Below, piece by piece: positions 1 through 64,000 of a stretch of DNA of 64,000 bases; position 1 is the first letter of the stretch; each line of letters opens with the position of its first letter. The position numbers and the translations under genes are program-made. Source of the stretch: Symmetrospora coprosmae (lineage: Eukaryota; Basidiomycota; Cystobasidiomycetes; Symmetrosporaceae); the NCBI GenBank assembly GCA_008802785.1, contig VUYT01000013.1, positions 62,001 through 126,000 on the forward strand, in the 5' to 3' direction. Under the pieces are notes generated by a model. The model worked only from the letters and a program-made list of their open reading frames with translations. It had not been told where the DNA came from and searched no databases.

Positions 1-2143
1 GACGGCTCCGCAGGCGAAGACGGTCAAGAGCTTGCAGACGAAGGTTGGATCGGCTTCGGTAAGCGGCGTGGCGCGGAAGGCGTCGTACTCGATGATGAAC
101 GTCGTGCGATGCAGCAGAGGGAAGCTGTGAAGGTGGGCCACCCATCATCAGCACACGCTAAAGAGGGAGACTGTACAGCGGGAGACGCACATCGGGTTGA
201 CAACGTCAAAGAAGGCGTCGATCAGCGTGCGTGCAAGCGAATCGTCGGGCAGATCGACATCCTCGAGCTTTGGGATGGCGCCCGCGACAGTGATGCCGAG
301 GTTTGAGAAGATGTCCCAGGGTCTGTCTAGCAGAGCCGGTTGGCCAGCAGGATTGAGCTGACGTGAGTCGCCGTGAGAGCCGCCGGGCGGAGTATCACCG
401 GTAGCGTGCCATTTCTGCCGGTCCGCGAGTTCGGCGACGACGGTCGAAGTGGACGCCGGACCGAGATAGCGGAGGTTGCCTCGGAGATCTGGCCGGAACT
501 GCTGATCCTGCGAGAGCGTGCGACTGAGTCGGCTTGGACTGGTGAATGGCCCGTCTGCCTCGCCGTGCCGCGCTGCTCGTGCTTCATCCTGGGTGAGATC
601 GATCGGAGCTTGCCTGTGCGCACTCAAGCGGTTCGCAAGACAGCGCGTGGACGCCACGTCAGGAAGTGTTGTGTACAGCACGGCAATAGTGACCAACCTG
701 CTCGAGGCTGGCATATTCCTGTGCCCGCTCCATCGAAAAGCGTCGACGAAAGGCTTGACCTCAGAATCGTCGGCCTCGCCCATGTAGGAAGCGGCATCGT
801 ACGAGTGGTCAGGGGCTGCAGGGGTCCTGCGATTTCCTCTGATGACTCTATCCTTGTTCGCAGGTGGCATGTCGCCCTGGCTACTGCCGGCGACGGCCTC
901 GGTCGATGCGCCCATACCGGACGACCCGCTGTTGGCAGCGGTGAGCGCGCCGATGGACGGGTCGCTCTTGCTGTCCGCCAGACTGGCATTCGCGCTGCTG
1001 ATGTGGTTGTGGCGCTGCTCGGACGGCAGCAGGGGCAGGATGACGCCCGTGGAGCGCGTGTAACGCTCGAGGCGGTCCATCCTCTGCTGGAGATTGCTGA
1101 TGACGCGACTGGCAGTCCCCGACGACTCGTCATAGTGGCAGTCTTCTCCGAACTCGATGCAGTGTCTGCCAGCATCCGTGTGCGCATAAGATGTGATAGG
1201 GGTCGCAGATAGACATCGACGTCAGCGCGTTGAGCGAACGGACCTCCCTCCACTTTCTCGCTCGCGTGGCGAGAAGATGCGGGACGGAGGGGGAGACGTC
1301 CAAACAGAAGGAATCGAGAAAATGAGGCGAAGGCAAGGGAGCTAGTGTGATAAGGGTAGATGTCGTACGAGAGGGAAGTCTGACCAGGCTCAGCGAAATC
1401 TTCCGCTCACCTGCAGGGGAAGGTGTTAGAGCACTGGGAGAGAGAGAGGAGAAGGTGGTGGCGACGAACACCCGTCAGCGTGGCGGGCGCACGAGGACAG
1501 GGATGCTGCAGGCAGATTGCTGTGATTGGCTGGACTGCAATGATGCAGCACCCACCTTGACCTTCTTGTGTCTGAGCAGAGGGGCGTGTGTTCGGCGGTT
1601 CGTCGTGCGCGTGAGCGTGCGTGCAGGGCGTGCAGGCAGGCATGCAGGCAGGTCGGGCAGACGGGGGGTTCCAGAGTATGCAAGGCAGCGGCGTCAGTAC
1701 ATGAACACACGCAGCAGGTCCATCCGTCCTTGCACGCCTTGCATGTTGACTGCTCTGATTGCTCCTTCCCCTTCCGCAGAGACCGCCTCTTCGCGGTGAG
1801 TCAGGCACAGGGGGTGGAGATGGGTGATGGATCCGCCTCACCTGCAGACGGCACCTGGCAGGGCAGAGTGTGGTGTAACCATAGCCTCAGCCATTCATCG
1901 ATGAATGGAGTATGTAGTGTTCATGCTGCACTCACACGCTCGTGCACTCCTCTGCCGCTTCAGCCCAAGTGCGACGGACTGTTCGTCGTTGCCCTCCAGC
2001 TGCGTCACGGGTTGCGAGTGCCGGGCAGCAGCAGCAGCGGCACTAGCAGCAGACTGACGGGACAGCTGCTGCTGCTGCACGTCCGCCTCTGTGCTATTGC
2101 TGCTCATCGTAGGCACCGTCTCAAGGTGGGTGGTCCCCTCCAC
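1..2143 (-). CDS. Zn2Cys6 fungal-specific transcription factor, C-terminus cut by window edge
   Basis: Likely a nuclear DNA-binding regulator of the Gal4 type. My exon model on the minus strand is 2143-1936, 1854-1842, 1571-1556, 1433-1411, 1165-191 and 124-1. Joined in phase, it gives a complete zinc cluster with spacing C-X2-C-X6-C-X5-C-X2-C-X6-C (CAVC, KVKC, PCRHC, GEDC). A short basic/coiled linker follows (NLQQRMDRLERY). The last two exons join as NPIFPLLHRTTF, the usual opening of the fungal_trans middle homology region; the protein then runs off the left edge. The N-terminus is Gln/Ala/Ser-rich, with a basic KRQRSARAC stretch just before the cluster. The start at 2143 is the first in-frame Met; an internal Met (MSSNST) is an alternative. 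Family is certain by motif, target genes unknown. The three microexons (13, 16, 23 nt) are inferred from phase and cysteine spacing. Confidence 0.85.
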
Positions 2144-2401
2144 CTGCTGCTATTGTCCTCTGTGCCCTCCCATCGCTGTCTGTCCGTCGGTAGAAGCGCG
2201 ACGAGGCGCAGTCGCGGTCGCCGGTCTGGATGCTCGAACTAACGCGCACTGACGCCCTCCGAGACGGAGGAAGCAACGCAACGCAACGCAACAGCAACAG
2301 CACGCAATACTACAGCTGTACGCCTTCAAGTGCGGCCAGACATCACACCGAGACACGCACGACTGCTGCACAAAAGCAGACAACGCCTTTGCGACCGAAC
2401 G

Positions 2402-3431
2402 ATGGCCCGCTCCGGCAACACGCTCCTGGGCTCGCTCGCCGCCCAGCTCCCCTTTTCCACCTTTCTCAAGCTCCTCGACCTCAAGCTCGGCAGCGAGATA
2501 GTCACATACTTTGTCATCTTCAACAAGGTCGCCGGGCTGTATGGCCTGCTGGCCGTCTTCTACGGCGGCACGTTCGCCCAGGTCGCCCTGTACCTGTACT
2601 CGATAGCCAGCCTGCTCGCATGCGCATGGGGCCTGCGCCAGATTGGAGAGGTCGGTAGCGCTTCTTTGCACACTCAGCACGCTTGCTGTGCTTGCCTCTG
2701 GCCAGCCCTCAGGGCAGCAGACGCGTCGCCATGCCCGGTCAGGCTGATCTGTATTCCTGCAACAGGAAAACGCGCCAAAGATGCTGCTCTACGCGCACCT
2801 CTACCTCTTTGACCACGGGATATCCACCCTGTCGACCCTGTACTTTGGCGTGCAGTGGTACGTCTACAACCCGCACGACGGGCGCCGCGAAGCGCATTCG
2901 AGCGCGCAGAAGGCCATCATCGACGGGCACAAGAACCGGCTCGGCGAGTCGGGCGAGTCTGACGAAGAGAGGGCGCGAAAAGCGCTCACGGTCTGGAACG
3001 ACGAGAGGGGTTTCGCGACTGCCGTCCTGGTGCTGGGCTGGCTCGTCAAGGTGGGTCTGTGTATGGAGACTGCGCAGAACCCGTGCCGCCATGCTCACAC
3101 TGTCTTCCTCAATCACATTGAAATGAAGGTCTACTTCATCCTTATCCTCTACTCCTTCGCGATACACCTGCGCAGAGGCACCTTTCGTCAGCTGCTCGCA
3201 TCCCAGCAAGCCGCGAAGCAGGCGCAACAGCACCCGTCCATGTCTCGGCGGCCATCACAGGCCGGCGCAGGCGGCAACTATGCCTACTCGCATTTGCGGA
3301 ATGCGAGCACGGCAAGTACCACAGTCTCGAATGGCGGGGAGGTCATGTGGGATCCGAACGAAGAGGAAGGGCTCGATGACCTCGGGCTCGGTAATCGGCC
3401 AAGATCAAAAAGCGCGAGCAGTAGAGCGTAG
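2402..3431 (+). CDS. KEI1: Kei1-like inositolphosphorylceramide synthase regulatory subunit
   Basis: Kei1 is the Golgi partner of Aur1, the inositolphosphorylceramide synthase of fungal sphingolipid synthesis. The model has three exons, 2402-2650, 2766-3050 and 3129-3431, giving about 278 residues. Hydrophobic segments occur around LGSEIVTYFVIFNKVAGLYG and ALYLYSIASLLACAWGL, then around YAHLYLFDHGISTLSTLYF, and again at AVLVLGWLVKVYFILILYSF. The order and the short phrases (IFNKVAGLYGLLAVF, FGVQWYVYNP) match the four-helix fungal Kei1 layout. The C-terminal tail is Ser-rich and soluble. The first intron uses a GTCGGT donor, chosen because it alone keeps phase into ENAPKMLLY. The start is the first Met of the open frame, shortly before the first helix. 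Function is inferred from family resemblance. Confidence 0.8.
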
Positions 3432-3630
3432 CGCGTGCGAAGCGAGCGCGAAGCAGTGTTGTACTCTAGGGGGGCGTGAGCCGCGCAGCAACATCTATTA
3501 CTGCCGCGAAGCGGCCAGCGGACTGTATCGCTCAAACGGAATCACTCTTCCGAGGGCACAGCTCAACATCCCAACGCTTGCTCCATATATATCCGGAGCC
3601 CGTGCAGCGAAGATCCCGCATCGGGGAGCT

Positions 3631-5943
3631 CTACGTCGGCACTGACGCGCCAGGCTGACTATCCGTTTCCGCCTCTTGCTCCTCCGCAATGAGCTCCCGC
3701 ATCCTCGCCATCCAGCGGTGTTCCTCGTTCGCCCCCTCGAAGAGCCACACATTATCCATGCCTTCGGGTAGAGCGAGTCTCGGCAAAGCAGCCAGTCCCT
3801 GCGCGCCCAGCTTGGTGCTGCTCGAAGCCGTCCCCTCTCCGGTACTTGGTCCCGGGTCGGGACTTGGCGTCTGTGCCTGCATCTGCGCGCCGATCCAGTC
3901 AATGATGCCATCGCAATCGCCAAGGAGTGCGAGGTCGACGTGCTGCATGACGTGCGGGACGGGGTCACGGTTGATGAGTATCTGCGGGATACGGTGCGGG
4001 ATGTGCGAGAGGAGCTCCGAGACGGGCGCGACCTGTTGGCGGCGACGTTCCGGTCCACTTGGTCAGGATGCGGAGGCGCCGTCGCTGGGAAGGAGGCATG
4101 CACCCACTTGCAAGCTCGTGCCGACCACAATGAGCAGATCTACTTCCTCGCGGTCCGCAAGCAGGCAGCGGTCAAAGGAATCGTCGAGGGCTTGTCCGAA
4201 GAAGGTAATGTCTGGTTTGAGAATCGGCTTGTCCTTCCACGGACTGACATAATTCTCCTCTTCATCCTCCTCGTCGTCATCTCGGCCGTTACCGCCATAG
4301 CCGCGCGAGCCGGCAGAAGCGCCATTTGCGAGTTTGCGCTTCTTGCCGGCCGGCGGCCCATTACTTGGCGCGTCGACAGCTGCAATAGCTGTGCAAACCG
4401 GACATAGCGGGACAGTCTCCGAGAAGATGCTGCAGGGAGTGCGCGAGCCCCAGGTGGGATGACCAACGGGTCAGCTAAATGAGGAACACTTCCAGTTCTA
4501 CACTCGACTCACGCTTCCTTGATATGCTCTCCCGGAAACTGCGTCTTGCAGATCACGCAGGAGCAGGAGGCAAAGGAGCCTGAGAGATACGTTTCAGCCT
4601 CAAGCAGCACTAAGTTCGCTCGATTGGGCGACCCGCACCGTGCGCGTGCAGGACCTTCTCGATGCCCGCAACCATCTCAAGCGTGTCGATGTTCTGCGTG
4701 TAGTTCCTGAGCAGCCTGTCCTCCTTTTCGAGGCGGCGTATCCAGTGGTGCACCTTCCCGGCCGCCTTGCCTCCACCCAGGCTGCCCGTCGTTCCCGGCG
4801 ATCCTGCGATGACGTCCGACGAGGGGTAGAGCTCCTTGGCGAACGAATAGAAAATCTCCGGATTCTCGAGGAATATCGACATATCGAACATCTCCTGCGG
4901 GTCCGTCAGCTCCGGGTATTTGCCCGATGCCACCAGGCGCGCGTAGATGCCCTGTGGCGAGCGGAAGTCAGGTATCCCGCAATTTGTTGAGATTCCGGCA
5001 CCAGTCAGGACAACGATCTTGCGGGACGTGCGGAGGAGGGAGATGAGGTCCGCAGGTGTGGTAACGTTCCCTAGGGGAATGCGATTTCGCAGGCTGTGAG
5101 TGACGGATCAGTTGCGGCGCTGGACAGTGCGGACGAGTGATCCGGACGCACGCTCGCGAGATGGCAACCTTTAGAAGGCGGAGGAGGTAGACGCTGTTGT
5201 CCGGGTCTCCTTCTTCAAGGCGTGGCTGTCCCGTACGCTATCAGCCTGCTGTCAAGGCGCCACGAGCGAGCCCAGCTGCTTACTGTGACGATACCAAAGA
5301 CGAGGAGCAGTTTTGTCAAAGGTATTTCCTGGTCGACTACGTATCTCTGGATGAACTTGAACATGCCTGTCGGAGAGGCCATGGAGTTGGAGCGCATGCG
5401 ATGCGGATGAAACGTCAGTGTCTGAGCATGAACAAGCTTTGACAGAACGCGAGCGGTACAAGCGACAGGGTCACAAAGAGAGTACTGACCTGTCTCCTTC
5501 AGCTCGTCGAGCATGGCGTCCGCCACTTCGTCGGAGAAAGGGTCGACGCCCGGGGGCAAGCCGAGGTCGAGTTCGGCTCCATCGTTGTTCTGGCTCGTAG
5601 CCTCGTCGAGGAGGTCCTCGACGTCTTCGTCGTCTTGAATATCGTGTCCAGGACTTTCTAGCGTGCGCTTGCTGGTGCTGGCGACGGGCTCGAGGTCCTC
5701 CTCGTCGTCCCCGAGATCAAAGGAGCGGTCTTGGAGCTCGGCCAGAAGGGCGGAGGGCGCTACAGCAGGATGTGGTGACTGTTCCTCTGCTGCAGACTGA
5801 GTGTCATACTTGGCTGTATCCAGCGGGCGCAGTGTGATTGACGGCACCTCCATGACGAGGTACGCACGCGTACAGGGGGGGGCAGGAGGGCAAGGCAGAG
5901 AGGGAGGCCAGGACGCGAGAAGCAGGTCAACTCTCGACGACAC
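3631..5943 (-). CDS. Sir2/Hst1-type NAD-dependent protein deacetylase (sirtuin)
   Basis: Class I sirtuin that removes acetyl groups from histones using NAD. The N-terminal half is acidic, followed by the Sir2-specific pre-domain (PTGMFKFIQRYVVDQEIPL, LLLVFGIV). The NAD-binding segment reads VVLTGAGISTNCGIPDFRS. Next come FDMSIFLENPEIFYSF and the catalytic TQNIDTLE ... VLHAHGSFA, where an intron splits the Gly codon after the catalytic His. Two CxxC pairs (CVIC and CPVC) form the zinc site, followed by DITFFGQAL, LLIVVGTSLQVAPVSELL and an ILINRDPV strand. Introns in the catalytic part are short and keep phase. The start is either Met at 5943 or Met at 5853 (MEVPSITLRPLD); the shorter form looks natural because the upstream stretch is poorly conserved-looking. 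It is divergent from RFC3, only 50-140 bp away. An Hst1/Sir2 versus SIRT1 sub-assignment needs a tree. Confidence 0.88.
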
Positions 5944-5992
5944 AGCCAGACAATATCACGAATCACAACGAGGCGAGGCGAGGCAGGGGAAG

Positions 5993-7875
5993 ATGTCTGA
6001 CATTGACGAGGATGTGCGGATGATGGACGAGGGCGAGGTCGAGGCAGAGCTCGAGGAAGCAGCGCTCAAGGAAGCGCGCGACAAGAAGGGCAAGGGAAAG
6101 CAGCACGACGGCGGGGACGACGACAATGACAATGACGATGCAGATGGAGCAGCAGCAGACGACGGAGCACCTCCCAAACTGATATCTGAGAATGCGCTGC
6201 ACGGCCATGAGCTCGACAACCTGCCATGGTCAGTCCTGCGGTGCCCTGAGTAGCACCCTGACGCGCATGAGGGACTGAACTGATACCACCCCCATCATCG
6301 CTGCTCGTGCCGGCCTCTGCTATCGCTACAGGGTCGAGAAGTACAGGCCTGTCACGCTGGACGACGTCGTCAGCCATGCCGACATCACGAGCACGAGTGC
6401 GTGTGTTCTCGCTCCTCCCCGCTCGAAGCGCGGTCGCGTCGCGTCAGACCAGACACTGATGACAGCAGCTCACGTCTGCGCTCACGCACCGCCAACCCCG
6501 CAGTCGACAAGTTTCTCGAGACAAACACGCTGCCTCACATGCTGTTCTACGGCCCACCAGGTACAGGAAAGACGTCGACCGTGCTCTGCGTTGCGCGCAA
6601 GATCTACGGAGCCAGGGTCGCGGGCAAGGAGGGCAACAAGTACCGGAACAACGTCCTGGAGGTAAGGCCAAAGTTGCTGCTCTGCTGGCGTCTTGCTGCG
6701 GATGTGAATCTGACGCGTCCGGCGGGCGGATGCTGTCTTCTGCCTGCGTCTTTTCCAACAGCTCAACGCCTCCGACGAACGAGGTATCGATGTCGTGCGA
6801 GAGCAAATCAAGAACTTTGCGGGTGTGAGAACATTCGGAAGGTGAGCTTGACAGACCAGGTAGCTGCGGGGCTAGCTACAGCCACTGGTTGACAGGCTCT
6901 CAATCCAGCTCCGCGTACAAGCTCATCATTCTGGACGAGGCCGACATGATGACGCAGCAAGCGCAAGGAGCCCTTCGACGAGGTGTGTCCCCTGCACAAT
7001 CGTCGGGCCCGCCTCATTCCGCTGACCGCGCTTGGCCAATACTCCAATACGCAGTCATCGAACAGTACACGAAGAACGTGCGCTTCTGCATCATCTGCAA
7101 CTACGTCAATCGCATCATCCCAGCCATCCAGTCTCGCTGCACCCGTTTCCGGTAAGCCATGGGCCCCGCGCTCCTGCATCGTCAAGGCATGGCTGATATT
7201 CCGACCTTGCCCAGATTTGGCCCTCTGCCGATCCCTGAAGTCGAGAGGCGGTTGGAGCACGTCATTGAGCAGGAGAAGGTGCAGCTGACCACAGACGGGA
7301 GACAGGCGCTCCTGCGGCTGTGCAAGGGTGACATGCGACGCGCGCTGAACGTCCTGCAGGTGCGCCCGCCGCTCAGAGTACCCACTCATACCTATGTGCC
7401 TTCCAGCTGACTGTTTCTGTATTTGCCCCCGCTAGGCCTGCCATTCGGCGTACGATATCGTCGACGAGGAGGCCGTCTACAACTGCACTGGAAACCCGCA
7501 CCCGGGAGACATCGAGGGCATTGTCGACTCGATGATGAATGAAGAGTTCCAGACGAGCTTCACCCGTGCGTTCGCTTGTCTCCTCCTTCGGGCACACTGG
7601 CTCTTGCGTAGGAGTGCTCACGGTGATCCTGAACCCGGTTTACCCCAGGCATCTCCTCGCTCAAAGCGACAAAAGGTCTCGCACTGCAAGACATTATCGC
7701 AGGGATCTACGACTTCATCAGCACGGTCGCATTTCCCGCTACAACGCGCATCTACATTCTCGATCAGCTCGCACAGGTCGAGCACCGCCTTTCGACCGGT
7801 GGCAACGAGAAATTGCAGCTCACGGCTCTGTTGGCTACATTCAAGAACGGCGTCGAGCTGGCGAGCAAGAAGTGA
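5993..7875 (+). CDS. RFC3: Replication factor C subunit 3
   Basis: Small AAA+ subunit of the clamp loader that opens PCNA at primer ends. Nine exons keep phase: 5993-6228, 6332-6396, 6504-6661, 6762-6841, 6909-6982, 7055-7151, 7215-7359, 7436-7565 and 7649-7875, giving 403 residues. Visible motifs are LPWVEKYRP, the Walker A box [12 protein letters not shown], the Walker B box IILDEADMM, the [19 protein letters not shown] sensor/SRC motif, and [22 protein letters not shown] and the [13 protein letters not shown] stretch match Rfc3 best among the small subunits. The protein is longer than yeast Rfc3 (about 340) because of an acidic, low-complexity N-terminus of roughly 75 residues before LPWVEKYRP. 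It is divergently arranged with the sirtuin, so the two may share a promoter region. Confidence 0.93.
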
Positions 7876-8316
7876 CGAGAGAGCGTGAAAAGGTGCAGCT
7901 CGCATGCGAGGGCAGATGTTGTCAACAGTAGATGACGTCGAGATTCGCTGACCCACTCAGCCCAGTGCCTGTCCGCACTGCAACGATGGTAGCGCGGCTT
8001 CGGAAACGGGGAGTCGAATACTGAGTGCTGTATTGCTGATTGACGCTCGCTGACTTGCAAGCAGCATCTTGAGCCGTTTTGCGCCGCGTGAAGGGGGACG
8101 CCCGCAAGAATGGGCAACTCACAGGCTTCACACCGCCATCGCCCCTTTGACTTGGTCCGGATCTAGGCTCCAGTCAATCAGCACGTCCATCCGCCCACCT
8201 GAAAGCTAGCCTCGCTTTCCTCTCTGCTCTCCTCTCTTATTCACGATCAGTCCTCACGACATCTGATCCATTCGTCTCGGCAGACTCCGGCAGTCTTGCT
8301 TCATCCATTCCTCACT

Positions 8317-8569
8317 ATGCCAGGAGCATCCACTGCCATCGGGCAGGTCCTGTACGGTGCAGCTTTCGTCCTTGCATCCGTCGTTCACGCCATTGGGTCC
8401 GGTGTGTCTCAGGCCTCGTCGCCGCAACCTCACACACGTACGCGCCCGCTGATAACGCCCCTTTTGGCGCTTTTGGACAGGCCCGATGCCGTCCGCCCTC
8501 CTCAGCCACTCTATGCATGCTAGGCAGGCGCGGGTTCAGCCACGACCCTCGCTCGTAGGCAGGCCGTGA
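8317..8569 (+). CDS. Tentative small protein with one hydrophobic segment
   Basis: I do not recognise this gene. A long pyrimidine-rich leader (about 8215-8315), typical of fungal 5' UTRs here, precedes an ATG at 8317. Two exons, 8317-8401 and 8481-8569, give 57 residues. The N-terminal 28 form one hydrophobic segment (GQVLYGAAFVLASVVHAIG), either a membrane anchor or a signal peptide. The spliced tail is basic and unremarkable. The intron has GTGTGT and ACAG ends. A 15-bp tandem repeat begins two bases after the stop. It could instead be a non-coding transcript; support is only the leader, the splice sites and the hydrophobic stretch. Confidence 0.3.
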
Positions 8570-8570
8570 C

Positions 8571-8606
8571 AGAGCCAGCCCGAACAGAGCCAGCCCGAAC
8601 AGAGGC
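8571..8606. repeat. 15-bp tandem repeat, two copies plus partial
   Basis: Unit AGAGCCAGCCCGAAC occurs twice in direct succession, followed by the first bases of a third copy. It sits in the stretch between the tentative small ORF and the eIF1 gene. Confidence 0.8.
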
Positions 8607-8979
8607 CAGACATGTTTCCTGTTACGCCGTCTTGAGCGTGGGCAGTGTTATTTTTAGGCAGACTGCTGAAGACGCGTGGGCTTGGGCCTCTGCTGGATAT
8701 TGAAAACATGTGCTCTTACGAGTCTCGATTTGTACGGTGCTGCTGCGCAGCAGGCCATGACTGTCCCAGCGCTATCCGACACACATCTGCGGCGCGATGG
8801 GATAGATTGCATACGAGAGACGCTTCTCCGTGATACACAGCCTGCAGACAGAGCAGCAGGAGCACACTGGGATCCCTGTGTAGCTGTACTGTCGCGATGA
8901 CCCACGGTGGATATCGCTGAGATCCAGGCAGGAAGCAGGCAGCAACATTGCGATCGAATGCGGAGTGCGCAAGAGCAAT

Positions 8980-9965
8980 TCAGAATCCGTGGATCTTGAT
9001 CGTCTCCTTGCCTGGTAGAGACGCAATCTGCTGTGTCAGCCACTGCCGCGGCCGGGTATCTGGGCCAGGATGACGCACCAAGTCCAACGTCCTCGACGAG
9101 CATGGTCGAGATTGCCGAGCGATGGTCGCCCTGGAGCTGAATGACCTGTCCGAGGTCCTCGTCCTCGACGAGTGTGCCATTGCACGCGAACTCCTTCCTG
9201 AAGAACTTGAGGAGCTTCTTCGGGTCGAACTCGTTGGGGACGCCCTGGACCGTTGTGAGCGTCTTGCGCCCGTTGCGCTGCTGGATCCGGATGTGCACGT
9301 ATTCGGGCGCCTTTGTACTCTTCTCGAGCTGCTCCTTGTTGGTGATCTCGTCCGCATCCGCGAAGGGGTCTATCGTTCACGCCACGGAAGGACCGGGTTC
9401 AGCCTTGCGCGTTCAATCAAGTTGAGGCCAGAGCCTGCCACTCTAGCCGCACTCACCAAAGGCAGCCAGGTTTTGCACCTTGCCGGAAGAGGAAGAGAGT
9501 TTGGACTCCTTGGACTCCTTCTCCTTGGTCTTGGAGGACGAGCTCTTCTTCTTCTTTTTCTCGGCTACCTCGTCGGCAGGGAGGGGTGTGCCGGAGCCTG
9601 CGTTGTGAAGACAACCGAGTGACACTGCGTGTTAGCGAGTGATGCTCGCTCGCAGATCCCACCACCGCCACCAAGGGAAAACCTACGCGAGCCATCGTCC
9701 GAGTTGGCCTGCTTGATGTTCAGCTTGCTGGCCAGGTCCTCGAGTTGCTCTGCCGGACAGCAGCAAGTGGCAAGAAGAGAGGGCACACGTTAGTTGGCCC
9801 TGCAGACGCATGTCCAATGCTCATGAAGAACTGCAGTTTTGGCGCACCATCTGGGAGAGAGGTCCCGTCGACTGCCGCTTTGGCGATAGGGTTGGGGCCC
9901 TGCACAGCCGCCGCGTTCACTGTTTCGGGTGCAGCATTTGCGGAAGAAGCGTCGTTCGAGCTCAT
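8980..9965 (-). CDS. SUI1: Translation initiation factor eIF1 with long N-terminal extension
   Basis: eIF1 binds the 40S P site and polices start-codon choice. Five exons keep phase: 9965-9848, 9749-9687, 9597-9457, 9369-9079 and 9011-8980, giving 214 residues. The last half is a full SUI1 domain (HIRIQQRNGRKTLTTVQGV, EFACNGTLVEDEDLGQVIQL, ending ETIKIHGF). The final intron is fixed by phase, giving DVGLGKETIKIHGF. The core would normally begin about where VQNLAAFDPFADADE lies, and yeast eIF1 is 108 residues. Here about 100 extra residues precede it: an Ala/Ser-rich start, a short EQLEDLASKLNIKQ helix and a Lys/Ser-rich stretch. The extension is spliced in phase through three introns, so it looks genuine. 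A shorter isoform from another start cannot be excluded, but no Met lies just before the core. Confidence 0.9.
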
Positions 9966-10357
9966 AAAACAGGTGTTCCTCTTTGGAGCTTTGAGGGTGG
10001 TATTGGAAAGAAGGGTGAAAGGGAGGTCGACGGTCTGCGGCTTGCGGTCTGCGGTGGATGAGGCCGACGAGGGGGCGCTGATCAGCGAGGGGCCAGGGCA
10101 GCAAGCAACCGAGCAGGCAGGCAGTGCAGCCTCGTATGGCGCCCTGTCCTGATCCTGATCCTCATCCTGATCCTCGTGAACTCACCTGTGATGAGGATTA
10201 TTGGTCTGTTGAAAGGGAAACGACGCAGCCAGCCAGGCAGGCAGGCGTCAGAGTTCCTCGGTGGTGGCGCGGCGCATGCTGGCTGGCTGCACGCTGCATC
10301 CTGACTTGATCCACTTCGCATTGCTAGGACCCGGAAGCGAACAAGCAGATAGCTGCA
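9966..10357. promoter_or_regulatory. Divergent promoter region between eIF1 and zinc-knuckle gene
   Basis: The 392 bp between two outward-reading start codons must hold both promoters. Visible structure is a CCTGAT-type hexamer run at about 10147-10174 and a CAGCCAGGCAGG-rich stretch near 10228-10245. No TATA box is obvious. Confidence 0.5.
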
Positions 10358-11015
10358 ATGTTTGGCAACTACATCACAGGTGCGCATGGATAGGACGGGT
10401 CTGCGGCCAATGCACTCACCCTGACGACCGAGCTGACTGCCATACGAGAGCAGGAGCCCGCAACGCGGGCGCGAGAGACGAGCCCAAGCGCCCCCGAGGA
10501 GCAGCGCCGCCGTCCAGATACACCAAAGCCACGACATCAGGCCCGCAAGGTGCCGCAGATGTCCGCTGCCAGAAGTGCTTGAAGCTCGGTCACTGTCAGT
10601 GTCGCCCAGGAGCGCTCCTCGCTGCCTAGCTTTCCAGTCTGATACCCACCTACCTCTACCTCCCTCTGCCGCGTACCGCAGACACGTACGACTGCAAGAA
10701 CTCGGTCGTGTACAAGACGCGGCCGTCGCGGAGCAAGCAGCTGCTCAACCCAAGCAAGAAGGGCGACAAACCCTCTGTCGCGACTCCAGCAGAGTTCGGC
10801 GGCAGCGGGCAGGCCGTCACGGGCAGCGGGACAAAGCTCGCCATCACCGAAGGTCTCGCAGCGAAGATACTCGACGACAAGAAGAAGGAGAGGAAGAAGC
10901 GGGGGTGGGTCCAGCTTTCTCTCGGTGCTCGTGCCCCTCCCCCATTCCTGAGAGGGCCAGAGCTGATCTCCTGGGGGTGCTCCCTGCAGCCGCTCCGCCT
11001 CGAGCAGCTCGTCCG

Positions 11016-11070
<55 letters not shown>

Positions 11071-11383
11071 TGATAGCGATAGTGACAGCGACAGCGATGG
11101 TTCGTCGTCGTCTTCAAGCGGGTCCGATTCGGACTCGGACAGCGACAGCGACAGCGACAGCTCTGCCTCCGGCCGCAAAGGCAAGAAGAGCAGTCGGCGA
11201 AAGTCGCGGCGGTCAGCATCCAAGTCGCGGTCGCGGTCACCTGTGCGGAGACGCAGACGAAGCTCGTCGCGGGCAGACGAGGACGATAAGGGCAGGGACG
11301 CGCAGAAGGAGAGACGGTCCGCCAGCCCCGTCAGGCGGAGGAGGCGGTCGACCAGCTCGAGACGGTCGGGCTCTCCGGCGTGA
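10358..11383 (+). CDS. ZCCHC10-like zinc-knuckle protein with Ser/Arg-rich tail
   Basis: Likely a nuclear RNA-processing protein. Four exons (10358-10379, 10454-10594, 10682-10904, 10990-11383) give 259 residues. The zinc knuckle is completed by splicing: RCQKCLKLGHYTYDCKN has C-X2-C-X4-H-X4-C, and the intron splits the Tyr codon after the His. The following VYKTRPSRSKQLLNPS matches the ZCCHC10 family. The C-terminal exon encodes a poly-Ser run (16 consecutive AGC codons), alternating Ser-Asp, and an Arg/Ser-rich basic end (SKSRSRSPVRRRRRSSSR), like splicing-associated proteins. Exon 1 is 22 nt and encodes MFGNYIT plus one base. For exon 2, an acceptor at 10453 was preferred because it follows CAG. 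Family assignment is strong, role inferred. Confidence 0.82.
11018..11065 (+). repeat. (AGC)16 microsatellite coding for poly-serine
   Basis: Sixteen uninterrupted AGC triplets lie in frame in the last exon of the zinc-knuckle gene. A Ser-Asp repeat with mixed codons follows. Length is likely to vary between strains. Confidence 0.9.
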
Positions 11384-11628
11384 GGCAGTCTGCCAGGCTA
11401 AGGAGGACTGGAGGAATCGTCCTTGCGGCCGCGCTGTGTAGTCGGGCTATCTATATGTCTGTATTGCCAGTGCATGCGGGTCTGTGTACGTGATATGGTA
11501 TGCTTCGGCTCCACCTTCAAGGAAGCGTGACGTACAGTGCACGTGAGTGGTGCGCGCGACGAGTGCGACCGCATCTTCCAGCTGTTCCCTCCTTTGCTCT
11601 CGCCGACATACCAACAGTGCTCGTCAAG

Positions 11629-14026
11629 ATGGCACCGACATCCTCCTCGTCGAGCTCTGACTGGCCCTCGCCGTACATTGAGAACGTGGCAGACGGCGAA
11701 GAAGTCTATAATGCGAGTTGCCCCGGACTCGAAGTCGAAGCATCGCATCGTGGCGTATGGCCATGCATGCGGAGAGCTGATGATGCACCGCGCTCGTCGT
11801 ATACAGCGCCTGGCGCTTGTGACTGGTCGAGCAGGTCCCACTGGCGTCTCCTTCGACGGTCACATCTCTGTCCACGTCCGGTCCGACTCGCCTGCAGGTT
11901 CCCCAATTCCCGCTCAGACGTGGCCCGTGACGGACAGCTATTTCAAGGCGCTGGTACCGCTGGAGCCTGGCCGGAACACGCTCAACTTCCAATTTCACGC
12001 CCCCGCTTCGCTCGGACACCCTTCCTCCAAAGATACCGGTACCTCGCTCGCCGTGACCTATGTTCCCCTCTCGCAGAACCCGCCGCTGCACCTCGTCATC
12101 CTCGCCGCGTCCGACTCGCCGCTCACCGTGGACTGCCCGCCGGAGCGCAAGGAGCAGCATGCCAACCTGCAAGCTGTCGTTGCAAAGTTCCAGCTCTGGG
12201 CGTACATGTGCCAGGCGTTCACGGCTGAGCAGATGCGCAGGGGCGGTCTCGGCAGACGCACCTTTGCGCTCGACGAGAGGGACGGCGAACCGGATAGCTT
12301 GGAACAGTACCCGCCGCGGAACAAGCGGAGAGCGCCGCCCGTGCATTTCATCCGCAGCACGCACTCGCTGCGAGAGTTCCGGGAGCCAAACAATGCGCAG
12401 CAGGTCAGTTCGGCCCTCATGTAGAGCGAGCGAGGTGGACACGCAGCTGATGTGTAACGAAGGACGACAGTACAAAGCCGCCAAGCGCGCTGGAGCAATG
12501 CACGAGTTTGCCTCGGAGGCTCTGCGCTCACCCTCTGCGCCGGCGCCTTTTCACAGCCCGCAAGGCGCGTACGTAGCCGTGCTCATCCTCGACGCGCACT
12601 GGGACCCTCAGGCCAAGCTTCTGCTGGGACACGCCGCCCTCGGAGCCGGTGGACCCGTCAGTCCAGGGTGCAAGATTGGCGTCTTTGGCTCGCACTCATG
12701 CTGGGCCTGGCCACGGAGCCTGATTGAGGTCGTTCCCGCATTCATGGACAGCTCGGATGTCGACGAGCGGCATGTCGTGAATGACTTGGGAGAATGCGGA
12801 ACAGTCTGGGAAACCATCAATGTCGGACATGGCGCGTTCATCCATGAGGTCGGGCACGCCCTCAACCTACCGCACCACCGGACGGGCATCATGGCGCGCG
12901 GGTACAACGAGTGGAATCGTGCTTTCGCGACTGCCGAGGGACGCTCAAAGCGCTGCAATACGTCCGGGTGCCGGCAGATCGCGCCCGGCATGGACGATAA
13001 GGAGAATCACTGGGACCGCATGTCGCTCCTCCAGCTGCGCTATCATCCGACGATGCGCCTCCCGCGGGATCCGCTCATACCGTACCAGTACACGCGGGTA
13101 GCGCCCTTCATCTCAGTCGTAAAAGACGGCGTGTCGATCTCGGCGCCCGTCGGGCTCGGCAGCATCGAGCTTTCGGTCAACGACCGGTTCGTCAAGCAAA
13201 TCGAGTTCCCATTCTTTGGCAGTAATAGCGCTCTGCCTCCCCAGACGTATCACCTCACGACGAAAGAGATCAAGCGCCTCTGTCAGACGGACATTGCAAG
13301 CTGCAAGCTAACCGTCACGGCGTGCGGGACCGACCAGCGTAAAGCCGAGATCCAGGATTACAGCCAGCTGCTCAAAGGCTCGCGGCTGGTCATCACTACC
13401 ACGGCAGAAGGCCCCGCAGCTCCGGTCCCGACCTCCTCTCGGTCGTCCTCCACAAGCAAGCTCAAGCGTTTTGCGCAGAAGCATCTGCATCAGGGCGACT
13501 CAGCTAGCGCCTCAGCGACGACTGTGGCCAGGAGTGATGGCCGGGATCTTCGGCCGGGCCAATTCGAAGCTATCAAAGGCATCCCAGTCGGCTCAGAGAA
13601 GCCTCAAAACCCATCCTTCCTGACCATCTTCAACTCGCATCAGAGCAGTCGACCTAAGCTCGTGAAGGTCGAGGTGAGCATTCGCTGCCGGCCCTTGCTC
13701 CCGCCAGGCCCGAGCTGACATCCTGAGCCGCCTGGGTACCCCAGATCGTCGCTGGCTTTGCTCTCGATGGCTTCAGGCTGTTCTGGTCCGATGGCAGCAG
13801 GCAGCAGTTCGGTCCATGCGGAGGTGGTGCCGCGCGAAGCTTCCCGGTCAACCCGCCAAGCAAGGTCGTACGCCTCGTCGTACGCAGTGGCGCTTGGGTA
13901 GATGCCATCTCTGTTGTATATGAACACGGAGAGACGGGCTTGTGCGGAGGGGCCGGAGGCGATATCCGGATCTTGGGTGAGCAGGTCTGGCACCTTGCCT
14001 TCAGGACCCCAAAGGCAATGTGCTGA
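11629..14026 (+). CDS. Putative zinc metallopeptidase with C-terminal jacalin-like domain (YIL108W type)
   Basis: Resembles the fungal putative peptidase family of yeast YIL108W. Four exons (11629-11712, 11807-12403, 12471-13673, 13745-14026) give 721 residues. The N-terminal part is a beta-rich domain (YIENVADGEEVYN, LALVTGRAG). The zinc site is HEVGHALNLPHH, an HExxHxxxxxH motif, with ENHWDRMSLLQLRYHP downstream. After a Ser-rich linker the C-terminus reads IVAGFALDGFRLFWSDGS, VVRLVVRSGAWVDAISVVY and VWHLAFRTPKAMC, typical of a jacalin-like lectin fold. The first intron appears to start with GC (donor GCGAGT at 11713): this is the only choice I found that keeps phase between EEVYN and RLALVTG. 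No signal peptide is seen, so it is probably cytosolic. Substrate unknown. Confidence 0.82.
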
Positions 14027-14232
14027 TGCCTTTCACGACGGTGGGACGCCTCAGAACCGCCTCCTGGCAGCGAGATCTGCGGGGCGTTCGGTACGCACGG
14101 CGCATGGCTCGACTCCCTGGGCCTCATTTACACGGCCGCTTGAGCGGGCGCTGAGCGCTTGCATGGAGTGCCCACGATATACGGGGTGGGTCACGTCTGT
14201 CATCTGACAAGTGGTACATGCAAGACAACTGC

Positions 14233-17155
14233 CTAGACGCCTTCCGCTAGACCCTTGCGGTCTGCCACGCTTCCCCTGTGACTGCCTTTGTGCAGTGCGC
14301 TCTGCCTGGCCCTGACCTCCTTAAGAGGGCTCTTGTCCCTATCTTCCACCTTCCCATATGCACCTCCGCCCGGCGTCCGCACGATGATCCGGTCATTGCT
14401 GCCCATCTTGACGGTCGTCTTGCCTCCGAGGTTGATCGCGCGGTACTCTTTGCCATCCCTGCCTTCGGCGAGATCCCCGTCCTCCTCCCGAGGAAGCTTC
14501 ATCCAGACGTTCTGGCCGCACTGCGCGTCTCCGCCGCCATCAAGGCCGAATGGCCGGAATACGCGCCTCTCCGAGAGGATCGAGCACTGGATGGGCTCGG
14601 TGAACTGGATTTCACGCACGACGCCATTGCCACCTGCGTGCCAGAAAGGGCGCGTTAGGAGTGCTCGGCGCGGTTGGCAGACGCGAGCCCGTGTCCCATT
14701 TCGTTGCGTTCTCACCATCGTGCATGCCCTGCCCGCCCGAATCCTCTCGAAGACTGAACTCGCGCAAAATAACGGGATACCGGCGCTCGAGGATCTCTGG
14801 GTCTGTGATGCGAGTGTTGGTCTGGTGATTGTGCGTCAGTCAGCGGAGGCTCCGCAAGATCGCATCATGCTTCGTGCCTCACCATGTGGGTCTGCAACCG
14901 TAGACGTGTCGTCAGCTTCCGGGCGCGGTCGGATCGGCGCGTATGAAGACTCACATGCACACCGGACGTGCCTCGCCACGTAGGTCCGGCCCCAGACCCG
15001 CCGCAGATGGTCTTAAGTGGCTTTTAGTCATGCAAAGAGTGCATCAGCTGCACCGAAGGGGACTCACCTCGTAATATCCCCAGCCGTCTGTGACATTTCC
15101 TTCCTTGTCCTTGCCGCCCTGTCCGAAAGTGAGGTTGTTGCAGTCTCCCTGACTGGCAGCTGCGGCTGAAAATGCGCGCAGCACCACGTCCGTGACCCTT
15201 TGCGAGGTACATACGTTGCCGCCGACGACGGCAGCTGTCTCGCTTGGTGCTAGCAGAGATCCAGGCGGCAGCTTGACTTCAATCGGCACCAGGCAGCCCT
15301 GGTTCAGCGGGATCTGGAGACTACAGGGTCAGCCTACGAGCTGCACTCAAGCTCGGCGAGCATAGGTCGTCACGTACATCGAGATCGACCATTGCGCGCA
15401 GGCAGTAGATGATGGCACTGTGCGTGACCGACGGCGGCGCGTTCAGGTTCCCAATCATCTCGGTGCCGGTGCCCGAAAAGTCGAAGATGGCCGTTCCTTG
15501 CTCGCCGTCGATCGAGACTGTCAGCTCAATGGCGCTCCCGTCATCGAGATGGTCGCGGGCGTGTAGCTTGGTCCCTCGTGTCTTGGCGACTTCTTTCAAC
15601 AGGTTCCGCACGGCCAATTCGGCATTGTCACGGATCTGATGGGTATGTCTGTCAGCTGGAATTCGCCGTGAGAGCCAATAGCCAGAGGCCTAACTCACAT
15701 GCATCATGTAGGTCTGAACCGTATCTAGACCGTACTCCTCGATCATCACAGAGATGAGCGAAACGCCTCTGACCACCGTTTGCAAATTCAGCTGATGTGC
15801 GAGCAGACATGTATGCACTGCGCTTACTTCTGATTTGCAGCTATCTGAGCGTGTAGGTCGCTCTCGACGTCTCTCAATGCTCGGGTCCCTGAACATCCAG
15901 GATACCTGCGATGGCATCATGGTGAGTCGATTGTGCAAGCTCGCGGGCTGCGAGCTGCGAGGGGCCGCCGACAGACGTACTTTGCCGGTTCATCTACAAG
16001 AAGCCGAAGCAGGCCAGGTCTATCGAAGTCGCCCTTGGACACGATCTTGAAGGACTTGATTTGGGCTCCCTCCTCCTGTCAGACGGACAAGTAACCCGAC
16101 ATTATGATTGACCTCCGGGCTCTGAAGTCAGGGCCAAGCTCACAAAGATTGTCTTTGAGGTTGGCGGCATGGATCCCTGACGTGCAATGTATCATGTGTA
16201 AGATAAGCAGTTGTCATGCGCCTGCACGGCGAGGTTGCCGTTGAGCCTCACAGGTAGAATACCTCCCTAGTATCTAACTATCGTCAGCGAGTGCAATACA
16301 GCGCGATGAGGTCTCGCTCACAATGTCCGCATGATGCCCGCGTGACGCCGTGAAGAAGACAATCTCGCCTTCCTGGAAGACTGGCGTGATGACCTGGGCG
16401 TAAATAGGGTCTGGGTCAGAGAACTTCGCTGAGAGGGTAAGACTGCATGACCACGCACCGTGCAATCTGGTAAATGCGATCCTCCGAATGCCGGGTGGTT
16501 CGTGAGCAGGACATCGCCTTCATGAAGATCGCCTTCTGTAGGATGAATGGCAGGTCAGACGTGTGTGCGGGAGTGAGCAGGAGCAGGCATGGCAGACCAA
16601 CTGAGGAAGTCAATTTGAGATCGCACGGCGCTGGATATGGGTGAATTGAGCGTTTGCTGGGCAGAAGCCGGGCTCATGATTTGCCTCACAAGGACATGCT
16701 GCCGAGATGCACCGGCAAGTGCGGGGCATCTACGGGGTCGGGGCCGTGTCAAGAGGTTAGTCGATTGCACTCGACGCCGTGCATTCGGATGCACACGGAC
16801 TGGCTATGAGGTCGCCGTTAGGAGCGAAGATCGCGCAGCTGTAATCGAGGCGTTCTTTGATGTTCGTTCTGTCAGGACGACACAGTGTAAAAGGTCGTCC
16901 GCGCTCAGGGACACCACGAGACTTTGACAGCTTCCGTGGCGACAGTGTCTCACGAAATGGCCGTCTTCTGCAAGCTCCTGCCCATGGCCTGCGTCGGATT
17001 GCACTGAGCGCACTTTCCCACCGCACGAAGCCGACGCATCACTCGTAGCTAGCTCTCACCTCAGCAACGGCCATGAAGCGGTGCGCAAAGAGCGATAGCA
17101 GGATCCGATCTGGCTGGACATTCTGCCTATTCGAGTCTTGCATTGCGGATGGCAT
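14233..17155 (-). CDS. Hydantoinase B / oxoprolinase-type protein, stand-alone, 18 exons
   Basis: HyuB-family enzyme of the ATP-dependent hydantoinase/5-oxoprolinase group. Exons: 17155-17060, 16988-16954, 16868-16801, 16729-16690, 16630-16602, 16535-16459, 16393-16322, 16266-16252, 16176-16144, 16075-15981, 15905-15828, 15768-15699, 15635-15378, 15313-15068, 15011-14955, 14891-14883, 14821-14716 and 14633-14233. They total 1785 nt in unbroken phase, 594 residues, the usual HyuB length. Conserved phrases run in order: [140 protein letters not shown] and RTPGGGAYG. Eukaryotic 5-oxoprolinase is normally HyuA and HyuB fused (about 1280 residues); no HyuA lies beside it here. The substrate is therefore uncertain. 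A bacterial origin followed by intron gain is possible but unproven. Confidence 0.88.
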
Positions 17156-17706
17156 CTCGAGGGGATGTGTCGGAGCGGATGAGGTCCGAGGATTGGCTGC
17201 GACGCGGAGACGCGCTTCAGGAATTCGGCAGCCAGGGGGAGTTCAGAGCTCAGCCCTGATTGACATCAGGACACTGTTCGAATTGAAAGATGACGGAAGA
17301 TGACAACGCGGAGTCTTGACGGCAAGCGTTCGCTTTCTTATGCTGACTGCTACACAACGCGCTTGATCGGCGGATCTCCTTCCGCTCCGCCCCGCGAGGG
17401 CACGTGCCTGACTGGCGGGTGGCGGCGTGTCCAAAGAAAGGACGGCGGGGCGGATGCGGGAGTGACGCGACTGGAGCGCGACAGGAGGCCACAGACATCG
17501 TTGTGTTTGGGCGCGCTGGGCAAATTGGTCAGGCTTTGCATCTTGATGTGTGTCCTACTCGCTCCTCCTCTGCTTAGACACGGTGTCCACCTCATCTCCT
17601 CTCCTCTTCAGTCTGCTCCTGGGCTCGTCACCCTGCTGACCTCAGACTTGAGAGGATTCGGCGTCCAGCGGGCGGGCCAGCCAGCCAGCCAGAGGAGAGA
17701 GGAGCC
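17156..17706. promoter_or_regulatory. Divergent promoter region between hydantoinase B and DUF2985 genes
   Basis: This 551-bp stretch lies between two outward start codons and shows no convincing ORF. Its plus-side half (about 17540-17640) is pyrimidine-rich with CTCCTCTGC-like runs, as in other leaders of this window. Confidence 0.5.
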
Positions 17707-20700
17707 ATGGTCACCCACTGGAGCAGGCGACTTGGAAGGAGTCCAGCAGCAGCATCGTTGCAAGGACAAGGACAAGGGATTGGCAGCAGACTCGACAACG
17801 AACAGGCGCACATACATCTAGCAGTCGCCAAGATGCAGCAAGGGGATCCGGAGGGCACAGGGCAGCCGCACTCGCACTCGCACCCGCAGTCGCAGCAGGA
17901 GCAATCTCCTTCACAGCCCAATGACAACGGGATGCAGCTGCGCCCCGTGGCTCCACCAGCTGGACCTCGTGCAGCACGACCCACTGCGACCAGGCAGGGA
18001 AGCTGCTCGATCCAAATGTCGTGGGCGCCAGACGCTTCTTCCTCCTCCGTAGCCGCCAGCAGCAGGAGACCGCGTTCCGCCACTGTCGCCGCGCCCGGAG
18101 CTGGAGCTGCTGACAGACGAACGCAACAGCTCTCACCGAGCCACCCGCAATACGCACGCACACACAGCGACAGCGCAAGGAACAACTCAGGCAACGTCAG
18201 GCACAACCGCTCGACTGGCGCTCTGCGGAATGAACAGGGTTTGACCAGCACTGCAGAGGAAGAGACGGGGGAGGGCCTCGAAGGAGTGCATGGGAGAGAC
18301 CATGCACAGGAGGACGAGTCGTCCGACCAGCCCACAAGGACTGGCTCCGCGCTCACATGGGCAAAGAGCCTCATCCCGGGCGTGCCCTCATCGCCCCCTT
18401 CATCTGGCGGAAAAGCCGCACGGGCGCGCGCAGGGACTGCCAGTTCGGGCGTACACCGCGCGAGAGCCGTCAGCGGAGCCTCGCGCCTTTCCAACAGTGG
18501 CTCCGTCGACCTGAGCTTTCCCCCGCCGGCTAGCCAGGCAGAAGCTGCCGTCCCTGGCAATGGCGAGCACCAGCACGGCAATCGGGCCGCCCGCAGTCGC
18601 GCAGGAACAACCTCGCGCCCGCCAGGAGGGGCCTACGACAACCGCGTGCAGGACCTCCTCGACGTCATTGATCCCGAGGTACAGATGCTCAATACACTCG
18701 GCGACGTGCAGAACTCGTTCTTCATCCCTTACACTGGATGGTTCGACCGGACGCGCAAAGTCCAGCTCACAAAGCCGCCCTGCTCGGACCCTTCCCAGCA
18801 GGCCCAAGGACAGGAGGATGGTCGAGAAGCATCGCGTACTGACGAAGAAGCCCAGCCTACAAATGTCCGGCCGTCGCGCATGGAATCAGTACAGAACCTC
18901 TTTGGAATGAAGCGACGCGCCACGGTGTCTTCGCAGTCAGAGATCGAGTCCGCCCCTACAGCACCTAAGGAGAACGCCGATCCAGAGAAGCAGCTACCTT
19001 CTCCTCCTTCTCCTCCATCGGAGTTCACGCGCGTCCACTCTGAAGCGGATGCCGAAGCGCGCGGGGAGGCTCCGCCGGTCGAGACCGACGAGGATGTCAT
19101 CGCCGAGGTCGAGGTGGTCAAGGGTAAATACTTCGTCTTGCCTACAACACTTGTCGACATGAACGACTGGACAGAGCAGGAAAAGGCGGATCTGGACGAC
19201 TACGTCAGGCACCTACTGCACAGCCGCAAGGAGAAGGCAAGGCGAACATGGCGAGGTTTCAAGAAATACGTCAAGACTCGTGGGTTATCCTACTTTAGCA
19301 TCTCTTTCGGAGCTTTGACTCACCCTTTGCTTGTGGCTCGGCAGCACTCGGAGCCTTCGTCACAGTTTACGGTGAGCGATGTCTGTATTATGACTCTAAG
19401 GGAAACGACCGCTGACATACCTCATTCCGTTCGCAGCGTCTCTGCTCACCGTTTTTGGTCTGGTATGCACACTCTCAAGGCTCACATCGGCCGGTGGCTC
19501 GCATACTCACTAGTTTGGATCCGCTTGCACAGGTTTGGGTCCTCTTGCTCATTGGTTGGATCTCGACCGGCAACGATGCCAGGCAGGACTACATCATCGA
19601 AATCATTGATCAGATCCTGGTTGCGCTCTTCTGTGTCGTGAGTGGTGTCTGACTATTGTTTGACGAGCCTTGTTGCGGTCGTTGAAAAGCCTGCTCCCGT
19701 ACCGCACAGACCGGTCTTGGTTTCATTCCATGGCGGATTATGGACACGTATCACACCTACTTCATCGTCAAATACCACCGCAAGACGCTTAAATTGCGCA
19801 AAGCGCGTGGTCTGCCGCCCTTGGAAGATGAGAACGACCTGCCGAACGACGCTGCCTTGAACCGTGATCTCGAGTTGGCCGGGCGCGGCGAGGATGCCGT
19901 CCTGACTGACGAGGAGCAAGCTCTCCTTCTCAAACATCAGGAAGCGCTGCATAAGTCACACAGTGAGCCCCTTCCCGTCCATGCGGAAGGCACTTGCGTA
20001 CCGCAGTTGGCTGATACGCGAAAACAGCCTACTACCGACCGCACGAGACTCAGACCCACCATGCCTTCCCAATGAGGGTACTCATCGCTGTTATCGTGCT
20101 GTGCGATCTGCACTCGACCTTCCAGCTGGCCCTAGGCAGCGCAACGTGGTCCATCTCGTACCATCGCCAGGTGCGTTAATCCGCCTTCAGAGAAATCGGT
20201 TGTCACAAACAAGCTGACTCGTCACTGGCCCGTTCCTCATCTGCAGTGGAAGAGCATTCTGACAACCATCATCCTCTGCTTCTCGCTTACATGCAACATC
20301 TCCGGAGGCGTGTGCATCGCGATTGGCAATCGCATGTCGCGCAAGAAAGACGTTGTCGAAGCCCTCATGCGGCAGGCGATCACGGCCGAGGCTCTTCGGC
20401 GCAAGGAGGATGCTGAAGCTTGGCGAGCCGAGAAGCGGCTCGAGCGGCAGCGCGAGCGTGAACGCGTACTCGAGTCTGGCCGGATGCGTCGGCACTCGGA
20501 GGACGATGCCGCCTTCCCGCGCACCAACAGCCTGGGCGGCAGACTGCAGAAGGGACTCGCGCGGCGCGATTCTGACCCGGGTATGGTCCGCGTAAAGAGC
20601 CGGCGTGCCACAGAGGCGAAGGACATGTTCTTTGCGAGGGTCAAGGGCGAGCAGGACGAGAAAAAGGAGCTCAGGAGGTCGGCGAGCGAGAAGAATCTCG

Positions 20701-20765
20701 TAGAGAAGTCTGGCAGGCCAGCCTCGGATGCGGCATCCACTTCTTCCTCGGGTCGCACTCGATGA
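17707..20765 (+). CDS. DUF2985-family integral membrane protein
   Basis: Fungal multi-pass membrane protein of unknown function. The long first exon (17707-19279) encodes a disordered Ser/Pro/Gln-rich N-terminus of about 500 residues. It carries short conserved-looking stretches (NRVQDLLDVIDPEVQMLNTL, NSFFIPYTGWFDR). Then follow 19345-19371 (27 nt), 19437-19462 (26 nt), 19533-19637 and 19710-19962. These spell a membrane core: TPLGAFVTVYGASLLTVFGL, VWVLLLIGWIS, IDQILVALFCVTGLGFIPWR. This GLGFIPWR-type segment is typical of DUF2985. A later exon gives VLIAVIVLCDLHSTFQLAL, and the last gives a final helix (IILCFSLTCNISGGVCIAIG) followed by a charged Arg/Glu tail. Two adjacent microexons encode the first membrane helix. 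The start is the first Met after a stop; an earlier disordered start would be hard to exclude. Confidence 0.8.
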
Positions 20766-20850
20766 TCGATGTCACCCGAGGCGCAGGAGCGCCGGCTCTT
20801 CCTCCAGCTCCGCTTATCCCGGACTTGCTCGTGCCAGTGACGTATTGCCT

Positions 20851-20892
20851 GCTGACCACACGCTTGCTGACCACACGCTTGCTGACCACACG
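20851..20892. repeat. 15-bp tandem repeat, nearly three copies
   Basis: Unit GCTGACCACACGCTT occurs twice plus 12 bases of a third copy. It lies just downstream of the DUF2985 stop, in the 313-bp convergent spacer before the thioesterase 3' end, where I see nothing else. Confidence 0.85.
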
Positions 20893-21078
20893 AGATTAGC
20901 TTGTACTTGTTCTCAGCCTCTTTACATCCTTTCTACTGGCTTTAGACCGCTCGACTTGTAGCCATAGGTCTCCGATCCGACTTCGGTAATCTTTGCATCA
21001 GTGCTCACAAGCCTAGAATGACAGCATTACAAACACCCCCCAGTCTCAACTCCGGTATGAGCTGCCCTTCTCTCCCTT

Positions 21079-22369
21079 CTAAAGCTTTGCCCTGCTCGCC
21101 ACCTGCGCTCGCACAACGCCTTCCTGCTGGCACACCACCGCCAGCGTGCCGTCTTGACGGTAGATTCTCCCGTGCACCAGCCCTCTGCCGTTGCCTGCTG
21201 CCTGCGTCTCCATGACGAAGAGCAGCCATTCTGACGCATCTGCCGCATTGTAGAAGTGCATCGAGTGGTCCAGACTGGCCATCATGGCGAGGCGCGGTTC
21301 TTTTGAGCTGCGGAGCTCAAGGGCCTGCAGGACCAGTGCTTGGCGTGAGACTGCGTCGTTTCCGGATGACTCTCCGACACGCTGATGGGCTCACCTTTGC
21401 AGCCGTGCCGATAAAGTGGAAGTCGCTCGCATACGCCAGCACGCATTTCTGGAAGGCGTCATCGAGCGGGACCTTGGCTCTGGATCTGAACCAGATTGCC
21501 TGCTTATTCTTTGCGCTTGCTCCTTCCTGAGGGTCTGAAGCTGCCTTTGTGCGTGAGTAGAACGAGTCGTGCGAGGGGACGGCATAGCGGATCTCGATGG
21601 AAGACAGCCGGCGCTCCTCGGCCGTATTCAGGAGATACTTCTTCATCTTTTCCGACATCTTTGGCTCCGAGTCGACGAGGTTCTGCACGCTTTCCTCAAT
21701 CGGGACGCAATCCTGTCGCGAGCACGAGCGAGCAAAGGAGCGAGTCAGACGGCGGACCGCGCAGGGCCGAGCGGCAGGCTCACATCTGGCGCCGGAATGC
21801 CGGCAAAGACATTGTCTGCTGTCCCAACGTCTATCTGGAACGTTGGCTGTTCCGGTTCCGGCCGCTGGTATGACGCGACGAGGACAAAGATGGCCTTGCC
21901 CTTCTGGATGGCTCGGACGGTCCGGGTCGCGTAGGAGCGTCCGTCGCGGAGGCGCTCGATGGTGTAGAGCACGGCGTGGTCGACGTCGCCAAAGGAGAGG
22001 AAGTAGGAATGGAGCGAATGGAGATGCAGAGCTGGGTCTACCGTCTTGCCGGCGGCGCGGGTGGCCAATGCAATGATCTGGCCCCCGAATGCGCCTCTTT
22101 GCGTTGGAGAGAAGGGGGCGACGTGACAATGATGGATATCAGAGGGATGTGCTTGCGTGTGTTTTAGCAGCGTGCGCCGGACGTCTAGGCGGCCTCACCG
22201 GCCCGTAAGTGGCTTCCAGAGCCGGACGCTGCGGAAGATGTCAGTGTCGAGCTGTTCGAGCTCGAGGGCTGTATGGTGGAACGAGAGGACCCAGTCAGAC
22301 CGGTTGCTGTGCCAGTTGTTTTGCTATGTGTGACTGACCGCTTTCTATCGATTCTGGCGGGGCCGCCAT
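21079..22369 (-). CDS. Peroxisomal acyl-CoA thioesterase II (TesB/ACOT8 type)
   Basis: Hydrolyses acyl-CoA to free acid and CoA, probably during beta-oxidation. The first exon (22369-22339) encodes MAAPPESIES plus one base. Following exons give LDTDIFRSVRLWKPL, GAFGGQIIALATRAAGKTV and LHSLHSYFLSFGDVDHAVLY, the N-terminal hot-dog domain. The second domain holds SSIEIRYAVPSHDSFY, CVLAYASDFHFIGTA, LAMMASLDHSMHFY and the GRGLVHGRIYRQDGTLAVVCQQEGVVR strand pair. The protein ends in SRAKL; AKL is a good type-1 peroxisomal signal. The last exon (21324-21079) joins after GTAAK as ALELRSSKEPRLAMM, fixed by phase. Family and location are well supported; chain-length preference is unknown. Confidence 0.87.
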
Positions 22370-23363
22370 GCTGTTGCCTGCTGCTCGGTCTGACCGGGAC
22401 GGGGAAGCGCTTGCCGGAGCGACAGGGGAGTGGGCAGGAGGGAGAGCTGTGGCTGCCTGTCCCACCCCAAGCCATGGCCGCGAAGGTAGTATCAAGTCGG
22501 CATGGGTTCTCCGAGCACACACGAGCAACAGTGCATCCATGGACAGTGTACTGCTGCTGCTGCTGTCATGTCTCTGCACCAGCATCCAGGTTGAGCGTGC
22601 GTAGTGCTCTCCCCCTCACAAGCACGTGCCCCGGAAGGAGGGAGCAGACGATGCAGCGAGCTCTACGAGGAGAGAGCCGCTGTACATGCGACGCCCGACC
22701 CTTCGCTGTGTGTATTACTTCCCTACTGCTGTGGAAACTGCCCCGGGACTGCGGCTACTGTACTGTGGGTGCCCGACGCAGCTGTAAGCACCCACCAGCA
22801 CGACATGCGCGCGCAACGGCGACGCCAGGACCTTGGAATCCTTGCTGGACAGCAGGGTGTCCCCAACAGCTGGCTCGTGCCCGTACGGGCCTTCTACCTT
22901 GAGCATCTCAGATCTGGCTGCGGTTGTCTTGCGTCCATCACACTTTTGCTCTTGCCACCGCAGATGGGCCTGAAATCTTTGGGTCGCCCTCTGGCCTGTG
23001 GCGAATGATACGTGCAGCAACTACTGATGCGAACCGAACCCCAGACACAGCCCGGACTGCCCTTGCGCCGTTCCGACCTCGATGCCGCGGGTACAGTAGT
23101 ATATGTGTGTGTGTGCCCCCAAGCCCCTCCAGCTGTGCAGGTGACCGACTTGAAACTGGGAAGCCCGCCAGCCTGCCCGACGTCTTTTAAATGCCGGTGC
23201 GTCATCGCCGTGCCCGCGCCGCCTGGGGGGCCTCACCCGTTTTGCGCAAAGACCAGGAAGCTGCAGGCAGACAAACACGGATAGCGACTTCTCCTTTCAT
23301 TCTATCCTCTCTGACATAGACACATACAGCGATACACCTCCACAAGCATCCCAAAGAATAGCC
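22370..23363. promoter_or_regulatory. Divergent intergenic region, thioesterase to HAD phosphatase
   Basis: Nearly 1 kb between outward start codons, with no gene I can support. It contains CTG repeats near 22550-22565, a (TG)n run at about 23103-23113 and a G6 run near 23224. The last 80 bp before the phosphatase start look like a pyrimidine-rich leader. Confidence 0.5.
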
Positions 23364-25031
23364 ATGGCCATCGAACCCGTCAAGAAGGTCTACTCGACCC
23401 ACAAGGTCGACAAGACCGAGTTCATCGTGGATGCCGTCCTCGTGCGTGGGCCTTTGACTGTTGCTGCGGCAGTTCAGCTTGTGCAGCCAGAGAGCACAGA
23501 CTGAATGACATGCTCCATTGTCGCGTGCGTGTACACAGTTCGACATGGACGGTGAGTGGTCTCCGAGGAGCTCCTCCAGCGAGCTGCTTTGGCTGATTCC
23601 GCCGAGCTCTTTTTCCCCCTTGTGGATCTTCAGGCACACTCGTCGATTCCATCGGAGCTGTCGAGCAGGCTTGGGGCAGCGTTGCAAAGGGTGAGCTTCA
23701 ACGACCATGCTACTGCTGAACGGAGGCGACGAGATCCAAAGGCTGAATGTGGATGGCTCTTCCTCGCCCGCCTGCAGAGCTCGGCCGCGATGAGCAGGAA
23801 GTCATCGACCACACCCACGGCCGACGAGCGACCGACAACCTGCGAGATCTCAAGCCAGAGCTCAAGGAGACACCCGAGCCAGAGATGCAGCCACACGTCA
23901 AGGAGTTTGAGGAGAAGATCCTTGCCAGCGCCGATGAGTACACCAACGAGGTCCGCTCGCGCAGGCAGTCCATGGCAGAGGAGATTGTTCGTGTCCAACG
24001 CATCTCTGTACAGATCACCATGATCGTTACTGACTAGACGTCCGTCTCTCCCGTAGCGCACCTCCCGACGCAACTCGCGCGCAGCTTCTCGACGAGGCTC
24101 CGTCGTCGCTTCCACCTCGCACACCCCGCCTAACGCTGGTAGCAACCCTCCCAGCCGCAAGGGTTCTTTCGCTGCCGACCTCACGAAGCGTCTTGCCGTT
24201 GGTCTCTGCCTCATCTCATGGCACATTGGCGTGAGCTAGTGCTGATGCCCCCTGTGCGCCCGCAGTTCTCCGGCTTGACCAAGTCCACACCTATCGACTC
24301 GCCGCGAGAGTCCAACTCGCCCAACGCGAACGACAACCCGTTCGATGACGATGATGAGGAGGACGAGGAAATTGACCTCGACACCCTCGAGGTCGATACG
24401 TCCGACCTCACCGACCGAAGCGTCAAGATCCTGCCAGGTGTCAGGCGAATGATCGATTCCATTCCGGAGGGCCGCTACGCCGTGGCCACCTCGGGTGCTA
24501 CGACGTACTGCTACGGCGCGCTGTCGCGAGTTGGCATCACGCCGCCCAAGGTCACCATCACGGCTGATGACCCGAGGCTGAAGCGAGGAAAGCCTTTCCC
24601 TGATCGTGAGTTGCCATTGTCCCACGCGTGCGTACGCTCAGCCAGCTGTGCAAGTTTAACAATCTGCCCCTTGTCCACACACAGCGTTCATCCTGGCTGC
24701 CGAGCAGCTCGGCTACGACCCGAAGAACTGCCTTGTCGTCGAGGACAGCCCGAGCGGGATCAAGGCTGGTGTCGCATCCGGCGCCAAGGTCATTGCCGTA
24801 TGCACATCGCATCCGGTCGAGAAGATCAACAACTGCGGCACGTCGTACATTGTTCCCGACCTCGAGTACGTGACCATCAAGGTCCAGCAGGACGGCCGCC
24901 TCAAGATCATCATTGACAGCGACCCGGAGAAGCACGCTCACGTCGCGGCGCAGTCCAAGGCCCGCGACGAGTTCGCAGAGAAGGTCAAGCAGATGTCGCT
25001 CGACAAGCACGCTCACCCTGTCGAGGCGTGA
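23364..25031 (+). CDS. HAD-family glycerol-phosphatase-like enzyme with acidic insertion
   Basis: Resembles Gpp1/Gpp2 glycerol-1-phosphatases, cytosolic enzymes that make glycerol under osmotic stress. Early exons are 23364-23441, 23539-23551 (13 nt), 23634-23690 and one from 23778. The 13-nt exon reads TTCGACATGGACG and carries the catalytic DxD of motif I; spliced, the motif is FDMDGTLVDS. Later motifs are AVATSGATTYCYGALSRVGI (motif II), LKRGKPFPD with the motif III Lys, and LVVEDSPSGIKAGVASGAKV (motif IV). Between cap and core lies an unusual insertion: an RTSRRNSRAASRRGS stretch and an acidic NPFDDDDEEDEEIDLDTLEV run, roughly 100 residues absent from yeast Gpp. The exact splice sites around that insertion (near 23990 and 24210) are uncertain. 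The core activity is likely; substrate is inferred. Confidence 0.8.
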
Positions 25032-25265
25032 AAACGGTGCATCCTCCGCTCTGCTGCTCCTTCCCGACCAATCGTCAGTGCCTTTTAGATGCGTTCCAGA
25101 CCTGGGCTCACCAGCCCTAATGACTCTCGCAAGTAGACCCCATTTTCTCGATTAGACTGCCTTAGATCGTGTCGAACATTCCTCATGTAGATACTCTTGC
25201 ACTGTTCAGACGCGCATTTCCTGCAACATCCAATGCACAGATATCTCATTGATTCCAGCACCCTT

Positions 25266-26289
25266 TTATAGGAGCTTGAGATGCCCTGTGACCTGGTTGA
25301 TGAGCTTGACTGGCGCTGGTCCAATGCCAAGGACTGTCCGCGAGCCGGCTGCGATTTGAGTGCGCCCGCTGAGATGCAACATAAGCGTCGGCATTGACGA
25401 AGATGCCAAACAGAAGCCAGCGGCCTGTGAGACCCACGCGTCCTGTATGCTGCGCGCGCAGATGTTTAGGCTCTGCGCTTGTGCTTCCAGAATGAGCAGA
25501 TCTTCTTCAGAGTCGCCCTTCAGCGCGATCTTGGCTTGCCTATGGCCGGGAGGTCAGTCCCGTCTGCAACTTGCGCGCAACCAGCGTCGAAGAGGCACTC
25601 ACCCTGTACGCTCCCAGTGGCGCAGCAGAGCTGGATTCTCCTTTTGTAGCAGCTTGTAACACGCAAGTGTCGCGTGACTGACGGGAAACGCGTCAGATTC
25701 GACATCGGAGCCGCCGCCAGACCATGCAGGATACTCGGCGCTACTCACCCGCACTGCGCAGCAATCTTGCCTTGAGATGCAGAGTATGCGTCAGATATCG
25801 TCCTCGACGATCCGATGCGGAGCTGACTGACCTTTCGTCATTCCGAGGTCGGACCGAACGATGAGGACCTGCCCGAGCGGACACCGGCAGTTTGTGAGTT
25901 ATCGCGAAGGGCCGCCCGGGAGGAGACAGCGTCGCACCATTTTGCATTCCTCCATGATGCCAGCCTTCACCTGACCCAGGTCGCCGACTGCCTCTTCGTC
26001 GCTGCTGCTTTCCTCGGCGCCTGAAGCTTCAGCGGTTTTTGTCTTGAGCGCTCCTGGTGTTTCTTCCTGCTCAGTATCGCTCGCATCTTCATTGCCCTGT
26101 CAGGAAGAAAATGCGGTGAGGCACATCAGCGTTACCTTTCGGCACGCCTGGCGAACTATATCGCCGGTGGATGTGCCCGCCGACCCTCGTGATGTTCAGG
26201 CTGCGTCCGACGCCAACCCAATAGCCGATGACGGCTCCGCAGCCTACGAGAGTGAGCGAGCTCCATGCTTGAGTGTACTGCGAGGACAT
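25266..26289 (-). CDS. PTH2: Peptidyl-tRNA hydrolase 2, membrane-anchored
   Basis: Frees stalled peptidyl-tRNA by cleaving the ester bond. The N-terminal exon encodes one membrane segment ([20 protein letters not shown]), as in other Pth2 proteins, which anchors it to the mitochondrial outer membrane or ER. An acidic linker follows ([20 protein letters not shown]). The catalytic domain is split over short exons: [78 protein letters not shown], and the hallmark end [20 protein letters not shown] with LKLL at the C-terminus. The conserved Lys of KIAAQCSHA is present. The first donor is read as GTCGGC to keep phase into the linker. Start: Met at 26289, nine residues before the anchor. Confidence 0.88.
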
Positions 26290-26569
26290 AGCGAAGGCGT
26301 TGATATCTCGCGGAAGTTGGTGCAGGTCTGAGAGAAGGCGGAAGCTTGCCGATGCGAGAACATCTCACTCGCGCTACATACACGCTCGCAGACAACACTT
26401 TCGACACTGAAAGAACGAGAGTGGACTCCGATGCATGTGGAAGCATGTGGTAGCTACAAGCTGCTCGACACTACTTGGCATTTCCTGTAGACGGTGGCAT
26501 AGCGACTCCCTTCACAATTCGCAACACCAGCTGACTCCTCTCGACAGGGTCAACAGAAGGTCCGCATGT

Positions 26570-29525
26570 CTAGATACCAGGCGCGCTCCTGCCCTCTTTC
26601 TTCTCTGACGGTACTCTGCGGCCCTCAGCCTCTTCCGCAGTGATCTCGCCGTGAGCTGCAGCACGATCCGCGATCTCATTGAGGAAGCGCTCCTGCTTGT
26701 CGAGGTGTCTGTGGACACGGACGATGTCAACGGGTGCAATGACCACAGTATTGCTCAACAGATTCGAGCGTACCTGAAAGAGATCCAGAAAGCGCAGCCT
26801 CCAATGAAGGAGAGGACGCCGGCGACACTGCGGTCCAGGGCGAGCAGATGTCAGGCACCGACAGCATAGCGATTCAGCAGCGGACGGGACGACGTACGAG
26901 TAGTTCCAAATGAGGTTTGGGTCCGCAACCAGAGGGAGGAATGCCTCACTCAGAGCGTTCGCAACCGCAGTTCTGCGTAGTGACCTTGCCTCAGCCAGGT
27001 ATTGCCCGTCGCGAACGCGAAGCTCGCAGACTCACGTCAGAAGAAACACAGCGGTGACAAGCGAGCGCATGTTCTTGGGCGCTTTTGTGAAGGCGTCTGG
27101 AACACGTGAAAGAATCCGGTCAATCAGGAACGCCCGAGGTAGTGACAGCGATGTAAAGCTGCTCAACTCACACTCAAGTCCAGTAATCGAGGCGACTGCA
27201 AAAGTAGAGCACGTTAGATTTCCGTTTGACTGTCGTAGCAAGCAGGGAATCACCTACAGATCTCGCTGAAGGCGATGAGGACATATGAAGGTGTCTGAAC
27301 CCAGACAGAGATGGGTGATCCCTGCGGGCAGTCGGCGGCCGAATACCCGCAGACACTCGTCGTGTAGACTTTCCACTGGACGATTGCAGCGCACATCATG
27401 GCAAGTGCGCCAACAAAGAAGCCGGCTGCAATGCGCTTGAGCGGCGAGAAGTTGATGCCGGCCTTGCGCAAACCGGGGTAGACCACGATGTCGCTGCGCG
27501 TGAAGCTCGGTCAGCATCCAGTCGTTCCAGCGGCCATGTTCGTGAGGATACTCACAAGATCGGGATGAAGATGATAAGAGCGAAGGGGTCCAGGTTGTTG
27601 ATCTGCAGAGAAGGCTCGCGTTAAGCCTTACTATGGTCACCGGCACTTGGCCCTGTCCGGCTTTACGAGCAGAACAGGACGCACAACATCGTTGGGGATC
27701 TGTAGGTGCAGGGATTATCGGTCAGCTCCATGCCATGTACTGCGAGCATCTCGGGTATGGGTGGGTGTACCCACACTGCCGTAAGTCAGAGTGGCCGCCT
27801 GGGAAGTCACTATTTGAACGTGGACAAAGTCAGTCGAGGGACTTCGAGAACAGAACATCTAAAGACCCCTCCGTACAATTGTTGTTGATCTGGTGATATA
27901 GACGGTGGTCAGCAGTCTGCTCCGTAGGTCACGCGGCATAGGCAGAAGCTCACCTGGTTGTACGTAAGCCACCAAAGCGGCATATAGACAAATACAGCAC
28001 AGGCATTGAAGCCTCGCTTGACCTCGTCCACCCAAATGTCATTTGGAACGCGAGACATCCATTTGGGGCGGTCCTCAGCGGCGTAGCGGCTCGGGTAAGC
28101 CTTGGAGAAGTCCCAGTTGTGCCATGTGCGGATGGGGTTCCAGCTCCATGCTCCCTTTCCGGCCATGCGCCACGCTCGAAAGGCGTCTGGGAGAACGCTG
28201 CCTTGGGGCGGGATTTTGCGGTACCGGTTCTTACCCCAGAGCAGAATGAGGGGGCACAAAAGGAAGACAATGGTTGGGAGTAGGAATGCCAACCAGAATC
28301 CCACGAATCGTCTGCGCGATCGAACGCGTTAAGTCAGAATATTGGTTCATGATTGCGCAGGCCGATGGCGAAGCCGGATCTCACTCGGTATACTGAACAG
28401 AGGAAAGGGCAGGGGTCAGCGATCATTTCGACAATCGTCTTCATCGTGGTATATGCTTACAGCCATGCCGATCTGCCCGATAAGAGCGCCAACATTGATG
28501 AGAAGGCTGAGCAGCGAGATGGTCCGTAAGCTTGTGCCTCATGCGCAGTGAAAGGAGCTAGCCTGGACACACTAGAAGTAGTTGAAGACTCGGCTTGCAG
28601 TCAGAGCTGGATCCTGAATCACCCGCTTTCCTTTCTTATTGATCTTGATGGTCAGTCGCTCGCTTGTGTACTGCTCGGCAATCAGTGGGCTAATATTCGA
28701 CTTGAAGAAGCCGGTTCCCAGGCCTGTTGATACCCACATTAGCATGCATGCTGACGCCTCGGCACGTCACCTCGACGTATTCTGCACTCACCGAAGACCA
28801 GGATCGCAATGATGAAGCATGCCAGTGACCCATTGGGGTTGGAAACTACACCCGGCACAGCAGAAACGACGAGGATGATGTGGCCAACAATGGCAATGCC
28901 TACAGCCAGACTGATGGTCTTGTATCGTCCAAGATAGCCGTCGGCAATGTAAGCACCGAGAAGCGGCGTGAGGTAGACGCTGGAGTACCGAAGGTCAGCT
29001 GCGCAGACCAATGTGCTCTCCAGCGTCCCGTCCAACCCACTAGAAGCTAAAGAAGGTAGTGATACCGGTGGACACCTGCTGGCCCTTCCCAAGTGCTCCA
29101 GACTGTCCAGATGCGCTGTTGCCACCAGCTCCCGTCCTCGAGTTCTCGGGTAGTGGGTATTGCAGAAAGTTGGTCTGTAAAGCGTCGCGATATGCGTAAA
29201 GGGGTTCAGCGGGACGGGCGCCAGTGACGTACCAGGAAGTACGTACGAAGATGGCCTGGCATCCATAGTATCCGAACCGCTCCGCTAGCTCAATCAAGCC
29301 AATACTGAACGTCAGGATGGAGAGAGCGCCTGGCTCGCGCGGCAGCGTCTCCCTTTCTTCGTCCGTGGGGTAGATTAGGTCGCCGTTGGCTACGTCTGCC
29401 TCGCCGACGGTGATGTCAGGCACGTCGACGCCCTTCTTGCGTTCGGCCTTGCTGTCTGCCAGCACCTTGTCGTGCTCGTGCTCGGCAATGCCTTGGAAGA
29501 TAGCGTCATCGCCACCGCCGGGCAT
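26570..29525 (-). CDS. Proton-coupled oligopeptide transporter (POT/PTR2 family)
   Basis: Twelve-helix plasma-membrane importer of di- and tripeptides. The first exon starts at Met 29525 with an acidic cytosolic N-terminus (VDVPDITVGEADVANGDLIY). It leads to the family signature SIGLIELAERFGYYGCQAIF, where ERFxYYG is the proton-coupling ExxERFxYY motif. Downstream exons give VYLTPLLGAYIADGYLGRYK (the GAxxADxxxG motif), TISLAVGIAIVGHIILVV and SLACFIIAILVFG. Further minus-strand exons continue to the C-terminal tail (VIAPVDIVRVHRHLDKQERF ... RSAPGI) that ends at 26570. Many introns interrupt the gene and I did not resolve every junction in 26800-28700. It reads away from the ABC transporter. 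Confidence 0.8.
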
Positions 29526-30528
29526 GATTGCAGGCGTCCAGAGAGGAGTTTGATGTGCTATTAGGCTGGAGCTGATTTGCGTTCACGAGCTGACCAGAGC
29601 AAGATGCGTTTCTTGTAGGAGGCTATGTTACGAACGAGCAGGGGAGAGGCGTGGATGGGAAGCTGGGAGAGCTGCATGCATGCATGCATGCGAAACCTCG
29701 AGCGAAGGCGTGCCATTGTCACATGCATGTTCGCCGCTGGTCTGAGAGCTTTCTCCTGCGGGAAGTCAGCGAAAAGTGATAAAGGCCCATTTTTAGCTGC
29801 GAGTCGCACTGATGACGACGGAGAGTCGGGCACTCTGCCGGGCCGCCCTGCCGCTGGCTCCTGCCGAGAAGAGATCGCCTGTCTCTCTGGTTGGAGGTGG
29901 AGGCCTGACTTCAGGAAGGACGCGTTGATCTGGCAGAGGGACACGATAACGTATACTCACATACGCAGCTCCTAGTAGACTACTATCGGTCGTTATCGTC
30001 CGTCCTGTCGGAGTATGATATAATAGCTGTTGCGGCAGGATGGCTCTCAACTCAGGACCTTATCGCGCCGCCATCCCGACACTCTCAGGGAAATGGGACA
30101 ACGCAGTATACAGGCAGCAGAGGCGCGAACACGGAGGACTGTGGGCTACTGTACTGTGGACGACGCCTGATTGCTTGGGCCCTCTCTGGCGGCCGTCCGC
30201 TTCCTTGCGCGTTCGAGGCATCAAAGACAATCGGAGCTCTGGACGACGGACTGGGACGCGTTAGGTGGCCCGCATAAGCTTGCGCAACATGCAGAGATGT
30301 CGACTAGTAGCTGCTAGATGGCGCTGTGGAGCTGTGTAGACCATTGCATCGAATATTGGTAATCGCCGCAGTGTGGGCCTTGCGCCCGGGCGCTGTCGCC
30401 GTCCACCGAAGAGGGGACGAGAGGGCGGACTTCATCGAGAGCGCAGCGCGAGATTTCTCTCCTTCTGCCCACGAGCAAGAACATTTCCGAGCACAATCTC
30501 TACAGCAGAAGGAGAAAGAAGGGGGAAT
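29526..30528. promoter_or_regulatory. Divergent intergenic region, POT transporter to ABC transporter
   Basis: About 1 kb between two outward start codons. I see no supported ORF. A self-complementary GCAT run (29674-29691) lies near the POT side. An AT-richer patch, TATGATATAATAGC, lies near 30013-30026. Confidence 0.5.
29674..29691. repeat. (GCAT)n palindromic tetranucleotide run
   Basis: GCAT repeated about 4.5 times, self-complementary over its whole length and therefore able to form a hairpin. Confidence 0.85.
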
Positions 30529-36053
<5,525 letters not shown>

Positions 36054-36961
36054 CGCTTTCACCTCATTGTAGTCTTCTCCCGGTGCGCCCTCCCCATGCA
36101 AGGAAGTCGTGACTCCGCAACCGCAAGACATCAGGCCTCAGGCCTGGCATGCATAAGACGTTCTTGTAAAAGCGAGACGGACGGCGACCGGCGGAGTGTT
36201 CCACACGCCGTGCGGATATGCCCACGGTAGATAGCAGGCAGCTAACCACATGACGATGTACTATGTATCAGAGCCTACTGTTGCGGGACGCATTGCGGGC
36301 GTTGGGCATTGAACGGCCGATGTTAGCCGGGTGTCTCAGTGCGCTGATGCCGCAGGAACCGGTGCTGATGATGACACCAGAGCCGCAAATTGCGCTTGCA
36401 CGTAGCACGCGCCAGAACGCGGTGTCGACATGCAGGGGGAGTCTGCATCAAGCAGCACCCGTCATGCCATCGACATCGCGAATAGACAACCGTTGTCAAG
36501 TCGACATCTCTTGACCGCAGGTCACACGTGTCCCGCCGGGCGGCGCGAAAGACGGGCCGCTTGCCCCCGATCCGATCCTGCCGCCCTGCCGGACGGGAGA
36601 AATTGCCGCTTTAGCCGCCGGCTCAATTCCGAGAAAGCGGAGCGAACGGGGTGGGTCGTGGAGCGGAGTCTGGGGTCCATCAATTCGGGGCTGCGGGTCG
36701 CCCTCGCCCACCACCCATCCAACCCAACCCGACCCCTGCCTGGCTGCCTGGACCCTGTTGCGTGCGAACGAGGCTGGGGAAGACGAGACGCCTCTGCTCT
36801 ACACTCTCCCTGTTCTTTACCGCAAGGTTGCGGACCCGCTTCGCAGTATTATCGTCGCTGTCTTGCGAGCACGTCGCTGCACGGAGCACGAGCCAGTGAG
36901 CGAGAGCGTGCAGGACGGAGGGACGGCAATCGAAGGCAGAGCTCGAGTGGAGCGTAAATCA
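36054..36961. promoter_or_regulatory. Intergenic region upstream of the Zn2Cys6 regulator
   Basis: About 0.9 kb between the ABC stop and the regulator start. No gene is supported. The right part (36500-36960) is GC-rich and looks like a promoter with a long leader. Confidence 0.45.
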
Positions 36962-39900
36962 ATGAAGCAGGAAGAGGGGACTGCGATGCTGCCGACTGGT
37001 CTACACGGGCAGCATGGCAACCCCTACAGCGAAGCCAGCACTTTTGCGCTCGCGCGTGCGCAGGGTCAGATGCAGCTGCCGTGGGGGACGGAAGGCGAAG
37101 TCGCTGGCGCCGGGAGGAAAGGCAATGGGCCAGGATCGAAAGGGGATTCGGCGCGTGTGAGCAGAAGTCAGCGTGCATGCGATGCGTGCAGGTGAGTCGC
37201 GCCCTCCCTCCGTGCTGCTCCATTGCTGTGCGTGCTGGGCTTCACTCACTCGTCTCAACGCCTGCCTTTATCTGCCTGCCGTGCTGTACGGTCCCTCGGC
37301 TCTACCTATATCTCTCCGGCCCGACCTCGCCGAAACCGGATCACCGTACTCCAAAACAGACGCAAGAAGGTCAGATGCACGACCGCGCTGATGAGCATCC
37401 CAAGGGAGGATGAGTTCGATGTCATACTGCCGGATGGCACCCGCGCCGAATCGCCAGGGACAGCCTTTGCCCGGGCGATGGAAGGCAGACCGAGGTGCGC
37501 GACGTGTACAGCCGCAGCCATCCCCTGCGTCTTTACGCGTACGCCTGCAAAACGAGGACCCAACAAGGGGTACATACAGCAGCTGGAGCACCGACTAGCA
37601 GCGCTCGAGTCGACAGTCGTGGCAGCGCCAGGCACGGAGGAGGCTATCGAAGGGCAGGTGGCGACGGAAGGTCCCTCTGCCAACGAAAGCCTCGACAGCG
37701 TCACCCAGCTGTCGGAGAGTCGATCATTCTCTCCACCCTACAAGCGTGCTAGGACTCGCTCTGACGCCAGCAACGCCCTTATGAGCGAAATGAGCGGCGG
37801 CTCGTCTCGCGACGAGTCCGGCTTTCGCGCCAACGGACCGATGCCGTCTTCTACCGCACGCCCGAACGGGATGGTTGGCCTGGGCACCGGGCCTGTTGGC
37901 GGTCTACCTCCCACATCTGCGGCGTCCCAGGCATTCAGCTTGCCCGGCTCGCATCGCGATGGATCCGCCTATCTTCGTCAGGCTGGAGGCGGACCCGCAG
38001 GGACAGGGGCAAACAGCTATCCCTACCATGCAAGTGCAGGCTCCTTTGGACCGATAGGACGCCACAGAGGAGACTCGACCGCCTCCTCAGTCGCTTCCTA
38101 TTCGCACGGCTATCCTACATCCCGACTTGGCGGGTTCGATGCCGCACAACACGACAGCGACTACAGGGCTTCGCCGGTGCACTCCGCCCGTCCCTCGCAG
38201 TCCAGCTCACGAGCACCCTCACCGCGGGCGTCGACTCGGCTGCCCAACAGCAGTAGCACGGAGCTCGCCTCTTTGCCGTTTGGTACCGAGAATAGCAGCA
38301 GGTACAGGGCGGAGAGCATTTCCACTGGCTCGGCAGGGCATCCAAAACGAGCGACCCTGCCTTCCATCTCCAACTTGCTATCTGGCGTGCCGGACTTTTA
38401 TACCGCTTCACCCGTGGACAGCCCGCATTTGGGAGCGCAACATCGTTTTGAGCAGCTTCCGCAAAGTCGCCCTTCAACAGCCACCGAGGCACCGGCTCCT
38501 ACCAGTCAATCTCGCATGTCCCAGTCTGAAAGGCGGCATGAACCCCATAACTTTCAGCATCCCGCTAGTGCACATGAGACCGATTTTGCGGTACCTGGAG
38601 GGCAGCCGCACCAGCGGGATAGCGTTCCGACCCGGCACACGCGCCCGCCCACTGGAGGCCCGCAGCGCTTAGATTCACGCACGTCGGCGACATACTCTCG
38701 GACGGAAGCGAGCAGAGTACCCCTGACCAGCGAGGTCTTCCACTCTGGCGACGCTATGCATGTACACACGGAGAGGCACAGCTACCCATCATCGAAGCAA
38801 GCCAATGGTGACAGCGGGCTGCGATCAGGCGGGCAAGCCTCGGAGCCCTCCCCTCTTGGTCTCCCCTGGTCGGCGAGTAAGGGGAGTGGCGCACCATCTG
38901 CAATATATCCAGCATCGAACTCGAGGCCGGGAACGGCGATACACGCACCGGGCCACCCCGAAGCGGAGCCAAGTGACGACCGACGCCATCCTACAGCTCG
39001 CAAGGTGTCCAACTGTCGGCCGATCGTCTCGCAGGCTCTACAGTCTCGTACCTCACCTCAGCACGGTTCCAGCTTTTCGCCTCCGGGCAAAGGTCGGCCC
39101 GGTCCGTTGAATGGTTCTGTATTGGCTGCTAGCTCGCAGAAAAGCAGCGCACGTTCGTCGCCGTTCGGCGCTTCGCTCTTAGGCTGTCTCGACAAGTCCG
39201 CCGTCATGTCCCTTGACTCGCCAGCGCTGCGCACGGCACTTTTCGCAACCCCGGCAATGCGGACATTCAGTCTTCTTACGCCTGCGCGGCTGCGCGACGG
39301 GCTTGGAGAGTCACCGCTTCTGATCAAGGCAGCATACCTCCTGACAGCGTCGTCAGCGACGCTGTCGTTTAATTACGATACAATCGACGACACGCAATGG
39401 CAGTCCGATATCTCCGAGATCCTCGGGCAGTGCATGACTCCCATGGTCTTTTCACCCGCGGGTGACGAGAAGGTTTACTTGGAGATCGAGACACTCGTCC
39501 TCTGCTACGTCGACGCCATACGCAGAAGTCGCCTGCTCCCTGGCATTCTAGGCGCCATCTCGGGCAAATTGGCCGTGGTGGAGACCAGGAACCCCCTTTG
39601 TAGGCGGTTTCAAGCGGTCACCCTGCTCCTCTCGGTGTGGCATACCGTGGCCTTCAGCAACCGGCGCATGTACTTTGGTACACCGGACATAAGCGACCCG
39701 GTCAAGCTTTTCAAAGCTTTCGAGTCTGCCGATCCGGTGCTACAACTCATTTGTAGCTTCACATGCAGCCTGGAGAGGATGTGTCGGCGCTACTGCGACA
39801 AGGGCGAGGCATACGTCAGCCTTGACACGATCGAGCTGGTGGTGAGTCGGCCTTCCTGTCTTCTGATCAGGTGCTCCCCGATGGATCGCTGACTGCCCGT

Positions 39901-40661
39901 TCTTGCTTCCGCAGACGCTTCAGGACAACAAAGACGCCTCAATACGCCAGCGCAGCCTCCTTTCGGTGCTCAACTCGTATCTGCACAGTCTCAACTTCAT
40001 GTATAACCAGAACGGCCAGACTCCATTACCGCTGGAAGAGCTAGAGAAGCAGGCTCGGCATTTGCATCACATCGTCAACGAGATGGATAGCAGCGGTGCT
40101 TCTCAGCTTCTGCTCGGGCCGCATATCTCTGCCATGGGTGAGTTCACGAACGCCTTGTACATCCAGGCAGGGAGTGTAGCTGACGTCGGATGTACAGCGG
40201 CATGCGCGACGATCTACTGTCTCGCCCTGGTCCGCGAGCTCCTGGCTGAAACTGCGGGCCAGCCCGGCGATGACCGAACGCAACGCATGCAAGCGCTCCA
40301 GCGCGAGTTTCTTAGCATTCTCGACACGATCAAGCAGATTACGCAGACGCTCGCAGCGCCGCCCGAGGCGAGTCTCGTCAACTCTTATGCCTTCGCGGAC
40401 GGCGGCGACATGCGCCTCCTGTATGGCAGCATCACGCGCTACATTGAGATCCATCTCGCGGCGGCCATGCTGCAGGGCACAAAGCAGCATCTGCCGACCA
40501 ACATCCAGCACTCCGACTCATCGTCCCAGCAGAGGCAGTCACGCAATCCGCTTGCCGAAGTACTGGCGTCAAAAACTGTCCTGCGCAACTTGCATCAGTG
40601 GGGCTATCTGGGCGCAGTCTTTGCCCTTACGCAGCGACACGAGTCCAACCCTCTTCTGTAG
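36962..40661 (+). CDS. Zn2Cys6 transcription factor (Rgt1/XlnR-like) with expanded zinc-cluster loop
   Basis: Nuclear regulator, 1152 residues in three exons (36962-37191, 37360-39841, 39915-40661). The intron falls inside the zinc cluster, splitting the Arg codon after ACDAC. The first half is CDACRRKKVRC. The second half, CATCTAAAIPC, comes only after 39 residues (normally about 5-12). It is followed by the basic KRGPNKGYIQQLEHRLAALE segment, whose KRGPxKGY motif recalls Rgt1/XlnR-type factors. A long Ser/Pro-rich disordered region follows. The middle homology region is around LLIKAAYLLTASSATLSF, ILGQCMTPMVFSP, VLCYVDAIRRSRLLPGILGA and LLLSVWHTVAFSNRRMYFG. The last exon is helical (YLHSLNFMYNQNG, LYIQAGSVADVG). 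Sugar control would fit relatives but is inference. Confidence 0.85.
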
Positions 40662-40826
40662 CTTCCGTGCGCACAAATTCGTGCCAAGCTTTTGCATATA
40701 TACGTGTATGTGTGTTGTTGTTGTTGACTTGAGTAGGGGAGGGTTTAGGGTATCGCGCTTTAGATGGTATGAATACTACATGCTGGGACTGTTCAATGCA
40801 GCCAAAATGGAACCGTATATTGTATC

Positions 40827-43474
40827 TTACAAGCCTTCGTCGTACAGCTTCTTGCAAAGCGCCACGTAGAACCGCTCGTGGCTGAATTTCGTTGCGTCCT
40901 TGGCTGCCTTCCCGGAAGCCTGGGCTGAGCTCCCTCCGGCACCGAAGAGCAGGCGCGCCGTGTCCAGAGCGGACCTGTCTTTGCGGTCTTTCGCGCTCTG
41001 CGAGGAAACGATGACGTTTCGAATGGATGGGCTTGCAGCGAACAAGGATGGAGAAGGCGCGCCAGCCGCAGCTGTAATGCCGCCCTGCTCGGTAGCGAGA
41101 GGGGGCGCTTGGAGGGCATCCTCGAGCGGGAAAGTCGAATCAATGGAAGAGCGAAGGTGCTTGTCTGTGGTTGATGAGACAGGTATCTTCTTGGCTATCC
41201 AGGAAGCGACGCCAGAGATGGAGGAGAAAATGTCCTTGCCCTTCGCGCTGCTGTTGGACTCGGAGGTCACGGGCTGTTTCTCCCGCTTCGGCGTGAGGAA
41301 TGACCACGAGAGGCCGGAAGCCTCTTTCTCCTTCACTTTCGCTGTTCTATCCGTCCCCCGCCTCTCGAACTGTGACGGTGACGGTGACGAGGAGGAACCA
41401 GACGCCTCAGGTGCATCGCCTGGAGAAGCCGTGTCGTCGCCGGTTGCAGCCGACATCACAGCAGACGCTACATTGCCTACGCTATCGGGAAGAGCCGAGG
41501 AGGCCATCTCCCTCGCCTTGTCCGTCACGTCGTCTAGCTGCTTCGATGCCGTCGTCCCGAGCTTCTTGGCAGAACTCGCAGCAGAGGCCAGGGAGAAGTC
41601 TTGTTTGAGACCGCTCCCGCCGCGCAGCGACCAGTGGTCTGCTCCGTCAATGACGCCTAGGCTAGTCAGTGGAAGGAAGACGAATCAGCATCTCTGCCAT
41701 CAAGCACGAAGTCCAACGGAGCAGGCAAAACCCACAACTCGCCCCACTTGGAGCTCTCGACGGGCACGAGCCCATCGTTGCCCCACATCCACCCTTCAGG
41801 CCGCTTCCTCCCTTCCTTCTTGTCGCTAGCCTGCTCCAGCTCTTCCGCCTTGTCGCAGATGAGCTTTGGCAGCCACAGAGGATGCGTCACGGACAGCTTT
41901 GGCGTGCGGGCTGCGACGCTAAAGTAGCGCACGTGGTCAACATCGGGGTTGTTGCGGTTGAATTGGCCATTCAAAAAAGCAGGGGTGAGATTCGAGTAGG
42001 CAGGCGAGTCGAGGAGGTCGAGGAGGTACGAAGCGAGCGTTGTGCTGAGCGAATAATTCAGGCCGGGGAGGTTAAAGACGACTTGTTGGATTGCGGCTTG
42101 CTTGCTTTCGCGCGAGGTCGAAGAAGAGGATGAAGTTGAGGCAGAGGACGAAGAGGTCGAGCTGCCAATGGCGTCCGACAAAGCGACGCTGTCATCCCTT
42201 GCCTGTCTCTCCCTCTCTGCGTGCTCTCCATCGGCTCCTCCCGCCTTGCGTGCGGCCTCAGCTCGCTCCTCGCGCTGCTTCCGCGTGAGCAGCGGCTGCT
42301 TGAGCGAGTAGGGCAGTCTGCTCTCGGCCAGACTGGACGCTGCCGCGCCACCGGCGCTATTACCCTCCACGGCCTGCTTGGACGCCTCGACTGCGGCTTT
42401 TGCGAGGTCGCCAATGCCGATGTTGGCGCGACACCACTCCATGAAAGGCGAGCCACGGTGCGGTGTCGCCAGGGTCGTCAAGCTGAGCGGGTTGTACTCT
42501 GTCGGCTTGATGCTGGACAGCAGGTAGCGGCAGTCGAGGCCGCCCATGCTGTGTCCGACAAAGTTGATCTCCTGCCCTTTCTTTAGATCTTTCGCCAGGG
42601 CCTGGTGTAGCTTTCTGGCGCGGTCTTCGACGGATCCGGTCCTGTAGGGTGCTGACAGGTCAGCCTGGAAAAGCACTAACATCGAACATTGCCCTTACCC
42701 AGGAACGCCGGTGATGATGGGATCAATGCCTACGACACCCTTCATCACTGTGAGCACGTCTGCCCAGTAGTGTATGCGGAGCGAAGGGAGTATTTCCAGG
42801 CCCCAGCTGTCAAAGCCGTACAGGCCATGGCAGAGAACGATAGGGTTTCGGGGTTTGCGTATTGGATCGTAGAGAGTAGGGTATCTGAGCAGAGTGTTGA
42901 TTTGGTCAGACGAGCCGGTTCCGCCGGCACCGTTCTTGGAGGTCGCAGACGGCAAGGCCAGCTCTTCGGCGAGGTCATGCGGACTCGAGTCCTGGCCTTC
43001 GCCGGCTGGGGGTTCGGATAGAGAGGTCCGAGACGGAGCAGAGAAGGTGGCTATTGTGTCTCCTGGTGTGGCGGTAGGGGCGTTCTTGCTGCTGCTCAGC
43101 AGCGAAAAGCTGCGCCGTGGGGTCCTGGTTCGTGCACGACCCGCCGAAGACGAGGACGTGCCTGCACCTGCATCCGGCCTTGAGAAATAGAGCCAGCTTC
43201 CTCCAAATTCAGCACCAGAGCGCGCGTGAAACGATGCTGATGTCCTCCTCTTCCTGTGCAAGTGCCCCCTGTCGCTGTCTGGTATTGGCTGTGCTCCTCC
43301 TTCCCCGTCTGCCGTCCTGACCACCCAGGAGGAACGTGACCAGCTCGTCGACCTCGACGTGGACGTGTCGGCTTTTCCGCACCTGCTGCAGGAAGCGTAC
43401 GCCGACGAGAGCGCGGCTGGCAGGATGGCCGATGGCGGTAGGGCAGAGGCCACTGCGAGAGTGCAGATGGCCAT
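40827..43474 (-). CDS. Triacylglycerol lipase-like alpha/beta hydrolase
   Basis: Serine hydrolase with the fungal lipase pattern. The oxyanion segment is NPIVLCHGLYGFDSWG and the nucleophile elbow is FVGHSMGGLDCRYL. LTTLATPHRGSPFMEW follows, then the acid residue in WGNDGLVPVESSKWGEF and the catalytic His in GVIDGADHWSLRGGSG. Two splice joins were fixed by phase: GVPG|TGSVEDRARKLH and KWGEF|LGVIDGADHW. An Ala/Ser-rich insertion (EGNSAGGAAASSLAESRL and beyond) interrupts the fold between helices. The C-terminal 230 residues are low-complexity up to FYVALCKKLYDEGL. The N-terminal 150 residues before NTLLRYPTLYDP are also disordered, and the start at 43474 is only the first Met of that frame; an upstream exon is possible. 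Localisation is unclear. Confidence 0.78.
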
Positions 43475-43785
43475 CCTTCGTCCTTGTGGGTATTAGCGTG
43501 TGAGGAGGTCAGAGAGCCCGCATGGCCCGGAAACGGCCAGGGGTGACAGCCGGGATGGGGGATGACGTGCAGCTCGAAAATAGGGGGCAATGGAGGAGGA
43601 GGAGGAGGCGCCGCGGGCAGGCAGGCCCACCGGTGGGAAAGGAGGGAGGAGCGACTACCGGTACCGGTACTCGCTAGGTACAGTCTGCCTTCTTTCGACT
43701 CGCCCAGAAGCAAGCTCATACGTTGCATACGATATCCCTACTGCTTCTCTGCTCTACCTTGCTCAAGCCAACGTCACCCACAAGC
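43475..43785. promoter_or_regulatory. Divergent spacer, lipase to small mitochondrial protein
   Basis: About 310 bp between outward starts. It contains a purine-rich GGAGGAGGAGG run (about 43590-43605) and CGGTACCGGTAC-like repeats near 43660-43672. No ORF is supported, although it could hold an unseen first exon of the lipase. Confidence 0.4.
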
Positions 43786-44652
43786 ATGCTCTCCATCGCA
43801 AGGCAGTCTCTCCGAGCGACCGCGTCCCGCCGCGCACTGTCGACCTCGGCTCTGAGGGCCAACAGGTGAGGGAGAGAGGGGAGACAATGGCAATGCTAAA
43901 ACGCTGAGGGAGCTGCTGCAAGGCAGCAATGCTTGGAAAGAGAGGCCTCTATGCTGACGCTCCTCGGACACCCGCAGCATCACCTCGCACGGCGTCGACC
44001 CAGAGAAGGCCGCAGAGGAGCTCGAGGCAGAGAAGCAGAAGAACCTCGCAGGCAAGCAGGTGCGCTCGCTCGCTCGCTCCCTGCCTGCCGGTGCTATGTC
44101 TAGACTTGACCAATGCACAACTGACGCGCTCCACCTCGCAGCAGTCGACCGTCCACGAGCATGCACCGGGGTGAGTACGCCTGTGCACGGACAGGGTCCG
44201 GCTACGATCGGGAGCTGCGAACGGACCTCCATCGCTGGCATGTCCATCTCGGACAAGTCTCATTGGCTGACGCTCACATGCAACCTGGTACACTCACCTC
44301 TGCACGAACTACTGTAGATGGAACGAGAAGGTGAGGCGCGATGGACGCTGTTGCTGCTGCATCCAGGAGGAAAGCGCAAACTGACGCCGGCGCTGGCCAC
44401 CCGGCTTTCTCCGCTTTCTGGCATCTTCGTCCGTCCCATCCAGATCGCATCAGGTATGCTTCTGCTGCTGCCCACTCTACCCTAATCATCACCTGATCAT
44501 CACCTAAACTGACACCCGCAACTCCCCTGCTACGCTCTGCTTCCACCTCGCAAGACTCCGAGGCCGTCATCAAGAGCCACGGCGACAAGCGGTCACCGGA
44601 AGAGCTCGTGAAGGACACGGTCGAAAAGACAAGGAAGGCACACAACCAGTAG
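43786..44652 (+). CDS. Conserved-looking small mitochondrial protein, six exons with tiny exons
   Basis: A 103-residue protein of unknown function. Exons are 43786-43865, 43978-44059, 44142-44170 (29 nt), 44318-44330 (13 nt), 44444-44453 (10 nt) and 44555-44652; the total of 312 nt keeps phase. The N-terminus is a typical mitochondrial presequence: Arg- and Ser-rich, no acids (MLSIARQSLRATASRRALST). The mature part includes HGVDPEKAAEELEAEKQKN, then HEHAPGWNEKIASDSEAVIK assembled across four exons, and a charged helical end (SPEELVKDTVEKTRKAHNQ). WNEK-ASxSEA resembles short mitochondrial proteins I recall from other fungi, but I cannot name a function. The 13- and 10-nt exons are the least certain part; they are supported by GT/AG ends and by a continuous frame. 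Confidence 0.68.
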
Positions 44653-44837
44653 AGCTGGTACCAGACACTGTAGCAGCTTGGTCTTGTTCCTCCTTGTGTG
44701 CAGATCGTCAAATAGCGTGAGCCCTTGTCGAGCGCTCGCAAATCCCACCCAAGTCTATGGTACTGCCTGGCTTTCGCACCGACACGCATCTTGCTACAGT
44801 ACGCTGCCGCGAGTCGTCTATGCTGCATTCAACCGAC

Positions 44838-47800
44838 TCACGCACGCAGCTTGGCATAGCTCGCGGGCGCCAACCGGTGCTTGACGCTCGTAATGACGTA
44901 CAGAGGGAAGCTCGAGACGGCCACAATCAGGACCGTCTTCCAGATGAAGCGCGGCGACAGCACAAACGCCAGATCAAAGTACTGCGGCAAGAAGGCCATG
45001 CTGACGACGTAGACGAGCAGGGTGACGAGCTCCGAGATGATCATGTAGGGGTGCCTGTTGGCCGCGAGCAGGGAGCGATTCAGTATGACTGGACAATGTG
45101 CGGCGGAAAGCTGGGCGCAACCTACCAAGTGCTGATCTCCAGTGCGACCATGATGAGCTCATTGAGCACGAGCGCCGTGAAGGAGATGGCGACAATGTTG
45201 AGGAATTCATTCTCAAAGATGTACAGACTCAGGAGCATGATTGCCCCGCCTTGGTAGACGGATATCATGAGCCATTCGAAGAAGGTCTTGTATGACAGCG
45301 ATCGGCCCTTGACGAGGTCCTTGTAGAGCTCAGGGTAGAGCAGCGCTAGATCTTCGTTGACGTCGCGGTCGAGGACCAGGCTGACGGAAATCACTGGACG
45401 TTAACGAGCTGCCCATGAGCGGCAACGCTCAAGACTCTTACCTAAAGACGGGAAGACAGGTGTAGATGGTCGAGTACCCGACGAGAAGCCATCCCTGGAA
45501 GATGGCAATGGGCGCAAAGTAGAACACGCTGAGGCGATTCAAACATCCAAGCAGGTCAGCCAGTACAGCGGGCGCAGCTACGACCGCATCTACGACCGGG
45601 TCTGACACCCACCTCGAGAATACAGCCTGGATGATCGAGATGATGAGACCCCTGTGGATGACAAACTGCGCGAGCTTTGCCGAGCGCTTGTAGCTGTTCC
45701 TCCCATGCCACACCAGGAGCTTTGTGAGAAAGCTGAATTGGGTGATGGAGAAGTCGGCAGCAAGCGAGGCCTGCTTGCCCTCCTTGCCCACAATGCCGAC
45801 CCCGACATCGGCGGCTTGAATCATCGAAACATCGTTGCCTCCGTCACCGATGCAACACACACGCTTGCGCGTGTGGTGCCGGATCAGGCGGGCGATGTCG
45901 GCTTTTTGCGTTGGCGAGCATCGGCATGCTACAACCGCCGACAGTTTCGTCGCCAGCTCGATGAACTCGGTCTGAAAGTGATCTGTGCACAGCTGCAGCG
46001 ACTCGCCATCGATAACCAGACAGCAGTCTAATTTTGACTGGATGAACTCGAGCTCATCCCGCGCGGCTTCCACTGTGCGCACTGCGAGGCGATTCCGATC
46101 AAGAGCGGAAGTATCGGCAACAGGTCACAAAGAAAAGTCTGACGACCTTATGCGGACTCACGCTTGGCCACTTGGTGGATGTACTGGCCCCTCGACACCA
46201 GCTTGCTCGATATCGCGATGCACGTTGCCGTCTCGATCTTGTCGCCAGTCAGCATCCAGATCTTGACGCCCGCATTGCGGAGCAGCTCGAGCGTCATCCT
46301 GACGTCCTCCTGCAGCTTGTCCTCCACGCCCGTCACTCCAAGCAGCTCCAGGTCCTTCTCGAGGAGGCTGCCGACCACGCTGGCCATGGCCTCGTTCCGG
46401 TCCTCGAGGCTGACCTTGGCCTGTGCATACTGCCGCTCAAAGTCGGCCCACCCTTCCGGCGAGAGTCGCTTCCGTGCCATGACGAGCGTACGCAGCCCCT
46501 CTCGCGCCATGTTGCCGCACTCTTCCTCCAGCCAGTCGTTCTGCTGCACGATCCTGGCCATCACGACGTCGGCGCCCTTCTCGTAGAACGTCACCTCGCC
46601 AGTCGCCGTGTCACGTATCACGATTCCCATGCGCTTCGTCTCGGATGTGAACGGGAAGATTTCAAGCACTTCAAAGGAGAGCGTCTGGCCAGAGGCGGCT
46701 TTGAGCTCCATCTTTGTCCGCTCTCGCGAGGAGAGCGTCAACCCGACAGACTCGGTCCACCGCACGATGGCGACCTCGTCAGGAGAGGAGGCTTGGTAGG
46801 TGATGCTTCCATCGTCGTTGGCCACCGGCGTCACGTTGTGGCAGAGCCCGAGAGCCAGGACGACGTCCTTGACCCGCGACGATAGATCGCGCCGCCCGCG
46901 TGTGCCCAAGAGCTTGACTGAGTTCCGCTTGTTGCCCTCGTCTGATTCGTGTGTCGAGAAGTCGAGTGCTGCGGCTAGCTGGCTAGCGACCTCGTCCATT
47001 GAGTCGACGCCATAGGACATGGTGCCCATGTGCAGCTTCTTCAGCTCCATTTCTGCGTATCAACGGACCTCATCGTGTCAGCAAACCGACGACGTAGTAT
47101 GCAGTATGCGGCAGAGACAGTCTACCGTTCTGTGTGAGGGTGCCAGTCTTGTCACTGAGTAGGTACTCTATCCGCCCGAGCTCTTCTGGCAGGGTGCTTG
47201 TCCGAACGATTGTGCCCGGTATTTCAGGATCGGTCATGATCTGCCGCGCGTAGACAGTCTTGCCCATGTCGAGGTTGACCCGCAAGCTGATGGGAATGAT
47301 GGAGGAAAAGAGAATGAGGAAGCGGAAGACGTAGATGTACCATGTCCCGCGGAAGCCATTCAGGGCGACAAGGGCGAAAGAAAGCACGAAGGTGACCACG
47401 CAAAGGATCTGCGCGTATGACCGACCGCGATCAGCATTTCGCGCCGACTGGAGACATGATCGCTTCTTCGTACTTTTGCCAGTCGGTTGATCTCGAGGTC
47501 CAGGAGACCCGTCTTGGTTTCCGGATGGCTCGTATTCATGACGGCTCTCGTCTCGCGACCGGTGTAGACGACAAAGCCGACTGCTGATCCTGCTGCCAGA
47601 ACGGTGTTGGCCCACAGCACGTTCTCCGCGGTCAGGCCGGAGACTATCGGGCCAGTCTCATCGGAGAAGCTAGGCAGCTCCGATGTTGGCGGGTTGCGCA
47701 ACGTGAACGTGCCGATGAAGGCGTGGATGTCTTTGCTAGGCGGGTCGGCTGTAAGGCGTAACATGATCAGGAACGTACACTCTGCCTCCGTCCCTTCTGA

Positions 47801-49249
47801 TTGCAGTCGCCTCACCATAGATCTCCGCATCCAGCTCAAGTAGCATCTTGTCCTGCGGCAAGGCCTGCGTCCGCTCGACAGCTACGCGCAGCTTCCAGTC
47901 CGTCTCCCCATCGAGCTGGTCCGTCCGAACGAAGCACGAGCCGCTTGAATCGCTGGTCCGGAGTAAGACGCAGTCCGCTGGCACGCGTTGGTTCTTTTCG
48001 ATCAGGACCATGTCACCCACACGCAGCTTCGACGACGCTACAGGGCGTGTGGGGATGTCGGTCAGCGGCGCGGGCGCCTCGCCTGCGCTGACAGAAGAGG
48101 ATGGGAGGGAGAGACCTGTACGGTCAATGACCTTGTATCTAGTCGAGTTGGCGGCGACATCGCGCAGATAGCGCTGGTAATCATCGTATGCCTCTTTGCC
48201 TATGGTGATGGCTAGCACGAAGGCCAGAGGGGCGATGTAGGTCGCGAGGAAGCCTGTGCACGTAGAAATGAGGTATGCGTGGGTCCATTCAATTCGGGCC
48301 TAGGGCACGAGCTCCGTATCCAAGGTACGCACCTATCCGCAGCTGTGGCACGAATTGGCTCAGCGCGACGAGGAGGAAGTATAGATTGAAGAAGAACTTG
48401 AACTGCTCGTATAGAACGATAGGGAAGAAGCTCGCCAGATTGTACTTCTGGTTGCGGACTATGTTGGGCGGATACCGTGCCTTAAACTTGTCTGAGAAGG
48501 TAGAAGAGGACGGCCAGAGATCCCAGGGGGCATTCAGCAGTCTGAGCGGACGGTTGTTCCCGCTGAAGAGTATCTCCAGACTTCTGAAGATAGGCGGAAG
48601 GGGCACTCACCTGACGCGTGGAAAGGCAATGTCCGTGGCTGGCCCTGCTTTGAGCTCGACGCATCCTTTGGCTGGGTCTTCAGCGAGGGTGCGCGAGTGC
48701 TCGGCGTACTCTTGAGGGAAGAGCCGTCCTGAAGACATGCAACGTAAAGATGCTCACAGTCAGTGACACTGCAGCAAGCACTTTGGCCTCAGCCGGGGAG
48801 GTGCTTCTTAGCCAGCCGGGGGGATCCCCAAGCCGAGGTCAGCTCACCAAGATCCGGCCCTCTTCGAGCAGCGCTTGTTCTTCGTCATCATCATCGTGCT
48901 CATTCGCGGTAGCAGAGCCCTTCCAACCTGCATCGAAGCTGCCATCCCGCTCGAGCTGGCCTGTGAGAGCGCTCCTGCCGTCTACTCCACGGCCCACTCG
49001 CGCGCCCGCGCCCGCGCCCACGCCCCCGCTACGCAGAAGCGACTGGTGCGCCTCGTCGTCGCTGTCGCGCAGCTTGTTCCTGCTCGCCGTCTTGCGCCGG
49101 GTGCTGGCCGTGAGGAGGTTGTTCCTGCTCGCCTTCTTGTTCATCGCTTCCAACGCTGATGAGGTAGGCGCCAGGCTCCGGTTGACCAGAGTGCGCAGGG
49201 GAATCCCGTCACTGGCGCTGGCACTGGCGCTGCCGCTGCCTCGGTCCAT
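44838..49249 (-). CDS. NEO1: P4-ATPase phospholipid flippase, Neo1 type
   Basis: Flips aminophospholipids toward the cytosolic leaflet in Golgi/endosomes. The first exon (from Met 49249) is a low-complexity basic/acidic tail. The first membrane pair is in [20 protein letters not shown] and [19 protein letters not shown], wording specific to the Neo1/ATP9 branch. The actuator domain has [16 protein letters not shown], with the P4-type DGET. Phosphorylation site: [16 protein letters not shown]-binding and hinge parts: [35 protein letters not shown] and [20 protein letters not shown]. The C-terminal membrane domain includes [37 protein letters not shown] and the end [20 protein letters not shown]. 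More than ten exons; some N-terminal junctions are approximate. Neo1 does not need a Cdc50 partner, unlike Drs2. Confidence 0.9.
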
Positions 49250-50134
49250 CCATGCCAGGGTAGGGTGAAGCTCAAGTCCCTAGGTGAGTATCGCTGCTGG
49301 TATGGTCGGGAGGGATGGCCTGCGTGTCGGGGACAGGTAGGTGGATGCACTCACACTCGGAGTGGGCACGTGAAACAGGGCAGCGGCGACAAGGGGGGGT
49401 ATAAATCGAAAGAGAAGGGAGACGTCACAGGAGCAGCGGAGCTATTGTATTGTACTGTAGATATCGATGAAACTCGTTGCAGTCACAGTCACAGTCACAT
49501 GTGCAGCTCGTCTCGACAACGCCCTACTGTCTGTGCTATACCGTATGATAGACCGCACTGGGTCCCGTTGGCGGGGAAGGGCAGACAGCCTGTCCCAACG
49601 CCTGTCAGCATCAACAGCAAGCTTGAGCTCACTCACCTTCGCACAAGCAGTGACGTATCCTGCAGATGTCGAGTCTGGGCGTGCTAGGTGGTGAGCGCTG
49701 TGACGTTATCATCCAGGTCAACTGCTCTTGGAAATGTCGAGACGACCGAGACGTTAGAGGCACAGGTTCGATGTCGTCCGACGCGTTGAGAAACATGGGC
49801 GGACTGGGATTACGTTCCGTAGCATTGCAGCAGGCGGTGGACACGGAAAGAAGGCGCTGAACACCAGGTCAACGAGAAGGCGGAACTGTGCGGCGGAAGG
49901 CGCTGCTGATCGCTGCTGCTGGCGTGGCGAATCGCTGACAAGTATTGCGGACACGGTTTTGGGAGAACAGAAGGCACGATCCGATGGCTGTAAGCTGGAA
50001 AGATGGGCTATGCGTGATTGAGGGTGACAGGCTGGAGAAATTCTGGGAGGAGGCCTTCAGGTCGGCAGAAGGCGCAGCAGAAAGGCGCGACCCGACACAA
50101 GGGAGTGAACAGTGGCTTTGAGTACCTTCGCCGC
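49250..50134. other. Spacer between Neo1 start and Tra2-like stop
   Basis: About 0.9 kb on the 5' side of Neo1 and the 3' side of the Tra2-like gene, both minus strand. I see no gene. A hexamer AGTCAC repeats three times at 49481-49498. Confidence 0.5.
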
Positions 50135-51804
50135 CTAGTATCGCCTGGGGGGCTCGTCTCTGTACTCTCGTCGGGGCGGCCTGTCGTCGTAATCACGCTC
50201 CCGGCGGCCCGAGTCGTACGGTGCGCCGCCTCCTCGCCTGTCGTCGTAGCGGCTGTCGATGCGCCTGTCGTCGAAGCGGCGGTCGTCAAAGCCGCCTCGT
50301 CGATCATCGTAGCCGCCGCCGCGGCGATCGTCGTACGGTGGTCGTCGGTCGTCGTAGCCACCTCCCCGTCGGTCGTCGTAGCCGCCGCGCATAGGCTGCG
50401 CCGCCATTGAGCCGTGCGGAGGGGGGCCTCGGCGGTCGTCGTAGCGGCGGGGTGGCGGTCCACCGAAGCGGTCCTCCCTTCGCGGACCATCGAACGGCCG
50501 GCCGTAAGGGGCCGGGCGGACCTTGGCGGGTCCGTGGTACTGGCCCGGAGTGGCTGGTGACCGCGGGCGATAAGGTCAGCACACACCAAAATAAAGCGTG
50601 ACCATCACGAGAACACGCACGAGTTCGAGCCCTTCCTCGTCGAGCCTTCTCGACACCAATGGTCTTGTCGTCGAGGGTCGTTCCGTTCAGTGCGGCCATG
50701 GCAGCGTTGGCATCGTCGTTGAGGTCAAAGTTGACAAAGCCGAAGCCTCGGCTCTCCCTGGTGTGTGGATCCTTCATGACCTGCGCTTTGAGGATCTGTG
50801 TTTGATGAGGAATGCCTCTGAGTCAGCGTTGAAGCCCGCAAGTGCGGAACAAGGCGAGTCGATGCCCGTCTTGCGAAGTGCCAAGTCTGCCACGAGTTTG
50901 CGCCAACCTACCTTGCCGAACTTGCCAAAGATCTCCTCAAGATCCTGGTCGGTGGTTCGCATGGCGAGGCCGGAGACGTGGAGGTTGTTGCCCGGGTTGG
51001 CCTCAGCATCGTTGCCGCCTCCGTTCCTCGGCTGCTCGGGCGCGGCGCCATTGTCGCCGGATTGTCTGGGAGACAGACAGATTGTTCGCCAAAGCGTGCC
51101 TCAGAAGGCGCCCAAAGAGGTTGACTGCGGGCATGTAGCGGGAGGGCGGCTCACCCGTAGCCGTCGCGGTCGCGGTCAGAGTCCTCCCGGCGAGGCGAAG
51201 GGGTTCGTCCTCCCCATCCGTTGTTGTTCTCTGGGCAGGGTGGGAATTGAATGGGTAGTCGCGAGACGGCCGTTGGGTGTCAGCGGTGAAGCGGGCCGTC
51301 GGGGTCGGTTGGGAAGCTGAGTGACTGCGCGGTCGTGAGTGGGTGACATGGGGGTGCGGCAGCGATAGGGGAACAGCGCGCTGAGGCGAGAGAGAGCACG
51401 CGATGGACATGTCCAGAAGGCAGTGAATGCGCGACATGTCTGCTGTAGACGCTTGCTGGTCCGACTACGCTCGCTGCCAATGAGCAGGCGACCGACCGCC
51501 GACCTCATGATGCTGCGCGATGAGGGCGGCGTTCCCGAGGGAGGACCAGCCAAGGCGAGCCGCACGACTCCGCGACGATGCCGGAAGCAGCGAGAGAACG
51601 AGACTACTGCGCGTAGACTGCCGTGAACACCCTTGCGCAGATCGTGCGGACCGGTACGTGTCCCTGTGCCCGCAGGCAGACTCGAGTAAGGGGAGGGAGG
51701 GGAAGCGGTCGACCGAAGTCCTTGCGGGCGACAGATTGGACGCGGCCGAGTCGAGCGCCGACAGGGGGTCTGGACAAGCGAGTGAGAGACATACCGTCGG
51801 CCAT
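50135..51804 (-). CDS. Tra2-like RNA-binding protein, one RRM and Arg/Asp/Gly-rich tail
   Basis: Probable splicing regulator. The start codon sits in a 10-nt coding exon (51804-51795, ATGGCCGACG). After an intron of about 560 nt, exon 2 (51230-51155) begins in phase to give MADENNNGWGGRTPSPRRED. Then comes the RRM: GNNLHVSGLAMRTTDQDLEE (RNP2 region), IFGKFGK, ILKAQVMKDPHTRE and SRGFGFVNF (RNP1), ending DDKTIGVEKARRGRA. The spacing and the DPHTRESRGFGFV wording match transformer-2-type RRMs. The tail has repeated YDDRRGG units and ends DEPPRRY at 50135. The long first intron is the largest I placed in this half of the window. A role in exon recognition would fit the microexon-rich gene set, but this is inference. 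Confidence 0.82.
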
Positions 51805-51816
51805 GGTGAGTATGTA

Positions 51817-51831
51817 TGTGTGTGTGTGTGT
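51817..51831. repeat. (TG)7 run just upstream of the Tra2-like start codon
   Basis: A TG/CA dinucleotide microsatellite in the leader or promoter of the Tra2-like gene, starting 13 bp upstream of its ATG. Confidence 0.85.
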
Positions 51832-52081
51832 GTTGGCTATCTGTGTTTGAGTTGGATGTGGTGTCGTGCTGAGGGTGACGGGCAGGAGTCGAGCAAAGGG
51901 CACAGGCAGGGCACAGGGCAGGGGGGAGGCCGGCCAGGGATGAGGGCGGCTGCCTGCGCTTCTGTCCCGTTGATCCGTCCGTCCGCCCCATCCCATCCAT
52001 CCCCTATATACCGCGCTCCTCCATCGCACATCTTCAGCACGCTCTGTGCCCCTTTCCCTATTCACCCCTCCCCCATCCTCC

Positions 52082-52618
52082 ATGTCCTTCTTCGGCGGCC
52101 GCAGTGCCGCATCTCCGGCGTCATCTCCCGCGGCAGGAACCAGCAGCGACCAGACGGCACGGAAGCTCGAAGTCATGCAGCAGGTCCGGCAGGAGCTCGC
52201 ATCGGCGCACCTGCAGGAGCTTGTCAACAAGATGACGGAGCGGTGCTACGAGGTCTGCCTGCCCCAGGGCCGGGACGGCCTCTCAAGCAAGGACCAGGCA
52301 TGCCTTGCCAACTGCTCAGGTGCGCGAGGCTGCTTTCCGCGCATTTCTAGTACGCAGTGGAACACTGCGCCGACGCAGAATGTGCTCTTCGTCCTCCCTC
52401 CACAGATCGCTTTCTCGAAGCATGTGAGCGCAGCTTGCCATGCCCGTTGCGCCGCTTTAAGTGAGGACATGGCTCCGAGCGAATGGGAAACTGACACACA
52501 CCGCCTCGCATGCGCCTCAGTCAACGTGGTGTCGAATACATACGTGCAGCGCCTCAACAAGGAGCGGCAACAGAGCGCGGGCGGGCCGAATGCGTTGTCT
52601 GGCGAGCTATTGAGCTGA
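52082..52618 (+). CDS. TIM13: Mitochondrial intermembrane-space chaperone Tim13
   Basis: Small TIM chaperone that works with Tim8 to escort hydrophobic precursors across the intermembrane space. Three exons (52082-52319, 52406-52423, 52521-52618) give 117 residues in phase. The twin CX3C motif is CYEVC ... CLANC, as expected for a Mia40 substrate. The middle exon is only 18 nt and encodes DRFLEA with shared codons at both ends, restoring NCSDRFLEAFNVVSNTYVQR. Length and the helix after the second CX3C fit Tim13 better than Tim8, 9 or 10. The N-terminus is Ser/Ala-rich without a presequence, as usual for this family. Confidence 0.9.
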   Translation: MSFFGGRSAASPASSPAAGTSSDQTARKLEVMQQVRQELASAHLQELVNKMTERCYEVCLPQGRDGLSSKDQACLANCSGARGCFPRISSTQWNTAPTQNVLFVLPPQIAFSKHVSAACHARCAALSEDMAPSEWETDTHRLACASVNVVSNTYVQRLNKERQQSAGGPNALSGELLS

Positions 52619-52986
52619 GCGCAATAGCACGAAAAGGATTCTACATCCTGGCCAGTGATGTCGCGTCTGCACGGAGCGGCCGTGGCCTGGCACTTCAGCA
52701 GCTCACGCACTTTGCGAGTCGTACTGAAACGGGCTTGGCTCTTGGCTGAGCTCCCTGCCGATGGATGGGATGTCCGAAGCTGACTCCATGAACGCGACGA
52801 CTGAGATTTGCAAAGACAACACAAGTTCTCTACGCTCGTACAAATACATGAGGGCGATGGCCGTATCACTATACAGTAGTCGTCACGAAATGATGGGCGA
52901 TGCTTTGAGTCACCGAACCGGATATCGCGCCTGAAGGGAAACTGGAGGCCTCTGAGTGTCCGTGTATCTGGCCCACATGCGACCGC
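52619..52986. other. Convergent spacer between Tim13 and Rab5 genes
   Basis: The 368 bp hold the 3' ends of two convergent genes. I see no ORF or obvious repeat. Confidence 0.5.
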
Positions 52987-54349
52987 CTAACAGGCACAGC
53001 CCTCCGCCGTGGTAGCCTGATTCTGCTTGAGATTGACGTTGTTGCCAGCCCGCGCTGGCTTCGGCTTCTCGAGCGGAAGCTTCTTGGCTATCAGCAGGAA
53101 CAAGCCGGAACCGTCCACGCTCGGTCAGCACGATCATGCAGTATGGGGGTGACTGATGGAAGGCCGAGAGAGGCGAGAGAACGCACCTATCGCCTCGAAC
53201 ACTGCGGAAACGTTCTCGCTCGTCTTTGCGCTCGTCTCGAAGAACAGCAGGTTCTCCTCGTCGGCGTACCGTTGCGCATCTTCCGTCTCGACTGCCCGCC
53301 GCTCCGACAGGTCCGCCTTGTTGCCGACAAGAGCGACAATGATGGAGGGGTCCGCTTGGCGCTGGAGTTCCCGGATCCAGGACTTTGCCTTCTCGAGCGA
53401 TGCCTGCGGGATCAGAGCGAGGATTAGCAAGCTGGGCGCGAAAATGGGCTTTCAGATGAGAGCTTGCAAGCCCACGGCGTTAGTGATGTCTGTGCGTGGA
53501 GTAGATTGTGCACAGAATCAGCCTGGCTGCCTTGCAGAGAAGCAGCGACTGGACGGCATCTCACCATAGACGACCACTGCGGCACTTGCGTTCCTATAGT
53601 ACATTGGCGCGAGTCTGCGAGGAGGTAGCGAAAGCATGTCGGATCAAACAGGGCCGAGACCTCGCGGCCCGTGCGTCCAGGTGCTACACCTAGTGCTTCC
53701 ACTCACGACTTGTACTGTTGTTGCGAGGGGTAGAGGGACCGTGGATCAGCCTGGGTACGCCGCGAAGCTGCCCTCTATCGAATAACAAGTCGTCTGTTAG
53801 CTCACCCGTTCCTGTCCTGCCGTATCCCAAATCTGCGGCAGCAAGGCACAGTCGAGGCATCAACCAGAGGGTTACGCCACCTCGGGTGTGTGACGCGCGC
53901 GGACGGCGCGCACCTCGAACTTGACCGTTGTGGCCTCGTCGAGGACGACTGTCTGTGTCAAGAAGGCTGCACCAATCTTTGTGGTATAGCACAGGTCGTG
54001 GCTGATTCGGTCAGCTCCTGCTGCAGGCTAGACTCTGGCAGGTGCGTCGCCCGCTCACGGTGCTCTCGCGGTAGTCATCGAATTGGCCCTTGACGAACTG
54101 GAGGACAAGCGACGATTTCCCGACGGCTGACTCTCCGAGGAGGACTCTGCGAAGTGATGCGGGTGTGTGATGGCAGCCGCGTCAGTCTCTGGCAGGCCCT
54201 CCAGCGGCTGCGGCCGCCCCTTTGCCCTATCTGTCCAGCTCAGCGCAAAGGGGCGGCTGGCCACCCTCGTCGAGGCCAGGCCATCACACTGACAGCTTGA
54301 ACGAGTTGACGCGCGATCCCGCTGCGGATGCTGATGCTCGTGCTGCCAT
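52987..54349 (-). CDS. YPT5: Rab5-type small GTPase (Ypt5/Vps21), nine exons
   Basis: Early-endosome GTPase. Exons are 54349-54294, 54146-54059, 53976-53914, 53832-53806 (27 nt), 53714-53707 (8 nt), 53614-53565, 53489-53476 (14 nt), 53403-53187 and 53087-52987; 624 nt in phase gives 207 residues. G motifs: [16 protein letters not shown] (G1), the effector strand [22 protein letters not shown] (G3, the whole 27-nt exon), [27 protein letters not shown] (G4) and ETSAK (G5). It ends CAC, a double-prenylation site. The IGAAFLTQ and DTAGQERYKSLAPMYYR wording is diagnostic of Rab5. The 8-nt exon TACAAGTC supplies Tyr, Lys and part of Ser of that phrase and has CAG and GTGAGT flanks. Confidence 0.94.
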
Positions 54350-54420
54350 GATGGTGTCTTCGCGGTGTTAGCTGTTCTGTAGGTACGTGTGTGTCTGAGT
54401 GGCTGAGAGCCGTGCTGACG

Positions 54421-54446
54421 GCAGCAGCAGCAGCAGCAGCAGCAGC
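54421..54446. repeat. (GCA)n trinucleotide run in divergent spacer
   Basis: About eight GCA triplets between the divergent Rab5 and two-RRM genes, in non-coding DNA by my models. Confidence 0.8.
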
Positions 54447-54570
54447 CACCTGGGCGCGGGCCTCGCCGCCTCCGTTCTTTCGCTTCTGGCAACCACAACT
54501 GAGCGTGCCCGCTTGGCTATAGCACGTCGTACAACAGCAACACCCTGTTGCTCTGCGCTGCAGTCACAGC

Positions 54571-57500
54571 ATGAATCGCTATCAGCCGTACGGCGGCTAC
54601 GACAACAACGAAGGGAGCAGGAGGGGACCGGGAGGAGGGACTGGAGCTGCAGGAGCTGCTCGATACGAGTCCGCGGGCAGAGGAAGAGGCGGCGGCGGCG
54701 GGATGGGACGAGGTGGTGGTGCTGGTGCTGGTGCTGGACGATATCCCGAGCAGCACGGTGAGGGTGCAGGCAGCGAGCGCGCCTACCGCGGTGGGCCAGA
54801 CAGGTCCGCAGGTCCGCCTTACCCCCCTCCGCCAGCTGCATCCGCGTATCCAGCTTCCTCGCAGTCGCAGGGCCAGTATCCAGCCCAAGACTATACGAGA
54901 GCACCCGGACCTCCGATTTACGGTGGAGGGGCAGGATACGATGCACGAGGGCCAAGCAGGGCGCCGCCTCTTCCTCCTGCTGGTTATGGCGGCCCTGCTG
55001 GCTATGGCGCCCCTCCGCCAGGTCCCTCGGGAGGTGCCTACCCACCAGCGCCAGGTTACGGTTACCCGCCCGTTTCAGCCCCTCCTCAATCGCGTCCGCC
55101 TCAGCTTCAGCCTCAGCAGCATCAGCAGCAGGGATACGCGGCCCCCAGTGACTCACACTCAGGTGCGCTTTTCGAGCTTGCTCCGCTTCTTTTGTGCCCC
55201 TCCCTTTTCCTCCATCTGCCACGGTAGCTTCTTCGTTTCTGCTGCCTCTAATAGGGTCCGGTTGAAGTCAGCTAGGTTTGCGATGAGCAGCAGGCCATCC
55301 ACAGCGTGAAGATCCTTGAGCGAAAGCCTGAATGAGATGGAGGGCAGAGCGGCGTCTCATTTCGGGTCTTTTTCCATGAAGAGGTCTGCGTGGCTCAGAT
55401 ATCTCATGATACAGAGGGCACTCGTTATATCTGCTCATCGGCGGGACTGCGCTAGAATGTCACTGACGCTCTCAAACGCCCCCGCTGCCTCCCGTGTCCG
55501 TCTGCATCCCGCTCCCCTTTCTAACGAACTCCCCTCCCCCTTCGGTGCGGGGTTGTTTGACTGCCCGATGTCGACGTGCGGACAATCTTACACACCTTTG
55601 ATATACCGGCCTGGCCCGCAACGTTGCGTTTGTCATATAAGGCTATCGCGGCGGCCCTCTACCGATGTCGGCACCTCCAAGGCAAGACTACCCCAGTCGT
55701 GGCCAGGATGAAAACTCACGCGGCGGCGCCAACCCGCAAGAGGGTTCCAAGATCGAAAAACGTATAGCTAGAGAACGGCCGTGTCGCGTGCTATTTGTGC
55801 GCAACGTGAAGGTGCGTTCCGGGTTCAGCAGTTGGGGGCGAGTCGTCAGAAGCTGAAACTAGTCCCAACCGCCACGCCTAGTACAACTCAGATGGCGCGA
55901 TGCTGAAGAAGAAGTTTGGCGTCTATGGCGAGATGAAGTCGTTCTTCGATCTCATCAGCACGCGTGGCATCCTGTTCATCACCTATGTGGGTGCTCGAGA
56001 GCTACTCGTGCTGTTCTCACCCGGATATTCTACTAATTGCCGCGCGTCCCTCCAGTACGACATCCGTGCGGCAGTCGCCGCGCGAGACGGCATGCAAGGC
56101 TTTGACGTGGAAGGCCGGCCGGTCAGTCTGTTTGCACCCGATACGGCGATATGCGAGCGAGTCCTATAAGCGAGTCTATACTAACATTGGCCCCCTTCTC
56201 ATCTCAGATCGACGTGCATTACTCCCTGCCCAAAGACGACGAGAGTCCGAACCGGCACTGCGATCGCGAGAAGAACCAAGGCACGCTGCGCATCGTCCTG
56301 CACAATGGCCGCGTCGCGTTGCAGGAGTACGAGCTCGATCGCATGTTCCGGACCTTCGGCGCCATCAAGGGCATCTACTTCTCGGGCGGCGACCCGGCCA
56401 AGGAGCGGCTGCTCGAATTCTACGATATTCGCGCCATGGGAGACGCGTACGACCGCATGCAGGACAAGGAATACCCTGGCGGAGGGAAGCTCGAGCTTTT
56501 CTACGACTGGGATGTCAAGGATATCCCTCTGACGTGCGTCATCGCAATCATGTGGTCGTGGTTGTATGGACTCGACTGATAGCAGCGCCGCATCTACACC
56601 ACAGGAATCCGCCAGTAGCGCCAGGGCAAGTCAAGCAAGAGCCAGCCGGTCGGCCGGGTCCATATGGCCGCAACAGTCCGGTGCCCCGCACCCCTCAGTC
56701 GGGCGATACTCGCTATCCCGCACCTCCGCAGAGCTACCCGCCGCCGCACCAGCAGCAGCATGAGCGCGACCAGCGGCCACACGACCATCGCGGTGGCTAT
56801 CCTCCGCAGCAGTATGGAGGTAGCGGTGCGCTGCCGCCGCCCCCATCGGCACAAGACTCTGCGTACGGGCAGCCGCCCGCGCAGTCCGGGTATGGTCGCC
56901 CGCCGCAAAACTATGGCGGTCGTCCCGCTTCTCCGCCTGTGTCCGCATCTCCACGATCACACTATCTCCCACATCAGGCAGTCGCGCCTGCGCCTGCTGC
57001 GTCTGACTACTCTCCCGGACCACCAGGCACACGGTACGGCCAGGCCTCGCCAGTCCCGCCACCGCACCTGCAGCAGTCGCCGCCTCCACACCCGAACGGT
57101 CATGGCCAGTCGGCATACGGCCAGCCTCCTCCGGCGTCTCGTCCGCCACCGCCGCAGCATCAGCAACCACAGGGCGCTTCTGCGCCTCCTGGAGATATCT
57201 CGAATCTGCTCGCCACCCTCGGGCAGTTGCCGCAGGGTGGTGGCCGCCCGCAACAGGCCAGCACGAACGGCTATGGCCGCGCAATCCCTCCTCCTCCGGC
57301 CAATTACCGGCCTACGCCTCCTGCTTCAGCTTCCGGGCATGGTCTCTACGATAATGCGCCAACGACGTCTGCTCCCGCTCCTTCTCGCAGTTCAGCGCCC
57401 GGCCCGCCGCTCCCGGGAGATTTGATGGCTCTCATGGGTCGGTCCGCTCAGCAGCCTCCCGCAGCATCGCATCAGCGAACGCCGTCTTACGGTGCCGGAC

Positions 57501-57688
57501 CGCCTGGACCAGGACAAGGACCGGGACAAGGACAAGGTCAGGGTCAGGGTGCTCGTCCGCCTGCCCCGCCCTCATCGTTCCCAATGCCTCCGTCCATGCC
57601 GCCCGCTGCTTCCAACCCTGCGGGCCAGCCAGGCGGGCAGCAGCAAGTGAATGCGCTCCTGGCCATGCTGAAGGCCCAGCAGCAGTGA
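54571..57688 (+). CDS. Two-RRM protein resembling the Mei2 family, Gly/Pro/Gln-rich ends
   Basis: RNA-binding protein. Exon 1 (54571-55162) is low-complexity Gly/Tyr/Pro. A 479-nt intron leads to an exon at 55642 that continues in phase (HSGYRGGPLPMSAPPRQDYP). RRM1 is RPCRVLFVRNVKYNSDGAML ... RGILFITYYDIRAAVAARDG ... IDVHYSLPKDDE, spread over exons 55642-55811, 55882-55986, 56056-56121 and 56208-56533. RRM2 is GTLRIVLHNGRVALQEYELD ... LLEFYDIRAMGDAYDRMQDK ... LELFYDWD. The PCRVLFVRNV and YDIRAA phrases recall Mei2-like RRM1 and RRM2; the C-terminal third RRM of true Mei2 is not present. The last exon is a 370-residue Pro/Gln-rich region with a GPGQGQG run, ending VNALLAMLKAQQQ. Family assignment is moderate, function unknown. 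Confidence 0.78.
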
Positions 57689-57970
57689 GAGGGTCACGTC
57701 AGGGATTCTGAATTGCGCGTCTCGGACCAACCTGAGGGCTCGCTCCATTGAAGAAGGGATGGGCAAGGGGGCTCCGCATGAGACGCGTCCGGCTCACGTC
57801 AAACATAAGGCAATGGCGAAAGTTCTTCAGGAGCATGTGATCGTCCTCTCTACATGTCTTCGTGTATATGCATCCGTTATTCGTACGCCCCCGTGTAAAC
57901 GCCGGCGAGACTTGCGCCAGTTGAGTGAAGGTCTTGCTACGCAACAAGCATTGAAAGATGCTATCCATCG

Positions 57971-60842
57971 TCAAGACGAGATGTGCTCGTCCATGTCTTG
58001 GTCCTTATCCTCCAGCTTTATCCCGCCTGTCAGAAGCTGCGCGACCATTTCCTCGATCCTATCGAGCTGCTGCTGCATTGCGGCGTTCTTGGCCTCCTGC
58101 TCCGATTGCGCTCTCTCCTTTTCGGCTGCGCCGCTAAGACGCGCGCCTACCAAGCTCTCTGACCCACCAAAGAGCTGTGCTAGCATGCTGACGGGCTGCG
58201 CGCTCGTGCCCGAGACGGACTGTGCAGGAGAGCTGGACCGCATGCCGAGCGCCTTCCGTCCGCCCGAGCCACGCAGCGCCAGTGGCTCAGACTCAGGCGC
58301 AGGGGACGTGGCAGCCGCGATCTGGCTTGGTCCTGCTTTCACGGCAGCGTCAAGCGAGTCCTTCGAGCCCCGTGCGTCAGGACCCATGCCGCGCACGCTT
58401 CTGCCCTCTTTCGACACCTTGCGCTCGAATACTCGCTCGTTGGCCGTCTTGCCGTCAAACTGGCTGGTCAGTGACTGCCAGACGCCGCTTGAAGAGGTCT
58501 CGTCCTGCCGACGGCCGTTGCTGCGCGGCAAGCGGATGCGACCTGGTCCAACGAGGAGGCGCTTTAGTGCATAGAAGAGCCAGATGGTCGCTAGCAAGGG
58601 GAAACTGGTGACCCGAATGAGAAAGACGTTGAACTGATGGAAGCGGCGCTGAGGAAGCGGGTATGTCACATACTACATGTAAGCCGTCTTGGATGCCAGC
58701 ACGTGGATAACTATAAGCTCACCTCGCCCAGGACGAAGCTCGCCAATAGCAGCAGTGGCAATGCAACCAAGTTGTTTGGTACTAGGAACTCGGCCAGCGC
58801 ATCACCCTTGACCATGTCGAGCGTGGCTGCAGCTCTCTGGAAGAGCGCCTCGTCGACCACGGCCAACTGGATGACGGCGAAGGTAGTGGAAAGTATGGAG
58901 ATCAGGATGGTGAGAAGTAGGACGTTGCTGAAAACGGCATAGACCAGCATAAGGCCTGGACCGAGCGTCTCGTTGATCCCGGGAGCAACGTCGAAGCCGA
59001 CTGCAGGCTTGAGCAGCGTCAGCACCCACAGGCCTAGAGGGTGGCCTTCCTACACGTGAGGACCTACGGTAGCTTGAGCCGACTACAATCAAGAGCAACA
59101 CTCGAGTCAGTCCCGCTCAGGCAACAGCGACAAGCACAATGGCGACCCACTCACGGAAGACTTTCGTCAACAGCCAAGCCGCGTCTTTCACAGTGAGCTT
59201 CCCTTCTGAGATCAGCACGAAGCTCAGTAGGAAGCCAAAGGAGCAGACGACGGCTAGCACAAGGAAGGCGAAAAAGTCCCGGAGCATTGCGCCGAGACCG
59301 AGCATGACCAGGGAGTCCTTGAGGAGCACGCCGCACAGACGCGGGAATAGCACGCAGGCGCCCAGAGCCAGGATATCGAAGGCAAGCTCAGAAAGCCTTG
59401 CCGAGTGCCGATGCAATGCCACCATGCGGAGAACGAAGTATGAAAAGAAGGTCACTGCGGATGTCTCGCGAAGGTCAGCTTGAGCTTCAGGGCTTCCCCT
59501 CGCTTTGAGCCGCCTCTTCTGTGCATCACAGGCTCGGATGACGCGTCACATACCCAGGAAGGCCATGTCGAGCACATTCCATATCTGCTGCGAGTACGTC
59601 TTTAGACCACGTTCTTTGATGCTGGTGATCTCTTCGAGCGCGAAGCCCTGTTTTCAAGTGTTAGTTGTTTTCAAGTGTTAGTGAATTACCGCCAGGTGTA
59701 CATGTCACAGAGCTCCTGAACAGCACGACGACGCACCATCGCGAAGATCATGAAGAGAACCTCGGGTATCTCTACCCTTGCCAGATCTCGCTTGCGCTGT
59801 AGCAGCGAGAAGAGGCCGAGGAGAGCGACGATGGTCCCGAACTCGACAATCTTGCGGATGCGCGGGACTCGCAGAACGTAGTGGTCCATCAAGCTCCTAG
59901 ACTGTATATCGTACGGCTCGATGATGTTCTTGCTCTTGTACGAGTCTGCAATGATGGCGCGTTGTCCGCTCGGGCGGTAGATGAAGTGTCCCGCGTGCAA
60001 GTCGTCGATGAAGCGCTGGACTGGCGGTGCGCGGATGAAGTGCAGGCTGCGCGTTGCAATGGCCAAGGAGATGGCAGAGGTCGAGTCCTCTTCCCCCTCG
60101 TCGACAAGCTCGTCCAGATCCGCCTGGGAAGAGGGGCGTGATTCCGCATCAAATGACGACAAGATGGCGCCCGCGAACGGGTTGTAGTATGAAGTGAGGA
60201 CGGTAGAGAGCTCGTATGAGCGAGAATCGTAGAGCGAGAGGAGCTTGACGGCCAGCAGCTCGCACAGTGCCGCTCTTGAATGGTTCAGGCCTGCACTCGC
60301 ATCGACAACGCCCCGGGCCCACACAGGGCACGTGCAGCTTCCGTCAGGCACCTCCTCGCATCGACGACGAGGAGACGAGCGAACCCACCCTGAAAGGCCA
60401 GCTCGTCGTCTGCCGCATCAAGAAAGTGGTGCCTGCAGAGGAGGAGGGCGTGGAGAATGCCAGGATGGCGCGTTTGGGCGAAAAGGCTGGTGAGTGGGCG
60501 GACCACGGCATAGTCTGCTGGCCCACTGCGCAGCGCGTCATAGCTGAGGGCGTCGTCTGCAGCGCAGGAATGCGGCCTGTCAAATGCTGCACGCTACATA
60601 GCACTCGGCGGAAGGGCGATGATGCACCCACCAACCGAGCGCCTGATGTGGTATGCGCAGAACTGGATCAATTGGAAGGTTGACGTGTCGGCAGGCGACA
60701 CGCCGCTCGCGTGGCCTTCAACGGCTGGCAGGTCCAAGCCGCCCTCGGCGTCAGCAGCCAGTGCTTTCCGCCGCATCTCCTGCTGCCGAATCTGCTGCTG
60801 CTGTTGCTGGCTGGCTGCCAACTTGGAGCGGGTCCCGTCCAT
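57971..60842 (-). CDS. YVC1: Vacuolar TRP cation channel, Yvc1 type
   Basis: Calcium-release channel of the fungal vacuole. The N-terminus (Met 60842) carries a short Gln run, then ADYAVVRPLTSLFAQTRHPG, LCRHHFLDAADDELAFQ and a CELLAVKLLSLYDSRSYEL helix typical of fungal TRP proteins. Membrane segments: KIVEFGTIVALLGLFSLLQ, VTFFSYFVLRMVALHR, FDILALGACVLFPRLCGVLL, FFAFLVLAVVCSFGFLLSFV, the pore stretch WLLTKVFREW, LMLVYAVFSNVLLLTILISI, and LLLLASFVLGE with NVFLIRVTSFPLLATIWLFY. The C-terminal tail is acidic (KLEDKDQDMDEHISS); acidic tails in Yvc1 sense calcium. The join ALPPSAM|PHSCAADDALS was fixed by phase. N-terminal exon boundaries are less certain than the membrane core. Confidence 0.85.
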
Positions 60843-61229
60843 ACTGGCCGACCGACGCAAGGCCAAAGTCACCAGCGAGTGAGCGAGAGAGCGAGGCGAG
60901 AGCCGCCCATGTATTTCCGGAGATCCTGACTGTCTAAACCGAACGACGTGCGAAGTGGAGGAGACTATGAGAACAACGAGGAGGCACTCAATAAGACTGC
61001 TCATTTCCTGTATGTGTACTGCGCGTGTGTGTCGTTAGGAAGGAAGAGAGAGGCGCGATGCGTGAACTGCGGGGATAATTCTAGTGGCGTTCTGGAGTGC
61101 GCAATGGGCGTGAATGGCGCGAGGGGAGTGCGCGTTGTTGACTGCGGCGGCTGGGGTGCAGGTTTTGGTATCCTTCGATCGTCGTATGACATTCGGGGAC
61201 TCTGCTCTTGGTTCATGGCCTTGATGTGT
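60843..61229. other. Spacer between Yvc1 start and the GH36-like gene 3' end
   Basis: The 387 bp hold the Yvc1 promoter and the terminator side of the next minus-strand gene. I see no gene or repeat. Confidence 0.5.
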
Positions 61230-64000
61230 CTAGGCGCGCTCGATCCCCACTAGGAAGGTAGCGCGTCCCTGCCTCCCCGTTTCCTGGCTGATGGCGGCGA
61301 CCGCGCCCTGCATGTCGATGGTGATTCTCTCGCCCTTGAAGGTGATATGCTCCTCTGAGATGGGCACGTCCTGCAGAGTGTACTGGAAGGAGGAAGGATC
61401 CTCGCCAAACAGAACGAAAGCGAGCTTGCCCGCGACAGTAGCCTCAACGACGATGCGCTGGTGGCTCTTCAGGTTGCCATCGGTCATGTCCGGAATCTCT
61501 TCCTGCTGTAGATCCCGCTCCCGCTCCAGCTCCGGCGCCAGCTCTCGCTCGGCCCCGCCGCTCCACTCGTCCATCTCGGCTACCTTCGTGACCTGAGTCG
61601 AGCCCTTGCCCTGCTCGACTAATGAGGGCAGGATGCGGTCAGCGCCGAGCTGCATCATGACAGGCGGCGAGACGGCGCTCTCTGCCGGTCGGCCGCACGC
61701 CGACGGCTCGGAATCCTCAGCGTCCCGAGCTGGATTGGTGGGCTTGCCTCCGAGCATGGCCCGAACCTCCTTGTACAGCGTGACGAAAGGCGACCCCACA
61801 AAGTCGCGGAAGAACGAGGTGCGCAGCTTGGCCAAGTCGGCGCGCCAGAAGAAGAGGAGCGCGCACATGCGCGAGCGTCGCTGCGTCATTGCGCTTGCTC
61901 GGGCCGTCTCGGAGGGCGGGAGCGAGCCGGGTCGCCGTAGGAGAGGGGTGCGCTCGTCCGTAACGGCTGGGAGAGAATCGCTCTGCTCGTCTTGTGCAGG
62001 TCCGACGGTCTGGTGTGCACCGGGCGCCTCAGGAAGAGCATTGGCGGGAACCGGGGACTGGACTGGCAGGGGAGCTACCGAGATCGCCTCCTTTGCCGCC
62101 ATGGCTTGAGCTGCTGATGGCGGCGTGTCTGTGACGCGTACCTCCTTCACGCTCTTGACCGCGCAGAGGCCAGCGTATTTGTCAACCAGGCCGAAGACAG
62201 CAATCTGAGCGACGTCAAAGTCGAGGACTGGGGCGAAAGTGTAGACTTTGACGGTTCCTGGATCGAGGCGGAGCGCGGCGATAGGCTTGGACGGAGCGGC
62301 CAGCGACTGAGATGCCTCCGTCACGTCCTGTGCCGAAACAACCGAGTGCCCGCCCGTCTCATTGGCGCCTTCAACAAGCACGTATTTGCTGGCCGTGTAC
62401 TCCTCCCCATCACGGAGCAACGACAATGCCTCCCCCAGGTCCTTCCAAGTCAGCGCGTCTGCCGTTTTGGCGTCTCCCGCCCGGCAATTCCAGACACCAA
62501 TGTGAACCCCGCCCGTCTCGTCCACCGGCAGGGCCATCTTGAGTGCTTTCCCTTCGCCGTGTCCGAGGACATCGTCAAACACCGTGCCAGGCAGCCTGAC
62601 CGATCGCCCATTGGCAGCCTTCACGATCCTGTACTCTCCTCGTACGTCTTCTCCGCCAAGCTTGGTGAGAATCGCGGTACTAGGATCCTCCCTGTCGGTG
62701 ATGTACAGCGCAGCGTCCGAGAAGGTGCGCAGGACGGCATGGTACTCTGCGTACGGGTGTGTTGCAAAGAACATGTCGAAATCGCGTGTGATGGACAGGT
62801 AGCGATCGAGGAGGGCCGTCGTCGCGTTCCCGAAAACGTGGTGACGGTGCTCGTTGGGCAGGTCAGGGAAGAAGTCATCCGATGTTCTGAATGACCAGAG
62901 ATATAAATCAGTCTGTGGCTCCCAGACGGCGAGGGGTGGAGTGATCAGGTACCTCAGGGACTGGCTAGGGTCGGTCCTGCCAGACAGGTACTCGTTGTAC
63001 TCCCTCGCGCCTCCGCTCATGCAGTTGATGACGTTGCCCGTGCCAAAGTGCTTCTCTGCGGCCGTGCGCATGATCGAACCGAGCTTCTTTCGGAGCTCGC
63101 CTTCCCCTTCTCCTCTGTAAGCATCGACGTCTGCCTGGTTGTCCACCTTCACGTAGTCGACGCCAGCTGCCTTGAGCTCTGCAAAGTAAGCAGCGTAGAA
63201 CGAAGCCGCCTCGTCCAGGGCGGGCAGGTACACGTCCGTCTCCTCGTGCGACCACAGGAAGTCATTCAGCTTGGGTCGGTGGTACTTGACGAGTTTGAAG
63301 CGCTCGCTCAGCTGTCCAGCCGGGTTGATGCCATCCCAGTAGCCGTTCAGCGTCATCCAGACGCCCCAGGAACGGATCTCAGGGAACCTTTCCTTCCCAG
63401 CGCGGATGACGAGGGAGAGTGGCTGCTGGGATACTTCGGAAGTGTCGGATGCCTCGGACGCAACGCGGCTAGTAACGAAGCCAGAGTCCTTTCTTCGAGT
63501 GTAGTCACCGAGGGGAACCTGATCGCCGTCATTGCTGCTGGCGCGCGATGTCTCCTGCTCGAGCGGCGTCTCCTGCTCCGATGAGAGGTCCATCCAGCCC
63601 GTCTTGGTGCTGAAGCTGTTCAAGACGCGCCCGGAGACATCCTGCCATCCGTCGTCCAGAAGGACAGACTCGAACTTGTCGAGAACTTTTGCGTCTCGGA
63701 GCGCCTGAAGCCGCTCGAGGACTTGTGAAGCCTTGTAGTCGCCTCCAAGGCTGTTCCACGTGCAGTATACTGCTCGCTGTACATCCTTTAGCTTCCAGTC
63801 CGCCTCTCCTCCTTTCGTTTGGTTGCCAGCGGGCCCGATGTCCTTCCCATTGTTGGCGGGGCTCAGAACAGCCTTTGCCTCGTTCAAGCATCTTTCAACA
63901 ATGCCAAGGAGATCGTAGGATGGCCCCGTCGCAAGGACACACGCAGCCTCTCCGTTCCCTTCCCCGATGTCCCTCTCGGCGCGCAGCCAGACTTGTCCAG
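61230..64000 (-). CDS. GH36 / raffinose synthase-Sip1 family protein, N-terminus beyond window
   Basis: Alpha-galactosidase-superfamily protein. The frame is open from the right edge to a stop at 61230, over 900 residues without an intron, unlike the intron-rich neighbours. Sip1-type phrases appear in order: WNSLGGDYKASQVLERLQAL, VLLDDGWQDVSGRVLNSF, IRSWGVWMTLNGYWDGINP, VDYVKVDNQADVDAYRG (the Asp of KVDNQ is the expected nucleophile), NVINCMSGGAREYNEYLSGR, DLYLWSFRTSDDFFP and DFDMFFATHPYAEYHAVLRT. The acid/base Asp is probably the RTSDDF aspartate. The C-terminal 300 residues carry a Ser/Pro-rich insertion and a beta-rich end (LKSHQRIVVEATVAGKLAFV). Upstream of 63887 the frame continues (GPSYDLLGIVERCLNEAKAV). 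Substrate (raffinose-type oligosaccharide or other alpha-galactoside) is inferred. Confidence 0.85.
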   Translation of the reverse strand, partial: GQVWLRAERDIGEGNGEAACVLATGPSYDLLGIVERCLNEAKAVLSPANNGKDIGPAGNQTKGGEADWKLKDVQRAVYCTWNSLGGDYKASQVLERLQALRDAKVLDKFESVLLDDGWQDVSGRVLNSFSTKTGWMDLSSEQETPLEQETSRASSNDGDQVPLGDYTRRKDSGFVTSRVASEASDTSEVSQQPLSLVIRAGKERFPEIRSWGVWMTLNGYWDGINPAGQLSERFKLVKYHRPKLNDFLWSHEETDVYLPALDEAASFYAAYFAELKAAGVDYVKVDNQADVDAYRGEGEGELRKKLGSIMRTAAEKHFGTGNVINCMSGGAREYNEYLSGRTDPSQSLRYLITPPLAVWEPQTDLYLWSFRTSDDFFPDLPNEHRHHVFGNATTALLDRYLSITRDFDMFFATHPYAEYHAVLRTFSDAALYITDREDPSTAILTKLGGEDVRGEYRIVKAANGRSVRLPGTVFDDVLGHGEGKALKMALPVDETGGVHIGVWNCRAGDAKTADALTWKDLGEALSLLRDGEEYTASKYVLVEGANETGGHSVVSAQDVTEASQSLAAPSKPIAALRLDPGTVKVYTFAPVLDFDVAQIAVFGLVDKYAGLCAVKSVKEVRVTDTPPSAAQAMAAKEAISVAPLPVQSPVPANALPEAPGAHQTVGPAQDEQSDSLPAVTDERTPLLRRPGSLPPSETARASAMTQRRSRMCALLFFWRADLAKLRTSFFRDFVGSPFVTLYKEVRAMLGGKPTNPARDAEDSEPSACGRPAESAVSPPVMMQLGADRILPSLVEQGKGSTQVTKVAEMDEWSGGAERELAPELERERDLQQEEIPDMTDGNLKSHQRIVVEATVAGKLAFVLFGEDPSSFQYTLQDVPISEEHITFKGERITIDMQGAVAAISQETGRQGRATFLVGIERA

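Follow-up and report, generated by a model that had tools for sequence, protein, structure and literature searches.

Exons of a single nucleotide have been described in Arabidopsis APC11 and plant VPS55 (PMC4674806, PMC8831610) and in the Fusarium gene CYP621A (PMC12940212), and human MPC1 contains a constitutive exon of 4 nt (PMC9929638). Basidiomycetes have a high intron density, and exons with a coding capacity below 10 amino acids are frequent in their genes (PMC2897884). In the P450 genes of Phanerochaete, the shortest exon was given as 6 bp and about one third of the genes possess microexons (PMC1184071), and CYP5141A1 of Phanerochaete chrysosporium has an exon of 8 nt (PMC12940212). These statements reflect the accessible parts of the respective papers.

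The locus analyzed here lies in a stretch of 64,000 nt, which is termed the window in the following, and is predicted to encode the GTPase Rab5 with consecutive coding exons of 27, 8, 50 and 14 nt. An earlier note on this DNA had placed the 8-nt exon close to the smallest known in any eukaryote. In view of the published exons of 1, 4 and 8 nt, a near-record rarity is unsupported, and as tiny exons have already been published, basidiomycetes included, the Rab5 exon is a further instance of a known phenomenon. In the reading that we favor, with a probability of about 0.92, dense introns break the switch II exon of Rab5 into these four pieces, the 8- and 14-nt exons would be constitutive, and the introns would be recognized by intron definition and removed one by one, as a property of the whole genome and not of this gene.

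The predicted Rab5 gene

The gene model is complete and runs on the minus strand from an ATG at 54349 to a stop codon that ends at 52987. Its nine coding exons (Table 1) are separated by eight introns of 147, 82, 81, 91, 92, 75, 72 and 99 nt, and the joined coding sequence of 624 nt, stop included, encodes 207 amino acids. An in-frame TAA is found 21 nt 5' of the ATG. Since a splice model trained on other genes of the genome splits exon 1 in two, the 5' part of this exon is not fixed by alignment. Each of the 27-, 8-, 50- and 14-nt exons is directly preceded by AG and directly followed by GT, and the model contains the junctions GAACGG-TACAAGTC-ACTCGCG and GTCTATG-ACATCACTAACGCC-GCATCG.

All G motifs of the Ras superfamily (GxxxxGKS, WDTAGQE, NKxD and SAK) are present in the joined protein, which matches the Pfam Ras family with 203 bits. 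Among the best 60 of 166 matches to solved structures, human Rab5A comes first with 264.5 bits; Rab5A/B/C, plant RABF2b and yeast YPT51 occupy the top positions with 264.5 to 204 bits, and the first match from outside the Rab5 group is Rab6 with 165 bits, a comparison of bit scores. The YKS encoded around the 8-nt exon has a lysine where the human chains among the matches listed have a histidine. The protein ends in EGCAC, and these C-terminal cysteines would constitute a prenylation-type end. The best explanation is that the locus represents a working Rab5 gene of the Vps21/Ypt5 type from a basidiomycete-like fungus. The genome size of 20.05 Mb, a G+C content of about 60% and the beta-tubulin sequence hint at a basidiomycete, which may be of the Rhodotorula type. 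Other open reading frames of the window that are included in Table 1 come from a domain scan that covered 10 of the 49 reading frames of at least 200 amino acids.

Table 1. Predicted features of the window and of further loci discussed in the text (window coordinates unless a locus is named).
Feature	Location	Strand	Basis or remark
Rab5 coding exon 1, 56 nt, from ATG	54294..54349	(-)	joined reading frame, upstream in-frame TAA
Rab5 coding exon 2, 88 nt, P-loop GESAVGKSS	54059..54146	(-)	reading frame and spliced alignment
Rab5 coding exon 3, 63 nt, IGAAFLTQ, switch I region	53914..53976	(-)	reading frame and spliced alignment
Rab5 coding exon 4, 27 nt, IWDTAGQER, phase 0 at both ends	53806..53832	(-)	alignment, 0/150 shuffles
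Rab5 intron 4, 91 nt, gtgagc...acag, CTGAT 32 nt before acceptor	53715..53805	(-)	
Rab5 coding exon 5, 8-nt microexon TACAAGTC (Y, K, two bases of S)	53707..53714	(-)	alignment, 0/600 and 0/150 shuffles
Rab5 intron 5, 92 nt, gtgagt...gcag, TTGAT 30 nt before acceptor	53615..53706	(-)	
Rab5 coding exon 6, 50 nt	53565..53614	(-)	reading frame and spliced alignment
Rab5 intron 6, 75 nt, CTGAT 29 nt before acceptor	53490..53564	(-)	
Rab5 coding exon 7, 14-nt microexon ACATCACTAACGCC (DITNA)	53476..53489	(-)	alignment, 0/150 shuffles
Rab5 coding exon 8, 217 nt, GNKAD and ETSAK	53187..53403	(-)	reading frame and spliced alignment
Rab5 coding exon 9, 101 nt including stop, tail ends GCAC (Cys-Ala-Cys)	52987..53087	(-)	reading frame
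Putative metallopeptidase ORF, PF12044	window 12060-13718	(+)	Pfam match
DUF676 serine esterase ORF	window 41666-42682	(-)	Pfam match
Raffinose synthase ORF, PF05691	window 61230-63887	(-)	Pfam match
Predicted internal exons of 3 to 8 nt	L057 calmodulin, L038 ARF1, L062 actin, L016 RAN, L025 RAB11, L014 RHO1, L070 GAPDH		most near the 5' end
Beta-tubulin start	L069 (G000:C35:24200-26900), about position 1993	(-)	AG|G|GT one-base exon in the codon of G10

Support for the small Rab5 exons

A protein-to-DNA spliced aligner was written for this analysis. Guided by the human Rab5A sequence and left uninformed of exon lengths, it reproduced the internal boundaries of the gene model, among them those of the 8- and 14-nt exons. 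Forbidding the donor of the 14-nt exon lowered the score by 62 units. Forbidding that of the 8-nt exon lowered it by 19.5 units, and the fallback was a 5-nt exon TACAA with a poor donor and the loss of one residue, which was rejected. Dinucleotide shuffling was applied to the 191 nt that separate the 27-nt exon from the 50-nt exon, and in this approximate test none of 600 shuffles reached the real score. With the splice model trained on 82 introns from other genes of the same genome, the scores for the 27-, 8- and 14-nt exons were each matched by none of 150 shuffles, which is likewise an approximate measure.

Enumeration of single GT/GC-AG introns that could connect the 27-nt exon to the 50-nt exon produced one in-frame, stop-free bridge, which was discarded as it fails to keep both IWDTAGQER and APMYYRNA; longer versions of the 27- or the 50-nt exon were also ruled out by the aligner or the enumeration. 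If the gene works and its introns are of the GT/GC-AG type, a further exon is needed between the two, and TACAAGTC fits. The consecutive 27-, 8-, 50- and 14-nt exons that the earlier note had proposed are thereby borne out computationally, by frame, aligner, shuffles and the lack of a motif-keeping bridge, and the shuffles and the recovery of the internal boundaries by the guided aligner agree with its view that chance is an unlikely explanation. Its assignment of residues to exons has to be adjusted in detail. The 27-nt exon holds, but it encodes IWDTAGQER, as WDTAGQER alone would take 24 nt. Of YKS, the tyrosine and the lysine lie in the 8-nt exon, whereas the serine codon is split with the neighboring exon, and the 14-nt exon stands as well, with the aspartate codon of DITNA split in the same manner. 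The splicing pattern in the RNA is what we infer from these data.

Splice signals and the consequences of missplicing

The splice and branch-point motifs are ordinary in both introns that flank the 8-nt exon. Compared with the 82 training introns, the donor and acceptor of intron 4, which precedes this exon, rank at the 43rd and 60th percentile, and those of intron 5, which follows it, at the 48th and 93rd. Weak sites are found elsewhere in the gene, where the donor that follows the 14-nt exon, the intron 2 acceptor and the intron 8 acceptor each rank at the 9th percentile. A YTRAY motif is present in all eight introns, at a distance of 21-38 nt to the acceptor. In the training set, such a motif is found 18-45 nt from the acceptor in 47 of 82 introns, as compared to a mean of 10.3 of 82 in shuffled sequences.

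Retention of any single one of the eight introns leads to an in-frame stop. Skipping of the 8-nt exon is followed by a stop six residues on, and the frame is also shifted when the 14-nt exon is skipped, but no stop then occurs in the remaining reading frame, so a transcript of the latter kind would not be cleared for that reason within the known coding sequence. When the 27-nt exon is skipped, the frame is kept and IWDTAGQER is lost. Neither 8 nor 14 is a multiple of three and both exons are needed for the frame; because the omission of either one shifts it, both are predicted to be constitutive.

Predicted tiny exons in other conserved genes

A survey was carried out of Rab5 and 45 further loci of the 20.05 Mb genome. 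These loci comprised 25 Ras-like loci identified by Pfam and 20 others, and human sequences served as their guides. The 46 genes yielded 36 candidates for internal exons no longer than 15 nt. For 16 of these, in 11 genes, none of 150 shuffles reached the score, and the other 20, whose score was reached by at least one of 150 shuffles, were not counted. Half of the 16 accepted exons are no longer than 8 nt: the 8-nt exon of Rab5, exons of 3 nt in RHO1, 6 nt in RAN, 5 nt each in RAB11 and actin and 4 nt in ARF1, and two exons of 7 nt in calmodulin. The 3-nt exon of RHO1 is the weakest of the accepted ones, because the best of its 150 shuffles, none of which reached the score, fell only 2.8 score units short. 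In calmodulin, the start of the protein is divided as MADQL|SE|EQIT|EFKEAFSLF|DK over internal exons that measure 7, 12, 26 and 7 nt. In the two alignments listed, solved calmodulins match the joined protein without gaps. GAPDH, which was fetched later than the survey, has a predicted 8-nt exon whose score was reached by none of 100 shuffles.

Several candidates were set aside. Those in L015, L018, L041 and L061, among others, are end artefacts of the aligner, the small exon of PP2A in L063 dissolves because the reading frame simply continues, and the 3-nt exons of ARF1 (L038) and of an Arf-like gene (L033) were left uncounted as one of 150 shuffles reached their score. Initial scores against the Ras references were low for L031 and L033, which fitted better to ARF1. 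In the Rab-like gene L028, DITR is covered by an 11-nt exon whose position nearly coincides with that of the 14-nt Rab5 exon for DITNA and which starts one base earlier.

The genome thus appears to be rich in microexons, with other conserved genes predicted to possess exons that are equally small or smaller. As the architecture recurs in these genes, it would be a property of the genome and not specific to Rab5.

A predicted one-base exon in beta-tubulin

The smallest exon of this series is predicted at the start of beta-tubulin, a gene that was also fetched later than the survey and that is best read with exons of 9, 11, 8, 1, 16 and 52 nt. For this prediction, the aligner was extended to allow a one-base exon within a codon, and only the extended version gives the 9, 11, 8, 1, 16 parse, which it does in all four pairings of guide and scoring scheme. 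When the fungal guide was used, the extension raised the score from 1930.7 to 1959.8 under the trained model and, under the simple model, from 1814.1 to 1825.0. The parses of the unextended aligner, 9, 11, 1, 8, 16 and 9, 15, 8, 16, score lower and were rejected; with that aligner, two of 100 shuffles reached the score for the 11-nt exon, and likewise for the 8-nt exon. The extension left the parse unchanged in all 45 other loci.

The one-base exon G would supply the middle base of a glycine codon, with the model junction CACCT-TCAGACGG-G-CCAATG. AG|G|GT occurs exactly once in the 308-nt gap, and among 2000 shuffles, 166 contained a usable AG|G|GT and two had equally good splice scores. The joined start of the protein aligns without gaps in all five of the solved beta-tubulins listed.

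Intron positions and relatives of the gene

In 22 genes of the Ras family, 104 introns occupy 88 distinct positions, 12 of which are common to at least two genes. Three of the eight Rab5 introns share their exact position with other family members, namely those before IGAAF (L011 and L027), before IWDTAG (L011) and after DITNA (L018). No exact counterpart in the family was found for the two introns that bound the 8-nt exon or for the intron before DITNA. The 8-nt exon is therefore bounded by two positions that are found only in Rab5; of the positions that bound the 14-nt exon, one is likewise confined to Rab5 and the other is shared. Either a gain in Rab5 or a loss elsewhere would produce the same picture in these sequences. 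In 36 well-aligned genes, 233 introns are enriched towards the 5' end, with 56, 37, 19, 17, 11, 18, 12, 14, 13 and 36 introns in consecutive deciles, of which the end deciles include some aligner artefacts.

A Rab5 search of genome contigs returned two distant Rab5-like loci, neither of which is a fungal relative of the gene, and no relatives were found in viral contigs. Two adjacent intronless genes for Rab5-like proteins of 224 amino acids (L067:1941-2615 and L067:2659-3333) are located on a contig that is filed under a gammaproteobacterial MAG. The reading frames upstream of them presumably resemble LptF/LptG permeases.

Proposed mechanism and alternative explanations

Constitutive splicing by intron definition is the likely mechanism. 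The intron density would be so high that the exon coding for switch II is fragmented, and splice sites would be paired across each short intron, so that the introns leave one by one. Once the first flanking intron has been removed, the microexon would be part of a longer exon, from which the second intron could be spliced in an ordinary manner. Pairing across introns is favored by the shortness of the flanking introns (72-92 nt), each of which has its own donor, branch point and acceptor. An exon of 8 nt offers scant space for simultaneous occupancy of its two sites, which makes the removal of one intron at a time the simplest route. The order of removal and the operation of intron definition in Rab5 are what we infer from this arrangement. 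As described in the available part of a study in worms and mouse cells, microexons require the U1 component PRP-40 except where very short introns flank them, and the authors put forward intron definition for microexons that are too small for exon definition (PMC8378409). A search of the genome for FF domains gave five matches at two places, which are compatible with a Prp40 gene. U6 snRNA has a single match in the genome, close to a contig end (L054:1501-1616), that aligns to the whole family model and contains an 11-nt insertion region near the 3' end, with no insertion of intron size. A search of the genome for 5.8S rRNA gave no match.

The microexons might be real and yet be recognized by exon definition, with strong flanking elements forming an exon island as for the 4-nt exon of human MPC1, where a minimal region of 67 nt upstream and 6 nt downstream suffices, as far as the accessible part of that report goes (PMC9929638). 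However, the MPC1 introns are long, whereas the flanking introns of the Rab5 exons have a size at which intron definition is the presumed default according to the available text of the PRP-40 study (PMC8378409), and we consider an exon island unlikely. That the 8-nt exon is a regulated cassette, whose occasional skipping would frameshift the message and lower the Rab5 output, would agree with the early stop that skipping creates, and a regulated microexon is described for Trichoderma Xlr2 in the part of the report at hand (PMC11121469). Against this stand the ordinary to strong splice sites on both sides of the exon, the housekeeping type of Rab5 and the same architecture in other housekeeping genes of this genome, and we regard regulation as quite improbable.

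The remaining two alternatives question the exons themselves. A different splice choice could involve the TACAA exon or a non-GT-AG intron that unites larger exons. TACAA does emerge as the fallback of the aligner, but only once the 8-nt donor is forbidden and at the cost in score and residues described above, and no single GT/GC-AG intron keeps both frame and motifs, so that such a choice is very improbable. It is hardly credible that a decayed gene copy or an assembly error lies behind the locus, with exons that are chance matches. The genome does contain at least one other Rab5-like gene (L018), which lacks the Rab5 microexons, but the nine exons of the gene described here share one frame, all sites are GT-AG, the conserved motifs are full and the protein has its Cys-Ala-Cys end. 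We retain constitutive microexons between short, individually recognized introns as the preferred reading.

By itself, the Rab5 case is a modest addition to what is known, and the series of housekeeping genes would be of more interest if confirmed by RNA. We lean slightly towards the view that a sizeable share of the most conserved genes of this genome is spliced via chains of constitutive ultra-small exons, down to 1 nt in beta-tubulin. If this is true, the spliceosome routinely handles exons below any size thought to permit exon definition, and the genome would provide a natural system for studying intron recognition where exons almost vanish. Ultra-small exons are easily missed, so that gene prediction frameshifts or truncates the proteins; the genes exposed to such misprediction here would include Rab5, calmodulin, ARF1, GAPDH and beta-tubulin.

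Comparison with known systems

A literature search whose scope took in a minority of the subscription journals found no fungal Rab5 microexon and no one-base tubulin exon. The following comparisons extend as far as the available parts of the cited papers. Animal neuronal microexons, which depend on SRRM3/4 or on RBFOX/PTBP1, are also very small internal exons, but they are switch-like alternative exons, whereas the 8- and 14-nt exons of Rab5 are predicted to be constitutive and are required for the frame. Plant APC11 and VPS55 and the small plant microexons are constitutive, often unannotated and found in conserved genes; they differ in that they are from plants and validated by RNA, and in that their evolutionary depth is known. 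For the intron-dense basidiomycete genes, the accessible part of the account lists no universal genes with exons of up to 8 nt (PMC2897884). Fusarium CYP621A has a one-base exon that is required for the frame and provides the central base of a glycine codon in an AG|G|GT context, which is the arrangement predicted for beta-tubulin; the Fusarium exon, however, is confirmed by RNA, belongs to an ascomycete P450 and has orthologues in many species, while the beta-tubulin exon is a prediction. Phanerochaete CYP5141A1 shares with the Rab5 gene the basidiomycete origin and an 8-nt internal exon within a near-invariant motif. It is a member of the P450 family, in contrast to the essential GTPase described here, and in the present genome predicted microexons are found repeatedly in housekeeping genes.
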